A stretch of DNA of 64,000 nucleotides, taken from the NCBI RefSeq assembly GCF_000337495.1, contig NZ_AOIS01000028.1, forward strand, positions 8,740 through 72,739, read 5' to 3'. The position numbers and the translations under genes were made by a program. Numbering within the stretch: position 1 is the first letter of the stretch; every line of letters begins with the position of its first letter. The notes under the pieces are model-generated. The model saw only the letters and a program-made list of their open reading frames with translations. It was not told the origin of the DNA and made no database searches. The stretch is from Haloterrigena salina JCM 13891. Lineage in GTDB: Archaea; Halobacteriota; Halobacteria; Halobacteriales; Natrialbaceae. Positions 1-64,000 of the stretch are shown in pieces.

Positions 1-1207
1 GGGTCAGATCGCCGTCTGCACAGTCGTCCATCACGGCGCTGAACTCCTCGGCTTTCGCCTCGAGATGGCGGTTTATGGACTCGGTCTCGGCCCGAGCCGC
101 TTCGGCCTCCTCGCGTGCGGTCTCGGCGGCTTCGATCTGGTCGCGCAGCGAGTTTCGCATGCTGTCGAAGCCGTCGTACAGCCGTCCGATCTCGTCGACG
201 CGGTCCGTCTCGAGATCGACGTCGAGGTTACCCTGTTCCATCTCGGTCGTCCGATCGCGTAATCTGGCCAGCGGGCCGACGGTCTGCCGGCCGAGAACGA
301 CGCCGACGACGCCGAGCGCGACCAGGCTCGTCAACACCATCGCGATGACGTTCGTTTCGACGTCGGAGACGACGCCGTACGCCTGCTCGTTCGGCACGGA
401 CGTGATGGCGACCCATTGCGTGTTCCCGACGGGAACGTACGCCCGTACCACGTCGTCGTCCTGAATGCGCGTTAGTCGGCCGCCCAGAGCGGCAGCCATC
501 GCCTCGTCGTCGACCGCTTCGTCGTCGATCGACGCGGAGTCGGCCTGAAAGACCACCGATCCGTTGCTATCGAGAATGGCCGTCGACGCCGACGTGTTCT
601 CCTGGTGGAGTTGCTCGACCTGATACTCGAGCGTGCCGATGATGACGACGGCTCGATCTTCGCGTTCCGTCACCGGGCTGGCGAAGGCCATCACTTGGTC
701 ATCGAGGGTCGGCGATTGGTACGCTTCCTGGGAGTGCCAGACGGACTCCTCGACCCCGAGGTTCTCCTCGAAGCCGTCGGCAGCCCACGGTTCCGTCAAG
801 TTTTCGAATGACTCGCCGCGGTAGGCGGCGTTCGTACTCGTCACGATTTCATCGTTTTCGGTGTCGACGTAGTGAATCGCCCGCACGTCGACGTCCATCC
901 GGGCTTGCTCTTCGACGAGTTGGCCCTGGACCTCCTGGGGATCGCCCTCCTGGAGGATCTGCGAATCGGAGGCGGTCCGCGTCTGAACCCGCATCGTCTC
1001 GACCCAGTTGCTGATCGTGTCGGCCTGCATCTCGGCGGTCGATTCGAGTTGCTCGTTCGAGTCCGACCGAACCGTGTTGTCGATATCGACGTAGCTGACC
1101 GCGCCGACGGCCCCGATGACGAGCACGACCGCCAGAATCGACACCACGAACTTCACGAGGTACCGTCGCCTGACGAACGACGGCACCAGGGAGGAAAGCG
1201 ACGCCAT
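1..1207 (-). CDS. Methyl-accepting chemotaxis transducer, N-terminal part (BasT-like; gene runs off the window)
   Basis: The frame is open from ATG at 1207 down to base 1, giving about 402 residues of the N-terminal half. It begins MASLSSLVPSFVRRRYLVKF and has a first membrane segment at about residues 20-38, an extracellular Cache-like sensor region of about 245 residues, a second membrane segment near 287-308 and a HAMP domain (MEQGNLDVDLETDRVDEIGRLY), ending at the start of a second HAMP-like unit (ADGDLT). The methyl-accepting signalling hairpin lies outside the window. The HAMP and RRRY-VKF start are clearly paralogous to the full-length transducer at 25269-28388. Its ATG overlaps the TAA stop of the upstream binding lipoprotein (TAATG), so the two are probably translationally coupled, as in the BasB-BasT pair of Halobacterium. 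Role (family knowledge): passes ligand information from the binding protein to CheA/CheW at the membrane. The ligand is unknown. Confidence 0.93.
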   Translation of the reverse strand, partial: MASLSSLVPSFVRRRYLVKFVVSILAVVLVIGAVGAVSYVDIDNTVRSDSNEQLESTAEMQADTISNWVETMRVQTRTASDSQILQEGDPQEVQGQLVEEQARMDVDVRAIHYVDTENDEIVTSTNAAYRGESFENLTEPWAADGFEENLGVEESVWHSQEAYQSPTLDDQVMAFASPVTEREDRAVVIIGTLEYQVEQLHQENTSASTAILDSNGSVVFQADSASIDDEAVDDEAMAAALGGRLTRIQDDDVVRAYVPVGNTQWVAITSVPNEQAYGVVSDVETNVIAMVLTSLVALGVVGVVLGRQTVGPLARLRDRTTEMEQGNLDVDLETDRVDEIGRLYDGFDSMRNSLRDQIEAAETAREEAEAARAETESINRHLEAKAEEFSAVMDDCADGDLT

Positions 1208-2475
1208 TACGAACTCACCCTGTCCAGTTCGGCGATGCCGCCATCCGCGCTTTCGTCGAACTCCCAGTACTGGAAGAGGGCGTCGGTCATGTCTCCGTTC
1301 TCGTCGAAGGACACCGAACTCGAGGCGCCCTGGTAGGTGACGGAGTCACCTTGGGCCGCGAGTTCGATCCCGTCGGCGAGGGACTCCGGCGTGATCTCTT
1401 CGCCGTCGCCGGTCGTAACCGCCTGCATGGCGTTTCTGATGGCGGTCCCGTCGTTTTGCCCGGCGTAGGCGTTCGCGAGCAACAGGACGGCGCTCGCGTC
1501 GTAGGAGTGAGGCGTGAAGACGCCCGGTTCGGCGTCGTAGGTGTCCTCGAACAGTTCCGTGAACGTCTCGGTCCCCGGTCCGTCGACCAGCGGCGCGGTG
1601 CCGCGGATGCCGTCGAGCGAGTAGTCGACCTGGTCGTGGAGATCGCTGTCCTGCAGGCCGTCGGTGACGAGGATGTCTTCCGGAGCGTCGCCACCTAGGT
1701 CGGCGAACACCTGTCCGCCGGTCTCCGGATACCCGATCACGACGAGCAGTTCGGGATCGTCCGTTCTGGCTCGTTCGATCGCTCCCTCGTAGGTGTCCTG
1801 CCCTTCCGTTAGCGGAACCTGCGCCGAAACCGTTCCGCCGTGATCGTTCCGGAACGAGCGCGAGAACGCCTGGCTCAACTGCCAGCCGTAGTCGTTGTTC
1901 GCGTAGAGGGTCGCGGCGCTGTCGTGGCCGAGGTCGTTCGCCGCCCGGTCGGCGAGCACGACCGCCTGCAGCGAGTCGGAGACCGCGGTCCGGAAGACCA
2001 GCCCGGCGTCGTTGAGCGAGGTGATCGTCGGCGTGGTCGCGCCCGGCGAACAGCAGACGGTCCGGTACGGAATGAGAACCTGCTGGGTCGCCTGCAGCGT
2101 CACGTCCGAGGCTGCCGGCCCGTTAACCATCGGATAGTTCTGCTTGGCCAGGTCGTAGGCGCCCTGGACGCCCGTGGACGGCGAGGTTTCGGTATCGACG
2201 ACTTCGTACTCGATGTCGAGCGAAATCTCGTCTTCGACTTGCCGAATCGGGAGCTCCGCGGCGTTTCGCATCGGCTTCCCGACGGTCTCGAGATTGCCGC
2301 TCAACGGTTGCATGATTCCGAGTCTGAGCGTTCGGTCGGTCCCGCCGACGTCACTCCCGTCCTCGATGTCGTTCGAGTCGAGTCCGGGAACCGAACTGAG
2401 ACAGCCGGCGAGGCCGCCGAGACCGGCTCCACAGAAACCGGTCAATAGTTTTCGACGATTCAAGTGAACGGACAT
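1207..2475 (-). CDS. Tat-exported substrate-binding lipoprotein for the adjacent chemotaxis transducer (BasB-like, periplasmic-binding fold type I)
   Basis: 422 residues. The start at 2475 (MSVHLNRRKLL...) is chosen because a TATA box (TTATAT, minus strand) lies about 25 bases upstream, as expected for a leaderless transcript; an in-frame ATG at 2490 is less likely. The N terminus has twin arginines at 7-8 and a lipobox LAGC with Cys25, so the mature protein is lipid-anchored outside the membrane. The body resembles the ABC branched-chain amino acid/urea binding family: LRLGIMQPLSGNLETVGKP, a ...GPAASDVTLQA segment and FRTAVSDSLQAVVLADRAA. The stop overlaps the start of the transducer gene. 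No LivHMGF permease or ATPase genes flank it, which favours a chemotaxis rather than an uptake role. The binding specificity cannot be read from the sequence. Confidence 0.9.
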   Translation of the reverse strand: MSVHLNRRKLLTGFCGAGLGGLAGCLSSVPGLDSNDIEDGSDVGGTDRTLRLGIMQPLSGNLETVGKPMRNAAELPIRQVEDEISLDIEYEVVDTETSPSTGVQGAYDLAKQNYPMVNGPAASDVTLQATQQVLIPYRTVCCSPGATTPTITSLNDAGLVFRTAVSDSLQAVVLADRAANDLGHDSAATLYANNDYGWQLSQAFSRSFRNDHGGTVSAQVPLTEGQDTYEGAIERARTDDPELLVVIGYPETGGQVFADLGGDAPEDILVTDGLQDSDLHDQVDYSLDGIRGTAPLVDGPGTETFTELFEDTYDAEPGVFTPHSYDASAVLLLANAYAGQNDGTAIRNAMQAVTTGDGEEITPESLADGIELAAQGDSVTYQGASSSVSFDENGDMTDALFQYWEFDESADGGIAELDRVSS

Positions 2476-2497
2476 ACCTGCGTATTTCACTCATCAC

Positions 2498-2503
2498 ATA
2501 TAA
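2498..2503 (-). promoter_or_regulatory. TATA box of the binding-protein/transducer operon
   Basis: Minus-strand TTATAT is centred about 25 bases upstream of the ATG at 2475. The spacing fits a leaderless haloarchaeal promoter and supports the shorter start. Confidence 0.6.
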
Positions 2504-2902
2504 CGATACTGTCTGGATTTAGATACTTATTAGAATAAATAGTAATTCGATTTGGTATAAAGACGAATGGTTACTATACTGTCACACGAGATCGTATTTG
2601 TGAGGGACTAACAACCGGTATTTGTGGGAATCCGTTCTCGAGATCGAGACGCTATCGCTATAAAATTCACACGTCGTGGTTACAGCAAAGTGCGATTGCG
2701 GACCAAACATAATTTATCTGGAATACGAATCTGCTTGTTCGATGAGGGAACGTACCATCCCGTCGATACGAAATACGGATCGCTGAACCGCGAGTAACCA
2801 CGCTTTCCGTGAGGGGCCGAAGCAAATTGAATTCGAACGAATTAGTCGTTCGGAACCGGTGGAAACGGATCTCCGCTCGAACGTTCGCCTCCGACGTCCC
2901 GA
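2504..2902. other. Gene-free, AT-rich intergenic stretch
   Basis: About 400 bases between the two minus-strand units, notably AT-rich from about 2510 to 2740 compared with the rest of the window. A 66-codon minus-strand frame at 2714-2914 is rich in Arg and Ser, has no recognisable motif and overlaps the probable etf terminator, so I do not call it a gene. It may hold upstream control elements of the chemotaxis operon. Confidence 0.5.
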
Positions 2903-2930
2903 GAAAACCCCCACCCTCGCGTTGCGCGAG
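2903..2930 (-). terminator. Hairpin terminator candidate after etfA
   Basis: Reading the minus strand past the etfA stop at 2937, CTCGCG-CAA-CGCGAG forms a 6-bp stem with a 3-base loop (2916-2930), followed by GGTGGGGG and TTTTCTC. It is placed where transcription of etfBA should end. The T-run is short and set back from the stem, so confidence is moderate. Confidence 0.45.
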
Positions 2931-2936
2931 TCTCGC

Positions 2937-3890
2937 TTACTGGAACTCTTCGGTGAGCGCGGGAACGACGTCGAAGAGGTCGTCGACGATCGCGTAGTCG
3001 GCGATGTCCATGATCGGCGCGTTGGGGTCGGTGTTGATCGCGACGATCGTATCCGAGCCCTTCATCCCGGCGACGTGCTGGACGGCCCCGGAGATGCCGA
3101 TCGCGATGTAGACGTCCGGCGTGACGACCTTCCCGGACTGGCCGACCTGTCGGTTCTTGGGCAGCCAGCCGTTGTCGACGATCGGCCGGGAGGACGAGAC
3201 CGTCGCGCTGAGGGCGTCCGCGAGCTCCTCGATCAGCGGGAGGTTGTCCTCCTCCTCGATTCCGCGGCCGACGCTTACGAGGACGTCCGCTTCGGTGATG
3301 TCGACGTCGCCGCCGCCGACCTCCTCGAAGCCGTTGACCGTCGAGCCGATGGCGTCCTCGTCGATGTCGGCGTCGAAGGCCTCGATCGCGGCGTCGCCGG
3401 TGCCTTCGGCCTGGGGCCACTCGGCGCTGCGGATCGTCGCCACCGCGCTCCCCTCGAGTTCGTTAGTCGTCTCGACCTTGCCGCCGTACATTTCGCGGGT
3501 AGCGATCAACGTCTCGCCGTCGGTCTCGAGGTCGATCGTGTCGGTGACGATCGGCAGGTCGAGTTGGGTGGCGACGGCGGGGGCGTAGTCGAGGCCGTTG
3601 ACGCTGTTGGGCGCAAGGACGTACTGCGGGGCGAGCTCATCGTAGAGCTGGCTGATCGCCTGCGTGTAGACGTCGTGGTTGAACTCCTCGCCGTAGTCGA
3701 CGGTGTGAATGGCGTCGACGCCCTCGCGGTTGAGCTTCTCCGCGAACTCGTCGACGGTGCCGCTGATGACCGCCAGATGCAGGTCGCCGCCGGTCTCGTT
3801 AGCCAGCTGGCGACCTGCGGTAATGATCTCGTAGCTGACGTCGCGCAGTTCGCCGCGACGGTGGTCCGTGACTGCGAGAATGTCCGTCAT
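2937..3890 (-). CDS. etfA: Electron transfer flavoprotein alpha subunit (FixB/EtfA)
   Basis: 317 residues, normal length. The C-terminal third carries the ETF-alpha FAD-binding signature: [20 protein letters not shown], then [19 protein letters not shown] and [20 protein letters not shown] (about residues 225-305). The N-terminal part is the Rossmann-like ETF domain ([20 protein letters not shown]). With EtfB it forms a soluble FAD/AMP heterodimer that takes electrons from acyl-CoA and similar dehydrogenases and hands them to the quinone pool. The start ATG overlaps the etfB stop by four bases (ATGA), so the subunits are translationally coupled. No FixC/FixX partner or acyl-CoA dehydrogenase lies nearby, so the redox partners must be encoded elsewhere. 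Confidence 0.96.
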
Positions 3891-4678
3891 TGTGCCACCC
3901 CCTTGTCGCGAAGCAGTTCAGCGAGCTCTCCAGCCGTCTCCTCGGCGCTGCCTTCCCAGGTCGTCACGTCGCTCTCGCTTTCGGGTTCGTACATGTCCGT
4001 CAGCTCGAGTTCGGCGTCGACGGCGCTCTCGTCGACGCCGAGATCGGCCAGCGCCTTGACGTCGAGTTCCTTTCGCTGGGCCTGCCGGATCCCGCGCAGG
4101 CTGGCGTAGCGGGGCTCGTTGATCCCCGTCTGGATCGTCAGGACCGCGGGGAGCTCGATCTCGGTCAGCTCCTCGACCCCGCCCTCGAGTTCGCGTCGCA
4201 CGGAGGCCGCGTCGTCGAAGTCGTGCTCTAAGTGATTGACGACGGCGCCCCACTGGTAGCCGAGGTGCTCGGCGACGGAGACGCCCGTCGCGCCGAAGCT
4301 GTCGTCGCCGGCCTGGACGCCCGTCAGGACGAGGTCGGGATCTTCCTCCTCGACGACGGCGCTCAGGATCTCCGTCTTGGCGCCGACGTCCAGCAGATCG
4401 ACGTCCTCGAGCGAGTCGTCCCAGATGCGGACGGCGCGATCGGCGCCTTTCGCCAGCGCCTGCCGGATGGTCTGTTCGCACTCCTCCGGACCGATCGTGA
4501 CTGTCACGACTTCGTCGGCGACGCCCGCCTCCTGGAGCTGGACGGCCTCCTCGATGGCGTAGTCGTCCCACTCGTTGAGGTCGGCGCCCAGATACTGGTC
4601 GGCGATCCCAGTACCCTCGATTTCGAACTCGTCTTCGACGGTCGCGACTTCTTTGACCGTAACGAGGATTTTCATCAT
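3887..4678 (-). CDS. etfB: Electron transfer flavoprotein beta subunit (FixA/EtfB)
   Basis: 263 residues. Starts (M)MKILVTVKEVATVEDEFEI and contains WDDYAIEEAVQL, VTIGPEECEQTIRQALAKGAD, LVLTGVQAGDDSFGATG and LPAVLTIQTGINEPRYASLR, all typical of ETF beta. This subunit binds AMP and pairs with EtfA, encoded directly downstream with a 4-base overlap. A TATA-like GGTTTAC on the minus strand (4701-4707) lies about 26 bases upstream of the ATG, consistent with a leaderless start; the second Met (4675) is an equally possible start. etfB heads the two-gene operon. Confidence 0.96.
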   Translation of the reverse strand: MMKILVTVKEVATVEDEFEIEGTGIADQYLGADLNEWDDYAIEEAVQLQEAGVADEVVTVTIGPEECEQTIRQALAKGADRAVRIWDDSLEDVDLLDVGAKTEILSAVVEEEDPDLVLTGVQAGDDSFGATGVSVAEHLGYQWGAVVNHLEHDFDDAASVRRELEGGVEELTEIELPAVLTIQTGINEPRYASLRGIRQAQRKELDVKALADLGVDESAVDAELELTDMYEPESESDVTTWEGSAEETAGELAELLRDKGVAQ

Positions 4679-4700
4679 TTATCACTGCCACGCCCGTACC

Positions 4701-4707
4701 GTAAACC
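4701..4707 (-). promoter_or_regulatory. TATA-like element of etfBA
   Basis: Minus-strand GGTTTAC is centred about 26 bases before the etfB ATG at 4678. Confidence 0.5.
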
Positions 4708-4853
4708 TTTTCGAAACGCGCTTTCATATGAGACCAGTTCATTTAACGATCCGTAAGTAAATCTCTAAAATAGATTACAGACTGTCTGGTGTCGAGAGGA
4801 AAAACTACCAACGTTACTCATCGTGCCGCTATCGATCCGCAAGACGGAAACGG

Positions 4854-4858
4854 TTTAA
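4854..4858 (+). promoter_or_regulatory. TATA box of the TRAM-domain gene
   Basis: TTTAA inside CGGTTTAACG lies 24-28 bases before the ATG at 4882. It supports that start over an upstream in-frame ATG at 4789, which would place the promoter inside the coding region. Confidence 0.6.
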
Positions 4859-4881
4859 CGACGCCACTGGTAGTACGCGAT

Positions 4882-5391
4882 ATGGCAGACTGTCCACTTG
4901 CCGACGACTGCCCGAGCTTTTCCGAGCGGATCTCGGGAATGGGGTGTCAACACTACGGCGACCGCGGGGGCAAGGAGTGGTGTAAGCACTACAGCCAGCC
5001 CATCGAGGATCTGAAGACCCAGCCCGTCAAGTCGGGCGAGGAGATCGTTATCGACGTCGTCGACATGCACGAGAGCGGCGCCGGCGTCGGGCGGACGGAA
5101 GACGGGTTTATCGTGCTGGTCGACGGCATTCTGCCGGAGGCCCGAGCCCGCGTTCAGGTGACCCAGGTCCACAGCAACCACGCCCGCGCCGAGGAACTCG
5201 AACTCCTCCCGATGGATCCCGACGAGGACGCGGAGTCCGACGCCGACGCGATGTCGGCCGACGACGAGGGCGGGGGCGAGGACAAGGACGAGGATGAGGA
5301 CGCGGAATCCGACGCCGACACGGACGGCGGGGACAAAGGCAAGCCGGCCCGCGAACGGCTCGGCAGCCGAGAGAACTTCTGGGGCTCGTAG
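4882..5391 (+). CDS. TRAM-domain protein with N-terminal Cys cluster and acidic tail
   Basis: 169 residues from the start supported by the TATA box at 4854. The N terminus MADCPLADDC..., then GMGCQHYG and EWCKHYSQP, places Cys at 4, 10, 22 and 34 with nearby His residues, which looks like a small metal-binding module. Residues of about 45-105 form a TRAM domain (KSGEEIVIDVVDMHESGAGV, then GILPEARARVQVTQV), a beta-barrel that binds RNA in tRNA/rRNA modification enzymes and in stand-alone archaeal TRAM proteins. The rest is an Asp/Glu-rich tail. A role in RNA binding, perhaps as a chaperone or translation regulator, is inferred from the domain. It is monocistronic as far as can be seen. Confidence 0.85.
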   Translation: MADCPLADDCPSFSERISGMGCQHYGDRGGKEWCKHYSQPIEDLKTQPVKSGEEIVIDVVDMHESGAGVGRTEDGFIVLVDGILPEARARVQVTQVHSNHARAEELELLPMDPDEDAESDADAMSADDEGGGEDKDEDEDAESDADTDGGDKGKPARERLGSRENFWGS

Positions 5392-5446
5392 TCGACCCAT
5401 CGAGTGGACAGTCGTCGATCGCTCCGTTTTCGCGCAGTTTAGCGCC

Positions 5447-5460
5447 CGTATTGCAATACG
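5447..5460. repeat. Perfect 14-bp palindrome
   Basis: CGTATTGCAATACG lies in the 210-base gap between the TRAM gene and the metallo-hydrolase gene, about 140 bases upstream of the latter. It could be an operator, but no TATA box is obvious beside it. Confidence 0.5.
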
Positions 5461-5601
5461 ACGTGAGTACAGTTGCAGCGACTGTTAGGCACCCGACGGC
5501 AGCTGATTCGGGGAGTCGACGACGGATACGGCGCTTCGCGGATAGAACGCCGCGACCGTCGCGACGCAAGGGTTTTCCCGTCGCTTGTGCGACACAACGG
5601 C

Positions 5602-6594
5602 ATGGAGCGGATCCCCCTGTCGAACTCGGCGTTCGAAGGCGACAACAACGCGTACCTCTTCGCGAACGAATCGGAGGCGGCGCTGGTCGACACCGGCGAC
5701 TGGACGGCGACGACGCGAGAGCAACTCGAGGCCGCCCTCGCCGAACGGGACCTCGCCTTCGCCGACATCGATCGGATCTTCCTCACCCACTGGCACGGCG
5801 ACCACACCGGACTGGCGGGCGAGATTCAGGCCGAAAGCGGCGCCGAGGTCTACGTCCACGAGGCCGACGCGCCGCTCGTCGAGGGCGACGAGGACGCCTG
5901 GGACGCGATGTACGAGCTCCAGGAGGAGTACTTCGAGCAGTGGGGGATGCCCGAGGAGAAGCGGGCCATCCTCCGGGAGCGGATGGCTGACGCCGGGACG
6001 AGCGCCGCGTCGCCGACGGTCACGACGTTCGCCGACGGCGAGACGTTCCCCGTACCCGGCGGCGAACTCGAGGTCGTCCACGCGTCCGGCCACGCCGCGG
6101 GATTGAGCATGTTCGAAACGACCCTCGAGGGACAGCGGGAGGTCATCTCCGGCGACGCGCTGTTGCCCGTCTACACGCCCAACGTCTGCGGCGCGGACGT
6201 CCGCGTCGATCGGCCGCTCGAGCGCTATCTGCGGGCGCTGCGGGGGATCGTCGAGATCGACTACGATCGCGCGTGGCCGGGCCACCGCGATCCGATCGAC
6301 GAGCCCGCTGACCGGGCCCAGCACATCATCGACCACCACGCGGAACGCGCCTGGCGGGTCCTCGACGCGCTGGATCGCGAGGGTCCCTGCGACACCTGGT
6401 CCGTGAGCGCGGCCCTGTTCGGCGACCTCGAGGACATCCACATCCTCCACGGCCCCGGAGAATCGTACGCCCATCTGGAGCACCTAGAGCGGGCCGGGAC
6501 CGTCGTCCGGGAGGAGACCGAGTATCGCCTGGCCGACGGCGTCGCGGAAGTACTCGCCGCGAAGGACGAACGGCGCTGGCATCTCGAGTACTGA
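5602..6594 (+). CDS. Metallo-beta-lactamase-fold hydrolase
   Basis: 330 residues. The start at 5602 (MERIPLSNSAFEGDNNAYLF) is preferred to an ATG 43 codons upstream, whose extra residues are Arg-rich and unlike the family. Metal ligands are visible: HxHxDH at 63-68 (THWHGDHTG), a further His in HASGHAAG, Asp in VISGDALLP and His in WPGHRDPI. This is the complete dinuclear zinc set of the family. The C-terminal 80 residues look helical and winged-helix-like (HLEHLERAGTVVREETEYRL), as in MBL proteins of the glyoxalase II/LACTB2-like group. The substrate is unknown (a thioester, lactone or nucleic acid are all possible). No co-transcribed partner. Confidence 0.9.
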   Translation: MERIPLSNSAFEGDNNAYLFANESEAALVDTGDWTATTREQLEAALAERDLAFADIDRIFLTHWHGDHTGLAGEIQAESGAEVYVHEADAPLVEGDEDAWDAMYELQEEYFEQWGMPEEKRAILRERMADAGTSAASPTVTTFADGETFPVPGGELEVVHASGHAAGLSMFETTLEGQREVISGDALLPVYTPNVCGADVRVDRPLERYLRALRGIVEIDYDRAWPGHRDPIDEPADRAQHIIDHHAERAWRVLDALDREGPCDTWSVSAALFGDLEDIHILHGPGESYAHLEHLERAGTVVREETEYRLADGVAEVLAAKDERRWHLEY

Positions 6595-7152
6595 CGACGG
6601 CGCGGCCCATTGGTCTCTAGTTCCCGCGAAAACCAGTCGCTCACGTCCGAAGCGGGACGCGAAATACGCGGCGAAAGAGTTTCCCCCCTCGGGTAACTCT
6701 CACTCCCCTCGCGGGAGCCGCGTGAGACACGGCGAGAGGCGATGTCAGAGGCACGGACCCGCCGTGGCGCAGCCGGTGCGCAGTATACACTCAGTCATAC
6801 CGACTGTTATCTCTATTGGTTAGTTCCGATCGATCGACGGATCGATTTCAACGGGCGTCTGAGCGAACGGCGCCGTTCGCTCGAGCCCTCGGCGGTCCAT
6901 CGAGGGCACCGGGACGCTGTGACCGCGCCCTCGACTACCGTCCGCTGATCGACGCCGCTGCCGTCCGCTTCGGTGGTCCGGACGATCCGGTGATCCAGCG
7001 CGGGGTGGACGACCGCGTGGACATCCTCGGGCATAGAGCGTTCGGCCGAGTTCCCGCCGTCCGATCGGCGACCAACGGGGACGGGACCGGGGAAGCTTTG
7101 ACCCTGCCGTCGTCTTAGACAGGGGTATGAGCGGACGCGAGCGGGAGCGGGA
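6595..7152. other. 558-base region without a convincing gene, rich in inverted repeats
   Basis: The several overlapping frames here are Arg- or Ser-rich composition artefacts. The region holds an imperfect hairpin at 6698-6727 (TCTCAC...GTGAGA arms around TCCC/GGGA) and a cluster of three inverted repeats at 6829-6907. A TATA-like TTATCT at 6807-6812 could start a short plus-strand RNA near 6835. A non-coding RNA or regulatory block is possible but unproven. Confidence 0.4.
6829..6907. repeat. Cluster of three inverted repeats including a perfect 22-bp palindrome
   Basis: In order: ATCGATC/GATCGAT arms with a 4-base spacer (6829-6846); a perfect 22-bp palindrome with half-site GAGCGAACGGC (6861-6882); and GCCCTCG/CGAGGGC arms with a 9-base spacer (6885-6907). 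All lie in a gene-free region upstream of the Tfx-family regulator. Confidence 0.6.
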
Positions 7153-7635
7153 GTGGAGGCGATCGCCGTGATCGACGAGACCGAGGAACTGCTCGAGGAG
7201 ATCGGGTTCGACGCCGAGACGAGCGTGTTGACACACCGCCAGGCGCAGGTGCTCGCGCTCCGCGAACGCGGCGTCTCGCAGGCCGACATCGCCGACGCGC
7301 TTGGCACCTCGCGGGCGAACGTCTCCTCGATCGAGTCGAGCGCGCGCGAGAACTTGGCGAAGGCTCGCGAGACGGTGGCCTTCGCGGAGGCGTTGCGGGC
7401 GCCGGTCCGCGTTCGGGTGCCGGCCGGGACCGACCTCTACGACGTTCCGCAGTTGGTCTACGACGCCTGCGACGAGCAGGGCGTCAAGGTCGATCACACC
7501 GCGCCGGACCTGATGAAGGTCGTCAGCGACGCCGCGGGGTCGGCGGTGTCGGGACGCGAGGTGTCGACGCCGCTGATCGTCGGCGTCACCTCCGAAGGGA
7601 TGGTGCGGGTCCGCCACCAGGACCGCCGGGAGTGA
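7153..7635 (+). CDS. Tfx-family DNA-binding transcriptional regulator
   Basis: 160 residues starting at GTG 7153; a GTG at 7168 is also possible. Residues of about 24-75 form the Tfx helix-turn-helix: LTHRQAQVLALRERGVSQAD, then IADALGTSRANVSSIESSAR, which places a recognition helix around TSRANVSSIE. The C-terminal half (VRVRVPAGTDLYDVPQLVYD) matches the usual Tfx ligand or dimerisation domain. Tfx was first described in Methanothermobacter as an activator of a molybdenum formylmethanofuran dehydrogenase operon; the target here is unknown. A 26-base near-perfect tandem repeat begins at its last codons and includes the stop. The palindrome cluster upstream could be an autoregulatory site (inference). 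Confidence 0.88.
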   Translation: MEAIAVIDETEELLEEIGFDAETSVLTHRQAQVLALRERGVSQADIADALGTSRANVSSIESSARENLAKARETVAFAEALRAPVRVRVPAGTDLYDVPQLVYDACDEQGVKVDHTAPDLMKVVSDAAGSAVSGREVSTPLIVGVTSEGMVRVRHQDRRE

Positions 7636-7676
7636 TCATCGTTCGACGCTGCCGGGAGTGATCGCCGTTTGACGCC
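7625..7676 (+). repeat. Tandem duplication of 26 bases spanning a stop codon
   Basis: Unit 1 (7625-7650) and unit 2 (7651-7676) both begin GCCGGGAGTGATC and differ at four positions. Unit 1 contains the TGA of the Tfx gene; unit 2 repeats the same CGGGAGTGA context just downstream. Confidence 0.75.
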
Positions 7677-7752
7677 GCGTCGCGCGACTCCGAATTGCAG
7701 GCAGCGTCAGCAGTCCGAAGACCGAAAGGCGACGACGGCATACGCGAGGGTG

Positions 7753-8391
7753 ATGACGTTCGATCTGCCGGAGGCAGTAGCCGACTCGTGGCGACCGCTG
7801 GGAACGCGAACCGGCGAGACGAGTGCCATGCTCGCCTCGATTACCGCCGAGACGACGGTCTACGAGCGCATTACGCCCGCGACCGGCGTGGACGCGCTCG
7901 AGGCGAGTGACATTCCGGCCCGCTCCCTGTTCGTCGTCGACGTGACCGTCTCCCCCTCGCCCGACGATCTCGGGCTATCGACGACGGCCGTCTTCTCGAA
8001 GGCCGCACCGAAAGCGAGAGACCAGTTCGTCGACACCCTCGAGTCCGAAGGGCTGGCCGTCGAGGGCACCCGGAACAGCCTTGAGTTCGAGGCGTCCAAC
8101 GGCAACGGGGGCTCGTGGTACGTCCTCGACGTGGGGTACCCCGTCGACGGAGAGACGGGCGAGGAACCGGACCGGATCGACGCCGAGGCCCACGTCGCCG
8201 TCTGGCCGCTCGAGTCGACGTTCGGGATGGCCGGCGGGGTGCTCCCGCTCGAGGACGGCGTTCGCGCCGAGACCGCCGACTCGGCGTCGTCGAACGACGA
8301 GTTGAATATCGATCCGGAGCGCGACCGCGAGACGATCGCGCAACTGATCCGAACGGTCGACTTCGACGGCGACGCGTCGGACGCCTCCTAA
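7753..8391 (+). CDS. Conserved-looking hypothetical protein
   Basis: 212 residues from ATG 7753 (MTFDLPEAVADSWRPLGTRT); an upstream frame extension to 7669 is Arg/Gln-rich and unlikely. There is no signal peptide or membrane segment and composition is acidic, so the protein is probably cytoplasmic. It alternates beta-like stretches (LFVVDVTVS, SWYVLDVGYP, AEAHVAVWPL) with Gly/Asp turns. I do not recognise the family. It is followed by an unlinked sulfatase-like gene and preceded by the Tfx regulator on the same strand, with gaps of 117-124 bases, so co-transcription is uncertain. Confidence 0.65.
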   Translation: MTFDLPEAVADSWRPLGTRTGETSAMLASITAETTVYERITPATGVDALEASDIPARSLFVVDVTVSPSPDDLGLSTTAVFSKAAPKARDQFVDTLESEGLAVEGTRNSLEFEASNGNGGSWYVLDVGYPVDGETGEEPDRIDAEAHVAVWPLESTFGMAGGVLPLEDGVRAETADSASSNDELNIDPERDRETIAQLIRTVDFDGDASDAS

Positions 8392-8515
8392 CGCTCGGAG
8401 ACTCGCTGCCCCGTCTGGACCGCCCGCTCGACTGCGTTCGAAACCGTCTCGATATAGTGAATTTCAGTCCATCGAACGCTAAAATTGATTGACCGTCCAG
8501 TTGCACCTCGAGACG

Positions 8516-9520
8516 ATGGACCTCTCCCCGGAGAAGTACACCCTCTCCAATTTTATCGAGGCGTGTAAGAATCCCGAATCGTTCAAACACGAACTCAAAA
8601 AGCGGTACGGTGACGTGCAGAAACACGTCTTCTATCGGGAGCACGGGCGTCCGACGAACGTCATGGACGCGGACTGGGACAATCTCCTGTTGCTGGACGC
8701 CTGTCGGTTCGACGCCCTCGCCGCCCACAATACGATCGACGGGGAACTCGATGCCGCCGTCTCCGTCGCGTCGACGAGCAACGAGTTCATGGACAAGACG
8801 TTCGCCGGGGAGACGTTCCACGACACGGTGTACGTCTCCGCGAACGGGTTCTCCCACCACCTCGAGGACGGCACGTTCCACGAGTTCGTCTCGACGTACC
8901 CCGAGTCTCAGCGGGACGTCCTCGACAGTGAACTCTACCGGAACTACCGGCCGGGGATCGTCCGCGAGAAGGCCGTCGAGACCTACGAACGCCATCCGGA
9001 CAAACGGTTGCTCGTCCACTTCATGCAGCCCCACGGCCCGTACTTCGGACCGAAAGCCGAGGCGTTGCGCGAGCGGCTCCGAACGAACCACGGGCTCGAG
9101 TTCTCCGCCTGGCAGTCCGACGCCGACGTCACTAGTCGCTCGGAGGGGATGGTGTACCTGATGGACGCCGCGGAGGCGGGCTACGTTTCCCCGGCCGAAC
9201 TCCAGGAGGTGTACGTCGAAAACCTGCAGTTGGTCCTCGAGCACGTCGAACGCCTCGTCGAGCAACTCGACGGAAAGACCGTCATCACCGCCGACCACGG
9301 GGAACTGCTCGGCGAGACCTCGAACCTCTACTCTCGACTCACCGGCGACCGCTACGAACATCCGGGCTACGTCTGGACGCCGGAGCTCCGACTCGTTCCC
9401 TGGCTCGTCGTCCCCTGGGAGAACCGGCGCGATATCGTCGCGGAAGAGCCGGTCGGACGAGGCGACGTCGACGACGAGGTCGTCGAGGACCACCTCCGGG
9501 CGCTCGGCTACCAGTCCTGA
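8516..9520 (+). CDS. Sulfatase/alkaline-phosphatase-superfamily hydrolase
   Basis: 334 residues from ATG 8516; a TTG at 8489 is an alternative start, since TATA-like elements (GATATAG near 8453; CTAAAATT near 8480) fit either. Superfamily metal ligands are visible: DNLLLLDACRFDAL near residue 55 supplies the first Asp, HFMQPHGPYFG gives a His, and VITADHGELLGE near the C terminus gives the Asp-His pair. Cys in DACRFD could be compared with the formylglycine Cys of true sulfatases, but the CxPSR context is absent, so the chemistry may be phosphodiester or phosphoglycerol transfer. Similar stand-alone proteins are common near archaeal surface-glycan genes. There is no signal peptide. Confidence 0.8.
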   Translation: MDLSPEKYTLSNFIEACKNPESFKHELKKRYGDVQKHVFYREHGRPTNVMDADWDNLLLLDACRFDALAAHNTIDGELDAAVSVASTSNEFMDKTFAGETFHDTVYVSANGFSHHLEDGTFHEFVSTYPESQRDVLDSELYRNYRPGIVREKAVETYERHPDKRLLVHFMQPHGPYFGPKAEALRERLRTNHGLEFSAWQSDADVTSRSEGMVYLMDAAEAGYVSPAELQEVYVENLQLVLEHVERLVEQLDGKTVITADHGELLGETSNLYSRLTGDRYEHPGYVWTPELRLVPWLVVPWENRRDIVAEEPVGRGDVDDEVVEDHLRALGYQS

Positions 9521-9667
9521 ACCGCACCCGCGAAACGGTCACCACGGAACCGGTTCGATCGGTCTCGAGGTCGACCCGACGGACCGCCGTCGCTGCCCGT
9601 CGTGACCGTGGCTCACACCGATGCCGACGTACCGGGATTGATTACCTCGCCGTGCCACCTCTCACGT

Positions 9668-10591
9668 ATGCAAACCCACATCGTCCCGGTCGGCTTCGAC
9701 TACGACCGGCTGATCGCGCCGCTGGTGCGCGATCAGATCGACGTCGACAGCGTCATCCTCCTCGAGGGCGCCGTCGGGAGCGAGGCCAACGTCGAGTACT
9801 CCCGGCACCTCTCGGACAAACTCGAGACCGACTTCAAGAACCTGCTGGGGGCGACCACCGAGCGGTTCGTCCTCGAAGACGTCTACGACTACGACGCGGC
9901 CTTCGAGCAGGCCTACGACCTCATCACCGCCGAACTCGACGACGGCAACGAGGTCTGGGTCAACGTCGCCGCGATGCCCCGCACGGTGAGTTTCGCCTTC
10001 GCCAACGCCGCCCACTCGCTGATGGTCGAGCGCCAAGAGGACCGCGAGGGGATCCACACCTACTACACGGCCCCCGAGAAGTACCTCGAGACGGAACTGG
10101 CCGAGGAGCTCCGCGAGCAGATCGAACTCCTCGAGGAACTGGGCGCCGGGGCGGGCGTACAGGGAGAAAGTGCCGACACCCTCGACGGCGACCGGATCGA
10201 CGACCGCCTCGAGAGCGCCCGCGACCTCCTCTCGGAGTTCGACGAGCGCGGGACGACGATCGGGGCCAAGGAGATCGACGGTCGCCACATCGTCGAACTG
10301 CCCGTCGCCTCCTTCTCGAACGTCAAACCCTTCGAGGAGCTCATCCTGTTCAAACTCGGCGAAGACGGCGAGTTCGATTCGGTCTCCGAACTCGCGGAGT
10401 CGCTGGCTCGCGAACTGAACGAGGAGTACACCGACAGCTTCCGGTCGAAGGTCATCTACAACGTCGATCGGCTCGGTCCCGGCGGGAAGGGGTACATCGA
10501 GCGCGAAGAACACGGCAAATCCTACCGAACCCGACTCTCTCGCATCGGTGAGCTCTGGGTGCGAGCCCACTCCGACGACGAGTCGCGGTAA
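9668..10591 (+). CDS. HFX_2341-type transcriptional regulator (CARF-like N-terminal domain plus winged helix)
   Basis: 307 residues from ATG 9668 (MQTHIVPVGFDYDRLIAPLV), with TATA-like GATTAC about 25 bases upstream. Residues 1-150 form a Rossmann-type domain with VNVAAMPRTVSFAFANAAHS and a HTYYTAPEKYLE segment, as in the haloarchaeal HFX_2341 family, whose N-terminal half resembles CARF sensor domains. Residues of about 230-300 look like a winged helix (PFEELILFKLGEDGEFDSVS, SFRSKVIYNVDRLGPGGKGY). Its ligand and targets are unknown. No CRISPR locus is present in the window, so a CRISPR role should not be assumed. Confidence 0.85.
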   Translation: MQTHIVPVGFDYDRLIAPLVRDQIDVDSVILLEGAVGSEANVEYSRHLSDKLETDFKNLLGATTERFVLEDVYDYDAAFEQAYDLITAELDDGNEVWVNVAAMPRTVSFAFANAAHSLMVERQEDREGIHTYYTAPEKYLETELAEELREQIELLEELGAGAGVQGESADTLDGDRIDDRLESARDLLSEFDERGTTIGAKEIDGRHIVELPVASFSNVKPFEELILFKLGEDGEFDSVSELAESLARELNEEYTDSFRSKVIYNVDRLGPGGKGYIEREEHGKSYRTRLSRIGELWVRAHSDDESR

Positions 10592-10597
10592 CGGTAC

Positions 10598-13216
10598 CTA
10601 CCCTACTCGAGCCAGCAGCCGTTCGCGACCCACGAGCAGACACGGCAGGACGGTCAGACAAGCGACGAACGCGAAGACGATGCTCAGGCCCGTTACCAGT
10701 CCGAACCGCTGGAGCGGCGGGGCGAGCGCCAGCGCGAGAACGCCGAACCCCGCCGCCGTCGTCGCCGCGCTCCCCAGGAGCGCCCCGCCGGTGCCGGTGA
10801 TCGTCGCCGCGAGCGCCGCCTCGAGCGTCGGCCGGCGGTCGCGCTCGTCGACGAACCGCTCGGCGACGTGGATGCTGTAGTCGACGCCCAGCCCGATCGC
10901 GAGGCTCGTGATGACGGCCGTCTCGCTGTTGAACGGCAGGTCGAGCAGCGCCATCGTCCCGAGCAGCCACGCGAGGGCGATCACGACCGGAGCGAGCGTG
11001 ACCGCACCCAGCGAGAGCGCCCGGTGGCGCACCCAGTAGAGGGCCGTCAGGAAGACCAAGATGACCGCCAGCGTGATCGCGAAGGCCTGCACGAGCGTCT
11101 CGAGGAGCGCGTCCTGAACGACCGCCGTCGTCACGGGCCCGCCGGTGGCGATCGCCGCGACGGGCCCCGCGCGCTCGACGGCGGCCGCAACGTCACGACT
11201 GTCGTCGGCGACGGTCTGGGCGGGAGCGTCCCCCCGAACGGTCACGAGGAGGCGCGCCGATTCGTACGCCCCCTCGTCCGTCCGGTAGAGGACGTCTCCC
11301 GCGCGGTCCGCGTCGGCGTCGAACAGGGCGTCGTAGACGCCGGTGACGTCCTCGTCGGGCAGCCCGTCGCCGTCCGTATCGCGCTCCGCGACGGCGGCCG
11401 CGACGGACTCGTTCTCGGCGGCGACCTCGCGGACGACCGACGGCGGCCCCTCGATCGCGGCCTCGCCGTCCGGGCCGACGACGACCGTGTCGCCCTCGCC
11501 GACTGCACTGCCGGCCTCGTCCATCGCCGCGAGCGCGTCGGGATCGGTAACGGGCCCGCGTATCAGAATCTGCGTTCGACTCCCCTCGCCTCGCTCGGCG
11601 AAGTTGTCGCCGAGGTACGCGGCGTCGTCGCGGATCGTGTACGTATCGGGTGCGAGCGGTCCCGGGAGGGATTTGGCCCAGCCGGGCGCGTCTTCGGGGA
11701 GGAAATCCGCCTGGTTGAACTCCGTATCGATCCCCGTCGCGCCGTAGGCGCCGCCGGCGGCGAGGAGAAGCGCCGCGAGGATCACCGCGAGCGGGAGCCG
11801 CTGGGGAATCGCGACCAGTCGCGAGAGCGCCCGGCCGGTGGCACCCGGCCCTGAGCCGAACGGGCGTTTCGCGCGGTCCCGGTCGAACCGGGACTCGAGG
11901 ACCTCGTCGATTTCCACCTTCAGCGCCGGCACGAAGACGGCGAAGGCGACGAACGTCGCGAGGATGCCGCCAGCGCTCAGGACGGCGAAGTCCCGCACCG
12001 CCCCGAGCGGGCTGACGACGTTCGAGAGGAAGCCGACGCCCGTCGAGACCGTCGCCGCGCCGAGCGCGAGGACGACGCCCGCGAGTCCGCGGTTCATGCC
12101 GGCTCGTGAACCGACCGGACCGCCGTTCGCGGTCGCACTCGCCGTCGGCTCCGGCGCCGCGGCCCCCTCGAGTTCGCCGGCTCTGGCCTCCCGGTAGCGC
12201 ATGACCACGTGCAGCGCGTAGTCGATACTGAGCCCGATCAGGAGAAACGGCACCGCGATCAGCAGTTGGCTCGAGGGGATCTCGAGCCAACCCTGTACGC
12301 CGGCGAGCCAGGCCATCACGACGCCGATCCCGACGAGTCCGATCAGGACGTCGACGACGTCCCGATAGGTGACCGCCAGCACGCCCAACACGAGGACGAG
12401 CGCGACGGGCGTGATGATCGCGAAGCTGTCGCCGACGGCGTTCGACGACGCCTCGTCGGTGATCCCCTGCCCGAAGACGAACGCGTCGTCGAAGCGCTCG
12501 TCGACCCGGTCGGCGAGTTCGACCTGCGCGTCGTAGGCGTTCCGCGGCTCTTCCTCCGGGCCGCTACCGTCGACCTGAAAGACGAACGTGATGCGCGCGT
12601 CGGCCGTCGTCTCGCCCGGCTCGTAGTCGCGCGGGAGGAACTCGTAGGGGTCCGCCCACTCACCTGCTCCCGCCGACTGGCCCTGTTTCCTCGCGTCGCG
12701 CTCGGGATCGAGCACGTCGGCCAGCAGCGCTTCGACCTCCTCGTCGGAGCGCGACTCGAGCGCCGTAATCTGTTCCTCGAGCGCGGGCGCGCCCGTCTCC
12801 GGTGGCTCCGTCCCCGCTTCCGTTCGGTCCTCGTAGACGGCGGCCGTCCCGACGACGTTCTCCAGGCCGACGAACCCCTGCTCGTCGAGCGTGGCGTTCA
12901 GCTCCTCGTCCTCGCGAACCGCTCGCTGGAGTCGCAGCCCCTCGAGCAGCGACTCGCGGGTGAGGGCGTCGCCGCCCTCGTCGCGGACGACCACCTGAGC
13001 GACGATCGCGTCGTCGGTGCCGTAGGTCGCCTCGATCTCCTCGAGCGCGTCGGTCTCCTCGGAGTCGGTCTCGAACTGGCCGATTCCGCCGTCCCCGCTC
13101 TCGCCGACCGCCGCGCCGGCGGCGACGACGGCGGTGAGCAAGAGGACGATGACGATCACGAGGCGGCTGTGGGAAACGATCCACTCGGCGTACTTCGTCG
13201 CGACGGACCCGCTCAT
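10598..13216 (-). CDS. RND/MMPL-family membrane transporter
   Basis: 872 residues with two homologous halves. TM1 is at about residues 17-36 (LVIVIVLLLTAVVAAGAAVG), followed by a large extracytoplasmic loop, five more TMs with the motif GLSIDYALHVVMRYREA, then a second half beginning LAVILAALLLAAGGAYGATG, another large loop, and a final TM block with GLGVDYSIHVAERF. These paired G-x-D-Y-x-x-H motifs are the proton-relay and architecture hallmark of MMPL/RND exporters. The usual haloarchaeal substrate is unknown (lipid or hydrophobic export). It is convergent with the regulator that ends at 10591, so an operon with it is excluded. Confidence 0.92.
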   Translation of the reverse strand: MSGSVATKYAEWIVSHSRLVIVIVLLLTAVVAAGAAVGESGDGGIGQFETDSEETDALEEIEATYGTDDAIVAQVVVRDEGGDALTRESLLEGLRLQRAVREDEELNATLDEQGFVGLENVVGTAAVYEDRTEAGTEPPETGAPALEEQITALESRSDEEVEALLADVLDPERDARKQGQSAGAGEWADPYEFLPRDYEPGETTADARITFVFQVDGSGPEEEPRNAYDAQVELADRVDERFDDAFVFGQGITDEASSNAVGDSFAIITPVALVLVLGVLAVTYRDVVDVLIGLVGIGVVMAWLAGVQGWLEIPSSQLLIAVPFLLIGLSIDYALHVVMRYREARAGELEGAAAPEPTASATANGGPVGSRAGMNRGLAGVVLALGAATVSTGVGFLSNVVSPLGAVRDFAVLSAGGILATFVAFAVFVPALKVEIDEVLESRFDRDRAKRPFGSGPGATGRALSRLVAIPQRLPLAVILAALLLAAGGAYGATGIDTEFNQADFLPEDAPGWAKSLPGPLAPDTYTIRDDAAYLGDNFAERGEGSRTQILIRGPVTDPDALAAMDEAGSAVGEGDTVVVGPDGEAAIEGPPSVVREVAAENESVAAAVAERDTDGDGLPDEDVTGVYDALFDADADRAGDVLYRTDEGAYESARLLVTVRGDAPAQTVADDSRDVAAAVERAGPVAAIATGGPVTTAVVQDALLETLVQAFAITLAVILVFLTALYWVRHRALSLGAVTLAPVVIALAWLLGTMALLDLPFNSETAVITSLAIGLGVDYSIHVAERFVDERDRRPTLEAALAATITGTGGALLGSAATTAAGFGVLALALAPPLQRFGLVTGLSIVFAFVACLTVLPCLLVGRERLLARVG

Positions 13217-13309
13217 TCGTCACTCACGCTCGATCATCGTCTCCGGCTCCGACCGGCCCGCTCATAACGGTTCGGATGGAAACCGGTGTTATATAATCCA
13301 AATCCGATT

Positions 13310-13948
13310 ATGAACACCGATATCGACCGCGAACGGGGGGTTCTCACCCCCGCGGATCGCGCCTACCTGCTCGGCGACCGCGAGATGAGCCACGACCAAT
13401 CGAAGCGGAACGCGGAGGCCCGTATTCGACGGCGCATCCGCGCTGCCGTCCTCGACTTCGACCTGTTCCTGCACACGCTGGCCGAGAAGGACCGCCGACA
13501 GGTGTTCGAGGAGGCGGCGACCGACGAGGAGTTCCGCGCCGGGCTCCGGGCGATGCTCGCGTTCGCCTATCTGGGGCTCGAGGAGTCGGGCACCGACTTC
13601 GAGACCGTCCTCGAGCCGGCGGTCAGAAGCTGCGAGGAGTTCCTCGCGGCGAGCGGCGACGAGCGCGTCTCGGTCGACGTGCGCTTCGACGTCGAGACGA
13701 CCATCGAGTCCTCGCTGTCGGGCGTCGTCTCGCGGCTCGAGGCCGGCGAACCGGTCACGCCGCGCGAACTCTTCACCGTCGTCATGCAGGGCGACCACGA
13801 TCCGACCGTCCACGATCGGATCGCGATCGCCGACACGGACGCGGACGATCTCAGGGACGGCTTCCTCGAGCGGCTGGCGGGGTATCTCGGCGGCGAACTA
13901 CGGTACGTGACCGACTCGAGGGCGGTTATCGACCTCGAGGGCGAGTGA
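13310..13948 (+). CDS. Haloarchaeal conserved hypothetical protein
   Basis: 212 residues from ATG 13310 (MNTDIDRERGVLTPADRAYL). A strong TATA (TTATATAAT) at 13289-13297 is only about 17 bases before this ATG, so the 5' end of the transcript may lie just inside or the start may be imperfectly placed. The N-terminal motif RGVLTPADRAYLLG and the basic helix RNAEARIRRRIRAAVLDFDL recall a family seen widely in Halobacteria whose function is unknown to me. The rest is helical and acidic with no membrane segment. It is divergent from the RND exporter gene. Confidence 0.75.
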   Translation: MNTDIDRERGVLTPADRAYLLGDREMSHDQSKRNAEARIRRRIRAAVLDFDLFLHTLAEKDRRQVFEEAATDEEFRAGLRAMLAFAYLGLEESGTDFETVLEPAVRSCEEFLAASGDERVSVDVRFDVETTIESSLSGVVSRLEAGEPVTPRELFTVVMQGDHDPTVHDRIAIADTDADDLRDGFLERLAGYLGGELRYVTDSRAVIDLEGE

Positions 13949-14067
13949 GTCCGGCACCGCTTCGATACGCTGTTCCCGGTCGAGCCGTGGGACCGGCTGC
14001 GACCGCCGGCGACCTCCAGTGATCACCGGGACCCATCAGCAACCGCCGACGGGCAGGGCGATTCGGG

Positions 14068-14901
14068 TTATTGGAGCGATTCAACCGTGATCCGTCCGGT
14101 GTCCGTTTCGACTCGAAGCTGCGGCCCGCCGTCGCCGAGTCGCCCAGTTACTTGCTCCTCGCTTCGGGTCGCGTCCTCGAGCGGGAGGTCGTCGACGTCG
14201 ATCCGCCCCGTGTTCGTCTCCACGCGCAGGTCGGCGTCGACGGCCTCGCTCACGGCGGCGGTTACCTGTCCGGTCGATGCCGAGATCGTCGTCTCACCGT
14301 CGATCGCTGGTACCTCGACGCTGATCTGGCCGGTCGAGGTGGACACGTCGCCGAGTCGCTCCGCGTCCCGGATCTCGACTCGGCCCGTGCTCGCCTTAGC
14401 GGAGACGGTCCCGTCGACGCTCGCGATATCGACTTGTCCCGTGTCCGTGCCCGCGTGCAGATCGCCCGCGACGTCGCGGACGGTGATCCGTCCCGTACTC
14501 GTTTCGACCCGCTCGAGGGCGACCTCGTGGGGTATCTCTACGTCGAGGTCCATCGAGGGACGACTGGCGAGCCAGCCTTCGCTGCCGTCCCACTCCGATC
14601 GGAGTTCGAGTCGGCCGTCGGCGAATTCGGTTTCGAGGGTCAGCTCCTCGAGATCGGTCCGAATCGAATCGGACTCCTTGACGATCTCGACGCGCACATC
14701 GTCCCGATCTGCGCCGGTGACCGAGATCCGTCCGATCTCGCCGACGATCGCGATCGACGCCGTGTCCTCGAGGGGGATCGTCTCGCGCTCCTCGCTGCGG
14801 TTGCTAACCACCGGAGTCGATCCGAGACAGCCGGAGAGTCCGAGGAGACCGGCCGTTCCGACGCTCCCGAGCAGTTCCCGCCTAGTCGTGTCGGCGCTCA
14901 T
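14068..14901 (-). CDS. DUF4097-family beta-helix lipoprotein (adhesin-like)
   Basis: 277 residues from ATG 14901 (MSADTTRRELLGSVGTAGLL); an ATG 4 codons upstream is less likely. Tat motif TRRELL and lipobox LSGC near residue 25 predict a lipid-anchored exported protein. After about residue 100, seven repeats with the core TG(R/Q)(I/V) occur every 18-22 residues (STGRITV, DTGQVDI, STGRVEI, STGQISV, STGQVTA, NTGRIDV, DTGRITV), the pattern of a right-handed parallel beta-helix. DUF4097 proteins are linked to surface or envelope functions; the exact role is unknown. No neighbour is obviously linked. Confidence 0.86.
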   Translation of the reverse strand: MSADTTRRELLGSVGTAGLLGLSGCLGSTPVVSNRSEERETIPLEDTASIAIVGEIGRISVTGADRDDVRVEIVKESDSIRTDLEELTLETEFADGRLELRSEWDGSEGWLASRPSMDLDVEIPHEVALERVETSTGRITVRDVAGDLHAGTDTGQVDIASVDGTVSAKASTGRVEIRDAERLGDVSTSTGQISVEVPAIDGETTISASTGQVTAAVSEAVDADLRVETNTGRIDVDDLPLEDATRSEEQVTGRLGDGGPQLRVETDTGRITVESLQ

Positions 14902-15274
14902 ACGTAATTGCATGGACCGGTCCGACGTTAAGGGGTCGGTCGGTTGGCGATCGGCCAGTCGACCCCCGTGATCTTTGTGTGCCGATCGATCCGTCGCCGG
15001 TCGATCTCAGCGTGACGAAAAACCTAACACCGTCCCGGGTGGTAACTCCCGAATACGTATGTTCCGTCCGGTCGCGGGTACGGCCGACGCGTTCGACGGC
15101 CCGCGAGAGGCGGTTTTCGTAGGGGCGTCCTAGCCCCGCATTCCCCACCCCGTTTCGACGGATGTATTGTCGGCGACCAGCATTCACCGAGCAACGACCG
15201 GTATCAGCAATGAGTACGCACACCTTCGACGCCACGACGACGCACGGCCGACGCCCCCCGCGGGCGGTGAGAGC
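14902..15274. other. Gene-free region: divergent promoters and long 5' region of valS
   Basis: 373 bases between the minus-strand lipoprotein gene and valS. A 36-codon in-frame extension of valS upstream of 15275 lacks family similarity and is not called coding. The region holds a GC-rich hairpin (GGGGC-GTCCTA-GCCCC, 15122-15137). No tRNA or TATA box was convincing. Confidence 0.45.
15122..15137 (+). promoter_or_regulatory. GC-rich hairpin upstream of valS
   Basis: GGGGC-GTCCTA-GCCCC gives a 5-bp stem with a 6-base loop 138 bases before the valS ATG. If transcription starts upstream of it, the hairpin would lie in a leader; otherwise it is a chance palindrome. Confidence 0.3.
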
Positions 15275-17959
15275 ATGAGCACGGACGCGCCCGAAACGGA
15301 CGCCGAGAGCGATCCCGCAACTCGAGAGCCGACCCTCGAGGGCGGCTACGACCCCGAAGCGGTCGAGGAACGCTGGCAGCAGCGCTGGATCGACGCCGAC
15401 GTCTACGCCTACGAGAGTGACGCCGAGCGCGACCCCAACACGGTCTACGCGATCGACACGCCGCCGCCGACGGTCTCGGGCAGCCTGCACATGGGCCACC
15501 TCTACGGCTCGACCCTGCAGGACTTCGCCGCACGATACCAGCGGATGGCCGACGGCGACGTGCTCTTCCCCTTCGGCTACGACGACAACGGGATCGCCAG
15601 CGAGCGACTGACCGAGTCGGAGCTGGACATCCGCCACCAGGACTACGAGCGCCGCGAGTTCCAGGAACTCTGCCGCGAGGTCTGTCAGGAGTACGAGGCC
15701 GAGTTCACCGAGAAGATGCAGGATCTCGGCACCTCGATCGACTGGAACAACACCTACAAGACGATCGAACCGCGCGTCCAGCGGGTCTCACAGCTCTCCT
15801 TCCTCGACCTCTACGAGAAGGGCCGCGAGTACCGCAAGAAGGCGCCCGCCATCTGGTGTCCGGACTGCGAGACGGCCATCTCCCAGGTCGAGATGGAGGA
15901 CGACGAGCGCGGCTCGCACTTCAACGACATCGCGTTCGAACTGGCTACTGAAGGTACCGACCGCGATGAGTTCATCATCTCCACGACCCGACCCGAACTC
16001 ATCCCCGCCTGCGTCTCCGTCTTCGTCCACCCCGACGACGAGGAGAATCAGGATCTCGTCGGCGAGAAAGCTCGGATTCCGATCTTCGGCCACGAAGTGC
16101 CGATCATCGAGGACGAGCGCGTCGACATGGAGAAGGGCAGCGGCGTCGTGATGTGCTGTACCTTCGGCGACCAGAACGACATCGAGTGGTACCAGGCCCA
16201 CGACCTCCCGCTGCGCGTGGCCATCGACGAGTCCGCGACGATGACCGACCTCGCCGGCGACTACGAGGGCATGTCGACCGAGGAGGCCCGCGAGGCCATC
16301 GTCGAGGACCTCGACGACGAGGGCTACCTCCGCGACCGCTGGGAGATCACCCACGCGGTCCAGGTCCACGAGCGCTGTGACACCGCCGTCGAGTACCGCG
16401 TCTCCAAGCAGTGGTACGTCGAAATCTTAGACCACAAGGAGGAGTACCTCGAGGCCGGCCGGGAGATGGACTGGTACCCCGAGAAGATGTTCAGCCGCTA
16501 CAAGCACTGGATCGAGGGCCTCGAGTGGGACTGGCTGATCTCCCGTCAGCGCGACTCGGGGATCCCGTTCCCGGTCTGGTACTGCGCGGACTGCGACCAC
16601 GAGATCATGGCCGACCGCGAGGAGTTACCAGTTGACCCGCTCTCGGACGAGCCGCCGGTCGACGCGTGTCCCGAGTGCGGGGCCGACGACTTCGTCGCCG
16701 AAGAGGACGTCTTCGACACGTGGGCCACCTCCTCGCTGACGCCGCTGATCAACGCGGGCTGGGACTGGGACGACGACGCCGAGGAGTTCCGGATGGAGAA
16801 CCCGGAGCTGTACCCGTTCGACCTGCGCCCACAGGGTCACGACATCATCTCGTTCTGGCTGTTCCACACCATCGTCAAGTGCTACGAGCACACCGGCGAG
16901 GTTCCCTTCGACGCGACGATGATCAACGGCCACGTCTTAGACGAGAACCGCGAGAAGATGTCCAAGTCCCGCGGTAACGTGGTCGAGCCCGACGAGGTGC
17001 TCGCGGACTTCCCCGTCGACGCCGTCCGCTTCTGGGCCGCGAGCGCGGCGGTCGGTGACGACTTCCCGTATCAGGAGAAGGACCTAACGGCGGGCGAAAA
17101 GCTCCTGCGCAAGCTCTGGAACGCCTCGAAGCTCGTCGACACGCTCGCGCCCCGCGAGCCCGAGGAACCCGCCGAACTCGAGGCGATCGACCGCTGGCTG
17201 CTGGCGGAACTCGACGACGCCGTCGAGGACCTCACCGCCCACCTCGAGGAGTATGAGTTCGCGAAGGCCCGCGACCGGCTGCGGACCTTCTTCTGGAACA
17301 CGTTCTGTGACGACTACCTCGAGATCGCCAAGACCCGCGAGGACGAGCCCTCGACGCAGTACGCGCTGCGGACGGCCCACCGGACCTTCCTCGAGCTGTG
17401 GGCGCCGTTCCTGCCCCACGCGACCGAGGAGATCTGGCAGGCCGTCTACGCCGACGACGGGAGCGACCTCGAGGACAGCAGCATCCACGTCCGCGACTGG
17501 CCCAGCCCGCAGGGCCACGAGGCCGACCTCGAGGCCGGCGAGGCCGCCATGGAGGTCATCTCGGCGCTGCGCCGCTACAAGAGCGAGAACCAGCTGCCGC
17601 TGAACGCCGACCTCGAGTCGGTGTCGGTCTACGGCCCCATCGAGGGCTTCGAGGACGCCATCCAGAACGTGATGCACGTCCAGGACCTGACCGTCCTCGA
17701 GGAGGAACCCGAGGTCACCACCGAAATCGCGTCGATCGACCTCGACTACTCGACGCTCGGGCCGAGGTTCGGCTCGAAGGTCGGCGAGATCGATGCGGGA
17801 ATCGAGAGCGGCGAGTACGAGATTGACGACGATGATGGCGTCCTTCGGGTCGCCGGCGAGAAACTCGAGGCCGACCTCTTCGAGGTCGAACGCGAGCGCA
17901 CCTACTCGGGCGAGGGCGAGATGATCGAGACCGAGTCGGCGGTCGTCATCCTCGAGTAG
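15275..17959 (+). CDS. valS: Valyl-tRNA synthetase
   Basis: 894 residues, the usual archaeal ValRS length. The N terminus has EGGYDPEAVEERWQQRW; the class I HIGH motif appears as HMGHL at about residues 71-75 (TPPPTVSGSLHMGHLYGS); the KMSKS loop is KMSKSRGNVVEPDEVL at about 560. The editing domain (ISTTRPELIPACVSVFVHPD) and the TWATSSLTPLIN segment characteristic of ValRS are intact, with Cys pairs in WCPDCE, YCADCD and CPECGAD as likely zinc knuckles. It charges tRNA-Val with valine in the cytoplasm. The start at 15275 is chosen because upstream in-frame residues look non-coding. Confidence 0.98.
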   Translation: MSTDAPETDAESDPATREPTLEGGYDPEAVEERWQQRWIDADVYAYESDAERDPNTVYAIDTPPPTVSGSLHMGHLYGSTLQDFAARYQRMADGDVLFPFGYDDNGIASERLTESELDIRHQDYERREFQELCREVCQEYEAEFTEKMQDLGTSIDWNNTYKTIEPRVQRVSQLSFLDLYEKGREYRKKAPAIWCPDCETAISQVEMEDDERGSHFNDIAFELATEGTDRDEFIISTTRPELIPACVSVFVHPDDEENQDLVGEKARIPIFGHEVPIIEDERVDMEKGSGVVMCCTFGDQNDIEWYQAHDLPLRVAIDESATMTDLAGDYEGMSTEEAREAIVEDLDDEGYLRDRWEITHAVQVHERCDTAVEYRVSKQWYVEILDHKEEYLEAGREMDWYPEKMFSRYKHWIEGLEWDWLISRQRDSGIPFPVWYCADCDHEIMADREELPVDPLSDEPPVDACPECGADDFVAEEDVFDTWATSSLTPLINAGWDWDDDAEEFRMENPELYPFDLRPQGHDIISFWLFHTIVKCYEHTGEVPFDATMINGHVLDENREKMSKSRGNVVEPDEVLADFPVDAVRFWAASAAVGDDFPYQEKDLTAGEKLLRKLWNASKLVDTLAPREPEEPAELEAIDRWLLAELDDAVEDLTAHLEEYEFAKARDRLRTFFWNTFCDDYLEIAKTREDEPSTQYALRTAHRTFLELWAPFLPHATEEIWQAVYADDGSDLEDSSIHVRDWPSPQGHEADLEAGEAAMEVISALRRYKSENQLPLNADLESVSVYGPIEGFEDAIQNVMHVQDLTVLEEEPEVTTEIASIDLDYSTLGPRFGSKVGEIDAGIESGEYEIDDDDGVLRVAGEKLEADLFEVERERTYSGEGEMIETESAVVILE

Positions 17960-18425
17960 TCGCGTCGACCTCGGCGAACCGGTCGCTCCGCTTCTCTCGT
18001 CGTTCGACTCGAGACACCGTTTTGCGACCGCCAACGTCGCCCGATCGCGTCGGTAATCGTCAGTGACTGTGGGTGTCGGCGAACGGTTTCGTGTCGCATT
18101 CTCCGTCGATTGGACGGCTGACGACCGTGGCCGAGCACCGCTCGAGCGACTCCCGAGCGGACTGGAGTCGAGGACGACCGTCTCGGATGCTTTCGACCGG
18201 CAGACGACGTGTCTCGCCGATGGTCTCCGAAACTGCCCGATCACAGCTCCAAGTATATCCGACTATCCTGTTCGAATACGCGGTATTACCCAACGTTCAA
18301 GAAATAAGTACGGTGGTAAAGCAACGTTTATCGTCCCGATCGACCATTCGTCGTTCGTGCTCTGCTGAAGTCGTTCGTCGCCGCCGAGTCGCGGGTAGTC
18401 GCGTAAGCCGAGTACAGAGAGCACC
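17960..18425. other. Gene-free region between valS and a small regulator gene
   Basis: 466 bases with no supported frame. It contains an inverted repeat CCGCTCG/CGAGCGG with a 9-base spacer (18138-18160) and an AT-richer part (about 18250-18340) likely to include the promoter of the downstream gene. Otherwise nothing recognisable. Confidence 0.4.
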
Positions 18426-18779
18426 ATGACAACAGAGACGTCGAACGCGGAATCACGGACTGGTACCGACTCGCTCCCGGCGAACACGATCTTCGAGCTG
18501 TTGCTCGACGATCAGCGACGCGACGCGCTGTATTACCTCTCGGGGAAGGTAGGCGCGGTCGCCCTGGAGGACCTCGTGGCACAGGTCGCACTCCGGGACG
18601 GCGAGGCGTCGGGGACGCGAGTCGACGCGATCACGGCCGGGTTCCGTCACAACCACCTGCCGAAACTGATCGACGCGGCGGTCGTGCGGTACGACACGGA
18701 CGCGGGGACGGTCGAACGCCGTCCGGAGGCGGCGGCGCTCGATCCGTTCCTCCAGCTCGCACGGCGATACGAACCATAG
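18426..18779 (+). CDS. DUF7344-type winged-helix protein
   Basis: 117 residues. The core (ANTIFELLLDDQRRDALYYL, then HNHLPKLIDAAVVRYDTDAG) matches the short haloarchaeal DUF7344 winged-helix domain: a helix-turn-helix followed by a wing leading to the YDTDAGTVE turn. It is probably a small DNA-binding regulator, but targets cannot be inferred. It stands alone, tail-to-tail with the DUF1405 gene (7-base gap). Confidence 0.8.
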   Translation: MTTETSNAESRTGTDSLPANTIFELLLDDQRRDALYYLSGKVGAVALEDLVAQVALRDGEASGTRVDAITAGFRHNHLPKLIDAAVVRYDTDAGTVERRPEAAALDPFLQLARRYEP

Positions 18780-18786
18780 TCGACCG

Positions 18787-19497
18787 CTATCGACCCACGC
18801 GGTCCGCCGGGGCGCCCCCGCGGGCCGCTTCGCACTTTTTGACCCGGATCGCGAGCGCGAGGAAGACGGCGAGCAGCGCGAACGTCACCTCACCAGCGGC
18901 GACGACGCCGAGCGCGTCCGCGCCGAGGAACATCGGTTCGTCCCCCGGGACGGGGATGGCCGTGTGGTGTGGTCCGCCGGCGATCGGCACGAAGTAATCG
19001 ACGATCAGGTTGCTGCCGTACCACGCTACGGCCACGGCGACGCCCCACACGGGGAAATCGGAGATTCGGTGGAGGACGAGCGCCTGGACGACCATCGACA
19101 GGTGGCTCCAGAAGAGGAACTGGTACATCAGCGGGTCGAGATAGCTGTAGGCGTCGGCGAACGCGAGCAGCGTGTACGGCGTCCACAGCCCCAGGATGAC
19201 GTTGCCGAAGAAGGCCAGCGACGTCAGCCACGGCTGTTCGTACCCCAGCTTCCAGCAGGCGACCGCCAGCGCGATCAGCAGCGTCGCCATTGGGCTGTCG
19301 GGCACCCACGGCCACATCACCGCCGGCGTCTCGCCGAGCTGGGGCCCATAGTACCAGAAGCCGAAGGCCGTCCCCGCGAGGTTGATCGCCACGACGAGCC
19401 ACGCGAACCGCAGGCCGAGGTCCTCGAGGGTCTTCGGAACTGGCGTGAGATAGGTCGGCAGCGGCTCCCGGTCGGGCAGCGTGGACGACGCGAACAT
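18787..19497 (-). CDS. DUF1405-family integral membrane protein
   Basis: 236 residues from ATG 19497 (MFASSTLPDREPLPTYLTPV). An open frame continues upstream to 19986, but that extension is the antisense of the neighbouring gene. About six membrane segments are visible (AWLVVAINLAGTAFGFWYYG, SPMATLLIALAVACWKLGYE, WLTSLAFFGNVILGLWTPY, VWGVAVAVAWYGSNLIVDYF, GEVTFALLAVFLALAIRV). The WKLGYE, GLWTPY and FWSHLSM motifs fit the DUF1405 family of Bacilli and Archaea, whose function is unknown. It is divergent from the decarboxylase-like gene at 19606. Confidence 0.85.
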   Translation of the reverse strand: MFASSTLPDREPLPTYLTPVPKTLEDLGLRFAWLVVAINLAGTAFGFWYYGPQLGETPAVMWPWVPDSPMATLLIALAVACWKLGYEQPWLTSLAFFGNVILGLWTPYTLLAFADAYSYLDPLMYQFLFWSHLSMVVQALVLHRISDFPVWGVAVAVAWYGSNLIVDYFVPIAGGPHHTAIPVPGDEPMFLGADALGVVAAGEVTFALLAVFLALAIRVKKCEAARGGAPADRVGR

Positions 19498-19605
19498 CGT
19501 TTCGTCCGGCCCCACGAACGGGGCTCGCAAAACAGTAGCGGTTGCCGGCCGCCGCGTCTCCAGACGACCCGTACGCCTATTCGGTTTCGAGTCGTTCGGC
19601 CACGT

Positions 19606-20412
19606 ATGCGATCCTCGCCTCCGTCCTTGCTCCCGTCCGCGTTCGGCGACCGGACCCGCGTCACCCTCTCGACCGGCCACGAGATCGACCTCCCGCTCGA
19701 GCTCGACTTCGCGATGGGCGGCGTGACGGTCCCGGCCCGTCGTAGCCGACTCGAGGCGCTCCTGCCGGACGGCCTCTCCGCGCTCGCGGTCGCACCCGGA
19801 CTCAGTTGCGCGACGTTCGTCGGAATCCGGTATCACCGCGTCGGCGGTCGGGTCGACGATCCCGAGGACAACGTCGCGCTCGAGCCCTACGACGAGTTCG
19901 CGGTCATCGTCCCAGCGGTTAGAAACGGACGGACCGACGTCCCGATCGCACAACTGGCCGGCGGCGAGATCGGCGGCTACGTCCACTGGCTCCCCGTCAC
20001 GACCGACGCCTCGGTCGCGCTCGGCCGCGAGATCTGGGGGTATCCGAAGGAGCGCGCCGCCATCGAGATCGACGACGGACCGAAGGGATTCCGGTGTGTC
20101 GTCGCCGACGATCGCGACGACGGCCGAGGGCGGGAACGGGTTCGACTCGCGGTCGCTCCGCCCCGAACTCGAGTCGGCACCGATCGCCGCGAGCGGACGC
20201 TGTGGTGCTACACGACCAGGGACGGCGACCTCCTGCGGACGCGGGCCGAGCTCTGGGGCGAGATCGCGATCGGAACCCCGATCGGCGCGACGCTCGAGGT
20301 CGAGCCCGAACTGCGCGCGGAACTAGGCTGTTGGCCGCGACCGATCGCGCGACTATCCGGACCTCGAGTGCGTGCGCGGTTGCATCCGGGCGAACCGGTC
20401 GGCGACGCGTGA
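19606..20412 (+). CDS. Acetoacetate decarboxylase-family protein
   Basis: 268 residues from ATG 19606. The central segment VALGREIWGYPKERAAIEID aligns with the ADC active-site stretch around the Schiff-base lysine (E-x-x-GYPKK). The first Lys is kept, but the second Lys, which tunes the pKa in true acetoacetate decarboxylase, is Glu here. Flanking elements (LEPYDEFAVIVPAVRNG, EIGGYVHWLPVTTD) also fit the family. The enzyme could be a decarboxylase, aldolase-dehydratase or other Schiff-base enzyme; the substrate is unknown. TATA-like CCTATT lies about 26 bases upstream, supporting this start. It shares a divergent promoter region with the DUF1405 gene. Confidence 0.8.
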   Translation: MRSSPPSLLPSAFGDRTRVTLSTGHEIDLPLELDFAMGGVTVPARRSRLEALLPDGLSALAVAPGLSCATFVGIRYHRVGGRVDDPEDNVALEPYDEFAVIVPAVRNGRTDVPIAQLAGGEIGGYVHWLPVTTDASVALGREIWGYPKERAAIEIDDGPKGFRCVVADDRDDGRGRERVRLAVAPPRTRVGTDRRERTLWCYTTRDGDLLRTRAELWGEIAIGTPIGATLEVEPELRAELGCWPRPIARLSGPRVRARLHPGEPVGDA

Positions 20413-20529
20413 GACGGCGCGTCCCCGGTGTCGCCGTTCCCGCTTCGGCTGACCGGCTTCGGTTCTGTCATCCGTGTGACTCGGACTCGAACGGACACGC
20501 GTAAGTGCGGTGGCTCACAACTGCGTACT

Positions 20530-21444
20530 ATGACTGACGAAACCGAGACCGATCTCGAGGAACTCAGGCGCGGAACCGATCTCGTCAAGCGGGGGTTCGC
20601 TCAGATGCAGAAGGGCGGCGTCATCATGGACGTCGTCAACAAGGAGCAGGCCCGTATCGCCGAGGACGCCGGCGCGGTCGCCGTGATGGCGCTGGAAGCG
20701 GTCCCGGCGGACATCCGCAAGCGCGGCGGCGTCGCCCGGATGGCCGACCCCGCCGACGTCGAGGAGATCGTGAGCGAAGTGTCGATCCCGGTGATGGGCA
20801 AATCGCGGATCGGCCACACGAAGGAGGCCCAGATTCTCGAGGCCGTCGGCGTCGACATGATCGACGAATCCGAGGTGCTCACCCCCGCCGACGACGCCTA
20901 CCACATCGACAAGCGCGACTTCACCGCGCCCTTCGTCTGCGGCGCGCGTAACTTGGGCGAGGTGCTGCGCCGGATCGACGAGGGCGCGGCGATGATCCGA
21001 ACCAAGGGCGAGGCCGGCACCGGCGACGTCAACCAGGCCGTCCACCACCAGCGGACGATCAAGGGCGCGATCCGCGAACTCGAGGGGATGAAACACGAGG
21101 AGCGCGAGGCCTACGCCCGCGAGATCGAGGCGCCCGCGGAACTGGTCCACGAGACCGCCGAGATGGGCCGGCTTCCGGTCGTCAACTTCGCGGCAGGCGG
21201 TATCGCGACGCCGGCCGACGCCGCGCTCATGATGCACCACGAGTGCGACGGCATCTTCGTGGGTAGCGGCATCTTCGGCGCCGAGAACCCGCCGGCGATG
21301 GCCGAAGCGATCGTCGAGGCGACGAACAACTGGGACGACCCCGAGCGACTCGCCGAAATTTCGAAGAACCTCGGCAAGGGGATGAAAGGCGACGCGAACG
21401 CAGACCTCCCCGAGGAGGAGAAGATGCAGGGTCGCGGCGTCTAA
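20530..21444 (+). CDS. pdxS: Pyridoxal 5'-phosphate synthase, PdxS (synthase/lyase) subunit
   Basis: 304 residues, full length. Shows [36 protein letters not shown], the catalytic Lys91 in [10 protein letters not shown] (ribose-5-phosphate Schiff base by family knowledge), [18 protein letters not shown] and [14 protein letters not shown]. PdxS with the glutaminase PdxT makes PLP from ribose 5-phosphate, glyceraldehyde 3-phosphate and glutamine. pdxT is not in the window, so the complex partner is encoded elsewhere. It appears monocistronic; the next gene starts about 100 bases on. Confidence 0.98.
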
Positions 21445-21541
21445 CTGATCGGCGGCGAAACTCGCTTTCGGTACGGACGGTCCCGACGCACAACCGATCG
21501 GCAAGCGACTCCGTTATCTCCGTCTAGCACCTCCATTCCGT

Positions 21542-22321
21542 ATGAGCCAGACGACGTCTCCATCTGCCGCCGAGCAACTATCGGACCGGCTCGAAGCGGG
21601 AACCGAGCGGTTGATCCGGGAAACCGCCGACGGCGAGCCGTCCGATTCGCTGTCGGCGACGGCGGCCGAACTGTGGGACGTCGTCGAGGAAGTCGACGAC
21701 CTCCTCGAGACGATCGATCTCGAGAATCTGCCGGACGTCGTCGAGCTGTCGGCGCTACCGGATCTCCTCGAGCTAGACGGACTTTCCGACGCGATTCGCG
21801 AGAAGGATCCGGACCAGGTGCTGGATCTCAGCACGATTCGACGCGCCGTCAACCTTCACGAACTCTGGAACACCGTCGACCTCGTCGATTTCCAGACGGA
21901 GTTACGACAACTCAAGGCCGAACTCGAGGATGTCGTCGGTCCCGACGCGCTCGAGTCGTCCGGCGACTCCGAGGCAGCAGCGGACGTCAGATCGTTCGTC
22001 GACGAAATAAAACCCGACGCGGCGGACGCGGCGATCCAACAGAAGGCGAAAAAGGCCGCCAAAACGGCACGGAACGGGGTCATCGAGGGACACTCGAAAT
22101 TCGAAACCCTGTACGAGTCGAAGCAACGAGGCTCCGGCTACGCCGGCCGGAAACCGGTGTCGAATAACCCGACTGCGGTCTCATCGGTGCCCTACGGCCC
22201 GCTCCCGGCCGGCATCTCTACGCGCGTGTCGACCGTGCCAGGGAACGTTCGCGGGGCCAAGGTCAACGCGCTTCCGCGGATCTACGGACGCCGCTGGAAG
22301 ACGGCTCGCAGACCGCGGTAG
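21542..22321 (+). CDS. Haloarchaeal hypothetical protein, amphipathic and acidic N-terminal half with basic C-terminus
   Basis: 259 residues from ATG 21542 (MSQTTSPSAAEQLSDRLEAG). The N-terminal 140 residues are helical and leucine-rich with reiterated dipeptides (VVEEVDDLLETIDLENLPDV, VELSALPDLLELDGLSDAIR), suggesting a helical scaffold or coiled coil. A Lys/Ala helix follows (QQKAKKAAKTARNG), and the C terminus is Gly/Pro/Arg-rich (YGPLPAGISTRVSTVPGNVR), unusually basic for this proteome. No known domain was recognised. The 3' end is tail-to-tail with a small membrane protein gene. Confidence 0.75.
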   Translation: MSQTTSPSAAEQLSDRLEAGTERLIRETADGEPSDSLSATAAELWDVVEEVDDLLETIDLENLPDVVELSALPDLLELDGLSDAIREKDPDQVLDLSTIRRAVNLHELWNTVDLVDFQTELRQLKAELEDVVGPDALESSGDSEAAADVRSFVDEIKPDAADAAIQQKAKKAAKTARNGVIEGHSKFETLYESKQRGSGYAGRKPVSNNPTAVSSVPYGPLPAGISTRVSTVPGNVRGAKVNALPRIYGRRWKTARRPR

Positions 22322-22328
22322 CTCGAGG

Positions 22329-22679
22329 CTACCACCACGTCTCCGGCGGTGGAACGATCCCTGTTTCGACGAGCGCGAGAAACGTGAGATACGTCACCGC
22401 TCCGCCACAGAACAGTGACAACACGACCTCCGGTGCGGCGGTGGCGCCGACGGCGACGACGATCAGCGCCGCGACGAGGGACAGTCCCTCCACGAGCGGT
22501 CGTTCCCAGTAGTCCCGAACGGTCTCGTAGGCGCGAGCGGCTACGAGTTCGAAGACGATCGTGCCGAGTCCGCCGAGAGCGACTGCGAGGGGTGATAGCG
22601 ACGCGTCGGCGAGGACGAACGCGATCCCGACGGCGGCGAGAACGAGTGTCGCGAGCGCGGCGTCGGTTCGGGTCCCCAT
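22329..22679 (-). CDS. Small integral membrane protein
   Basis: 116 residues with four probable membrane segments: LATLVLAAVGIAFVLADASL, LAVALGGLGTIVFELVAARA, LSLVAALIVVAVGATAAPEV and LSLFCGGAVTYLTFLALVET. The charged loop AYETVRDYWERP lies between TM2 and TM3. The family is not recognised. It lies between two convergent or parallel genes, with thrB starting 36 bases or more upstream on the same strand, so it could be co-transcribed downstream of thrB. Confidence 0.7.
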   Translation of the reverse strand: MGTRTDAALATLVLAAVGIAFVLADASLSPLAVALGGLGTIVFELVAARAYETVRDYWERPLVEGLSLVAALIVVAVGATAAPEVVLSLFCGGAVTYLTFLALVETGIVPPPETWW

Positions 22680-22715
22680 GGGTTACTCGAGACGACTGGA
22701 ACCAGGAATCGACGA

Positions 22716-23597
22716 TCAGTCCCGGTACAGCGTCGCGCCCTCGCCGATCCGGGTCTGGTAGGCGCGACTCTCGATGCCGAGGGCGTCGAACGCGTCGATC
22801 ATCGCGCCGGCGATCGCGCCCTGGTCGGGGCGGTGACAGGCCGCGAGGATGCCCGGCCCGGCGCCGCTGACGGTGACGCCCGTCGCGCCGGCCTCGAGGG
22901 CGGCGTCGCGAACGCGGTCGTAGCCGTCGATCAGGGCGGTGCGTTCGGGGGTGACGATGGCGTCTTCCATCCCGCGGCCGACGAGGTCGGGATCGTCACG
23001 GGTCATCCCGACGGTCAGCGTCGCGGCGTTGCCGACGGTGTCGACGACGTCCTCGAGGGCGGCTGAATCGGGGACGACCTCGCGCGCGTCGCGCGTGGAA
23101 ACGGACATCTCGGGGAGGCAGGCGACGACGGGGATCGAGGCGTCGAGCTGCGTGACGCCGTCGTCGGTGACGACGGTAAAGCCGCCCAGCAGCGAGGGGG
23201 CGACGTTGTCGGCGTGGGCCTCGCCGGAGACGAGCGCCTCGCCCTCGGCGGCGACGGGGACGAGCTCCTTCCGGGAGAGCCCGCGGTCGTAGAGCGCGTT
23301 GAGCGCGACGGCCGCGGCGGCCGCGCTGGCCGCCGAGGAGCCAAGCCCCGAAGAGGGGCGCACGCCCTTGTCGATCTTGATGTGGGCCGGCGCGTCGAGG
23401 GCGTCGGCGACCGCTCCGACAGTGTTCTGTTCCGGATCCTCCGGAATGTACTGGCTGCCGGCGCCGGTCACGGTGATCCGCGTTTCCGGCGCGCGTTCGA
23501 CTCGGACCACGTCGGCGGGCGTGCCGAGGGCGACACCGAAGACGTCGAAGCCACTCCCGAGGTTCGCACTCGTCGCGGGTGCCCGCACGGTGAGCAT
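22716..23597 (-). CDS. thrB: Homoserine kinase
   Basis: 293 residues from ATG 23597 (MLTVRAPATSANLGSGFDVF), the start giving the canonical GHMP N terminus; an ATG 9 codons upstream is less likely. The GHMP ATP-binding motif is GLGSSAASAAAAAVALN near residues 92-108, with PATSANLGSGFD as motif 1 and GVTVSGAGPGILA as motif 3. It phosphorylates homoserine to O-phosphohomoserine for threonine synthesis in the cytoplasm. A T-rich stretch (CCTTTTTGCC, minus strand) about 32 bases upstream may be the TATA region. Divergent from the FAD oxidoreductase gene. Confidence 0.95.
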   Translation of the reverse strand: MLTVRAPATSANLGSGFDVFGVALGTPADVVRVERAPETRITVTGAGSQYIPEDPEQNTVGAVADALDAPAHIKIDKGVRPSSGLGSSAASAAAAAVALNALYDRGLSRKELVPVAAEGEALVSGEAHADNVAPSLLGGFTVVTDDGVTQLDASIPVVACLPEMSVSTRDAREVVPDSAALEDVVDTVGNAATLTVGMTRDDPDLVGRGMEDAIVTPERTALIDGYDRVRDAALEAGATGVTVSGAGPGILAACHRPDQGAIAGAMIDAFDALGIESRAYQTRIGEGATLYRD

Positions 23598-23699
23598 GCC
23601 GATTCCTTCCGAGACGGCAGGCAAAAAGGTAGCGGACCGCGACGGCCCGCCGGTCGACCGACCGCAATTGCAAAGAGTCGCTACCCCCGTTCACTCGAT

Positions 23700-25094
23700 A
23701 TGATCGGCGTCGTCGGCGGATCGCTGTCCGGACTCGCGGCCGCCTATCGCCTCCGCCAGCGCGGCTACGACGTTCGCGTCTTCGAACCGGGCGACGAACT
23801 AGGCGGCATCGCAGCCACGACCCCGCCTTCGACTTCGTCTTCACCGTCCCAGTCTCCGCCTTCGCCGTCCGGAACCCCCGCTGCGCCGCTCGAGCGCGTC
23901 CCCGTCTCGTTTACCCGTCCCGGGGACGAGGCCGTCCTCGAGTTGCTCGCGGAACTCGGCCTGTCCGATCGCCTCGAGTGGGGCCCGATCCGGACGGCGA
24001 TGTACGTCGACGGCACTGTCCACCCCGTCGACGCGCCTTGGGAGTTTCTGGCCTACCCGCCGCTGTCGCTTTCGGATACCGCGCGTCTCGCCACGCTTCA
24101 GAGCGGGATCGATTGCCGCGGCCTCCCTCGGCGACGGCCGCGGTTCGACGCCTACGAGCCGTCGGACTACGGTGACGTCCCGGCGGCGGAGTTCGTCCGC
24201 GAGCACGCGAGCGACGCCGTCTACGAGCGGTTCTACGGACCGCTGCTCGAGGCTCGCTTCGGCTCGGCGGCGTCGGACGTCAGCGCCGCGTGGGTGCTCG
24301 AGCACTGTCGCGGACGGCGGGAGCGGACCCGGTTCGGCCGGGAGATGCGGGGCTATTTCGCCGAGAGCGCGGCCGTCCTCGTCGAGTCGCTGGTCGACGC
24401 CGTCGGTCGCGAGCGGATCACGACGAACGCGCGCGTGAGCGAACTTGGGACGACGGACGGCGCCGTCGAGTCGATCACCGTCGACCGAGGCGGCGCGAGC
24501 GAGCGCCACGCCGTCGACGCGATCGTGCTGGCGACCGTCCCCGAGGGCTTCGAGTCGTCGCTGGGTTCCCCGTCGGCGTCGTTCCGAACGCGGACCTGTC
24601 TGCGGGTCTCGACGAGTGCCGAGACGCCGCTGACCGACGCCTATCGCGTGACGATGGTCGACGACGCCCCGTTCGGCGAACTCGTCGCGCCGACGCTGCT
24701 GCGCTCGCCCGACGCGCCCGGCGGGCACCAGTACTACCTGCTCGACGGCGGCGAAGCGGTCGCCGAGGATCGCTCGAGCGCGACGGTCGAACGGCGGTGG
24801 CTCGAGGCGCTGGCGACCCGGTTCTCGGCGTTCGACCGGAACGATCTCGTCGCCGTCGACTCGACGCGGATCCGGCAGCCGGTTCCCGACGGCGTTCACT
24901 CGAGCGTCGACGGGATGTCTTCGAACGAGCGCACGATCGACACACCCGACGGACTCTACGACGCGACGGTCGTCCGGCAGCCGCAGTTCCCCCAGCGACG
25001 GGCCGGCGGCGCGCTCGAGACCGGCCTGCGTTGTGCGCGGGCGGTCTCCGAGTCGAGTCGCCGCGTCTCGGTTCGACAGCCGGCGGACCACTGA
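23700..25094 (+). CDS. FAD-dependent amine-oxidase-like oxidoreductase with a Pro/Ser insert
   Basis: 464 residues from ATG 23700. The dinucleotide-binding start is MIGVVGGSLSGLAAAYRLRQ and the GG doublet is GDELGGIAAT. Immediately after (about residues 43-62) is a low-complexity Pro/Ser/Thr run (TTPPSTSSSPSQSPPSPSG), where homologues usually carry an ordered TYE...FYHHL-type segment. The remainder follows the protoporphyrinogen-oxidase/UDP-galactopyranose-mutase-like group: AMYVDGTVHPVDAPWEFLAY, FYGPLLEARFGSAASDVSAA and C-terminal GLYDATVVRQPQFPQRRAGG. Reaction unknown. The insert could affect activity or mark a decayed segment, though the frame is intact. Divergent from thrB. Confidence 0.85.
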   Translation: MIGVVGGSLSGLAAAYRLRQRGYDVRVFEPGDELGGIAATTPPSTSSSPSQSPPSPSGTPAAPLERVPVSFTRPGDEAVLELLAELGLSDRLEWGPIRTAMYVDGTVHPVDAPWEFLAYPPLSLSDTARLATLQSGIDCRGLPRRRPRFDAYEPSDYGDVPAAEFVREHASDAVYERFYGPLLEARFGSAASDVSAAWVLEHCRGRRERTRFGREMRGYFAESAAVLVESLVDAVGRERITTNARVSELGTTDGAVESITVDRGGASERHAVDAIVLATVPEGFESSLGSPSASFRTRTCLRVSTSAETPLTDAYRVTMVDDAPFGELVAPTLLRSPDAPGGHQYYLLDGGEAVAEDRSSATVERRWLEALATRFSAFDRNDLVAVDSTRIRQPVPDGVHSSVDGMSSNERTIDTPDGLYDATVVRQPQFPQRRAGGALETGLRCARAVSESSRRVSVRQPADH

Positions 25095-25135
25095 GCGGTG
25101 AGTGGGTACTGGTACTGCCGTCCCTGATGAGAGCG

Positions 25136-25229
25136 GTGGCTTCGCCACGACTGGAGCCCCGGCTCAGCGCGGATCCCGTTTCGATCGTAGGTAAAATGAC
25201 AGCGATGCCCGGCGGCGAATCACCGCCGG
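25136..25229. terminator. Two hairpins between convergent genes
   Basis: GTGGC-TTC-GCCAC (25136-25148) and CCGGCGG-CGAATCA-CCGCCGG (25209-25229) lie between the FAD oxidoreductase (plus) and transducer (minus) stop codons. Placement suggests termination or RNA end stabilisation for both genes, but no long T-run follows either stem. Confidence 0.4.
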
Positions 25230-25268
25230 AATTGATCGCCCCGAAACGACTCGAGTCGCGTGTTCGCT

Positions 25269-28200
25269 CTACTCGTCCGTGTTGCCGAACGTGAACACGT
25301 CGTCGTTCTCGTCGGTGTCGTCGGTATCGGCCGTCTCCGTCTCGTCGGGACTGGCCGTCTCAGCGTCATCCGACTCGCCGTCTTCGACCGGCTCGATCGC
25401 CACCGCCGAGTCCGCGTCGTCCGCGAGCGGATCCGTCGCGTCCGTCACGGCGTCCTCGGAGCCGTCGGTCTGGTCGGCGTCGGCTGCCGATTCGTCGGGC
25501 TCGTCGTCATCGGCTGCCGGGTCGCTGGCGGCCGTGCCGTCGTCGTCGATCCCGAGGATCTCCTCGGCACCGAGTTCGTCGCCGGCGGTCGTCTCATCGT
25601 CGGCCGTCGGCTCTTGGTTCGACCGGTCGGACTCCTCGAGATCGTCCGGGGCGGGGGCCGGCGTCGGCTCGGCCTCGATCTCGCCCTCGGTCGTCGATCC
25701 GCTGTCCGTGATCGACGCCTGCTCGTCCGACTCGGACGACGCCGCGTCGGCGTCCGGAGCCGGCGCGGCTTCGGCATCGGCCGCCTCAGCGGCCGGCTCG
25801 ACGTCGTCGGACTCGGTTTCCGCCGGCTCGGCCTCGAACGACTCGGTCGGCCGTGCCGCGTCGCGTTCGGTCGCCTGCTCGGTGGTCGTCTCGGGCGACT
25901 CGAACGTCTCGCTTTCGTCGGTCGAGAGGGTGATTCCCTGTCCTTGCTGGTCGCGCTCGGACTCCCGCGTCTGCTCGTCGGACTGTGACTCGTCTCCGTC
26001 CGCGTCGACCGCGGCGTCGAACTCGGACGTACTCGTCGCGGCGGTCGGATCGCCATCGGCGTCCGAATCGGAGTCGTCCTCGAGTTGCTCGCGACTGATG
26101 TCGGTCTCGAAGCGGTCGAGCGCTTCGGAGAGCTCCGCGGCCTGGCCGGAGAGGTCGGAGGCGGACCGGGTCACTTCGGTCAGGGCCGTGGTCTGCTCTT
26201 CGGCGGCGGCGGCGACGTTCTCGGCCTCGGTGGTCGTCTCCTCGGAGATCGTCGCGGCGTCGTCGACCATCGCGACGACTTCCTGCGTCGAGGCGGCCTG
26301 CTCTTCGGTCGCGGCGGAGATCTCCTGGACGCCCACGTTGGTCTCCTGGGCGAGGTTGGCGATCTCTTCTAAGGCTTCGACGGCCTCGGTGACCTGCTCG
26401 CTGGCGGCCTCGATCTGGTCGCTGGTGCCCTCGACCTCGTCCGCGGACCGCTCGGTGTGTTCGCGGATCGCCTCGAGGCGGTCCTCGGCTTCGTCGGCCG
26501 CCTCGGCGACGTCCTCGGAGAGCGCCTTGACCTCCTTGGCGACGACGGAGAACCCTTCGTCGTCCTTCCCGCCGGCCGAGCGGGAGGCCTCGATGTTGGC
26601 GTTCAGCGCCAGCATGTTCGTCTGGCGGGCGATCTCGGAAATGGTGTTGATCAGTTCGTCGATCTGCTGGACCTCCTGTTCGAGGCGGCGGATCTCGCTG
26701 ACGGCGTCCTCCGCCTCGGTCTCGATCTGGTCCATCGCGGTGACCGCTTCCTGGGCGGCCTCCTGTCCTTCCTGGCCGGTGTCGACGGTCTGTTCGGCGA
26801 TGTCCGCGACCTCGTTCGAGGAGGCGGCGATCTCCTCGGTGGTCGTTGAGAGGCCGCTCATCTCCTGGGTGACCGACTGCAGCGACTGGTTCTGTTGCTC
26901 GGCGCCGTCGGAAATCTCCTGGATCGACTCCGTGACCTGCTGGGAGGCGGAGCGAACCTCCTCGCTGGAGGCGGTCACCTGCTCGGAGGCGGTCGCGACG
27001 TCGGTCGCGAACCGGTTGAGATCGGCGACGGTTTCCTCGATCTCCTCGAGCATGTCGTTGAAGTCCTCGGCGATCTCCGCCATCGCCTCGTTGTCCGTCT
27101 CGGCGTCCAACCGGGCGGTCAGGTCGCCGTCGGCGGCCGCTTCCATCACGTCGCTGTACTCGTCGGCCGTCCGCTCGAGTTGGTCGTTGATCTCCGCGAT
27201 GCGCTCGCGCTCGCGTTCGGCGTCCTCGCGTGCGGATTCGGCCTCTTCGATCTGTTCGCCTAAGGCGACGCGCATCGAGTCGAAGCCCTCGTAGAGCCGG
27301 CCGATGTTGTCGATGCGTTTGGTCTCGAGGTCGACGCTGAGGTCGCCCTCTTCCATCTTGCTGGCCTTCTCGGTGAGACGGTCGATCGAAACGGCGGTGT
27401 TCCGACCGAGGACGACGCCGATCACACCGATCATGAGCACGCCCACGATCGTCGCGATGCCGCCCCACCGACCGATTGTGGTGACGAACCCGAGCGCCTG
27501 ATCGGCCGGTTCGTGGGTCACGATGACCCAGTCGGTACCGAAGATACGGGCAGAACTCGTGACGTACTCGCCCTCGTTCCCGAAGTCGTAGGCGTTGTTC
27601 TCGAAGGCCAGCGACGAACTGTCGACCTGCTGCGTAGTCGCTCCCTCGGTTCGGGCGGACTCCAAGAGACCCGTGTTGCCACCGTACGCCATGCCGAGCG
27701 TCTCGTGGGATTCGCTGTAGTCCTCCGTGTTATCGAGCATAACCTCGTTGTCGCCGTCAAGAACCATCGTCGTGACACCGTCATCGTTCTGCAGCTGGTT
27801 CGCGTAGGCTTCGAGATTGGCGGTGTAGATGATCGCCCGGTCCTCGTTTTCGGCCGAGAGTTGGACGTAGGTGATCACGGTGGTATTCTGACCGAATCCG
27901 CCCTCGGCGAGGTAGGCGTCAGAGACCCAGGGGACGTTTTCGGTGGCCGTCGAGTACGCCTCGTCGGGAACGTTGTCGATCTCGGTAGTCGCCCTATCGC
28001 GGTACGCCTCGTTGGTACTCGCCGTCACGGTGTCGTTGTTGAGGTCGACGTAGGAGATATCGAACGTGTCAGCATCTAAGTGCTCCTGCCAGTCGAGGAA
28101 GCGGTACTGGATCGTTTCCGGATCGTCGCTGGCGACGACGTCGGATCGGGCGATCGTCCCGATCGTGTGTTCGTTCTGCTCGTTCCACATCTGTAGGCTC

Positions 28201-28388
28201 TGTGCTTCCTGTTCGGCCGAAGAAGCGTGATCTGCCTGAACCCGGTCTTCTACCTGATTCGTGATTGCTCCCGTTGCACCGGCTCCGAGTAGCCCTACCG
28301 AGAGCCCGAGAATCAACAACGCGATTCCGAACTTCACTGCATACCTGCGTCGGATAGCTGTCGGCACCAACCGTCGAACGAAATCCAT
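25269..28388 (-). CDS. Methyl-accepting chemotaxis transducer with a long acidic C-terminal tail (BasT-like paralogue)
   Basis: 1039 residues. TM1 at about 19-44, an extracellular dCache-like sensor domain at 45-300 (ISYVDLNNDTVTAST, AEGGFGQNTTVITYV), TM2 at 308-328, HAMP from about 331 (KMEEGDLSVDLETKRIDNIG) and a second HAMP-like unit (AAADGDLTARLDAE). The methyl-accepting hairpin runs from about 440 to 770, its tip near ISEIARQTNMLALNANIEAS. The last 270 residues (about 770-1039) are a disordered Asp/Glu/Ser/Thr tail ending DDVFTFGNTDE. It signals to CheA/CheW and is methylated by CheR/CheB (family knowledge). Divergent from a binding-lipoprotein gene at 28662, its probable ligand receptor. 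Minus-strand TATA at 28416-28421 and a 16-bp palindrome lie upstream. Confidence 0.96.
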   Translation of the reverse strand: MDFVRRLVPTAIRRRYAVKFGIALLILGLSVGLLGAGATGAITNQVEDRVQADHASSAEQEAQSLQMWNEQNEHTIGTIARSDVVASDDPETIQYRFLDWQEHLDADTFDISYVDLNNDTVTASTNEAYRDRATTEIDNVPDEAYSTATENVPWVSDAYLAEGGFGQNTTVITYVQLSAENEDRAIIYTANLEAYANQLQNDDGVTTMVLDGDNEVMLDNTEDYSESHETLGMAYGGNTGLLESARTEGATTQQVDSSSLAFENNAYDFGNEGEYVTSSARIFGTDWVIVTHEPADQALGFVTTIGRWGGIATIVGVLMIGVIGVVLGRNTAVSIDRLTEKASKMEEGDLSVDLETKRIDNIGRLYEGFDSMRVALGEQIEEAESAREDAERERERIAEINDQLERTADEYSDVMEAAADGDLTARLDAETDNEAMAEIAEDFNDMLEEIEETVADLNRFATDVATASEQVTASSEEVRSASQQVTESIQEISDGAEQQNQSLQSVTQEMSGLSTTTEEIAASSNEVADIAEQTVDTGQEGQEAAQEAVTAMDQIETEAEDAVSEIRRLEQEVQQIDELINTISEIARQTNMLALNANIEASRSAGGKDDEGFSVVAKEVKALSEDVAEAADEAEDRLEAIREHTERSADEVEGTSDQIEAASEQVTEAVEALEEIANLAQETNVGVQEISAATEEQAASTQEVVAMVDDAATISEETTTEAENVAAAAEEQTTALTEVTRSASDLSGQAAELSEALDRFETDISREQLEDDSDSDADGDPTAATSTSEFDAAVDADGDESQSDEQTRESERDQQGQGITLSTDESETFESPETTTEQATERDAARPTESFEAEPAETESDDVEPAAEAADAEAAPAPDADAASSESDEQASITDSGSTTEGEIEAEPTPAPAPDDLEESDRSNQEPTADDETTAGDELGAEEILGIDDDGTAASDPAADDDEPDESAADADQTDGSEDAVTDATDPLADDADSAVAIEPVEDGESDDAETASPDETETADTDDTDENDDVFTFGNTDE

Positions 28389-28415
28389 GATAGCGTACGG
28401 GTGATTTCGTTACTA

Positions 28416-28421
28416 CATAAA
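28416..28421 (-). promoter_or_regulatory. TATA box of the second transducer gene
   Basis: Minus-strand TTTATG within ATTTATGT sits 28-33 bases before the ATG at 28388, as for a leaderless or near-leaderless transcript. Confidence 0.55.
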
Positions 28422-28434
28422 TGGTGATCTGCAG

Positions 28435-28450
28435 TTATCAGTACTGATAA
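28435..28450. promoter_or_regulatory. Perfect 16-bp palindrome, candidate operator
   Basis: TTATCAGTACTGATAA lies 14 bases upstream of the transducer TATA box in the divergent transducer/binding-protein promoter region. Position and symmetry fit a dimeric regulator site controlling the transducer, and possibly the binding protein too. Confidence 0.6.
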
Positions 28451-28661
28451 TGGAGGCCAATAAATGTATGTGTTGTTAAATCCACGACAATAGTATATGA
28501 ATGGTGCAATAGGAATTATTCTGAGAATATCGAGTATGTATCCTGGATTAAATCAATGGTTCTAACAGACTCTCTCTGCTGTCGTGCCTGCCGGACTGTT
28601 TCCCTTGCTCATGCTATTCTCCGCAAACGTTAAGAAACGTAGGTCGAAACAACTGTTCAAT

Positions 28662-29996
28662 ATGAACGACAATACCCTCAGGAATGGGGACGGTAATACT
28701 TCTGCTGGCGCTACTCAGCGACGCGATCTCGATCGCCGTCACGTGCTCAAAACGACGGCTAGCGGAGTGGTCGGTCTCTCACTAGCGGGCTGTATCGAGA
28801 CCGTCGGATCGGTCGTGGGGAGCGCCGATATCGATCCGGTTACGATCGGCGTTCTGGCACCCGATCCGGACAGCAACTCCACCGGGCAATCGATCGTCGA
28901 GGGTGCCGAAATCGCTCGCGACCAACTCAACGACGACGACGGAATCGACGGTCGAGCCGTCGAGTTGGCCATTGGCGACACGAACGGGAGTCCGCCCGAG
29001 GCACGCCGTCAGTACCAGCGGCTCGTTCTCGAGGAAGGCGCGGACGTTACGATCGGCGTCGCCACCTCCGAGGTGCTCATTCACTTGATGGACGACATTG
29101 CCGAGCAGGAGATCCCCCATCTCACGGTCGGTTCCGCGACGACGGCGGCGAGCCAGATGGTCAGCGACCAGTACGAGGAGTACAAGTACCATTTCCGTGT
29201 CGGTCCGATCAACGACGTGAACCTCGCCGAGACCCAGATCGATTTTCTGGACGAGATGGGACCTGAACTCGACTGGGGCTCCGTCGCTATCCTCGTCGAA
29301 GACTACGATTGGACCGAGAGACTGTGGGAGGTGTACCAGAACCAATTGGGTGACACGGCCGTCGACGTTGCGATGCAAAAGCGGTACGAACCGGCGACCG
29401 ACGATTTCTCGGACATCTACGACGAGGTCGAACGGACGGGAGCCGACGCGGCGATCATTGCGGCAGCCCACACTGGGACCCAGGCCGTGATGGATTGGGG
29501 GCCAGCGGAACGGCCGTTCGCCTTCAACGGAATTCACGTGCCGATGCAGCTGTCCTCGTACTACGGAAGGGTCGACGGCGCCTGCCGCTACGCGACCGGG
29601 TACGCCTTTGCGACACCGACCACCGAAATCACCGAAAAGACCCTGCCGTTCGTCGACGAGTACCAGCGCAGGAACGACGGGTCCGCGCCCGTCTACACCG
29701 GCTACATCTCGTTCGACGCGGTCAAACTCTTCGCGAAGGCGGTCGAGGAGGCCGGAACGTTCGACTCCGACGACCTGGTGAGCGAACTCGAGGACATCTC
29801 CGTTACCGGGACGACCGGAACCATCGAGTTCCACGACTCGAGCCACGAGCACGCCCACGACGTCATCTACGGTGAAGACAACGTCCACCCGCTGTTCTTC
29901 CAGTGGCAGGAGAACGACGACGGGACGGGCGTCCAGCAGACTATCTGGCCCGAGGAGCACAAGACGGCCGACTACGCCGAACCGGACTGGTTTTAA
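28662..29996 (+). CDS. Tat-exported substrate-binding lipoprotein partnered with the second transducer (BasB-like)
   Basis: 444 residues from ATG 28662 (MNDNTLRNGDGNTSAGATQR), preferred because CGTTAAGAAA about 30 bases upstream serves as a TATA-like element; a frame extension to 28584 exists. Tat motif DRRHVLK at 24-30 and lipobox LAGC with Cys44. The mature part is a type I periplasmic-binding fold of the LivK/urea type: VTIGVLAPDPDSNSTGQSI, GVATSEVLIHLMDDIAEQEI and YTGYISFDAVKLFAKAVEEA. No transporter genes flank it; the nearest functional partner is the divergent transducer. It probably presents a ligand (amino acid or amide, unproven) to the transducer's extracellular domain. Confidence 0.9.
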   Translation: MNDNTLRNGDGNTSAGATQRRDLDRRHVLKTTASGVVGLSLAGCIETVGSVVGSADIDPVTIGVLAPDPDSNSTGQSIVEGAEIARDQLNDDDGIDGRAVELAIGDTNGSPPEARRQYQRLVLEEGADVTIGVATSEVLIHLMDDIAEQEIPHLTVGSATTAASQMVSDQYEEYKYHFRVGPINDVNLAETQIDFLDEMGPELDWGSVAILVEDYDWTERLWEVYQNQLGDTAVDVAMQKRYEPATDDFSDIYDEVERTGADAAIIAAAHTGTQAVMDWGPAERPFAFNGIHVPMQLSSYYGRVDGACRYATGYAFATPTTEITEKTLPFVDEYQRRNDGSAPVYTGYISFDAVKLFAKAVEEAGTFDSDDLVSELEDISVTGTTGTIEFHDSSHEHAHDVIYGEDNVHPLFFQWQENDDGTGVQQTIWPEEHKTADYAEPDWF

Positions 29997-30105
29997 CAGC
30001 GACTCGAGTCGACGGAGCCGTTCTATTCGTCCCTCGCTTTGCCGTTTGATCGGTCCCTTCGGCCGTCGGTACGCTGTCCCGTTCGGACCCTCTAACCGTA
30101 CAGTG

Positions 30106-31377
30106 TCAATCGTCCGCTTCGGCTTCGATTTCCCTCGCGTCGGTCGCGAGCCGCCCGCTACCGACCAGTAGGCCGCCCGCGAGCAGGCCGCCGACGAGGG
30201 CGAAGCCGGCGATCAACGCGAAGAACGCCGCGAGCGGGAAGCCGCCGAGGACGAAGCCGCCGATGGCGATGCTCGCCGAGCCGAAGCCGAACTCGCCGAG
30301 GTAGGTGTAGCCGTACGAGAGCCCGCGACTGTCTGCGGGCGTGTAGACCGCGACGGCGTTCTGGTAGAACGGCTGGATCGCGAACAGGAAGAACCCGAAG
30401 GCGCCACAGAGCGCCGCGATCGCGACGATCCCCATGCCGGTGACGGGAACGAACGCGACGGCCAGCACCGCGAGGACGGCGAAGATGGCGATCATCCCGC
30501 GGGCCGGCGCCACGCGGTCGGTCAGTTTCCCGCCGGCGTACTGGCCCGCCATCCCGACGACCAGCAGTCCAACGTAGATGTAATCGGCCGGCTCGATCCC
30601 CTCGAGGCTCGCGGGGACGGCGAAGCCGGCCATCGCCTCGAGGCCGTGGAGGATCTCGGGCAGGTAGGTCAACATCCCGCGGTAGTACAGCCCTTCGAAC
30701 ATCACGATGGCGAAGACGACGGCGAACGCGCTCGCGAACAGCGTCCGCGTCTCCGCGAACAGTTCCGAGACCGACAGCGCCTCGTCAGGGCTGGCGTCGA
30801 CGTCGTCGTCGACGGCCGCCGTCGGATCGAACGACGCGCTGAGGCCGTACAGCACTGCGAGAACGCCGGGGACGGCCAGAATCGCCGCGACGAGCTCCCA
30901 GTCCAAGACGACGAGCAGCGTCGCCGTGACGAACGGGCCCAGGGCGATGCCGGCGTTGCCGGCGATCCCGTGCCAGGCGAAGACGGTGCCCCGCTCCTCG
31001 ACGCCGGTGCTGATGAGCGCCAGCCCGGCGGGGTGGTAGATACTGGCGGCGACTCCCCACAGGACGAGGGCGACGGCGATCGCGTAGACCGACCTCGCGA
31101 ACGAGAGGATGAGGAAGGCCCCGCTCATCCCCGCGAGACAGTACAGGATGAGCCGCTTGGTCTCGTATCGGTCCGAAAGGATACCGCTCGGCAGCGCGCC
31201 GATTCCGAAGAGCGCGTAACCGAGCGCGACGACCTGTCCGAACAGGGCGACGCCGGTGTCGAACGTATCGAGCCAGACCACCAGAAAGATCGGGATCGAC
31301 GTCTCGAACCAGTGGACGAGCGCGTGGCCGGCCATGGTGAAGCCGGCGATCGACCGATCATTGCTATCGAGTGCCAT
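30106..31377 (-). CDS. Major facilitator superfamily transporter
   Basis: 423 residues with about 12 hydrophobic segments. TM1-TM2 region ALVHWFETSIPIFLVVWLDT; the MFS loop signature appears as GILSDRYETKRLILY between TM2 and TM3; and a central loop (AVDDDVDASPDEALSVSELF) separates the two six-helix halves. A second-half loop GKLTDRVAPARGM mirrors the first. Substrate unknown. Minus-strand ATTTTAAC about 25 bases upstream of the ATG at 31377 is a likely TATA box. The neighbouring deacetylase gene is on the same strand upstream but ends 97 bases away, so they may be separate units. Confidence 0.9.
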   Translation of the reverse strand: MALDSNDRSIAGFTMAGHALVHWFETSIPIFLVVWLDTFDTGVALFGQVVALGYALFGIGALPSGILSDRYETKRLILYCLAGMSGAFLILSFARSVYAIAVALVLWGVAASIYHPAGLALISTGVEERGTVFAWHGIAGNAGIALGPFVTATLLVVLDWELVAAILAVPGVLAVLYGLSASFDPTAAVDDDVDASPDEALSVSELFAETRTLFASAFAVVFAIVMFEGLYYRGMLTYLPEILHGLEAMAGFAVPASLEGIEPADYIYVGLLVVGMAGQYAGGKLTDRVAPARGMIAIFAVLAVLAVAFVPVTGMGIVAIAALCGAFGFFLFAIQPFYQNAVAVYTPADSRGLSYGYTYLGEFGFGSASIAIGGFVLGGFPLAAFFALIAGFALVGGLLAGGLLVGSGRLATDAREIEAEADD

Positions 31378-31473
31378 CGAATCGTCTCGTTGTTAAAATG
31401 GGTCTCTCCGGACACTTAGCGGCTTGGATCCCGACACCGCCCGATTCCCCCTGATAGGCGCGGGGTCGAGCCC

Positions 31474-32712
31474 TTAGAACAGGAACCGCTCCTCGAGGTC
31501 CCGGGGGAGAATCACCTCGAGTTCGCCCTTCGACTCGTACTCGCGGATCGTTTCGATCATCGTCTCGAAGGCCTCGAGGTGGTCGCCCTCGAGGCGGTGG
31601 AAGAAGAGACCGGTGATTCCGCGTCGTTCGACGGTGTGCTCGAGCGCGGTCCGGACGCGGTCGGCGCTGGGATTGCCGATTCTGGAGGCCAGTTTCGTAT
31701 TCGTCGTATACCCCTGGGCCGGCGGGCCGCCGCCGAAGCCGATCGAGTGGTACTCGTCGACGAGTTCGATCGACGTCGCGTCGTACTGGCCGAACGGGTA
31801 GGCGAAGTAGTCGGCGCCGTCCTCGAACCCTCGCTCGACGAGCCACTCCTTGCCCGCTCGGATCTGGGCCTCCTGTTCGTCGGCGTCGAGTTCGGGCAGT
31901 TTCGGGTGGTTCTTCGCGTGGTTCGCGACGCACCAGCCGGCGTCCCGGAGTTCGCGGAGCTGGTCGGTCGTCAATCGGGGATCGCCGCCGACGTCGCCGC
32001 CGCCGATGTACCCGGAGTTGACGAACGTCGTCGCGGGATAGTCGTGCGACTCGAGGCGCGGCAACGCTTCCGTGTAGTCGGTGACGTGTGCGTCGTCGAA
32101 CTGGATCATCACCTGCCCCGTCTCCGGCCGCGGCGTGAAGTGAAGGTCGTCGAACCAGACCGTCCGTCGGTCCCCCTCGGCCGTCCAGAGGCGCAGGGAC
32201 ACTTTCCGGACGCTCGCCGCGTCGAACGCCGGATCGGTCTCGCTGACGCCGAAGTTGTACCGCTCGAGGGGGAGGTCGCCGACGATTCCGCGACGGTACT
32301 CGATCGCGGCACCCTCGTCGTCGACCAGTCGGAGCCACGGGACGACGAGTTCGTCCGCCGCGACGGCGACGCCGGGAACGACGTCGGTGAGATCGCGCGG
32401 GTCGGCGAACGTCCTCGTGAGTCTGGCCATTTGCTCGGTCTCGCCGACCGTCAGTCGAGCGCTCTGCGAGCCGACGGCGGCGCGGTCCGGATCCGCCGTC
32501 AGCGTCCCGCCGGCGACCGCCCATGCCTCGAGGTCCTCGAAGTCGTCGACGGTTCCGGCGGCGTCGGGGAAATCCGGGGCGGGATCGCTCGCCGGCGGCG
32601 ACGAGTCGTCGCCGTTCTCTGCGTCCTCGTCGAGCGCGGGCGAGTTGGCACAGCCCGCCAGCCCGAGTCCCGCCGCCGACGTTGCTGCCGCGAGATACGT
32701 TCGTCGGTTCAT
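31474..32712 (-). CDS. Exported polysaccharide deacetylase-family lipoprotein
   Basis: 412 residues from ATG 32712 (MNRRTYLAAATSAAGLGLAG), with an Arg pair and lipobox LAGC giving a lipid anchor; a start 7 codons upstream would overlap the promoter palindrome. Residues of about 50-190 form a jelly-roll, carbohydrate-binding-like domain (DFEDLEAWAVAGGTLTADPD...VWFDDLHFTP). Residues 195-400 are a NodB-like domain: VMIQFDDAHVTDY supplies Asp-Asp, and CVANHAKNHPKL supplies the HxxxH metal site, with FAYPFGQYD further on. It probably deacetylates or trims surface polysaccharide outside the cell. A 12-bp palindrome overlaps the probable TATA region (32733-32744). Confidence 0.87.
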   Translation of the reverse strand: MNRRTYLAAATSAAGLGLAGCANSPALDEDAENGDDSSPPASDPAPDFPDAAGTVDDFEDLEAWAVAGGTLTADPDRAAVGSQSARLTVGETEQMARLTRTFADPRDLTDVVPGVAVAADELVVPWLRLVDDEGAAIEYRRGIVGDLPLERYNFGVSETDPAFDAASVRKVSLRLWTAEGDRRTVWFDDLHFTPRPETGQVMIQFDDAHVTDYTEALPRLESHDYPATTFVNSGYIGGGDVGGDPRLTTDQLRELRDAGWCVANHAKNHPKLPELDADEQEAQIRAGKEWLVERGFEDGADYFAYPFGQYDATSIELVDEYHSIGFGGGPPAQGYTTNTKLASRIGNPSADRVRTALEHTVERRGITGLFFHRLEGDHLEAFETMIETIREYESKGELEVILPRDLEERFLF

Positions 32713-32732
32713 CGACGGAAAACAAATCTGCA

Positions 32733-32744
32733 AACAATATTGTT
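32733..32744. promoter_or_regulatory. 12-bp palindrome over the deacetylase promoter, candidate operator
   Basis: AACAATATTGTT is a perfect palindrome lying 21-32 bases upstream of the deacetylase ATG at 32712. It is exactly where the TATA box should be, so a bound protein would block transcription initiation. Confidence 0.55.
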
Positions 32745-32847
32745 ACTGTTAGATTACTATCCGGTAGACGAGAACAAACGTCGAAAACGACAGTGGGAAA
32801 TACGGGCTCGATCGCGAGTAGGCGCGGCAGAATGGACCGGAAGTCGG

Positions 32848-33444
32848 TCAGTCGGCTTCGATATCCTCGTCCCCGAGATCGACCGCCGTCGAGACGTCGG
32901 CGTCGTCCGGTTCGTCCTGGCCGCCCACGACGAGGTCACCCTCCTCGGTCTCGACGTAGACGTCGTCGGCGAATCCGCCCTCCGCGTGGGGGTGTTCGGG
33001 GTCGTCGAGTTTTTCGGGCGTCGAGGGCGCCTCGGGAAGTCCCTCCGGCGGTTCGAACTGGCCGAGCGGGTCGTCGATCGTGATATCCCATCGCTCGAAG
33101 AAGTCGCCGTAGCGCTCGTGGTGGGCCTCGAGTTCGTCGACCGGAATCTCCATCATCTCGGTCCAGCCGTGGTTGTAGAAGTCGAAGTTGGCCTGAATGT
33201 GGGTGATCTCGCGGGCTTCGGCCTCGGAAAACCCTTCCTGCAGCGCTCGCAGGTAGCTATCCATCGTCGCGTCGAAGAGGGCGTCGAGGTGGTCTTTTCG
33301 CTCCTCGGCGTGAGCGGGGTCGGCCTTCCCGGTGAAGATTTTCGTGTGCAGTCTGACCAGCCCCGCGTTGGCGACCGAACGGACGCCCGGCGTCTCGAGG
33401 GCCTTCCGATAGGCGAAGTGTTTCGCGTTTTGACGGAGTTTCAT
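32848..33444 (-). CDS. DUF6149-family haloarchaeal protein
   Basis: 198 residues from ATG 33444 (MKLRQNAKHFAYRKALETPG). Helical N-terminal half with FTGKADPAHAEERKDHLDAL, QEGFSEAEAREITHIQANFD and FYNHGWTEMMEIPVDELEAH, followed by an acidic tail (VVGGQDEPDDADVSTAV). The sequence recalls the DUF6149 family, restricted to Halobacteria and of unknown function. There is no signal peptide or membrane segment. Stand-alone; the 266-base gap upstream holds its promoter and that of the divergent oxidoreductase. Confidence 0.8.
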   Translation of the reverse strand: MKLRQNAKHFAYRKALETPGVRSVANAGLVRLHTKIFTGKADPAHAEERKDHLDALFDATMDSYLRALQEGFSEAEAREITHIQANFDFYNHGWTEMMEIPVDELEAHHERYGDFFERWDITIDDPLGQFEPPEGLPEAPSTPEKLDDPEHPHAEGGFADDVYVETEEGDLVVGGQDEPDDADVSTAVDLGDEDIEAD

Positions 33445-33710
33445 GCGACGATGTAGGGAGCAGCGCCTAAAGAACGGTTCGGACAACTATGAAGGCCGGC
33501 CGCGATACCGACGGCTCGCTCGGACGGGTGACCGTCAGAGATAACAGCAAACCTTGCGAAGTCAACTATCGGAAACGAAAGATCGACGTGTGATTACCGA
33601 TTTGAAGGTTCGAATCCGATTTCAGCATACAACTGTTGCAGGGAAACTCCCGATGGGTAAAATAGACGAGATAGCAACCCACTTTAACCCGCATTACGAA
33701 CGGTCCGAAT

Positions 33711-34955
33711 ATGACCCATTACGTGATCATCGGTGACGGTATCTCCGGCAGTTCGGCTGCCGAGACCCTCCGGGAGGAGGATCCGGAGGCGACGATTACC
33801 GTCATCACCGATGAGGGGGAGCCACTGTATAACCGCATTCTCATCAAGGAACACGCGAAGGGCAAACTGCCGGAAGCCCCGATCTCGATTCACCAGGAAG
33901 ACTGGTACGACGAGCGCGATATCGACCTCTCCCTGAACACCCACGTCACGAGCGTCGACACGGACGAGCGGGTCGTCCACACCCACGACAACGGCGATAT
34001 CGAGTACGATAAGCTCCTGGTCGCGACCGGCGGGACGCCGACGCAGCTCCCGGTCGAAAACAGCGACGCCGACGGCGTCCACCACTTTTGGACGTTCGAG
34101 GACGCCCGCGGGATCCGCGAGCACGCCGAGCAGTCCGACCGCGGCGTCATCGTGGGCGCCGGCCTGCTGGGCATCGACTTCGCGGCCGTCTGCGGCGCGC
34201 AGGGCATCGAGGCCGACTACCTGATGCGCGGCGACCGCTGGTGGCGCTACGCGCTCTCGGCCGACGGCGCCGAGATCATGCACGAAGGCATGCGCGAGGT
34301 CGGCGTCGAACCGGTCTTCGACAGCGGCGTCGACCGCTTCGAAGTCGACGACGACGGCCACGTCACCGCCGCGGTCGACCCCAACGGTGACCGCTACGAC
34401 TGTGACTTCGCCGGCGTCGCCATCGGCCTCACCTTCAACACGGAGTTCCTCCGCGGAGCCGGCCTCGAGCAGAACAACGGACTCGTCGTCGACGAGTACA
34501 TGCAGACCAACGTCGACGACGTCTACGCCGCCGGCGACATCACGCGCTTCTACGACGTCCTGCTGGGCGATCAGGCCCAGAACGGCTCGTGGGGCTCGGC
34601 CAAGGAGCAGGGTCGCGTCGCCGCGGTCAACATGGCCAACGACGCCGAGGCAGAGGAGTTCGAGTGGGTCTCCTCGTACTCCATCACGCACTTTGACTTC
34701 CCGTTCCTTTCGTTCGGTCACCCGACGCTCGGCGACGAACACGCCGAGCGCAAGTACAGCGACACCGAGTGGCGCCGCATCGCCTTCAAGGACGGCAAGA
34801 TCGTCGGCGGCGTCCTCATCGGCGACCTCTCGCCCCAGAGCAAGTTCAAACAGCTGATGCGCGAACAGCGCGAGGTCGCCGACCAGGCCGAGGTCCTCCT
34901 CCAGCAGCAGGTCGACCTCGACGAGCTGGCCCTGGCACAGGAACAGTCCCAGTAA
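33711..34955 (+). CDS. NAD(P)/FAD-dependent oxidoreductase (nitrite-reductase/rubredoxin-reductase-like)
   Basis: 414 residues. N-terminal FAD fold YVIIGDGISGSSAAETLRE, the active-site loop PLYNRILIKEHAKGKLPEAP, NAD-binding GVIVGAGLLGIDFAAVCGAQ near residue 145, and the C-terminal FAD signature VDDVYAAGDITRF near 268. This is the layout of COG1251/COG0446 pyridine-nucleotide disulfide oxidoreductase relatives, without a redox-active CxxxxC. Electron acceptor unknown. TATA-like CTTTAA lies about 25 bases upstream of the ATG. Monocistronic on the evidence here. Confidence 0.9.
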   Translation: MTHYVIIGDGISGSSAAETLREEDPEATITVITDEGEPLYNRILIKEHAKGKLPEAPISIHQEDWYDERDIDLSLNTHVTSVDTDERVVHTHDNGDIEYDKLLVATGGTPTQLPVENSDADGVHHFWTFEDARGIREHAEQSDRGVIVGAGLLGIDFAAVCGAQGIEADYLMRGDRWWRYALSADGAEIMHEGMREVGVEPVFDSGVDRFEVDDDGHVTAAVDPNGDRYDCDFAGVAIGLTFNTEFLRGAGLEQNNGLVVDEYMQTNVDDVYAAGDITRFYDVLLGDQAQNGSWGSAKEQGRVAAVNMANDAEAEEFEWVSSYSITHFDFPFLSFGHPTLGDEHAERKYSDTEWRRIAFKDGKIVGGVLIGDLSPQSKFKQLMREQREVADQAEVLLQQQVDLDELALAQEQSQ

Positions 34956-35366
34956 CGCGGCGCCAGCGGCCGACGGGGTCGACCGGCAGCCCCCCGTCTC
35001 TCGGCGACGACCGCTTCGTTTTCGCGGCGGATTTTCGATCGCGACTCGAGTCACTTCCCCCGTTACCGTCGAACGCGTTCGTACCGATCTAGCGGTTCCG
35101 ACTCCCTCGTTCTGCCGACGGTATCGACGATGACCGGGATTCATTCACGGATGGACGCGGATAGCTGAATCTAACTATGTATAAAAATGCTGGTAACAGC
35201 TATCAGTAGTATTGAAATTCACTTCGGCAATAAACATTATAAGACTGCCATCAAAAGGAGAGGTAACAGCAGTTGCGGGGGGTGGGGAGAACGCACTGAG
35301 GACAGCAACGCGGAACGACATGGGGGGCACAGACGTGGGAAACGCGATCGGAACCGAACGCAGTAA
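34956..35366. other. Gene-free region carrying the promoter of the GMC dehydrogenase operon
   Basis: 411 bases. The second half (35170-35270) is AT-rich, with a TATA-like GTATAAAAAT near 35180 and TTATAAG near 35240, followed by a purine-rich leader (GCGGGGGGTGGGG near 35275). Either TATA would leave a leader of 100 or more bases before the ATG at 35367. No other gene seen. Confidence 0.45.
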
Positions 35367-36524
35367 ATGAGAGACAAGAGCGAACACGAACGAGCGGTAT
35401 CGAATCACGAGATCGACAGGCCGGCCGGCGGCTCGAGCGAGTCGCCCGCGGTGTCGCGGCGCTCGCTGATGCTGGGGGCCACCGGTGCAGCCGGGATCGC
35501 CGGGCTCTCGCTGCCCGCGGCGGCCGCGGGCTGGTGGGAAGAAGAAATCGACATCGACGAGCACACGCGACAGACCTACCGATCGATCGTCGACGCGATC
35601 ATTCCCGAGACGCCGAAGCGCGACGGCGTGCAGGAACCGGGCGCGCTCGCGATCGATCTCGAGGAGTACCTGATCTGGAACGTCGAACACGGGACCGGGC
35701 AGTCCCACCAGCGCGACCGCGCTCCGGGCCGAAAGCGCGGCCGCGGCCGCGGGAACGGTCGCGGACGAGGCCGTGGAAAGGGACGCGGACGCGGACACGG
35801 CGAAAAGGACGACCGCAACGACGGTCGCGCCGACCGGGAGGCACTTCGCGTCGACCTGCCAGCCGACGAGAACGGGCTCGAGCAACTGGTCGCGGGGCTC
35901 GAGTCGGAACTCGGGTTCTCGACCGAGTCGGACCTGGGGATGTCCCGGTCCGACGTCTTCGGCTCGCTGGCCGGACTCGAGCTTCGCGTCGTCGGCAACG
36001 GCGACTCGGTGCTGACCGTCGAGACGGCCTCGCGGGACGGCTCGATCGAGGAGATGACGAACAAGCAGTCGGAACTGCCCCTGGCGACGCTGCACGCGAC
36101 CGTGCTCGACCTCTACGCGCTGGTCTTCGTGCTCGGCGGCGGGAACCGAAAGAACATCCGGCCGAGACGGAAGTTCGCCGGCGGCGGCTTCTTCACGTTC
36201 CTCGCGCCGATCGACCGGGTCCAGTGTCTGCTGTTCGTGATCGACTCCTACGACTCGCTGGAGACAGTCGCCGACGTGATCCTTCCGGAGGCGATTCTGG
36301 CGAAGAAGCTCTCCGGATCGATGCTCAGCCTGACCGCGTACGGCTACTACTCCGAGTGGTCGGGGTACGAAGACGGCACGGAGCCGATGGCCGACCGGGA
36401 CCTGGAAACTCCCGCGGGCGCGGTGCAGGGTCACCGACAGACGGGCTACCCCGGGCCGGCCGACGGCCACGCCGGACTCCACGAGGCCCCGATCGAATCG
36501 TTCGACGACAACGACTGGAAGTGA
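35367..36524 (+). CDS. Tat-targeted subunit 3 of a GMC (gluconate 2-dehydrogenase-like) dehydrogenase, with Arg/Gly-rich insert
   Basis: 385 residues. A 30-residue n-region precedes the Tat motif SRRSLMLGA (Arg31-Arg32), a hydrophobic stretch and an AAAAG cleavage-like site near 54, with no lipobox Cys. The next part (DEHTRQTYRSIVDAIIPETP) is the gluconate 2-dehydrogenase subunit 3 motif. Residues of about 121-145 are an Arg/Gly repeat (GRKRGRGRGNGRGRGRGKGR), very basic for a haloarchaeal exported protein and absent from the subunit-3 domain as I know it. The gene is followed 6 bases later by the GMC flavoprotein, its expected partner; the small subunit usually carries the export signal for both. 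No cytochrome c subunit is nearby. Confidence 0.88.
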   Translation: MRDKSEHERAVSNHEIDRPAGGSSESPAVSRRSLMLGATGAAGIAGLSLPAAAAGWWEEEIDIDEHTRQTYRSIVDAIIPETPKRDGVQEPGALAIDLEEYLIWNVEHGTGQSHQRDRAPGRKRGRGRGNGRGRGRGKGRGRGHGEKDDRNDGRADREALRVDLPADENGLEQLVAGLESELGFSTESDLGMSRSDVFGSLAGLELRVVGNGDSVLTVETASRDGSIEEMTNKQSELPLATLHATVLDLYALVFVLGGGNRKNIRPRRKFAGGGFFTFLAPIDRVQCLLFVIDSYDSLETVADVILPEAILAKKLSGSMLSLTAYGYYSEWSGYEDGTEPMADRDLETPAGAVQGHRQTGYPGPADGHAGLHEAPIESFDDNDWK

Positions 36525-36530
36525 GACACA

Positions 36531-38234
36531 ATGACGAGTAATACCGACGTAATCGTAATCGGCGCAGGCGGCGACGGCCCCGCACTCGCGTGGCAGCTCG
36601 GCGCACACGGACTGGACGTACAGATCATCGAGGCGGGCCCGTGGCACGGCAACGAGAAGTGGCCCCGGCCACACGAGGAGCCCGGCGCGACCGAGAGCTC
36701 CGACCCCGACGACCTCAACGGGGAGCTCTTAGACCGGCAGTTCAACGGCCTCGAGGACGACATGAACAACTCCGCGGCCGGCAAGCTCCGCCTCGGCCCC
36801 GCCGATCGCACGCAGGGCGCCTGGGAGTTCGAGACCGGCGGCGACCTCACCGTCAATCAGGTTAGCGGCGTCGGCGGCACGACGCTGCACTACTACGCGA
36901 ACCACCCGCGGACGACGGTCCCGTCGGTCAACGACACCGACGACTGGCCGATCGAGTACGGCGATCTGGTGCCCTACTACCGGCTCATCGAGGAGAAGTT
37001 CGACTTCGGACCCGGCGCGACGGCGACGAAGGAGGCCGTGCTCTACGAGGGCGCGGAGCGGCTCGGGCTCGGCCTGAACGACGGGCTCAACGTGACCGAC
37101 GACGACCTCCCGAGCTACCGGCCGACGCCGAGCCTGATCTCCCAGCCCGACGAGAAACTCGAGGACGAAGACTACGACGGTCCCTTCACCTACCCCGAGG
37201 TCGAGGGCAGCACGCTGGCCAACGATCACTATCGCGGTGCGTCGTCACCGCGGGGCGCCCCCGTCCGCGAGAAGGCTCGGAAGTCGAGCAACGTGAGCTG
37301 GGTCCCGGAGGCGCTGGACACGGGCAACGTGACGATCCGGCCGAACACCGTCGTAACCAACGTCCGGACCGAAGGCGGCGAAGCGACGGGCGTCGACTTC
37401 CGCGATACGTGGCGGGGGACGACCGGCAGCATGGACACCGACGTCGTCGTCATGGCCGCCGGCTCCCTGCAGACGCCGCGGCTCTGGCTCAACTCCGGCC
37501 TGCCCGACAACGGCTGGGTCGGCAAGGGGCTGACCCACCACTGGTTCGACGCCGTCCACGGCGTCTTCGAGCCCGACGCACTCGAGGATCTGGTCGGCGA
37601 GCGGGCGATCGATCCCCACGTCGGCCAGCCGTGGGGCGGCCGCGTCGAACTCGAGGAGGGGATCATCGGCGTCGTCAGCAACGCGCCGTCCCAGCACGGC
37701 GCGATGATGGGGACGAGCGCGGTCGGCCTGGCGGCGGACAACGACACCGACGGCGAGCCGTGGGACACCCACGGTCAACTCGTCGGCTCGGAGCTGAAGG
37801 ACAAGATGGCCGACTGGCGGCGGACGGTCACGCTCCTGCTGAGCATCGACGACGAGCCGCTCCAGCACAACGGCGTGAGCCTGAGCGACGACGAGGACCA
37901 GAACGGCAACCTCGCGAAGATCGAGTGGCAGCCCAGCGAGGCCGACTACGTGAAACGCGAGACGCTGGCCCGGACCGGCTCCGAGCTCCTGCGGGCCGCC
38001 GGGGCCGAGCACGTCCACCGGACGAACATGGCGCCGTATCTCATCCACATCCACAGCACGATGTCGATGGGCCGCGTGATCGACGAGGGCGGCGAGGCCT
38101 TCGACGTCGACCGGCTGTTCGTCGGCGACCACAGCGCGATCCCCAACGGCCTGGGTGGACAGAATCCGACCCACACCGGGCAGGCGCTGGCTCTTCGAAC
38201 GGCTGACTCGATCTACGAACGGTACTTCGAGTAG
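36531..38234 (+). CDS. GMC-family FAD oxidoreductase (gluconate/choline dehydrogenase-like flavoprotein subunit)
   Basis: 567 residues. N-terminal FAD motif DVIVIGAGGDGPALAWQLGA, the GMC signature region VSGVGGTTLHYYANHPRTTV, MAAGSLQTPRLWLNSGLPDN (second signature) and the C-terminal catalytic-type segments HIHSTMSMGRVIDEGG and GLGGQNPTHTGQALALRTAD. It has no signal peptide of its own, so if it works outside the cell it must be carried by the Tat-targeted subunit encoded just upstream (6-base gap). It likely oxidises a sugar acid or alcohol and passes electrons to a membrane or cytochrome acceptor not encoded here. Confidence 0.93.
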   Translation: MTSNTDVIVIGAGGDGPALAWQLGAHGLDVQIIEAGPWHGNEKWPRPHEEPGATESSDPDDLNGELLDRQFNGLEDDMNNSAAGKLRLGPADRTQGAWEFETGGDLTVNQVSGVGGTTLHYYANHPRTTVPSVNDTDDWPIEYGDLVPYYRLIEEKFDFGPGATATKEAVLYEGAERLGLGLNDGLNVTDDDLPSYRPTPSLISQPDEKLEDEDYDGPFTYPEVEGSTLANDHYRGASSPRGAPVREKARKSSNVSWVPEALDTGNVTIRPNTVVTNVRTEGGEATGVDFRDTWRGTTGSMDTDVVVMAAGSLQTPRLWLNSGLPDNGWVGKGLTHHWFDAVHGVFEPDALEDLVGERAIDPHVGQPWGGRVELEEGIIGVVSNAPSQHGAMMGTSAVGLAADNDTDGEPWDTHGQLVGSELKDKMADWRRTVTLLLSIDDEPLQHNGVSLSDDEDQNGNLAKIEWQPSEADYVKRETLARTGSELLRAAGAEHVHRTNMAPYLIHIHSTMSMGRVIDEGGEAFDVDRLFVGDHSAIPNGLGGQNPTHTGQALALRTADSIYERYFE

Positions 38235-38435
38235 CGCCTGACCCGCCGGTCGGTCCGGTTGCGGTCTCTTCGCGGTCGTTTCTTCGTTCCTGCCGGCGGT
38301 AGCCGTTCGCGACTCGTTCCGACGAGCCAGAGCGGTCGCGCTGACGACCGACTGCCGCTCGTCGCTCGAATCCGCGGCTCCCGTTCCGTCGAAAGTATCG
38401 AAGTCGTTTTCCCGCGTGCGCGCCTTCGGTGACCT

Positions 38436-38846
38436 ATGAACGGCGACAGCGACATGACCCTGGCGTTCGAGCTCGAGGCGCTGAAAGAGCTCGCCTCGCC
38501 CGAGAGCGTCTTCGAAGACGCCAGAGGCTGGACGGAGTACATCGGCGTCGTCTCCGAGAAACCCACGTACGTCGTGACGAACTTCACCCGGAAGAACCGC
38601 ATCCGACAGGACTTCTTCTCCGGACCGCGTGGCAAAGCCGAGAGCCTCGAGGGCGTCAAAGACCAGTTCGACACCGACCGGTACGTCTTCATCGGCTCGA
38701 CCGAGGAGGACGAACAGCTCGCCGACGAGGTCGACTGGGAGTACTTGGACGTCGAGAACGCCGCGGAGGCGGCCGACTGGATCATCGCCGCGAACACCGA
38801 GACGGGCGACGACGACGCCGAACCGGTCCGCGACGACTGGCCCTGA
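38436..38846 (+). CDS. DUF7124-like small haloarchaeal protein
   Basis: 136 residues (start 38436; a Met at 38454 is also possible). Sequence features AFELEALKELASPESVFEDA, the conserved-looking block VVTNFTRKNRIRQDFFSGPR and the C-terminal ENAAEAADWIIAANTET. No membrane segment or signal peptide. The block recalls a haloarchaeal DUF7124-type family of unknown function; this assignment is from memory and tentative. It is followed about 110 bases later by an aldo/keto reductase gene. Confidence 0.7.
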   Translation: MNGDSDMTLAFELEALKELASPESVFEDARGWTEYIGVVSEKPTYVVTNFTRKNRIRQDFFSGPRGKAESLEGVKDQFDTDRYVFIGSTEEDEQLADEVDWEYLDVENAAEAADWIIAANTETGDDDAEPVRDDWP

Positions 38847-38956
38847 GGATTCGGTCCGATCGCGGCGTCTCGCTTCGTTCACTCGTTCTACTCACGCGGG
38901 CCGAATCGGGCTGCCGATGGCCCGTGACTTATGTGCAGCCTCGCCAATGGACTGGT

Positions 38957-39841
38957 ATGGAAACGCGTGACTTGGGCCCGACCGGCCACGAAAGCACGAT
39001 TGCGACCTTCGGTGCGATCGCGCTCAACTGGCTCGAGCAGGAGGGCGCGAACCAGATGGTCGAACTCGTTCTCGACCGCGGCGTCAACCACTTCGATGTC
39101 GCGCCGACCTACGGCGACGCCGAACGCAAGCTCGGTCCCAAACTCCGCCAGCACCGCGAGGAGATCTACCTCGGCTGCAAGACCCAGGAGCGGGACTATG
39201 ACGGCGCGCGCCGCAAACTCGAGCGCTCGCTCGATCGGCTCGGCGTCGATCACATCGACCTCTATCAGGTCCACGGCCTCGAGTACGAGGAGGAACTCGA
39301 GGAGATCACGGGCGACGACGGCGCGCTCGCGGCGTTTCGCGACGCCAAGGAGGAGGGTCTGATCGGCGATATCGGCCTCACGAGCCACGGGAACCCCCAA
39401 CTCATCCTCGACGCGATGGATCGGATCGACGACCTCGCAACGGTGATGTTCCCCCTGAATCCGGTCGTCGCCGCGAAGGACGACGACGACCACGATTACG
39501 AGGCCGTCCTCGAGCGCGCGGACGAGGCGGGGATCGGTACGCTCGGGATCAAGGCCTTCGCGAAGGGGTCGTGGCCCCCGACCGAGGAGTTGCCCGAAGC
39601 TGATCGGCCGTACGCCAACTGGTACGAGCCGGTGGATACGCCCGACGAGATCCGCGAACGGTTCGACTTCGCCGCGTCGCAAGGGCTCTCGACCGTCGTC
39701 TCGCCCGGCGATCCGAAGCTCGTCGCGATGGTGCTCGACGCCGCCACCCGGTACGACGGGATGGCCGAGAGCGCACAGCGCTCGCTCGTCGAGGAAGCAC
39801 GACACGACGACAGCCCGGTCCCCGAACAGCTCCACCACTGA
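38957..39841 (+). CDS. Aldo/keto reductase
   Basis: 294 residues from ATG 38957. The catalytic tetrad is visible: Asp47 (VNHFDVAPTYG), Tyr52, Lys75 (YLGCKTQ) and His106 (LYQVHGLE). GIGTLGIKAFAKGSW and DFAASQGLSTVVSPGDPK fit the cofactor-binding C-terminal part. It probably reduces an aldehyde or ketone with NADPH in the cytoplasm. The C-terminal 40 residues are slightly extended and charged. Start preferred because the family begins at the first beta hairpin (METRDLGPTGHE). The methyltransferase gene begins 36 bases downstream and may be co-transcribed. Confidence 0.92.
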   Translation: METRDLGPTGHESTIATFGAIALNWLEQEGANQMVELVLDRGVNHFDVAPTYGDAERKLGPKLRQHREEIYLGCKTQERDYDGARRKLERSLDRLGVDHIDLYQVHGLEYEEELEEITGDDGALAAFRDAKEEGLIGDIGLTSHGNPQLILDAMDRIDDLATVMFPLNPVVAAKDDDDHDYEAVLERADEAGIGTLGIKAFAKGSWPPTEELPEADRPYANWYEPVDTPDEIRERFDFAASQGLSTVVSPGDPKLVAMVLDAATRYDGMAESAQRSLVEEARHDDSPVPEQLHH

Positions 39842-39876
39842 ACCGCCCCCGACGGCGAGCCGACCCGCGAGACCAC

Positions 39877-40635
39877 ATGGACGTCCCACGCACCGTCACG
39901 ACCGCCCTCGAGGACCGCCCGATCGAGGGCGCGGTCTGTCTGGAAGCCGGCGCCGGCGTCGGCAACGCGACGGCGGGGCTGCTCGCGAACGGCGCGGCGC
40001 GGGTCTACGCCGTGACCGACGATCGAACGCACGCGGAGACCACGCTCGAGCGCGTCCGATCGCCCACCGATGACGATGGCAACGACGACTCGAGACGAGC
40101 GCGCAATCGACTCGCCGTCCTCGAGGCCGACCTTCGGGCGCTCCCCCTTCCCGACGACGCCGTCGAGGTGATCACTGCACACGGGCTGTTCAACGTGGTT
40201 CCGCCCGCCGACCTCGATGCGATCGCCGGCGAGCTGACCCGCGTCGCCGCGCCGGGCTGTCACCTCCTCGTTGACGACTACGAGCCGTTGCCCGACGAGG
40301 CCGCCGTTCGCGACCTCTTCGCTCTCGAGAACGCGGCCGCACAGCTCGCCGACGGAGCGCCGATGGTGACCTTCTACCCGGCGGAAGCGCTCGGTCGGCT
40401 GTTCGCCGGCTACGGGTGGACGGTCGATCGGCACCGAATGCTGTTGGACCCCGTCCCGTGGACCGCGAGCCATCTCGAGGCCCACGCCGAGGTGGTTCGC
40501 TCGCGGGTCGACGCGCTCCCCGCGGACTCGGAACTGGGGGCCGCGTTGCTCGAACGGGCCGATGCCCTCGTCGAAGCGATCGGCTCGGAGTCGGCCGGCG
40601 AGATGTACAGCCTCGCCCTACGCCGGCCCGAGTGA
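39877..40635 (+). CDS. Class I SAM-dependent methyltransferase
   Basis: 252 residues. Motif I is CLEAGAGVGNATAGLLANGA (ExGxGxG-type SAM loop) near residue 22, acidic motif II after ARVYAVTDD, and motif IV-like ADLRALPLPDDAVEVITAHG. The C-terminal part (LGRLFAGYGWTVDRHRMLLD) resembles the small-molecule methyltransferase fold. Substrate not inferable. It lies 36 bases after the aldo/keto reductase on the same strand. Confidence 0.88.
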   Translation: MDVPRTVTTALEDRPIEGAVCLEAGAGVGNATAGLLANGAARVYAVTDDRTHAETTLERVRSPTDDDGNDDSRRARNRLAVLEADLRALPLPDDAVEVITAHGLFNVVPPADLDAIAGELTRVAAPGCHLLVDDYEPLPDEAAVRDLFALENAAAQLADGAPMVTFYPAEALGRLFAGYGWTVDRHRMLLDPVPWTASHLEAHAEVVRSRVDALPADSELGAALLERADALVEAIGSESAGEMYSLALRRPE

Positions 40636-40726
40636 GCGCCGGTGAAAGATTTCGGTCGGCGACTGCGGCCGTCGGCACACGCCTCGAGTCGTCGCCCTTT
40701 TGGCTCGTCCCCCCCAATGAGGAGCA

Positions 40727-41263
40727 ATGGCAGAGCCCCGCGTCCCGGGATCCGGCGGCGACCGGCACCTCGAGCTTCCCTGTGGCAACTCGATCGACCC
40801 CCACGAGATCGATCTGGGGATGCGCGAGTACTCCTGTCCCTGCGGCGCGTCCCACGCCGTCGTCACGGACGTCCACCCGCCCTCGCGCTTTTTCCCCGAA
40901 TCGCTCGTCGCCGTCCTGCGGGAGACGATCGAGCCGGCCGACGAGTTCGAGGAGTTCGGCACGCCCCACCTGCTTGGCGTCGTCATGGAGGAGTTTCCCG
41001 AGAAGGTCCGCACCTACGACGCCAGCGACGACGGCGCCGTCGGCTACGCGATGCTGTGGGTGACCGACTTCGACGCCCGGCGGCTCCACGAGATCGTCGT
41101 CGAACTGGTGGTCGAACTGATGGAACACGCGGTCAGCCACGCCGACGACGACACCGCTATCTCCGAGTTCGAGACCCAGATGCTCGAGTTCGACGTCGAG
41201 GAGTTCGTCGACCAGTACCGCCGCCAGCGCGAGTTCGAGAGCGAACACGACCGCGCGCTGTAA
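40727..41263 (+). CDS. DUF5815-family haloarchaeal protein
   Basis: 178 residues. N-terminal Cys cluster (LELPCGNSIDPHEIDLG, MREYSCPCGASHAVVTD) suggests a metal-binding segment, followed by a helical domain (EFGTPHLLGVVMEEFPEKVR, WVTDFDARRLHEIVVELVVE, EHAVSHADDDTAISEFETQM) ending FVDQYRRQREFE. This pattern matches the haloarchaeal DUF5815 family; function unknown. Its stop overlaps a small hairpin candidate (41262-41282). Confidence 0.82.
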   Translation: MAEPRVPGSGGDRHLELPCGNSIDPHEIDLGMREYSCPCGASHAVVTDVHPPSRFFPESLVAVLRETIEPADEFEEFGTPHLLGVVMEEFPEKVRTYDASDDGAVGYAMLWVTDFDARRLHEIVVELVVELMEHAVSHADDDTAISEFETQMLEFDVEEFVDQYRRQREFESEHDRAL

Positions 41264-41282
41264 CGGCCCCGGGTCCCGTTTT
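41262..41282 (+). terminator. Possible hairpin terminator after the DUF5815 gene
   Basis: AACGG...CCGTT (5-bp stem, 9-base loop) begins in the stop codon and runs into TTTT at 41279-41282. Short stem and T-run; it separates this gene from the convergent sensor kinase. Confidence 0.35.
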
Positions 41283-41319
41283 CTGGCGAGCCGCGTCCGA
41301 TAGCGGCCCGCCCGATCCG

Positions 41320-43620
41320 TCACGACGGGATGGAGACGGCCAACCGCAACCCGCCCGCGTCGCTTTCTTCGACCGCGACCGACCAGCCGTGGGCCTCGAC
41401 GACCTCGGCGACGATCGCCAGCCCGAAGCCGGTTCCCTCGGCGTCCGTACTGTACCCCCACTCGAGGACGTGGTCGCGTTCACCGGGCGGGATTCCGGGC
41501 CCGTCGTCGGCGATCGCGAACCCCTCGAGGGTTGACTCGACCGTGACGGTCACGGTCCCCCCGACGCGTTCGCCGCGGTTCGTCGTCTCTTCGTCGAGAT
41601 CCTCCTGGGTCCCCTGGGAGCCGGGGCTCGCGGAGCCGTGCTCCACAGCGTCCTCCTGAGTTTGCGACGGAGGGCTCGTCGAACCGTGTTCGACGGCGTC
41701 CTCGGGAGCATCGGCGACCGAGGGCTCGGAAGACGCGGTGTGTCTTCCGTCGTCCTGACGAGCGTGCGAGACAGGGCTCGTCGAACCGTGCTCCACGGTG
41801 TTACGGAACACGTTCTCGAAGAGGACCCGAAGCCGCTCCTCGTCGCCGTCGACCGTCGGCAGCGATCCGTCACACACCACCTCGAGGTCGCCCTCGACCG
41901 TTCGGTCGGCGCGCTCGACGACGGCGGCGAGGTCGACCGGCTCGGTCTCGGTCAACCGCCGGCCGCTCCGAGCTAAGGTCAGGACGTTCTCGACAAGCTC
42001 GTCCATTCGGGTGAGGGCCCACTCGAGCTCTTGGACGTGGCGGTCGATCTCGTCGTCGCCGTCGATCCGGCCCGCGAGGAGTTCGAGGTGGCCCGTCGCG
42101 AGCGTCAACGGGTTTCGGAGGTCGTGTGAAACCGTACTGGCGAAGGCCTCGAGTCGTTCGTTCTGGCGCTCGAGTTCGCGGCCGTGCTCCGCGAGTTCGC
42201 CCTCGCGCTCGGCGCGGTCGAGGGCGGCTTCAGCGTTGGCCGCGAGGATCCGCGCCAGCGTCAGCGCTTCCGGATCGAAGTCGTTAGTCTCGAGCGAACT
42301 CACGATGAAGACCCCGTGATCGCCCAGCGGAACGTGGGCCTCGCTGCGGATCGGCGTCTCGGGGTTGCGAACGTTCGGCGCCTGCCGGACGTCGCCGTGG
42401 ACGATCGCCTCGCCGGCCTCGTAGGCGTCCCAGGCGATCCCGCCGCCGGGTTCGATGTTCGACGGGATCCCGTCGAACAGTTCGAGCACGCGGTCGCTCA
42501 TGGCGACGGGAACGAGTCCGCCCTGCTCCTCGTCGGTCGCGTCCGGCGAACCGTCGCCGACGGCCGGCTCGCTCTCGCCGGGGGCGCGGGCCGCCGATCG
42601 CGTCAGCACGTTCGGCTCGTACAGGTGAACGGAGTTGAGATCGAGATCGAGCGCGTCGGCGGCGATTTCGGTCACGATGCGGGCGATCTCGTCGGTCTCG
42701 GTCGCCGCCATTAGCCGGCGTGTCCCGTCGTGGAGCCGTCTGATCCGCCGCTCGCGCTTCGTCCGCTCGGAGACGTCGCGGATCACGCCGACGCTCCCCG
42801 TCAGCGTTCCGTCGTCGACCAGCGGCGCGACGTTGACTTCGGCGTCGCGGGTCGTTCCGTCGGCCACTTCGACGGTCAGGTCGACGGTCTTCCACGTCCG
42901 ACCGTCGATCGCCCGGACCGCCTCGAGCGTCGAGCGGATGCGGCCGGCGTCTTCGTCGGCGACGAAGTCGTCCACCGGCCGGCCGAGGAGTTCGTCGCGC
43001 GTCGTCTCGAACGCGTCGGCCATGGCTTCGTTGGCCATCTCGATGCGGTCGGACTCGTCGAGCACGTACATCGAGTCCCCGACCGTTTCCACGACCGTTC
43101 GGTACCGCTCGAGGTCCCGCTCGCGTTCGCACTCTCGGTTCGGGTCCCGCGGCGCCGCCCGCTGGTCCGTCCGAGCGCGGCCCGCTCGGTTCGCGTCCGG
43201 TCCGCCCACGGTTTGCAACTGCTCGCGGAGTCGCTCGACCGAATCAGTCCGTCCCTTCGGAACGTAGCCCGAGAAGCCGGCCGTGATCGCCTCGCTGGCG
43301 AGCGTCTCGCTTCCGTCGGCGGTGTAGAGGAGAAACGGGGCAGTCGCCAGTCCGTCGGCTCGCAGCGAATCGTACAGCGCGAGCGCGTCCGTCTCCGGAT
43401 CGTCGAGGCGGTATTCGGTGACGACGCAGGCGTACGCGCTCGACCCGTCCGCGAGCGCGTCGCGGAGGGCGCCCGCGGTCGCTACCTCCTCGAGTTCGAT
43501 CGCGGCGTCGGCCGCGCCGGCCGCGAGGTCGCGCGACAGCCGTCGTCGAGCCGTCTCGTCGGGATCGACGTACAGCACGGCTTTCGATAGCATCGAACGT
43601 GTGCGTCCGGCGTCGACCAT
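41320..43620 (-). CDS. Pseudo-receiver/PAS/GAF sensor histidine kinase with triplicated N-box segment
   Basis: 766 residues from ATG 43620; ATGs at 43650 and 43593 are alternatives, and minus-strand CTTATC at 43651-43656 fits a TATA for 43620. Order: receiver-like domain (KAVLYVDPDETARRR) whose phospho-acceptor position is Glu (CVVTEYRLDD) with the Lys kept (YVPKGRTD); PAS with PAC (RYRTVVETVGDSMYVLDES...VGVIRDVSERT); GAF (TRRLMAATETDEIARIVTEI); then the H-box STVSHDLRNPLTLATGHLEL. The ATPase has its N-box (FENVFRNTVEHGSTSP) followed by about 70 extra residues with two more VEHGS(T/A)SP copies, then VGGTVTVTVESTLEGFAIAD, G1 DDGPGIPP and G2 GTGFGLAIV. Likely cytoplasmic, with no membrane segment; signal and partner unknown. 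Confidence 0.9.
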   Translation of the reverse strand: MVDAGRTRSMLSKAVLYVDPDETARRRLSRDLAAGAADAAIELEEVATAGALRDALADGSSAYACVVTEYRLDDPETDALALYDSLRADGLATAPFLLYTADGSETLASEAITAGFSGYVPKGRTDSVERLREQLQTVGGPDANRAGRARTDQRAAPRDPNRECERERDLERYRTVVETVGDSMYVLDESDRIEMANEAMADAFETTRDELLGRPVDDFVADEDAGRIRSTLEAVRAIDGRTWKTVDLTVEVADGTTRDAEVNVAPLVDDGTLTGSVGVIRDVSERTKRERRIRRLHDGTRRLMAATETDEIARIVTEIAADALDLDLNSVHLYEPNVLTRSAARAPGESEPAVGDGSPDATDEEQGGLVPVAMSDRVLELFDGIPSNIEPGGGIAWDAYEAGEAIVHGDVRQAPNVRNPETPIRSEAHVPLGDHGVFIVSSLETNDFDPEALTLARILAANAEAALDRAEREGELAEHGRELERQNERLEAFASTVSHDLRNPLTLATGHLELLAGRIDGDDEIDRHVQELEWALTRMDELVENVLTLARSGRRLTETEPVDLAAVVERADRTVEGDLEVVCDGSLPTVDGDEERLRVLFENVFRNTVEHGSTSPVSHARQDDGRHTASSEPSVADAPEDAVEHGSTSPPSQTQEDAVEHGSASPGSQGTQEDLDEETTNRGERVGGTVTVTVESTLEGFAIADDGPGIPPGERDHVLEWGYSTDAEGTGFGLAIVAEVVEAHGWSVAVEESDAGGLRLAVSIPS
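41618..41800 (-). repeat. Three imperfect copies of an N-box coding segment
   Basis: Within the sensor kinase gene, the coding segment for VEHGSTSP recurs near 41770-41800, 41671-41703 and 41618-41660 (third copy VEHGSASP). Spacers are Gln/Asp/Ser-rich. The copies are similar at the DNA level, consistent with local duplication. Confidence 0.7.
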
Positions 43621-43807
43621 CTCGTTGCGTCCGAACAGTAACGGGGCCACGATAAGCGATTCGGCCGGCGCGCGCGGACTCGCTCACCCGATCGCCGAAC
43701 TGTCGACCTCGAGACGGAGGGCGCAGACGGACGCTGATCCGTGAAACGCCAGAGCGGATCGCGCCGGAAATGAGATAAAATATGGGTAATTTCCGTCGAA
43801 ACGGCAC

Positions 43808-43871
43808 GACGGGTCGCGCCGTCGACGACCCGTATCGAGGGTTGGGTTCGAATTTCGAAAAGCCATTTCGA
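43808..43871. promoter_or_regulatory. Two inverted repeats upstream of carB
   Basis: ACGGGTCG/CGACCCGT with a 9-base spacer (43808-43832), then TCGAAA/TTTCGA with a 6-base spacer (43854-43871). The second lies about 22 bases before the carB TATA box, in the gap divergent to the sensor kinase. Candidate operator sites. Confidence 0.45.
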
Positions 43872-43893
43872 GATTCGTACTGTATCGTGGGGC

Positions 43894-43899
43894 TTATTA
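43894..43899 (+). promoter_or_regulatory. TATA box of carB
   Basis: TTATTA (in GGCTTATTAC) is 31-36 bases before the carB ATG at 43930, predicting a leader of a few bases. Confidence 0.55.
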
Positions 43900-43929
43900 C
43901 GATGTGCGAACTCCGGACGAACAAGAGAA

Positions 43930-46900
43930 ATGAGTACGGACCAGCCAAGCGAGGGCGAGACAGGGGACGGACGCACGATTCTGCTGATCGGGAGCGGCCC
44001 GATCCAGATCGGACAGGCAGCCGAATTCGACTACTCCGGCGCACAGGCCTGCCGGGCGCTGCAGGAGGAGGGCGCCCGCGTCGTCCTCGTCAACTCCAAC
44101 CCCGCGACGATCATGACGGACCCGGAGATGGCCGACCGCGTCTACATCGAGCCGATCACGACCGAGGCCATCTCCGAGATAATCCGCAAGGAGCAGCCCG
44201 ACGGCGTCATCGCCGGCCTGGGCGGCCAGACCGGCCTGAACGTCACGGCCGAACTGGCCGAGGAAGGCGTTCTCGAGGAGTACGACGTCGAGATCATGGG
44301 AACGCCGCTGGACACCATCTACGCCACGGAGGACCGCGATCTCTTCCGCCAGCGCATGGAGAAGATCGGCCAGCCCGTCCCGCGGTCGACGACCATCTCG
44401 CTCGAGGAGGGCGAGGAGGTCTCGGAGATGACCGAGGAGGGCCTGAAAGAGCGCGTTCAGGCCGCCGTCGACGAGGTCGGCGGACTGCCGGTCATCGCCC
44501 GTACGACATACACGCTGGGCGGTTCGGGATCGGGCGTCGTCCACGAGATGGACGAACTGCTGCGCCGCGTTCGCAAGGGCCTGCGCCTCTCGCGTAACAG
44601 CGAGGTGCTGATCACCGAGTCCATCGCGGGCTGGGTCGAGTACGAGTACGAGGTCATGCGCGACGCCGACGACTCCTGTATCATCATCTGCAACATGGAG
44701 AACATCGACCCGATGGGCATCCACACCGGGGAGTCGACGGTCGTCACCCCCTCGCAGGTCGTCCCCGACGAGGGTCACCAGGAGATGCGCACCGCCGCGC
44801 TCGAGGTCATCCGCGAACTCGGCATTCAGGGCGGCTGTAACATCCAGTTCGCCTGGCGCGACGACGGCACCCCCGGCGGCGAGTACCGCGTCGTCGAGGT
44901 CAACCCGCGCGTCTCCCGCTCCTCCGCGCTGGCCTCGAAGGCGACCGGCTACCCGATCGCCCGCGTGACCGCGAAGGTCGCGCTCGGCAAGCGCCTCCAC
45001 GAGATCGAAAACGAGATCACCGGCGAGACGACCGCCGCCTTCGAACCCGCGATCGACTACGTCGTCACCAAGGTCCCGCGCTGGCCCAAAGACAAGTTCG
45101 ACGACGTCGACTTCGAACTGACGACGGCGATGAAGTCGACCGGCGAGGCGATGGCCATCGGCCGCAGCTTCGAGGAGTCGCTGCTCAAGGCGCTGCGCTC
45201 TTCCGAGTACGAACCCGACGTCGACTGGAACGAGGTCGGCGACGAGGAACTCGAGGAGCAGTATCTGGCTCGTCCGTCACCGGACCGACCCTACGCCATG
45301 TTCGAGGCGTTCGAACGCGGCTACACGGTTGACGAGATCTGCGAGCTGACGGACATCTACGAGTGGTACACCGAGCGCTTCAAGCGCATCGCCGACGCCA
45401 CGGTCGCCGCCCAGGAGGGCGATTTCACCGAGGCCGCGATCGCCGGTCACACGAACGCGACGATCGCCGCCGCGGCGGGCGCCGACGTCGGCGCCGTCGA
45501 ACAGGAAGTGCCGGGTCGCACCTACAAGCAGGTCGACACCTGCGCCGGCGAGTTCGAGGCCGAGACGCCGTACTACTACTCGGCGCGCAAGAACGAGTTC
45601 GAGAAGGGGCCGCTGAAGGGCGACGCCGCGGCCGGCGAACTCGAGGTCGACCGCGACATCGAGAGCGTGATCGTCGTCGGCGGCGGTCCGATCCGCATCG
45701 GACAGGGCGTCGAGTTCGACTACTGTTCGGTCCACGCGGTTCAGGCGCTCCGTGACATGGGCATCGAGGCCCACGTCGTCAACAACAACCCCGAGACCGT
45801 CTCGACCGACTACGACACCTCCGACGGCCTCTTCTTCGAGCCGATCACCGCCGAGGAGGTCGCCGACGTCGCCGAGGCGACCGGCGCCGACGGCGTGATG
45901 GTCCAGTTCGGCGGCCAGACCTCCGTCAACATCGGCGAACCGCTCGAGGACGAACTCGAGCGCCGCGGACTCGACTGCGAGGTCATGGGTACGAGCGTCG
46001 AGGCGATGGACCTGGCGGAGGACCGCGACCGCTTCAACGCTCTGATGGACGAACTGGGCATCGCCCAGCCCGAGGGCGGCGCCGCCCACAGCGAGGAGGA
46101 AGCGATGGAACTCGCCCACGAGATCGGCTACCCGGTCCTCGTGCGTCCCTCCTACGTGCTGGGCGGCCGCGCGATGGACGTCGTCTACGACGACGCGGAA
46201 CTCGAGACCTACATCGAGGAAGCCGTCCGCGTCAGCCCGGACAAGCCGATCCTGGTCGACGACTTCCTCGCCGACGCCGTGGAACTGGACGTCGACGCCG
46301 TCGCCGACGGCGAGGACGTGCTCATCGGCGGCGTGATGGAACACGTCGAGGCCGCGGGGGTCCACTCCGGCGACTCGGCCTGTATGATCCCGCCGCGCTC
46401 GCTCGACGACGACACCTTAGAGCGCGTCCGCGAGGTCACCGAGGACATCGCGACCGCACTCGACACCGTCGGGCTGCTCAACGTCCAGCTCGCGGTCCGC
46501 GACGGCGAGGTCTACGTCCTCGAGGCGAACCCGCGCTCCTCGCGTACCGTCCCGTTCATCTCGAAGGCCACGGGCGTCCCGATCGCCAAGATCGCCGCCA
46601 AGGTCATGGCCGGCAACACGCTCGCGGACCTCGCGATCGAGGAGCAGATCCCCGAGCAGACCTCGATCAAGGAGGTCGTCCTGCCCTTTGACCGCCTGCC
46701 GGGCTCGGACCCGCGTCTCGGCCCGGAGATGAAGTCCACCGGCGAGGTCATGGGCAGCGCCGACACCTTCGGCAAGGCCTACGACAAGGCCCAGGACGCG
46801 ACGGGCAAGCCGATCCCCGAGTCGGGCACCGCGATCATCGACCTCTCGGCCGACAAGTTCCCGGACCCGGAGACCGAGGAGGGCGAGGCACTGGTCGACG

Positions 46901-47154
46901 GCTTCACCAAGTACTTCGACCTCTGCGAGGAAGTCGACCTCGCTCAGGCCGTCCGTGAGGGGAAGGTCGACCTCATCGTCTCCCGCGACCGCGACCTGCT
47001 CGAGGTCGCCGTCGAGGAGGAGATCACCTACTTCTCGACGCCCGCCAGCGCCTCGGCCGCGCTCGAGGCCCTCGAGGCTAAGGACGAGCCGATCGACGTG
47101 CAGGCGATCACCGACCGCCCGAAGCGCACGGCCGAGTGGGGCCGTTCGGACTGA
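43930..47154 (+). CDS. carB: Carbamoyl-phosphate synthase large subunit
   Basis: 1074 residues, full length. Two ATP-grasp halves are visible: the first begins ILLIGSGPIQIGQAAEFDYS with EYEVMRDADDSCIIICNMEN, the second begins VIVVGGGPIRIGQGVEFDYC with MVQFGGQTSVNIGEPLEDEL and LVRPSYVLGGRAMDVVYDD. The C-terminal MGS-like allosteric domain begins near GTAIIDLSADKFPDPETEEG. With CarA it makes carbamoyl phosphate for pyrimidines and arginine. carA is not in the window. A strong hairpin-plus-T-run follows at 47164. Upstream inverted repeats hint at regulation. Confidence 0.98.
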   Translation: MSTDQPSEGETGDGRTILLIGSGPIQIGQAAEFDYSGAQACRALQEEGARVVLVNSNPATIMTDPEMADRVYIEPITTEAISEIIRKEQPDGVIAGLGGQTGLNVTAELAEEGVLEEYDVEIMGTPLDTIYATEDRDLFRQRMEKIGQPVPRSTTISLEEGEEVSEMTEEGLKERVQAAVDEVGGLPVIARTTYTLGGSGSGVVHEMDELLRRVRKGLRLSRNSEVLITESIAGWVEYEYEVMRDADDSCIIICNMENIDPMGIHTGESTVVTPSQVVPDEGHQEMRTAALEVIRELGIQGGCNIQFAWRDDGTPGGEYRVVEVNPRVSRSSALASKATGYPIARVTAKVALGKRLHEIENEITGETTAAFEPAIDYVVTKVPRWPKDKFDDVDFELTTAMKSTGEAMAIGRSFEESLLKALRSSEYEPDVDWNEVGDEELEEQYLARPSPDRPYAMFEAFERGYTVDEICELTDIYEWYTERFKRIADATVAAQEGDFTEAAIAGHTNATIAAAAGADVGAVEQEVPGRTYKQVDTCAGEFEAETPYYYSARKNEFEKGPLKGDAAAGELEVDRDIESVIVVGGGPIRIGQGVEFDYCSVHAVQALRDMGIEAHVVNNNPETVSTDYDTSDGLFFEPITAEEVADVAEATGADGVMVQFGGQTSVNIGEPLEDELERRGLDCEVMGTSVEAMDLAEDRDRFNALMDELGIAQPEGGAAHSEEEAMELAHEIGYPVLVRPSYVLGGRAMDVVYDDAELETYIEEAVRVSPDKPILVDDFLADAVELDVDAVADGEDVLIGGVMEHVEAAGVHSGDSACMIPPRSLDDDTLERVREVTEDIATALDTVGLLNVQLAVRDGEVYVLEANPRSSRTVPFISKATGVPIAKIAAKVMAGNTLADLAIEEQIPEQTSIKEVVLPFDRLPGSDPRLGPEMKSTGEVMGSADTFGKAYDKAQDATGKPIPESGTAIIDLSADKFPDPETEEGEALVDGFTKYFDLCEEVDLAQAVREGKVDLIVSRDRDLLEVAVEEEITYFSTPASASAALEALEAKDEPIDVQAITDRPKRTAEWGRSD

Positions 47155-47163
47155 TCAGGCCGT

Positions 47164-47197
47164 AACCGAACCGGTCTGAGAACTGGTCGGTTTTATT
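47164..47197 (+). terminator. Hairpin terminator after carB
   Basis: AACCG(A)ACCGGT-CTGAGA-ACTGGTCGGTT makes an 11-bp stem with one bulged A and a G-T pair and a 6-base loop, running into TTATT. It starts 10 bases after the carB stop and is the clearest terminator-like structure in the window. Confidence 0.65.
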
Positions 47198-47369
47198 CAG
47201 GGTATCTTCGCTTCAGCAGTCCTCCGACAGATTCGATAGCGCTATTCGTCTCTCGAGGACGAGCTCACCTCTTTCAGGTCGGGAATATTGACACGAGCGT
47301 GAAGACCGTATTGCTAGTACCCTACTGTTTTGCCGAGACGAAGCTTATCGTCATGTGAGACGACAGAGG

Positions 47370-47570
47370 ATGGCCGAAATCGACCGTGACTTCGTAATCG
47401 TCTGGATTCTCTTTCCGATCGCCCTCGGAACGATCAGCTGGGGACTCAGCGGTCTCAGCGCTAGAGAAGCCGCGAAGGTCATCACCGGTGTCGTCATCGG
47501 TTCGTTCGTGACCAAAATCGCTCTTACCCGCTATCGGCAGCAGAGATCCACAGAAGACGACTACGATTGA
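47370..47570 (+). CDS. Small two-helix membrane protein
   Basis: 66 residues from ATG 47370 (MAEIDRDFVIVWILFPIALG). Two membrane helices (VIVWILFPIALGTISWGLSG, VITGVVIGSFVTKIALTRY) separated by a short LSAREAAK loop, then a basic and acidic tail. A TATA-like CTTATC at 47343-47348 lies about 24 bases upstream, supporting this leaderless start over an ATG 5 codons earlier. Family not recognised. Confidence 0.6.
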   Translation: MAEIDRDFVIVWILFPIALGTISWGLSGLSAREAAKVITGVVIGSFVTKIALTRYRQQRSTEDDYD

Positions 47571-47631
47571 CTGGAACCGTTCGTGACTGGGCTGACGGCC
47601 CCAATCTCCGACCGCAGTTTCGTGCGTTACC

Positions 47632-48288
47632 TCAGCGCCCGAACCGGATGTCGACCGTCGTCCCGTCGGTTTCCGTCTCCTCGACGGACACCGCGGGGAG
47701 GACCGCGCGCAGTCTCATCGGGACGAGACCGCTAGCGACCGCGCCGATCGTTGCGAATCGCTTCCGACACAGCGAGTAGCCACCCGCGAACGCGACCAGG
47801 CCGAACAGGACGCGGTCGACGGCGGGCCCGGTCAGTCCCGAGTTGATCGCGACGGCCGCGAAGGCGAGACAGACGAGGAAGTCCTCCGGCGCACCCGAGT
47901 AGCGGACGTACCGGCGCGGCCGGTGCCAGCGCCCGAGGACGTGGTTGTAGACGCCGTTCTCGGTCGTGGGATTCCACGGCTCGCGCTCGGCGCTGCCGCC
48001 GAGGACGTCCGAAAGCGAGTGAAGGGCGGCGGCCCCGACGGCGATCGTCAGCACCAGGAGCGCACCCGACCCCGTCAGGACGGCGAGCATCGAGAGCGCG
48101 AGCGTCGCGACCGAAAACCAGACCGGAAAGTGCAGCGTCTTCCGGTGGCGCGCCACCAGATCGGCGTCGGGTGCGAGGCCGCCGAGAAACGCGGCCGCGA
48201 GCATGGCCGGGCCGGCGTACTCGCCGATGGCCGGCAGGAGGAACACGGCGGCCGCGAGGGCCATGAACCCGTGGGTGAGCGCCATCAT
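47632..48288 (-). CDS. YdjM/LexA-binding-like putative metal-dependent membrane hydrolase
   Basis: 218 residues from ATG 48288 (MMALTHGFMALAAAVFLLPA; the next Met at 48285 is equally possible). The motif GGLAPDADLVARHRKTLHFP, with HGF near the start and AALHSLSDVLGG further on, is the YdjM/DUF457 signature: His and Asp residues in membrane-proximal loops thought to bind metal. Later segments include GRWHRPRRYVRYSGAPEDFL and several TMs. It may act on a lipid-linked substrate; the exact role is unknown. Runs opposite to the 66-residue membrane protein gene. Confidence 0.82.
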   Translation of the reverse strand: MMALTHGFMALAAAVFLLPAIGEYAGPAMLAAAFLGGLAPDADLVARHRKTLHFPVWFSVATLALSMLAVLTGSGALLVLTIAVGAAALHSLSDVLGGSAEREPWNPTTENGVYNHVLGRWHRPRRYVRYSGAPEDFLVCLAFAAVAINSGLTGPAVDRVLFGLVAFAGGYSLCRKRFATIGAVASGLVPMRLRAVLPAVSVEETETDGTTVDIRFGR

Positions 48289-48473
48289 AGCAGTATTGTA
48301 CGGTACGTAGTTCTCAATCCTGATAAAGAAGTCCCTTTTGACGGTTGGGGCGGACTCGAGCGGCGACGGTCGATCAAACCGTACTCGAGCGAGGGTCCTC
48401 ACATCGCGGCGACAGCGCGACGAGAGGAACGTCGCGGCCGTATCGCCGGCCGCGTTCCTACGGCGAGACGGAG

Positions 48474-49208
48474 TCAGAACAGCGAGAGCGAGGTCGTCTT
48501 CCGCCGGGCGTTGCCGACGACCTTGGTCAGGTACTGCCAGGTCGTCGTTCGGTCGCCGACGGGATCGGTTCGGCCGGCGCGCATCGCCTCGAGGACCGTC
48601 TCCGTCGGGGGCGTGTCGGCGGTGGAAGGGACGGCGTCAGCGGGGAGTCGAACGTCGGTGGCGGCGCGGCCGACGTTCTCGGGTCGGTGGGCGTCGCTGG
48701 CGCCGAACCGCGGGTAGTCGCGGCGGGTCGCGAACTGGTCTGCCTGCCGGTTACGGACGTTCGTGACGGCGTGGGCGTTGTAGACCTCGACGCCGTCGAC
48801 GTTCTCGATCGCGGCCCTGCGGGCCCCGTGGCGCGAGCGCTGGAACGGGTGGGCGACGATCGCGACGCCGCCGGCCTCCCGCACCGCTCGCGCCGTTTGG
48901 GGGAGTGGACGGCCGGGTTCCGGCGCGGCGTCGACGCCGAGCGCGAGCAGGTGGCCGTCAGCGGTCGAGACCTCGCAGCCAATGATGACGAGGAGATCAT
49001 CGGATGCCAGTCGCGCGACTTCGCGGGCGCCGTCGATCGTGTCGTGGTCGGTGACGGCGATCCCGTCGAGACCGGCGCGGCGGGCCGCATCGACCAGCTC
49101 CGCCGGCGTCGTCGTCCCGTCGTAGGACGCCGTGGTGTGCACGTGAGGATCGATTCGGAGCGTTTGCGGCCCCCGATCGACCGCGGCGTACTCGGCCCGA
49201 CTCGTCAT
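48474..49208 (-). CDS. PHP-domain phosphoesterase
   Basis: 244 residues from ATG 49208. PHP metal ligands are visible: HxH in RIDPHVHTTASYDG, the Asp-His in VTDHDTIDG, Glu in VIIGCEVSTADG, His in IVAHPFQRSRHG and DAH in FGASDAHRPEN. Its ATG overlaps the stop of the CDP-alcohol phosphatidyltransferase gene (ATGA), so it is translationally coupled and probably functionally linked, for example acting on a lipid or inositol-type phosphate intermediate (inference). The C-terminal tail (WQYLTKVVGNARRKTTSLSL) is basic. Confidence 0.9.
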   Translation of the reverse strand: MTSRAEYAAVDRGPQTLRIDPHVHTTASYDGTTTPAELVDAARRAGLDGIAVTDHDTIDGAREVARLASDDLLVIIGCEVSTADGHLLALGVDAAPEPGRPLPQTARAVREAGGVAIVAHPFQRSRHGARRAAIENVDGVEVYNAHAVTNVRNRQADQFATRRDYPRFGASDAHRPENVGRAATDVRLPADAVPSTADTPPTETVLEAMRAGRTDPVGDRTTTWQYLTKVVGNARRKTTSLSLF

Positions 49209-49903
49209 AGGTAGCCGAACTCGAGGCCCAGCGCCAGGCCGACGGCCGCGACTGCGGCGAGGCCGGCCAGCACGTGGGTGCCGTCGGTCTTGTAGGCCTT
49301 GTAGTCCGAGACCATCAGCGGGCAGGCGGCGGCGACGAGCAGTCCCGCAATCCAGCCGTTCCATGGGGCGACGAGGGCGGCGACGAAGTAGTTCGCGACC
49401 ACGAGGAGGTTCGTGTGGACGACGGTAGTTCCGTGGTAGTAACTTGCGCCCCCGTCGGAGCCGAAGCCCTCCTCGTTGTGTCGGACCAGTCGCAGGCCGC
49501 CGAAGGCCAGTACGAGGAAGCCGACGACGAGGCTGGCGAGCACGTGCGGCGCGAGGACGAAGTGATAGAGCAACACCGCCGGCACCAGGTAGGCGAAGAT
49601 GTCGATGAAGGAGTCCACCTGCCGGCCGAAGGGTGACGACGTCCCCGTGCGGCGGGCGTACCAGCCGTCGGCCTTGTCCAGCAGGAACGCGCCAAACATG
49701 GCCAGCAGCGCCCAGTTGGGTTCGCCGCCGACGAACAGCAGCGCGCTCGCCCAGCCGACGAACAGCGCCCCGAGGCTGATGTAGTCGGCGCCCGTCAACT
49801 GTTCGAGCACGTTCGTTCGGTCCGCCGTCGTCCCAACCCGTCGATCGGCGAGATCCAGTCGGTTCCTGACGCCCCGTATCGCCTCTCGCAGTTCGTTGGT
49901 CAT
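49205..49903 (-). CDS. CDP-alcohol phosphatidyltransferase (archaetidylserine synthase PssA-like)
   Basis: 232 residues from ATG 49903; an ATG at 49924 exists, but a minus-strand CTTTATT at 49933-49939 fits the shorter start. The family motif D-x2-DG-x2-AR-x8-G-x3-D-x3-D is complete in LDKADGWYARRTGTSSPFGR followed by QVDSFIDIF. Six or so membrane helices follow (LVPAVLLYHFVLAPHVLASL, LVVANYFVAALVAPWNGWIA). Such enzymes transfer a phosphoalcohol from CDP-archaeol. In Haloferax a PssA-type enzyme supports archaeosortase processing; specificity is not proven here. Overlaps the downstream PHP gene. Confidence 0.88.
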   Translation of the reverse strand: MTNELREAIRGVRNRLDLADRRVGTTADRTNVLEQLTGADYISLGALFVGWASALLFVGGEPNWALLAMFGAFLLDKADGWYARRTGTSSPFGRQVDSFIDIFAYLVPAVLLYHFVLAPHVLASLVVGFLVLAFGGLRLVRHNEEGFGSDGGASYYHGTTVVHTNLLVVANYFVAALVAPWNGWIAGLLVAAACPLMVSDYKAYKTDGTHVLAGLAAVAAVGLALGLEFGYL

Positions 49904-49948
49904 CCGCTCGCGTGATACCTCCACCCGAACCGGAATAAAGCTGCTCCG

Positions 49949-49983
49949 AGAACTATTTACTTAGTACGGATCTATATAGTTCT
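49949..49983. promoter_or_regulatory. Inverted repeat upstream of the phosphatidyltransferase gene
   Basis: AGAACTAT/ATAGTTCT, perfect 8-bp arms with a 19-base AT-rich spacer, just upstream of the likely TATA (49933-49939). Possible operator. Confidence 0.4.
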
Positions 49984-50062
49984 TGGTCGCTACGTACCGG
50001 TACGGAGTTTCAGACGATCGACGCGAGGCGGCGAATTCACCGTTCTCGAGGAATCGTTCCGG

Positions 50063-50638
50063 TCAGGACGGTCGAACCGACCGATGGGAGAACGGCCCGA
50101 CTCTGACGTAGCGGCGGCGCCGCCGCGGGTCGAAGCCGCGGCGCTCGAACAGGGCTCGCGAGGGGCTATTGTCGAGCGCGACTAGCGCCGTCGCGCGCTC
50201 CGCACCCCGTTCCCGAGCGAGTCGGCAGGTCTCGCCGACCAACGCCGTCGCGATGCCGCGGTTGCGGTGGTCGGGATCGACGAAGACGCGCCTGATGTAG
50301 GCCCCCTCGAAGCGCAGTTCCCGCTCGAGGGGATGGATCTCGTGGGTCGCGTCGACGGAGCAAAACAGGTAGCCGCGGGGACGGCCGTCCTCGAGCGCGG
50401 CGACGACGAGTTCGTCGGACTGGAGTTCCTCGATCGGCGCGTCGAGCGCCGCGACCGTCGAGGGGTCGCAGGTCTCGACCGCGTACGCGCTGCGTTGGTC
50501 CCCGCCGTCGGCGGCCGGCGCGTCCTCGAGGTCGGCGACGTACTCGATCAGCTCCGTCGCCGTGATTCCGCGCCGTGCGAGCGCGTCGTAGACGGCGCGA
50601 CCGTACCGATTCCGTGTCAGCCGCCACAGCCGTGGCAT
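50063..50638 (-). CDS. GNAT-family N-acetyltransferase
   Basis: 191 residues. The acetyl-CoA loop is IRRVFVDPDHRNRGIATALV (motif A), followed by RLARERGAERATALVALDNS and ALFERRGFDPRRRRRYVRVG. The N-terminal part contains a helical ITATELIEYVADLEDAPAAD stretch. Substrate unknown. Isolated on the minus strand. Confidence 0.85.
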   Translation of the reverse strand: MPRLWRLTRNRYGRAVYDALARRGITATELIEYVADLEDAPAADGGDQRSAYAVETCDPSTVAALDAPIEELQSDELVVAALEDGRPRGYLFCSVDATHEIHPLERELRFEGAYIRRVFVDPDHRNRGIATALVGETCRLARERGAERATALVALDNSPSRALFERRGFDPRRRRRYVRVGPFSHRSVRPS

Positions 50639-50749
50639 TGCGCGAGCGGTTTCTCGGCCCGCGAGATAAGTATTGGGTCGCCGACACCGGGGCGCCGACG
50701 GTCGCCGGCGCCGAGTACGATTTAATCGCGTTCGAAGGGGGTCGGGGAT

Positions 50750-52408
50750 TCAGTCGAGCGTGTACCAGTCGAACCGTTCGACGGCGTACAGGTACGAGAT
50801 GACGGGCGCGATCAGGCCGGCCACGAGGACGACCCACGCGGCGATCGTGATCCCGCGTGCGGAGATCGACACCGTCGGCCCGGGGACCCACGACGAGACG
50901 GCGACCACGGTCTCGGCAATCAGTTCGGGGGCGTCGGCGTAGAGCACGATCGCGGCGATCGCCGGGAGGACGATCGCCAGGGAATAGACGACGAACGCGG
51001 TCTTGCTCGGCATCACCGCCTCGCGGTTGTTCGTGACCTTGACGCTGCCGAAGCGGGGCGCCGCCGTCCCGATACCCGTCGCAAGCGCGGGCGTCACGAC
51101 GGCGCCGACGGCGGTACCCGCGGCCAGCGCGGCCGTCCGCTCGAGCGAGAGCGGACTGGCGAGACCGAGGGCGAGCGAACCGACGAGGCCGATCGGGCCG
51201 GCGACGAGCGCGCCGGCGACGACCAGCCCGGTAATCGCCTGCCGACCCGACAGCGGCGACGCCACGACGGCGGGCAGCCCGCGGCCCAGATCGCCCAGCG
51301 GGTTGAGCGTGAACAGGGCGCCAGCAGCCCAGGCGAGGTACACTGAGAGGATCACGGCGATGTACGCGGGCACGCGTCCGGTCTGGACGATCTCCTGAAA
51401 GAACGCGATCGAGCCGAACAGCGGGTAGGCGACGTACGCCAGCCGGATCGGCGCTCGCTTCGTCCGTCGGATCGCGGTGACGGCCACCGTTCGGACCGGC
51501 CGCGAGAGGCCGCGACCGAGCAGGGCCGCGAGCCGGTTCGACGACTCCGTCGCGGTCGCCTCTTCCTCCTCGAACCGGGCCGGATCAGCGAACCAGTGGA
51601 CGCCGGCGATGGCGATCGCGGCGGCAAACGCGGCGGCACTGACGGCGACGGCGCCGACGACGCCGCCCAGCATCGCCGTACTCGAGGCGTCGACGTTCGG
51701 GACGGCGGCAAGCAAGATGTGGCCGGGCCAGCCGAGCGGCGTGTCCTGGAGGAGGGAGAACAGCCAGCTCGTGAGCCCGCCAATGCGGTCCGTCGCGAAC
51801 ACCCACAGGTACACGACCCAGAACGCGGCGAACACCACGATGCGGAAGCGGGCGATCGGTTCGTAGACGGTGACGAGATGTCGGACGCTGATGCCGATCA
51901 CGAAACCGATCGGGACGGCGGTTGCGAGGGCGAGGCAGACGAGCAGCGGACCGGCCAGAACGGGCCAGATCGTTCCCGTGCCGTAGGCGAACGCGCCCGA
52001 GAGCACGAGCGACGCGGGCAGGAGCCAGCTCCCGAACAGCAGGATTTCGGCGCCGATGACGCCGATCACGGCGTTTCGAAGGGATGTCGAGGTCAGGAGG
52101 AACTCCGGTTCGTCCGGATCCGCGGCCGTCGAGAACGCGCGGAGCGTCGTGAAGAAGGCCAGGAAGAACCAGATGACGCCGACGCCGCCAGTGACGAGAT
52201 CCGTCGCGAACGCGGCGGTATCCGACGTCACCCCATCGGCGAGTTCCGCGCCCAGCCGCGGGAGCATATAGCCGCCCGCCAGAAGGATCAATCCGCCCAT
52301 GACGAACGCCAGAAACCCCGTCATGAGGAGTTTCGTCGTATCGGACGCGACCGTTCGCACCGTCCGCCGAAACTCCGTTTTGGCGACGAGCGCGGGGATT
52401 CCCGTCAT
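50750..52408 (-). CDS. Polytopic membrane protein, ABC-permease-like
   Basis: 552 residues with 12-14 predicted membrane helices in two halves (for example LLMTGFLAFVMGGLILLAGG, GVIWFFLAFFTTLRAFSTAA, ITGLVVAGALVAGPIGLVGS, FVVYSLAIVLPAIAAIVLYA), with a charged central loop (RFEEEEATATESSNRLAALL). Such proteins often pair with stand-alone ABC ATPases in Halobacteria; the ATPase at 53839 is the nearest candidate but is on the other strand beyond a propeller-like gene. A 16-codon minigene immediately precedes it (TGATG overlap). No known name fits well. Confidence 0.82.
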   Translation of the reverse strand: MTGIPALVAKTEFRRTVRTVASDTTKLLMTGFLAFVMGGLILLAGGYMLPRLGAELADGVTSDTAAFATDLVTGGVGVIWFFLAFFTTLRAFSTAADPDEPEFLLTSTSLRNAVIGVIGAEILLFGSWLLPASLVLSGAFAYGTGTIWPVLAGPLLVCLALATAVPIGFVIGISVRHLVTVYEPIARFRIVVFAAFWVVYLWVFATDRIGGLTSWLFSLLQDTPLGWPGHILLAAVPNVDASSTAMLGGVVGAVAVSAAAFAAAIAIAGVHWFADPARFEEEEATATESSNRLAALLGRGLSRPVRTVAVTAIRRTKRAPIRLAYVAYPLFGSIAFFQEIVQTGRVPAYIAVILSVYLAWAAGALFTLNPLGDLGRGLPAVVASPLSGRQAITGLVVAGALVAGPIGLVGSLALGLASPLSLERTAALAAGTAVGAVVTPALATGIGTAAPRFGSVKVTNNREAVMPSKTAFVVYSLAIVLPAIAAIVLYADAPELIAETVVAVSSWVPGPTVSISARGITIAAWVVLVAGLIAPVISYLYAVERFDWYTLD

Positions 52409-52458
52409 CAGCGATCGCCTCCGTTCTCGTCTCGACGTGTCGTCGTTGCGGGGGCCAT
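52408..52458 (-). CDS. 16-codon minigene coupled to the membrane protein gene
   Basis: ATG at 52458 encodes MAPATTTRRDENGGDR and its TGA shares the A of the downstream ATG (TGATG) in a different frame. A minus-strand TATTTA at 52484-52489 is centred about 28 bases upstream, placing the transcript 5' end at this ATG. The small ORF is therefore the expected first start on a leaderless mRNA, and the membrane protein would be translated by coupling. The peptide may be a leader with no function of its own. Confidence 0.45.
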   Translation of the reverse strand: MAPATTTRRDENGGDR

Positions 52459-52483
52459 GGTCGAAACCGCGTGCCGTATCCAG

Positions 52484-52489
52484 TAAATA
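52484..52489 (-). promoter_or_regulatory. TATA box of the minigene/membrane-protein transcript
   Basis: Minus-strand TATTTA in CTATTTACTGG, centred about 28 bases before the minigene ATG. Confidence 0.55.
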
Positions 52490-52609
52490 GTTCGGATATT
52501 GTCATGCGGACGGACGTCGATCGAGCGCGTTGCCGCCCTCGTTTAGTCTACCGAGTTGGAACGTCTCGGGTCCTTATAGGCCCTCGAGCGCTACTCCGGG
52601 TCGCGACCC

Positions 52610-53773
52610 ATGACCGACCAGACCAGACGCGACGTGCTTCGGCTCGCGACCGCATCGGCGACCGCCGGTGTCCTTCCGTTCGGTTCGACGGCCGCCGCGC
52701 AATCGGACGACAGCGAGTGGGAACGGGTCGAATCGCCGACCGGAAAGGCGTTAAACGACGCCGTCGATACCGCGGCGGGACCGTTCGCAGCCGGGGCCGA
52801 CGGAAACGTCATCGCCCGCCGCGAGGACGGCTGGCAGACGGTCGTGGCGTACGGCCCGCAGGCCCGGAGCCGTCGTTTGACCGGAATCGATGCCACCGAC
52901 GACGGCCGAGCGGTCTGGTTCGTCGGCGGCAGCGGCGTCATCGGCGAGTATGACGTCGAGACGCGGACGCTGACTAACTACTCCGCGCCGAAGGGGAAGA
53001 CCAGCACCTGGGAGGACTGCGCCGTGCGGGGGACCGCCGGCGAGAACGAGCGGGTGTACTTCGTCAACGGCTCCGGCGAACTGCTCGTCGGCGTCCGTCA
53101 GGACAGCGGTGCGATGCAGTACGAGGAGGTGATCAAACCCGGCGGCGGCTCGACGATTCCAGGGATCGACTTCCACGCAAGGGAGGCGGGCCACGTCTGT
53201 ACCACGAGCCAGTTCGTCGGGGAGACTGCCGACGGCGGCGAGACGTGGGAGCGGATCGGCATCGACTTCGCCGGCGGCGCGTTCTTCGATCTGGCGAGTC
53301 AGGGCCAGCAGGACGTGAACGTCGCCGCCGGCTCCGGCATCGTCTATCGCTACGACGGCTTCCGCTGGACGCCCCACGTCGTCGACGACAAGCGACGGGC
53401 GATCCGGGCCGTCGACCGCGACGGAACCGACGGACTCGCGGCCGGCGACGGCGGGACGGTCTACGAGCGTCGGTCCGCCGGTCAGTGGCGCCAGCACGAA
53501 ACGAGCGTCGAATCGAAACTCGACGGCGTCGCGACGGGGTCATCGTACGACGTCGCGGTCGGCGACGACGGGACGATCCTCGAACGGCGAGTCGAGGGAA
53601 CCGGATCTGGCAGCGACGAATCCGGCACCGAGAGTGGAAACGAGACGAACGAGACGTCCCAGGCGAGCGTGACGACAGTCGACGCCGCGACCCTTTCGCT
53701 CGACGACGCCGAACGGCTCTCTGTCGAGAACTACGTCGAGGGCGAGTGGATGACGCCGGGACAGGTGCAGTAA
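52610..53773 (+). CDS. Tat-exported beta-propeller-like protein (YCF48/BNR-type repeats)
   Basis: 387 residues. Signal peptide MTDQTRRDVLRLATASATAG with twin Arg and an AAA cleavage-like site, no lipobox. The mature part has about five repeats of a WERV/GxDG pattern (NDAVDTAAGPFAAGADGNVI, LTGIDATDDGRAVWFVGGSG, IRAVDRDGTDGLAAGDGGTV, LDGVATGSSYDVAVGDDGTI), as in photosynthesis-assembly YCF48 or BNR propellers. A Ser/Gly/Glu linker (ESGNETNETSQ) and a short C-terminal domain follow. Probably an extracellular or membrane-facing scaffold; partner unknown. Flanked by the membrane protein and the ABC ATPase. Confidence 0.82.
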   Translation: MTDQTRRDVLRLATASATAGVLPFGSTAAAQSDDSEWERVESPTGKALNDAVDTAAGPFAAGADGNVIARREDGWQTVVAYGPQARSRRLTGIDATDDGRAVWFVGGSGVIGEYDVETRTLTNYSAPKGKTSTWEDCAVRGTAGENERVYFVNGSGELLVGVRQDSGAMQYEEVIKPGGGSTIPGIDFHAREAGHVCTTSQFVGETADGGETWERIGIDFAGGAFFDLASQGQQDVNVAAGSGIVYRYDGFRWTPHVVDDKRRAIRAVDRDGTDGLAAGDGGTVYERRSAGQWRQHETSVESKLDGVATGSSYDVAVGDDGTILERRVEGTGSGSDESGTESGNETNETSQASVTTVDAATLSLDDAERLSVENYVEGEWMTPGQVQ

Positions 53774-53809
53774 CGGCGCGCCAGTCGCGGCCGCGATAAA
53801 TGACACACC

Positions 53810-53814
53810 TTTAA
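53810..53814 (+). promoter_or_regulatory. TATA box of the ABC ATPase gene
   Basis: TTTAA in CACCTTTAACTC lies 25-29 bases before the ATG at 53839, indicating a leaderless transcript separate from the propeller gene upstream. Confidence 0.55.
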
Positions 53815-53838
53815 CTCTATCCGGACGAAGAATCAATC

Positions 53839-54624
53839 ATGAACCCCGCTGACGTCCCCGCGATCGAGACCGACGGGTTAACCAAACGATACGGGGAGAC
53901 GACCGCCGTCTCCGACCTGACGATGGACGTCGACCGCGGGACGGTCTACGGCTTTCTCGGCCCGAACGGGGCCGGGAAGACCACGACGATGCGGATGCTG
54001 ACGACGCTCACCAGACCGACGTCGGGGACGGCCCGCGTCGCCGGCCAGCCGATCACCGATCGCAACGCCGTTACGCCCCACATCGGCTACCTCCCCGAGG
54101 AGCCGCCGATCTACGACGAACTCACCGGCCGCGAGCAACTCGAGTACGCCGCCGGACTCCGCGATCTGCCGGAAGCCGAGTCGTCCGAGCGGATCGAGTC
54201 GATGCTCGAGCGGTTCGACCTGCGCGAGGACGCCGGTCGGCGGATCGAGGGCTACTCGAAGGGGATGCGCCAGAAGGTCGGCGTCATTCAGGCCGTGTTG
54301 CACCAACCGGCCGTCGCCTTCCTCGACGAACCGACCAGCGGACTCGATCCCCGCGCGGCCCGGACGATGCGGGAGACGATCGCCGATCTGGCCGACCAGG
54401 AGATGACGATCTTCCTCTCGACGCACATCCTCCCCGTCGTCGACGAACTGGCCGACGAGATCGGCGTCCTCCACAAGGGCAAACTGGTCGCACAGGGCGA
54501 TCCTGAAGAGCTGAAATCCCGCGCGGAGACCGGCGAGGCCCGGAGTCTCGAGGAGGCGTTCCTCGAGGTGACCCAGGAGACGCCCGAGGCCGAGGAGCGG
54601 TCGGCGGAGCCGTCGCTCGAGTAG
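53839..54624 (+). CDS. ABC transporter ATP-binding protein
   Basis: 261 residues. Walker A GPNGAGKT at 41-48, Q-loop region after TLTRPTSG, signature YSKGMRQK near 138-145, Walker B VAFLDEPTSGLDP near 158-170 and the H-loop in IFLSTHILPVVDE. The DrrA/CcmA-like type is typical of ABC-2 exporters. The transmembrane partner is not encoded beside it on the same strand; the 552-residue membrane protein at 50750 or the 299-residue one downstream are candidates (inference). Confidence 0.93.
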   Translation: MNPADVPAIETDGLTKRYGETTAVSDLTMDVDRGTVYGFLGPNGAGKTTTMRMLTTLTRPTSGTARVAGQPITDRNAVTPHIGYLPEEPPIYDELTGREQLEYAAGLRDLPEAESSERIESMLERFDLREDAGRRIEGYSKGMRQKVGVIQAVLHQPAVAFLDEPTSGLDPRAARTMRETIADLADQEMTIFLSTHILPVVDELADEIGVLHKGKLVAQGDPEELKSRAETGEARSLEEAFLEVTQETPEAEERSAEPSLE

Positions 54625-54697
54625 TCTCGTGCGAACGTTCCGGCCCCATCCATCAATACATTAATGGTTCCTCGAGTGGTATAATTACAGTGACACC

Positions 54698-55597
54698 ATG
54701 CACCCGATCCGCGCCCTCCACGCTCTCCGCGATGGTGTGACCGACGACTCGCTGCGGGTCGCGATTCTCGTCGGCCTCGCGACGGTCCCGTTCACCGTCG
54801 CCCTCTCCTGGGATCCGATTGCGAACGAGATCATCGCCGGCGGCTCCGTTTCGGGTACGCCGCTCTTGCTAGCCGGATTGCTCGTCGGCTACTACTACAG
54901 CGATCGAGAAACGGAGAGTCGTCGCGCAGGTATCTGGACCGGTCTCGCCGCCTCGATCGCGGCGGTGCTAGTCTTCGGCGCTAATACGGTCGCGACGATC
55001 GTCTCCGAACCGTCGCAATGGGCTGTCGTCGCCGTGATCGGGACGCCGTTCGTCCTCGCTCTCGGCGTCGGATTCGTCGTTCTGTTCTCGATGTTCGCCG
55101 CGCAGTTTGCCGACTGGGTGACGACGAGACTCCGGCGAGCGCACCGAGCCCCGGACGTATCCGACGACGGCGGGTCGCCCGTCCCCGATCCGAAGTGGCG
55201 GAAGATCCTCGCCGCGTACGTTCTCGTCGCACCGCCCGTAGTGGGCTCCGTTCTCCTCGAGGTTCCCGCCGGCGGTGTCGGATTCGCCCTCACGGTGCTC
55301 GGGCTTCTGGTTCTGGTTCCCCTGTCGGTAGTCGCTCTCGGTGCGCTTTTCGCCGATGCGACCGCTCCCCGTCGTTCGAGAGTGGAATGGGTGCCGAACG
55401 CGCTGGCGTACGTCGGCGCGCCGATCGGAACGTACGCGCTCGTCTACGCGGTGGCGGCGCTCCGCGGATCGGGTCATCCCGACGGCTACGCCATCTACGC
55501 GTTCATCGGCGTCCTCTGGATCGCGGCCGTCGTCTACCTCTTCAATCGACGCCGGTACTTCGACGGCGGCGGCTCGGCGGTCCGCCAACTGGGATGA
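54698..55597 (+). CDS. Polytopic membrane protein of unknown function
   Basis: 299 residues with about eight membrane segments (VAILVGLATVPFTVALSWDP, GTPLLLAGLLVGYYYSDRET, AASIAAVLVFGANTVATIVS, AVVAVIGTPFVLALGVGFVV, ILAAYVLVAPPVVGSVLLEV, FALTVLGLLVLVPLSVVALG, IYAFIGVLWIAAVVYLFNRR). No family recognised. AT-rich DNA just upstream (CAATACATTAATGG and GGTATAATTAC at about 54655-54688) gives TATA candidates, the nearer at about 17 bases. It may be a membrane partner of the ATPase 73 bases upstream. Confidence 0.7.
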   Translation: MHPIRALHALRDGVTDDSLRVAILVGLATVPFTVALSWDPIANEIIAGGSVSGTPLLLAGLLVGYYYSDRETESRRAGIWTGLAASIAAVLVFGANTVATIVSEPSQWAVVAVIGTPFVLALGVGFVVLFSMFAAQFADWVTTRLRRAHRAPDVSDDGGSPVPDPKWRKILAAYVLVAPPVVGSVLLEVPAGGVGFALTVLGLLVLVPLSVVALGALFADATAPRRSRVEWVPNALAYVGAPIGTYALVYAVAALRGSGHPDGYAIYAFIGVLWIAAVVYLFNRRRYFDGGGSAVRQLG

Positions 55598-55690
55598 ACC
55601 GGGAGCGGTCGACGCCGTTTCGGTGGTCCAAGCGGCGACTGCTGCGGTAACGGCGGCGATGACGCTGCGATGACGACGTGACCGTCGGAG

Positions 55691-56062
55691 TTAGGGGTCG
55701 AAGACGTCCCGTTGAAGTCCCTCGCGAACGGGCTCGTGTTCCTCGTCCGTCGGCGGCGGCGCCGTAACTAACAGCGCCTCGAGTCGGTCCTCGTCGGCAG
55801 CGCGTACGCCGCGGGCGACGTCGGCCGGAACGACGACGACGTCGCCCGGTTCGACGTCGTGTTCGGCGTCGCCCTCGCGGACGACTCCGCGTCCGGACCG
55901 GACGCAGATCGCCACGTCGCTACCCGGCGCGTGGACCGGAATGAACTGTCCCGGCTCGAAGTAGCCGAGGACGACCTTCATCCGATCGCTCCGGAAGACC
56001 GGCACGGTGCTGAATCGCTCCTCCTCGTACGTCCGTTCGGTGTCGAAGTCCGTTGCTGGCAT
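55691..56062 (-). CDS. Single-domain cupin protein
   Basis: 123 residues. The cupin barrel is seen in VVLGYFEPGQFIPVHAPGSD, AICVRSGRGVVREGDAEHDV and EPGDVVVVPADVARGVRAAD. The first metal motif G(x)5HxH is reduced to VHAPG, so metal binding may be partial or lost. Small-molecule binding or an isomerase/dioxygenase role is possible. Divergent from the exported nuclease gene across a palindrome-rich gap. Confidence 0.85.
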   Translation of the reverse strand: MPATDFDTERTYEEERFSTVPVFRSDRMKVVLGYFEPGQFIPVHAPGSDVAICVRSGRGVVREGDAEHDVEPGDVVVVPADVARGVRAADEDRLEALLVTAPPPTDEEHEPVREGLQRDVFDP

Positions 56063-56373
56063 CGGTGATTGTCCTCCGGCGGCTCCCGAAATTACGCGTA
56101 CGGAAGCGTAAACAGGCTGAACGGGTCGCCTTTCTCCCGAACGTGTTAGCCCGTCGCGATCGGAAGGGAACGTTCGATCGATCGTCGGTCGTCTCGTCCG
56201 GATGAACGCGGATGCGAAGTTCGCATCCGCTGGCGTCTCCGCCGCGAGAGAACCGGCGCAACGATCTCTCGCGGTCAGCTATTCCAGTAACGTACCCATA
56301 CAGAAACAAATTTTAGTAGATATAGATAAAATATTAAATGTAAAACGGTCGTCGGATGACCAGTCGTTGACGC
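56063..56373. other. Divergent intergenic region with two strong hairpins and an AT-rich promoter
   Basis: 311 bases. It carries perfect inverted repeats at 56208-56230 and 56242-56274 and then an AT-rich run (56309-56345) with TATA-like ATAAAATATTAAATG before the ATG at 56374. No coding frame is supported. Confidence 0.5.
56208..56274. repeat. Two adjacent perfect inverted repeats
   Basis: GCGGATGCGAA-G-TTCGCATCCGC (56208-56230, 11-bp arms, 1-base centre) and CCGCGAGAGA/TCTCTCGCGG (56242-56274, 10-bp arms, 13-base loop). They lie between the divergent cupin and nuclease genes. Confidence 0.7.
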
Positions 56374-57465
56374 ATGACTGACAGCGCGGATCTTCCGACG
56401 TTTCGACGGCGAACGGCACTGAAAGCCGGCGCGACCGGCCTCGGCGGCGCACTGCTCGGCGCGGCGGGCGCTTCGAAACCCGTTCGGGCGGCGTCCGAGT
56501 CCTATCGATTCCTCTGGGTGAACGCGTGGCTCACCGACGGCATGGAGGGCGTCGCGGGTCTCCCCTTTAACGTCGCGGCGAAACCGCAGTACCAGGAGCG
56601 GGCGAGCGAACTCGGCAGGCGACTCGGCGCGGAGGGCTACGACGTCGTCGGACTTTGCGAAGTGTTCAACGACGAGCAGGAGACGGTCGAAGCCGAGTAC
56701 GTCGACGGTGCCGGCACCGGGACGGCGATCCCGGGTCCCGGACCTGACGGCGGCGAGAAGGGTGCGGGACTGCTGGATCTGGTCGCGGGCGTCACCGTGA
56801 CCGACCACGCAACGCTCGAGTACGACGCCGAACCGAGCGACCATCTGACCTACGTCGACGCCCACGTCGGAAAGGGGGCGAACTACGTCGAACTCGATCT
56901 CGGCCCCGGAAAGGTCGATCTGTTTACGACGCATCTGGTGTCCGGCTCGCTCCTGCCGTGGACCGACGGCGGCGACGAGGACATCCCGGCGCTCCGAGGC
57001 CAGCAACTCGAGGAACTGGGCGCGTTCGTCGCCGAGCAGACAAGTCCGGAGAACGTGACCCTCGTCGCGGGCGATTTCAATATCGCGCCGGACGGCGCGG
57101 CGGCCGACGCCCTCGAGTCGTTCGCGTCGACCGCCGGGCTGTCCGACGCGTGGCTCGACCACGGGCGCGGACCGGGCGGCACGAACGACGACGCGATCAT
57201 CGACGGCTGCGCCTTCGACCCGAGCGGTGCGCCGCCGGCGTACTGCCCCAGCGACGACGCTGGCGAGCGAATCGACTACGTCTTCCTCGAGGAGCCGACG
57301 GCCGACCACGAGCTGGACCTGCGCGTCGACGCACTCGAGCGCCGCGTGTTCTGGCGGGAACTCGCGCCGCCGGAGCAGTTTTACGCGGACGATAACGGCG
57401 AGGTGCCGAACTACCTGACCGATCACGTCGGGCTGGACCTGTCGCTGACGGCGACGAACGCGTGA
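56374..57465 (+). CDS. Exported endonuclease/exonuclease/phosphatase (EEP) family protein
   Basis: 363 residues. The signal peptide contains RRRTALKAGATGLGGALLGA with an AxA-like cleavage site, suggesting Tat export. EEP motifs are in order: VVGLCEVF (metal Glu), LFTTHLVSGS, LVAGDFNIAPD, ERIDYVFLEE and C-terminal YLTDHVGLDLS with the catalytic Asp-His. All key residues are present. It could be an extracellular nuclease, phosphodiesterase or sphingomyelinase-like enzyme; substrate undetermined. Its AT-rich promoter lies in the gap divergent to the cupin gene. Confidence 0.88.
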   Translation: MTDSADLPTFRRRTALKAGATGLGGALLGAAGASKPVRAASESYRFLWVNAWLTDGMEGVAGLPFNVAAKPQYQERASELGRRLGAEGYDVVGLCEVFNDEQETVEAEYVDGAGTGTAIPGPGPDGGEKGAGLLDLVAGVTVTDHATLEYDAEPSDHLTYVDAHVGKGANYVELDLGPGKVDLFTTHLVSGSLLPWTDGGDEDIPALRGQQLEELGAFVAEQTSPENVTLVAGDFNIAPDGAAADALESFASTAGLSDAWLDHGRGPGGTNDDAIIDGCAFDPSGAPPAYCPSDDAGERIDYVFLEEPTADHELDLRVDALERRVFWRELAPPEQFYADDNGEVPNYLTDHVGLDLSLTATNA

Positions 57466-57578
57466 GGCGCTGCCCGGTCCGCTCGGTCGCGAGATCCGAC
57501 CGCGATCCGACCGAGACGCGACCGCGATTCGAGAGCGGAGTCCGACATTCCTAAGCGCGCGGACTCTGTGGTTCGGGT

Positions 57579-60173
57579 ATGGAGTATTACGAGGCGGCGG
57601 ATTTCTTATTCGATCTGCGGCGCTTTCGCCCCAAACCCGGGACGGAGTCGACGGCGCGGCTGCTCGCCCACCTCGGCGACCCCCACGACGGGGTCGCGTT
57701 CGTGCAGATCGCCGGCTCCAACGGCAAGGGGAGCACGGCACGGATGGTCGAGCGAAGCCTCCGGGAAGCCGGACTCTCGGTCGGCCTCTACACCTCGCCC
57801 CACCTCGAGGACTTACGCGAGCGGATCCGCGTCGACGGCCGGAAGATCCCCCGCTCGGCGGTCGGCGAGTTCGTCGAGGCGACCCGCGAGTACATCACCG
57901 ATCGGGGCGCCGACGGCGAGTCGCCGACGTTCTTCGAGACGATGACCGCCATGGCCGTCTGGCAGTTCGGCCGCGAGGACGTCGACGTCGCCGTCCTCGA
58001 GGTCGGCATCGGCGGCAAGTACGACGCCACGAGCGTCGTCGACCCCGTCGCGAGCGCGGTCACGAGCGTCACGTTAGAGCACACGGGCATCCTCGGCGAC
58101 ACGGTCGGCGAGATCGCCCGCGACAAGGCCCACGTCGCGCCCGCCGACGCCCCGCTGGTGACCGGTACCACCGGCGACGCCCTCGAGGGGGTCCGCGAGG
58201 TCGCGGGCGACGTGATCACCGTCGGGGCCGCGGACGCCGACCGCGACGACGAGCCCGACGTTCGCGTCGCGTACGGCGGCCGGGTGAACCACACCGAAGC
58301 CGCCGTCACCGTCGAGCGCGGCGACTGGAACCTCGAGACGCGGCTCTCGCTGCTGGGGGCCCACCAGGCCGAAAACGCGGGGATCGCCGCCGTCCTGGCC
58401 CGGCAGGTCGCCGACGTCTCGGACGACGATCTCGCGCGCGGGCTGCGAAGCGCCCACTGGCCCGGTCGGTTCGAGGTGATGGACACCGAGCCGCTGGTCG
58501 TCTTAGACGGCGCACACAACCCCGGCGCCTGCGAGACGCTCGCGACGACGCTCGGCACCTACGACTACGACGACCTCTACCTCGTCTTCGGGGCGATGCA
58601 CGACAAGGACCACCGCGAGATGGCCGCGACGCTGCCGACGCCCGACGCGGTCGTCGCGACCGAGCCGTCCCTCGACCGCGCCGAGGACCGCGACCTCCTC
58701 GCGAACGTGTTCGAAGATGCCGGCGTCGCCGACGTCCGAACGTCGGCCGCCGTCCAGGACGCCCTCGAGACCGCCCTTCGGGAGGCCGACGCCGACGACT
58801 GCGTGCTCGTGACGGGCTCGCTGTTCGCCGTCGCCGAGGCCCGATCGCGCTGGACGAACGCCGGCGTACCGAAGCGGATTCGCGACCGCGAGGACGCCCG
58901 GGAAACGCTCGCGACGGCGAACGTTCCCGCCGCGAGCGATCCGGAGCTCCAAGGCGACGCCGTCCACCGCGTCGTCTCGCTCTCGCTGGGCTACCGGCAG
59001 GCCACGGCCGTCGAACGGGAACTGCTGCGACTCGGCGGCGAGTGCGCCCTCTCGGGGTTGCAACGCGACGAGGAGTCGGTCGACGCCGTCCTGATGGGCA
59101 CCGTCACCCAGTTCGAACGCCTCGTCGAGCGCCTCGAGTCCGACCCCGGACCGACGGCGGGTTCGGACGCCGACGCGACCGCCCACGGCTTGCTCGAGGT
59201 CGCCCGGGAGCTTCGGGAGAGCCTCGAGATCGAACCGGCGGCGGACTCGAGTCCACAGGGGCCGGCCGGAGAGCCCTCGAGTCCACGGGAGTCGACTGCG
59301 GCGGTCCCGAGCGGCCAGACCGCGACCGCCGGTTCCGACGCCGCCGACTCGAGCTATCCCTGGGACGACCGCACCGCCGTCATGGGCATCCTGAACGTCA
59401 CGCCCGACAGCTTCCACGACGGCGGCGAGTACGACGCCCTCGAGGACGCCGTCGCCCGCGCCGAACGGATGATCGAGAACGGCGTCGACGTGATCGACGT
59501 CGGCGGCGAGTCGACCCGGCCCGGCGCCGACCCGGTTCCGATCGAGCAGGAGATCGACCGCGTCGTGCCCGTCGTCGAGGAGATCGCCGATCTCGACTCC
59601 CTCGTCTCGATCGACACCCGAAAAGCCGCCGTCGCCGAGGCCGCCCTCGAGGCCGGCGCCGACATCATCAACGACGTCTCGGGGCTCGAGGATCCCGAGA
59701 TGCGCTTCGTCGTCGCCGACCACGACGCGATGCTGGTGTTGATGCACAGCATCGACGCGCCGGTCGTGCCGGGCCGCGAGGTCGAGTACGACGACGTCGT
59801 CGAAGACGTGATCGACCGCCTCTCCGAGCGGATTCTGCTCGCGGAGAAGGCCGGCATCGACCGCGAGGATATCATCGTCGATCCGGGGATCGGCTTCGGC
59901 AAGTCGGCTCGCGAGGCCTTCGAGATCCTCGATCGCACCGACGAGTTCCGGGCGCTGGGCTGTGCGATCCTGATCGGACACTCCCACAAGTCGATGTTCG
60001 AACATGTCGGCCGCGAGGCCGGCGAGCGCGGCCCGTCGACCGTCGCGGCGAGCGCGATCGCGGCCGATCGCGGCGCCGATATCGTCCGGGTCCACGACGT
60101 CCCCGAGAACGTCGCCGCGGTCCGGACGGCGCTCGCGGCACGGAATCCGGAACGGTTCGACTGGAGCGGCTGA
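57579..60173 (+). CDS. folCP: Fused folylpolyglutamate synthase/dihydropteroate synthase
   Basis: 864 residues. Residues 1 to about 425 are FolC: P-loop FVQIAGSNGKGSTARMVERS, YTSPHLEDLRERIRVDGR, VEVGIGGKYDATSVVDP and VVLDGAHNPGACETLA. Residues of about 425-525 form an extra segment (VHRVVSLSLGYRQATAVERE, GLQRDEESVDAVLMGTVTQF), then a Ser/Pro-rich linker, then FolP from about 597: TAVMGILNVTPDSFHDGGEY, IDVGGESTRPGADPVPIEQE, SIDTRKAAVAEAAL and the phosphate-binding IIVDPGIGFGKSAREAFEIL. The enzymes act in folate synthesis: joining pterin to pABA and adding Glu to folates. Such a fusion is known in Haloferax. TATA-like TTCCTAAG lies about 28 bases upstream. Confidence 0.95.
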   Translation: MEYYEAADFLFDLRRFRPKPGTESTARLLAHLGDPHDGVAFVQIAGSNGKGSTARMVERSLREAGLSVGLYTSPHLEDLRERIRVDGRKIPRSAVGEFVEATREYITDRGADGESPTFFETMTAMAVWQFGREDVDVAVLEVGIGGKYDATSVVDPVASAVTSVTLEHTGILGDTVGEIARDKAHVAPADAPLVTGTTGDALEGVREVAGDVITVGAADADRDDEPDVRVAYGGRVNHTEAAVTVERGDWNLETRLSLLGAHQAENAGIAAVLARQVADVSDDDLARGLRSAHWPGRFEVMDTEPLVVLDGAHNPGACETLATTLGTYDYDDLYLVFGAMHDKDHREMAATLPTPDAVVATEPSLDRAEDRDLLANVFEDAGVADVRTSAAVQDALETALREADADDCVLVTGSLFAVAEARSRWTNAGVPKRIRDREDARETLATANVPAASDPELQGDAVHRVVSLSLGYRQATAVERELLRLGGECALSGLQRDEESVDAVLMGTVTQFERLVERLESDPGPTAGSDADATAHGLLEVARELRESLEIEPAADSSPQGPAGEPSSPRESTAAVPSGQTATAGSDAADSSYPWDDRTAVMGILNVTPDSFHDGGEYDALEDAVARAERMIENGVDVIDVGGESTRPGADPVPIEQEIDRVVPVVEEIADLDSLVSIDTRKAAVAEAALEAGADIINDVSGLEDPEMRFVVADHDAMLVLMHSIDAPVVPGREVEYDDVVEDVIDRLSERILLAEKAGIDREDIIVDPGIGFGKSAREAFEILDRTDEFRALGCAILIGHSHKSMFEHVGREAGERGPSTVAASAIAADRGADIVRVHDVPENVAAVRTALAARNPERFDWSG

Positions 60174-60261
60174 TCGACGTTCAGCTTCAGTTGCCGGTCC
60201 AAGCTTCAACCGTCCGGGGGGTGTAGCCACCACGAGCGCAGCGTGCGCGGAGGTTCATCCA

Positions 60262-61035
60262 ATGTCCGAGGAACACGATCACGATCTGTCGACGGAGCTC
60301 CCGACGGAAGCGACCGAGAAACTCGACGAGTACGACGTAGACGATCCGATAGGCGCGGTGCTGTCGATCGTCGGTGGCGATCTCAAAGCCGCGGTGCCGT
60401 TGCTGGGTGGCGGCGTGGTGCTCCTCTCGGCGCTCAAATCGCTCGGCAAGGGCCAACTCCGAGCGATCCCGAAAGCCGCCGTCGCCGCCGGCCTGTTCAG
60501 CTACGGGCTGCGGAACCGCGGCGGGGACGAGGCGGAGACGTTCCAGCCGACCTTAGCCGATATCGAGGGCGGGACCGAGGGGAAAGACGTCTCCGACGCG
60601 GCCCACGCGGCCGCCGAGCGCCCCGATTCCGGACAGGAATCCGAGATCGACGCCAGCGGAGACGTCCACGAGTCGGCACAGCTCGGCGACGAGGGCGAGA
60701 CGGGATCGCGGATCGAGTTCAGCGACGAGACGGACGAGGAAGAGACGCGTACCAAACCGGACCACGTGGGTGACGAGGAGGATCCGCGCCGGGACACCGG
60801 CGACGACGACGAGACGGTCGAGGTCGACGTCTCCGATACGGCCATGGCCGAGGAGACCAGCGAGGCGACGGGTCCCGATCCCGAACAGGCCCAGCCCTCC
60901 CAGACCGACGCGATCGAACCCGAAGAGACGCCCGAGGAGGACGCCTCGGACATGAAGGTCGAACCGGATGAGGACGCCGACAGCACCGACGACGAGGACG
61001 AGGCAACCGAGGACGGCGACGACGAGGACCAGTAA
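60262..61035 (+). CDS. Acidic hypothetical protein with a short hydrophobic N-terminal region
   Basis: 257 residues from ATG 60262 (MSEEHDHDLSTELPTEATEK). A hydrophobic segment (LKAAVPLLGGGVVLLSALKS) near residues 38-57 is followed by a second (IPKAAVAAGLFSYGL), suggesting membrane association. From about residue 90 the protein is a low-complexity Asp/Glu/Ser/Thr tail ending in repeated DED/EDG. No domain recognised. It starts 88 bases after folCP on the same strand and could be co-transcribed. Confidence 0.72.
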   Translation: MSEEHDHDLSTELPTEATEKLDEYDVDDPIGAVLSIVGGDLKAAVPLLGGGVVLLSALKSLGKGQLRAIPKAAVAAGLFSYGLRNRGGDEAETFQPTLADIEGGTEGKDVSDAAHAAAERPDSGQESEIDASGDVHESAQLGDEGETGSRIEFSDETDEEETRTKPDHVGDEEDPRRDTGDDDETVEVDVSDTAMAEETSEATGPDPEQAQPSQTDAIEPEETPEEDASDMKVEPDEDADSTDDEDEATEDGDDEDQ

Positions 61036-61123
61036 CTCGAGTCGAATCCACACCGTTCGCGGACCGTCCGTGCGGACGCGGAGACCGTTCTGTTCGGAAG
61101 CGGACTCCTTTTCGAGCCGTCGA

Positions 61124-61384
61124 CTACGAGCGACGGCGCTCCCGTGGCGGTTCCCCGCTCGTCGACTGCCGCGCCGATTGCCATCCCGAGAGCAAGACGG
61201 CCGGAAGCGCGATCGCCGCGACCGCGAGGAGTACGCCGCCGACGACCGCCCAGTTCGTGATGCGACTCGGGTCGAATCGCGGGATCGCAGTGACTCTGAG
61301 GATGACGACCGCTGCGATGGGGACGACGACGAATGCGAGTAGCAACGCGGCGTACTCGAGGCGTCGGTCCCACTGCGTGTCCAT
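61124..61384 (-). CDS. Small two-helix membrane protein
   Basis: 86 residues from ATG 61384 (MDTQWDRRLEYAALLLAFVV). Two membrane helices (YAALLLAFVVVPIAAVVILR, WAVVGGVLLAVAAIALPAVL) with an intervening loop (ITAIPRFDPSRITN-type) and a basic Arg-rich tail (GEPPRERRRS). Divergent from the aldo/keto reductase gene. No family recognised. Confidence 0.6.
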   Translation of the reverse strand: MDTQWDRRLEYAALLLAFVVVPIAAVVILRVTAIPRFDPSRITNWAVVGGVLLAVAAIALPAVLLSGWQSARQSTSGEPPRERRRS

Positions 61385-61482
61385 ACCGTGGATTGTCAGT
61401 CGACTCCCATGAGTCGTTTGGATCAGGAGCGGCGGCGCGATTGAATCGAGTCGACGGATTACGCAACCCCCATCATATTTCG

Positions 61483-61503
61483 GGAATAGGAAAGCGATAT
61501 TCC
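61483..61503. promoter_or_regulatory. Inverted repeat upstream of the aldo/keto reductase
   Basis: GGAATA/TATTCC with a 9-base spacer, about 10 bases upstream of a TATA-like CATAAGTT (61510-61517) and about 37 before the ATG at 61540. Possible operator. Confidence 0.4.
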
Positions 61504-61539
61504 GCATCCCATAAGTTCCCTCGATACGAACGGACGACT

Positions 61540-62595
61540 ATGCAATACCAGGAACTCGGCGACTCCGGCGTCGAGGTCAGCGAAGTCGGCTTCGGCGCGT
61601 GGGTCGTCGGCACCGACTGGTGGGGCGACCGCTCGGAAGACGACGCCCTCGAGATGATCCGGTACGCCGTCGAGCAGGGAATCACCTACTTCGACACCGG
61701 CGACGTCTACGGCCACGGTCGCAGCGAAGAACTGGTCGGCGAGGCCCTCTCGGAGTTCCGGGACGAGGTGACGATCGCCACCAAGGTCGGCTACGACTTC
61801 TACAACAATCCCCAGGCCGGCCACGGCGAACTGCCAAAGGAGATGGACCCCGAGTACCTCCGGGACGCCGTCGAGCAGAGTCTCGATCGGCTCGGCGTCG
61901 ACTCCGTCGACGTCCTCCAACTGCACAACGCCGACGTCGACGAGATCACGCCCGACGTGCTCGAACTCCTCGACGAACTCGAGGAGGAGGGACTGATCGA
62001 CGCGACCGGCCTCGCGTTAGGGCCCTCGATCGGCTGGCTCGCGGAGGGCGACCTCGCCATCGAGGAGGAGTTCGACTCCGTCCAGTTAGTCTGGAACGTG
62101 CTCGAGCAGGAGGTCGGCAACCACTTCCTCGAGACGATCGAGGAGACGGGCTCGTCGACGAGCCTGATCCCCCGCGTCCCCCACTCCTCGGGGATCTTGA
62201 ACGAGCAGGTCACGCCCGACACCGAACTCGGTGAGGGCGACCACCGCGGCTTCCGTCCCGACGAGTGGTACGAGACCGGTTGGGAGAAACTCGAGAAGTT
62301 GCGGTTCTTAGAGCGCGACGGCGAGCGCACGATGGGCCAGGCGTCGATCGCGTGGCTGCTCTCCCACGAACCGGTCGCGACCGTCACGCCGACGTTCCGC
62401 ACGAGAGACGACATCGACGAGTGGACCGCGGCGAGCGACGTTCCGAAACTCTCCGCGGAGGAACTGGCCCGCGTCGAGGAACTGTACGAGAACGACTTCG
62501 ACATCGACCGCGACGACGGCATGGACTCGCTTCGCTCCTCCGTCGACGGTGCGGACATCGAGTCGGCCGGCCTCGACAAGCTGGCGGCTGACTGA
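61540..62595 (+). CDS. Aldo/keto reductase
   Basis: 351 residues from ATG 61540; CATAAGTT about 26 bases upstream is a TATA-like element that supports it. The catalytic tetrad is complete: Asp52 (YFDTGDVYG), Tyr57, Lys82 (IATKVGYD) and His129 (VLQLHNAD). SIAWLLSHEPVATVTPTFRT is the cofactor-binding stretch, followed by a C-terminal extension ending LDKLAAD. Related to the YdjG/auxin-induced AKR group; substrate unknown. It shares an upstream region with the divergent small membrane protein. Confidence 0.93.
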   Translation: MQYQELGDSGVEVSEVGFGAWVVGTDWWGDRSEDDALEMIRYAVEQGITYFDTGDVYGHGRSEELVGEALSEFRDEVTIATKVGYDFYNNPQAGHGELPKEMDPEYLRDAVEQSLDRLGVDSVDVLQLHNADVDEITPDVLELLDELEEEGLIDATGLALGPSIGWLAEGDLAIEEEFDSVQLVWNVLEQEVGNHFLETIEETGSSTSLIPRVPHSSGILNEQVTPDTELGEGDHRGFRPDEWYETGWEKLEKLRFLERDGERTMGQASIAWLLSHEPVATVTPTFRTRDDIDEWTAASDVPKLSAEELARVEELYENDFDIDRDDGMDSLRSSVDGADIESAGLDKLAAD

Positions 62596-62634
62596 GCGCG
62601 TTTTCGGCCCTCGAGCGAAAAGTCGCGGGACGGA

Positions 62635-62904
62635 CTACTCCCGGTCGGTGTTCGTCAATCTGAACTCGAGTTCGAGGTGCCCTTCGGTCTTCACGTTGAC
62701 CCCGCCGAGTTCGTCCGAGAGTTGCTCCCGCGCTCGAGAGCTCGGCTCGACGGTGACCGAGACGCTGTTACTGTTGGCGTTGTACGCGATGTTGCCGACC
62801 GTGACGTCGAACGCAAAGAGGTCGGGGACGTCCTCCCTGAGCCGGTCGCGGACGTCGTCGACCTCCGACCGCACGTCGGCCATCTCGTCGTTTAACGTCG
62901 ACAT
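62635..62904 (-). CDS. Small soluble hypothetical protein
   Basis: 89 residues from ATG 62904 (MSTLNDEMADVRSEVDDVRD); an open frame continues upstream to 62970, but GTTAAC at 62929-62934 is a TATA-like element about 27 bases before this ATG. N-terminal helix (coiled-coil-like heptads) followed by beta-like segments (AFDVTVGNIAYNANSNSVSV, VNVKTEGHLELEFRLTNTD). Family not recognised. Tail-to-tail with the aldo/keto reductase gene. Confidence 0.62.
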   Translation of the reverse strand: MSTLNDEMADVRSEVDDVRDRLREDVPDLFAFDVTVGNIAYNANSNSVSVTVEPSSRAREQLSDELGGVNVKTEGHLELEFRLTNTDRE

Positions 62905-62986
62905 CGATGGGTATAGTTCGTGAGAGACGTTAACAATTGACCTTGATAGTTCGACTCGAGTCGGCGTCATCGATGCGGCGGCCGTG

Positions 62987-63307
62987 TCAGGAGGGCATCC
63001 GGAGCGCGTAGAGGATCGCGACCAGACCCGACAGCTGACTGAGCTGACTGAGGACGGCGATCGCCGTCTCCGGGAGGAACGGAAGCGTCGCGTAGAGCAC
63101 GACCAGCAGGAACGGCACGGCGAGCGCGAGTGCGAACCCGATAGCGATGACCAGCATCGGTCGGCTGTCGTTTCGCCGGTAGCCGCGGTAGGCCTGGTAC
63201 GCGATGAACAGCCCGATGAGGGCGCTCAGAACGTCGGTCGCCTGGACGAACGTCACGAGCCACTCCGCGGCCGTCGACTCCCAGAGCTGCAGCGGTAGCG
63301 ACTGCAC
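62987..63307 (-). CDS. DUF7521-family small membrane protein
   Basis: 106 residues starting at GTG 63307, one base after the stop of the upstream winged-helix gene, so the two are an operon. Three membrane helices: LSALIGLFIAYQAYRGYRRN, MLVIAIGFALALAVPFLLVV and IAVLSQLSQLSGLVAILYAL. This short membrane family regularly accompanies a winged-helix regulator in Halobacteria; function unknown, perhaps sensing for the regulator. Confidence 0.82.
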   Translation of the reverse strand: MQSLPLQLWESTAAEWLVTFVQATDVLSALIGLFIAYQAYRGYRRNDSRPMLVIAIGFALALAVPFLLVVLYATLPFLPETAIAVLSQLSQLSGLVAILYALRMPS

Positions 63308-63308
63308 G

Positions 63309-63653
63309 CTAGATCCCCTCGATGAGATCCGTGAACCGGTCCGCGATGTCCGTCCGGCGATCGATCCGAAGCGTCAACCCGTCGTCCTCGAGTTCGATCG
63401 TGATCCGCGCTAAGTTCGTCGCGTAGACGGTCCGATGGTGGCCGCCGTCGGGATCCGGTTTCGTTCGCTCGACGAGGAGCCCGCACTCGCGGAGGTCGTC
63501 GAGCCGCCGGTACACCGTCGGTTTGGACGCGTCACAGCGATCGCTCAAGGTGGTCGCTGACATGGGTTCCTGGCTCGTCTGGGTGAGGATCGTGCGCACC
63601 GTCGAGTCCTCCAGCAGGGTCCCGATCGTCTCGACGTCCGGCTCCTCACTCAC
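63309..63653 (-). CDS. ArsR-like winged-helix transcriptional regulator
   Basis: 114 residues starting at GTG 63653 (encoding MSEEPDVETIGTLLEDSTVR). The winged helix is MSATTLSDRCDASKPTVYRR for helices 2-3, then a wing in VERTKPDPDGGHHRTVYATN. Minus-strand CTTTATAG at 63678-63685 is centred about 28 bases upstream, a clear leaderless promoter, and a 21-bp inverted repeat lies just beyond. Likely represses or activates its own operon (with DUF7521) and perhaps the divergent membrane gene. Confidence 0.88.
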   Translation of the reverse strand: MSEEPDVETIGTLLEDSTVRTILTQTSQEPMSATTLSDRCDASKPTVYRRLDDLRECGLLVERTKPDPDGGHHRTVYATNLARITIELEDDGLTLRIDRRTDIADRFTDLIEGI

Positions 63654-63677
63654 GGTAGCACCGTCTACCGAGAACTA

Positions 63678-63685
63678 CTATAAAG
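63678..63685 (-). promoter_or_regulatory. TATA box of the regulator/DUF7521 operon
   Basis: Minus-strand CTTTATAG, centred about 28 bases before the GTG start at 63653. One of the clearest promoters in the window. Confidence 0.65.
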
Positions 63686-63694
63686 GGATTTTCA

Positions 63695-63715
63695 CGACTG
63701 CAGCCGCTGCAGTCG
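63695..63715. promoter_or_regulatory. Perfect inverted repeat in the divergent regulator promoter, candidate operator
   Basis: CGACTGCAG-CCG-CTGCAGTCG (9-bp arms, 3-base centre) lies just upstream of the regulator TATA box and before the promoter of the plus-strand gene at 63756. Fits an autoregulatory winged-helix site. Confidence 0.6.
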
Positions 63716-63755
63716 CGCTCGCGAATCTTTTGGCCCCGAACGCGTTGACGGTCGT

Positions 63756-64000
63756 ATGTCACCGTCGACTCGAGCGATCGACGACCGAACCGACTCGACG
63801 AGGATCGCGCGCCGCGCGGCGGACTGGCTGCGGACCCGCCTCGGGCGCTCGAGTCCGCTCCGACCGACCGCCGGCGGCGGGCTCGCACTGGTTGCGGTCA
63901 GCGCCGCCGTGAGCCTCGCGGCGGCCGGCCTCCTCGGGGAGACGCTCCGGATCCGCTGGAGCGTCGGCACCTACTACGGCCCGGAGTACGCGCCGACGGT
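63756..64000 (+). CDS. Truncated membrane protein gene (N-terminal part, runs off the window)
   Basis: 81 residues before the window edge. Starts MSPSTRAIDDRTDSTRIARR (ATG 63756), a basic and hydrophilic N terminus, then a membrane segment GGLALVAVSAAVSLAAAGLL and ETLRIRWSVGTYYGPEYAPT. The RWSVGTYYGPEYAPT stretch is the kind of juxtamembrane motif seen in haloarchaeal integral membrane proteins of the DUF1648/unknown type, but I cannot name the family. Its promoter lies in the gap shared with the divergent winged-helix regulator. Confidence 0.65.
   Translation, partial: MSPSTRAIDDRTDSTRIARRAADWLRTRLGRSSPLRPTAGGGLALVAVSAAVSLAAAGLLGETLRIRWSVGTYYGPEYAPT

Follow-up and report, generated by a model that had tools for sequence, protein, structure and literature searches.

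Why should the ATPase domain of a sensor kinase carry what looks like several copies of a piece of its own ATP-binding motif? The question is raised by a gene in the window analysed here (the whole stretch of 64,000 nucleotides from Haloterrigena salina JCM 13891), in which the minus-strand ORF at 41320-43650 encodes a histidine kinase of 776 aa. A degenerate receiver-like N-terminus is followed by PAS, GAF, HisKA and HATPase_c domains (the last four being Pfam matches), and the protein contains FENVFRNTVEHGSTSPVSHARQDDGRHTASSEPSVADAPEDAVEHGSTSPPSQTQEDAVEHGSASPGSQ... The combination of HisKA and HATPase_c with N, G1 and G2 boxes identifies it as a histidine kinase, and residues H20, N124, N128, D226, G228, G230, G252 and G254 are invariant in an alignment with 28 relatives. 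From the N-box (FENVFRN) to the G1 box (DDGPG, 41494-41508 on the minus strand) the sequence reads TVEHGSTSPVSHARQDDGRHTASSEPSVADAPEDAVEHGSTSPPSQTQEDAVEHGSASPGSQ. VEHGS(T/A)SP occurs in it three times, with starts spaced by 102 bp and then 48 bp, in agreement with a preliminary description that had located three copies at 41618-41800.

That description took the repeats for extra copies of a catalytic motif that could lengthen the ATP lid. The Asn pair of the N-box (invariant N124 and N128) occurs only once, however, in the sole complete N-box helix (41788-41841, minus strand; residues 115-132 of the model), which ends FENVFRNTVEH, and what recurs is VEHG alone, the last four residues of the motif. 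When the HisKA-HATPase part of the kinase was modelled with AlphaFold2 from an alignment of 28 sequences, a core of high confidence was obtained that includes the N-box helix and a strand at residues 211-217. Everything between these two was modelled as coil, and pLDDT is below 50 for the greater part of it (residues 135-205 in the numbering of the modelled piece). In those kinases of this genome that lack the insert, only about 0-2 residues are found at this position and VEHG or IEHG leads straight into the strand, as in NSIEHGREDVTIRVG and NAIEHGGADVTVAVG. Because of this direct passage and the low-pLDDT coil, the array is best regarded as a disordered loop insert of about 75 residues, the whole extra segment of some 75 codons lying at 41560-41784 (minus strand), after the N-box helix and before the beta strand that follows. 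The ATP lid of this fold is found between the G1 and G2 boxes, whereas the insert, predicted to be disordered, precedes the strand that leads to G1, so that it is not the lid that is lengthened. On this model, the encoded peptide is probably a tolerated disordered loop that contributes little to catalysis.

The repeats are not a product of chance, as most of the approximately 54 HATPase_c loci of this genome are devoid of the motif, yet DNA related to the array is found in four of its kinase genes (the window kinase and three others) and copies are present in same-genus orthologs. The array is absent from the TRF repeat report, which can be attributed to the divergence of its three copies; elsewhere in the window, TRF reports a 26-bp direct repeat containing TGATCA at 7621-7677. 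At the DNA level the repeat unit consists of two inverted repeats: stem A, made of the VEHGST codons (pattern GTn GAr CAy GGn TCn AC), and stem B, located in the spacer (for example CCTGAC...GTCAGG, CCTGCT...AGCAGG, CCTCCT...AGGAGG, CCTCGG...CCGAGG, TTCAGAACC...GGTTCTGAA or GTCGGCC...GGCCGAC). Read along the minus strand, the array of the window begins with an imperfect stem A (GTGGAGCACGGTTCGAC, 41780-41796) and a stem B with 5/6 pairs (CCTGTC...GTCAGG, 41754-41775). The following stem A slot is occupied by a different palindrome with 8-bp arms (CGGAAGACACACCGCGTCTTCCG, 41727-41749), which encodes DGRHTASSE rather than AVEHGSTS. Then come a second stem B with perfect 6-bp arms (CCTCGG...CCGAGG, 41700-41723), a second stem A with perfect arms (CGTCGAACACGGTTCGACG, 41677-41695), a third stem B with 5/6 pairs (CCTCCG...AGGAGG, 41652-41673) and a third stem A with one mismatch (GTGGAGCACGGCTCCGC, 41630-41646), the register of the first and third stem B being taken from the sequence and the covariation analysis described below. 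An antisense ORF spans the array on the plus strand (41638-41976); that this frame is open probably follows from the palindromic, GC-rich make-up of the units and is no argument for a gene.

Units in the host's family have periods of 48 bp (76 cases), 45 bp (28) or 51 bp (22), so that the reading frame is kept in all 126, a multiple of three not being demanded by the regular expression used. The class-wide list contains a few frame-breaking units, for instance in genomes G177 and G408. Each unit encodes 15-17 residues (16 in the commonest class), most of them polar, with hydrophobic residues nearly absent apart from the Val of VEHG and Ala. The best-conserved positions are VEHGST and the next Ser, although VEHGS itself is imposed by the search. 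Where a single unit is present, VEHG codons flank it on both sides, an arrangement that resembles the target-site duplication of MITE or REP-type mobile elements, which have terminal inverted repeats and depend on a transposase.

Judging from the aligned units, the complementarity of both stems is shown to be preserved by double changes, even by those that change amino acids. In a set of 117 distinct 48-bp units, Watson-Crick pairing holds for 93% of the variable pairs in stem A (41% and 51% when shuffled) and for 94, 84 and 87% at those pairs of stem B that vary most (48, 32 and 36% when shuffled). None of 2000 shuffles matched the observed pairing in either stem, tests that ignore the kinship of the sequences, a concern merely lessened by the use of distinct units and of a control without insert. 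The 45-bp class covaries in a similar way. For the control we used the third codon positions of Glu and Gly in VEHG, which form a pair within stem A: these are complementary in 31% of N-boxes without insert (n = 111; 29% expected, P = 0.32), as opposed to 91% of the native N-boxes of insert-bearing genes (n = 103; 50% expected, 0/10000 shuffles) and 78% of later VEHG copies (49% expected). Since N-boxes without insert pair no more than expected, the pairing is a property of the element and not of the kinase motif.

Covariation is synonymous in stem A and non-synonymous in stem B. Residue 9 of the 48-bp unit thus covaries with residues 13-14, D occurring with RQ (20/28), A with QQ (12/20), P with QE (18/23) and R with PE, HE or RE; these covarying residues of the spacer are those encoded by the complementary arms. 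In the window kinase and several of its paralogs one stem A is replaced by the DGRHTASSE palindrome, and other haloarchaea carry GGAAGCGAAAACGCTTCC or GGAGGCGAGAACGCCTCC at that position. At the replaced slot the palindrome persists despite the changed peptide.

Arrays with at least two copies are present in 48/125 genomes of the family and in 174/391 Halobacteria genomes, representing 50 of 86 genera. A spacer-specific pattern was also scanned over one genome per species in 84,980 bacterial and archaeal species, and among the matches listed all are haloarchaeal except for one in a short ORF of a Deltaproteobacteria MAG, which looks like chance. Of about 100 loci of the family whose full sequence was read, almost every one is a kinase whose array occupies exactly this position; as many as 8 VEHG copies are found, with further, decayed copies after them. 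Divergent kinase subfamilies are also among the recipients (e.g. NLVENAVEHG in L308). Orthologs of the window kinase in four species of the same genus carry 3 (G025), 4 (G024), 1 (G027) and 1 (G026) copies at respectively 96, 88, 87 and 76% identity over the aligned N-terminal 600 residues, two of the three copies in G025 having decayed to VKHG and VEHD. An origin of the copies at the DNA level, with copy number differing among relatives (1-4 in these orthologs, up to 8 in another kinase), is the part of the preliminary interpretation that holds up; the catalytic-motif copies and the longer ATP lid do not survive.

When one exact spacer pattern was searched, no viral contig matched and one plasmid record did, within a kinase gene that is not a strain-level ortholog. 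An array-bearing kinase (L348) is located on a 987-kb plasmid of Natrinema thermotolerans A29 (CP031304.1, 407525-413611), where it adjoins annotated genes for an RNA ligase and an RNA ligase partner; from this location, large replicons could carry units between strains. No description of the unit was found in the literature searched, most subscription journals being outside its coverage.

Spreading within genomes is shown by the spacers, which are 83% identical between different kinases of one genome and 69% between genomes (0/2000 permutations). No comparable difference is seen in the adjoining 48 nt of upstream kinase sequence, with 68.4% within and 67.8% between genomes. By this comparison, units are shown to resemble each other among the kinases of a genome independently of their flanks. 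The unit is moreover not confined to kinases. In Natrinema, a gene whose product has a weak, below-cut-off match to HTH_32 has no unit in most orthologs, one 48-bp unit in G064 and two in G075; this is a clean empty/filled site, with the unit in frame, in a helix-turn-helix-like gene unrelated to kinases. A Rieske-like gene of five sister species of the window's genus (L242-L246) constitutes a probable second such site, being empty in G023 and filled in the four others by an in-frame unit of the 45-bp type, decayed to differing degrees, just before VEAWINRC. These non-kinase insertions concern 2 of about 100 family loci. With kinases receiving nearly every insertion, the spread could be due for the most part to homologous exchange from one kinase to another. 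A search of 391 genomes for perfect stems A in which the codon two before Val has a middle base other than A returned none, but it is blind to the HTH-like and Rieske-like cases (which have GAC there) and is not evidence against other insertions. At another locus (L195, G072:C3:3178518-3178573), a 166-residue ORF has a PAS-like start joined directly to the array and the HATPase domain, HisKA and the remainder of the N-box being absent. As the junction falls at the border of the array, it gives a hint that arrays may serve as joints in recombination.

Considering these observations together, we think it likely that the array is an in-frame palindromic repeat element, with a unit of 45, 48 or 51 bp comprising two stem-loops, that is copied to new sites and expands in tandem. 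Covarying stems in a transcribed region are also a classic sign of RNA structure, and the stems could in principle be selected as hairpins in kinase messages, for translation pausing, mRNA stability or regulatory structure; the arrays of several relatives (L127, L129 and L173) do fold better than their synonymous resamples (z -2.4 to -4.4; DNA energy parameters). We nevertheless find this unlikely. Mismatches in the stem B of 48-bp units are A-C in 34 cases and G-U in 8, contrary to the wobble tolerance expected of RNA, and with 7 G-U and 2 A-C in the 45-bp class there is no consistent mRNA signature overall. Kinases carry anywhere between 0 and 8 copies, unrelated genes hold the unit too, and none of the four loci searched matched an Rfam model at gathering score, as a structured RNA family should. 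The 243-nt insert of the window folds ordinarily when compared with synonymous shuffling (z -1.5) or resampling (z -0.5), and in L179, an array of 8 units, folding is poorer than in the resamples (z +1.6), so the case for palindromes is built on covariation among relatives.

Slippage may have a part in growing arrays, neighbouring units being near-identical in the 8 copies of Natrialba swarupiae and in N. mahii as compared with its N. thermotolerans ortholog. It is nonetheless improbable that a kinase segment which happens to be palindromic was simply duplicated in tandem, without mobility. Such a process leaves unexplained the compensatory changes in the stems, the likeness of spacers across the kinases of a genome without likeness of their flanks, and the units in HTH-like and Rieske-like genes, and tandem duplication alone is already insufficient. 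Still less credible is protein-level selection of VEHGSTSP repeats for an effect on kinase activity, the tuning that the preliminary description had suggested. The insert does adjoin the ATP-binding helix, is in frame in all family units, and has VEHGST and the next Ser as its most conserved positions (VEHGS, again, through the search itself). It is, however, predicted to be disordered and outside the ATP lid, the covariation of its spacer residues is that imposed by the DNA stem, and VEHGST can give way to peptides of the DGRHTASSE or GSENASE type as long as the palindrome is kept. As for an assembly error, the genome of the window is a draft of 71 contigs, but the three copies have diverged from one another and comparable arrays occupy the same place in independent genomes, which makes this explanation barely conceivable.

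If the array is indeed a palindromic element, its unit would reach a new site through recombination over short tracts or through template switching, the target resembling GCCG(T/A)CGA(G/A), which corresponds to the N-box codons for A-V-E-H. Once landed, it could expand in tandem through slippage or unequal recombination, with a near-neutral effect on the kinase. The stems, for their part, might be held perfect by template switching, in which one arm serves as template for the other and the two end up as reverse complements. Where inverted repeats undergo template switching, compensatory double changes, clusters of non-synonymous changes and inverted loops are known to arise (PMC8794818; PMC8604942). 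The replacement palindrome of the G025 ortholog has a right half (GGTGTGTCTTCCG) that exactly matches the reverse complement of the left half in the window, the two palindromes differing by four clustered substitutions in genes that are otherwise about 96% identical at the protein level. Loops between the same arms are also found in both orientations (GCA/TGC, GAA/TTC, GAC/GTC), where a handful of reverse-complement pairs, some of them from sequences that overlap, compare with 2 reversed and 0 complemented pairs; the pooled class-wide set test for loop inversion is not significant (P = 0.11). Template switching as keeper of the stems fits the half-inversion in G025, the two-way loops and the lack of a consistent G-U preference among mismatches, all of which is no more than suggestive.

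At the level of sequence comparison, then, this is shown to be a widespread in-frame double-palindrome repeat with covarying stems, which spreads within genomes and has at least one clean insertion outside kinases. More tentatively, it may be a minimal mobile DNA unit of 15-17 codons with two stem-loops that lands at the N-box codons, where the protein tolerates it, throughout the class, has palindromes upheld at the DNA level strongly enough to override the amino-acid sequence and possibly acts as a recombination joint reshuffling the front and back halves of kinases; we hold this larger proposal to be rather doubtful for the present. The locus offers a clear natural case where some residues of a conserved enzyme appear to be set by the upkeep of a DNA palindrome and not by what the protein does; the same codons in insert-free kinases provide a built-in control, and the origin and upkeep of coding palindromes become testable in genetically tractable haloarchaea. 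It also serves as a warning that apparent repeated motifs, covarying residues and positive selection in haloarchaeal kinases may stem from a DNA element.

Several known systems share features with this repeat. Inverted repeats homogenised by template switching (PMC8794818; PMC8604942) are alike in that the simultaneous compensatory changes, non-synonymous clusters and loop inversion they predict are seen between the window and its G025 ortholog, but they reflect a mutational mechanism acting at scattered single inverted repeats and not a dispersed element. The coding palindromes of nematomorph mitochondria (PMC6649704) likewise form stems within functional coding sequence while the protein still works; they are long (up to 284 bp), fitted to conserved parts of proteins, and do not constitute a repeated, spreading unit. 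PARCEL repeats come closer, being tandem, in frame, endowed with dyad symmetry in the DNA and thought to move within genomes. They are, however, 25-residue amphipathic repeat domains with conserved, periodic hydrophobic residues in ORFs mostly without an assigned function, whereas the haloarchaeal unit places within a conserved enzyme 15-17 residues that are mostly polar and predicted to be disordered. The Rickettsia palindromic elements (RPE), described by Ogata et al. and summarised in PMC10969869, are short palindromic repeats that lie in frame within protein-coding genes and add a peptide to the product, all of which the haloarchaeal unit does as well. By the same account, RPE are about 150 bp long and occur in many unrelated genes, in contrast to a double-hairpin unit of 45-51 bp that forms tandem arrays, is almost restricted to one codon position of histidine kinases and was found only in Halobacteria; the likeness is one of style. 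In style the haloarchaeal unit sits beside both RPE and PARCEL, but as their defining size, target or peptide features do not apply to it, it is filed under neither.
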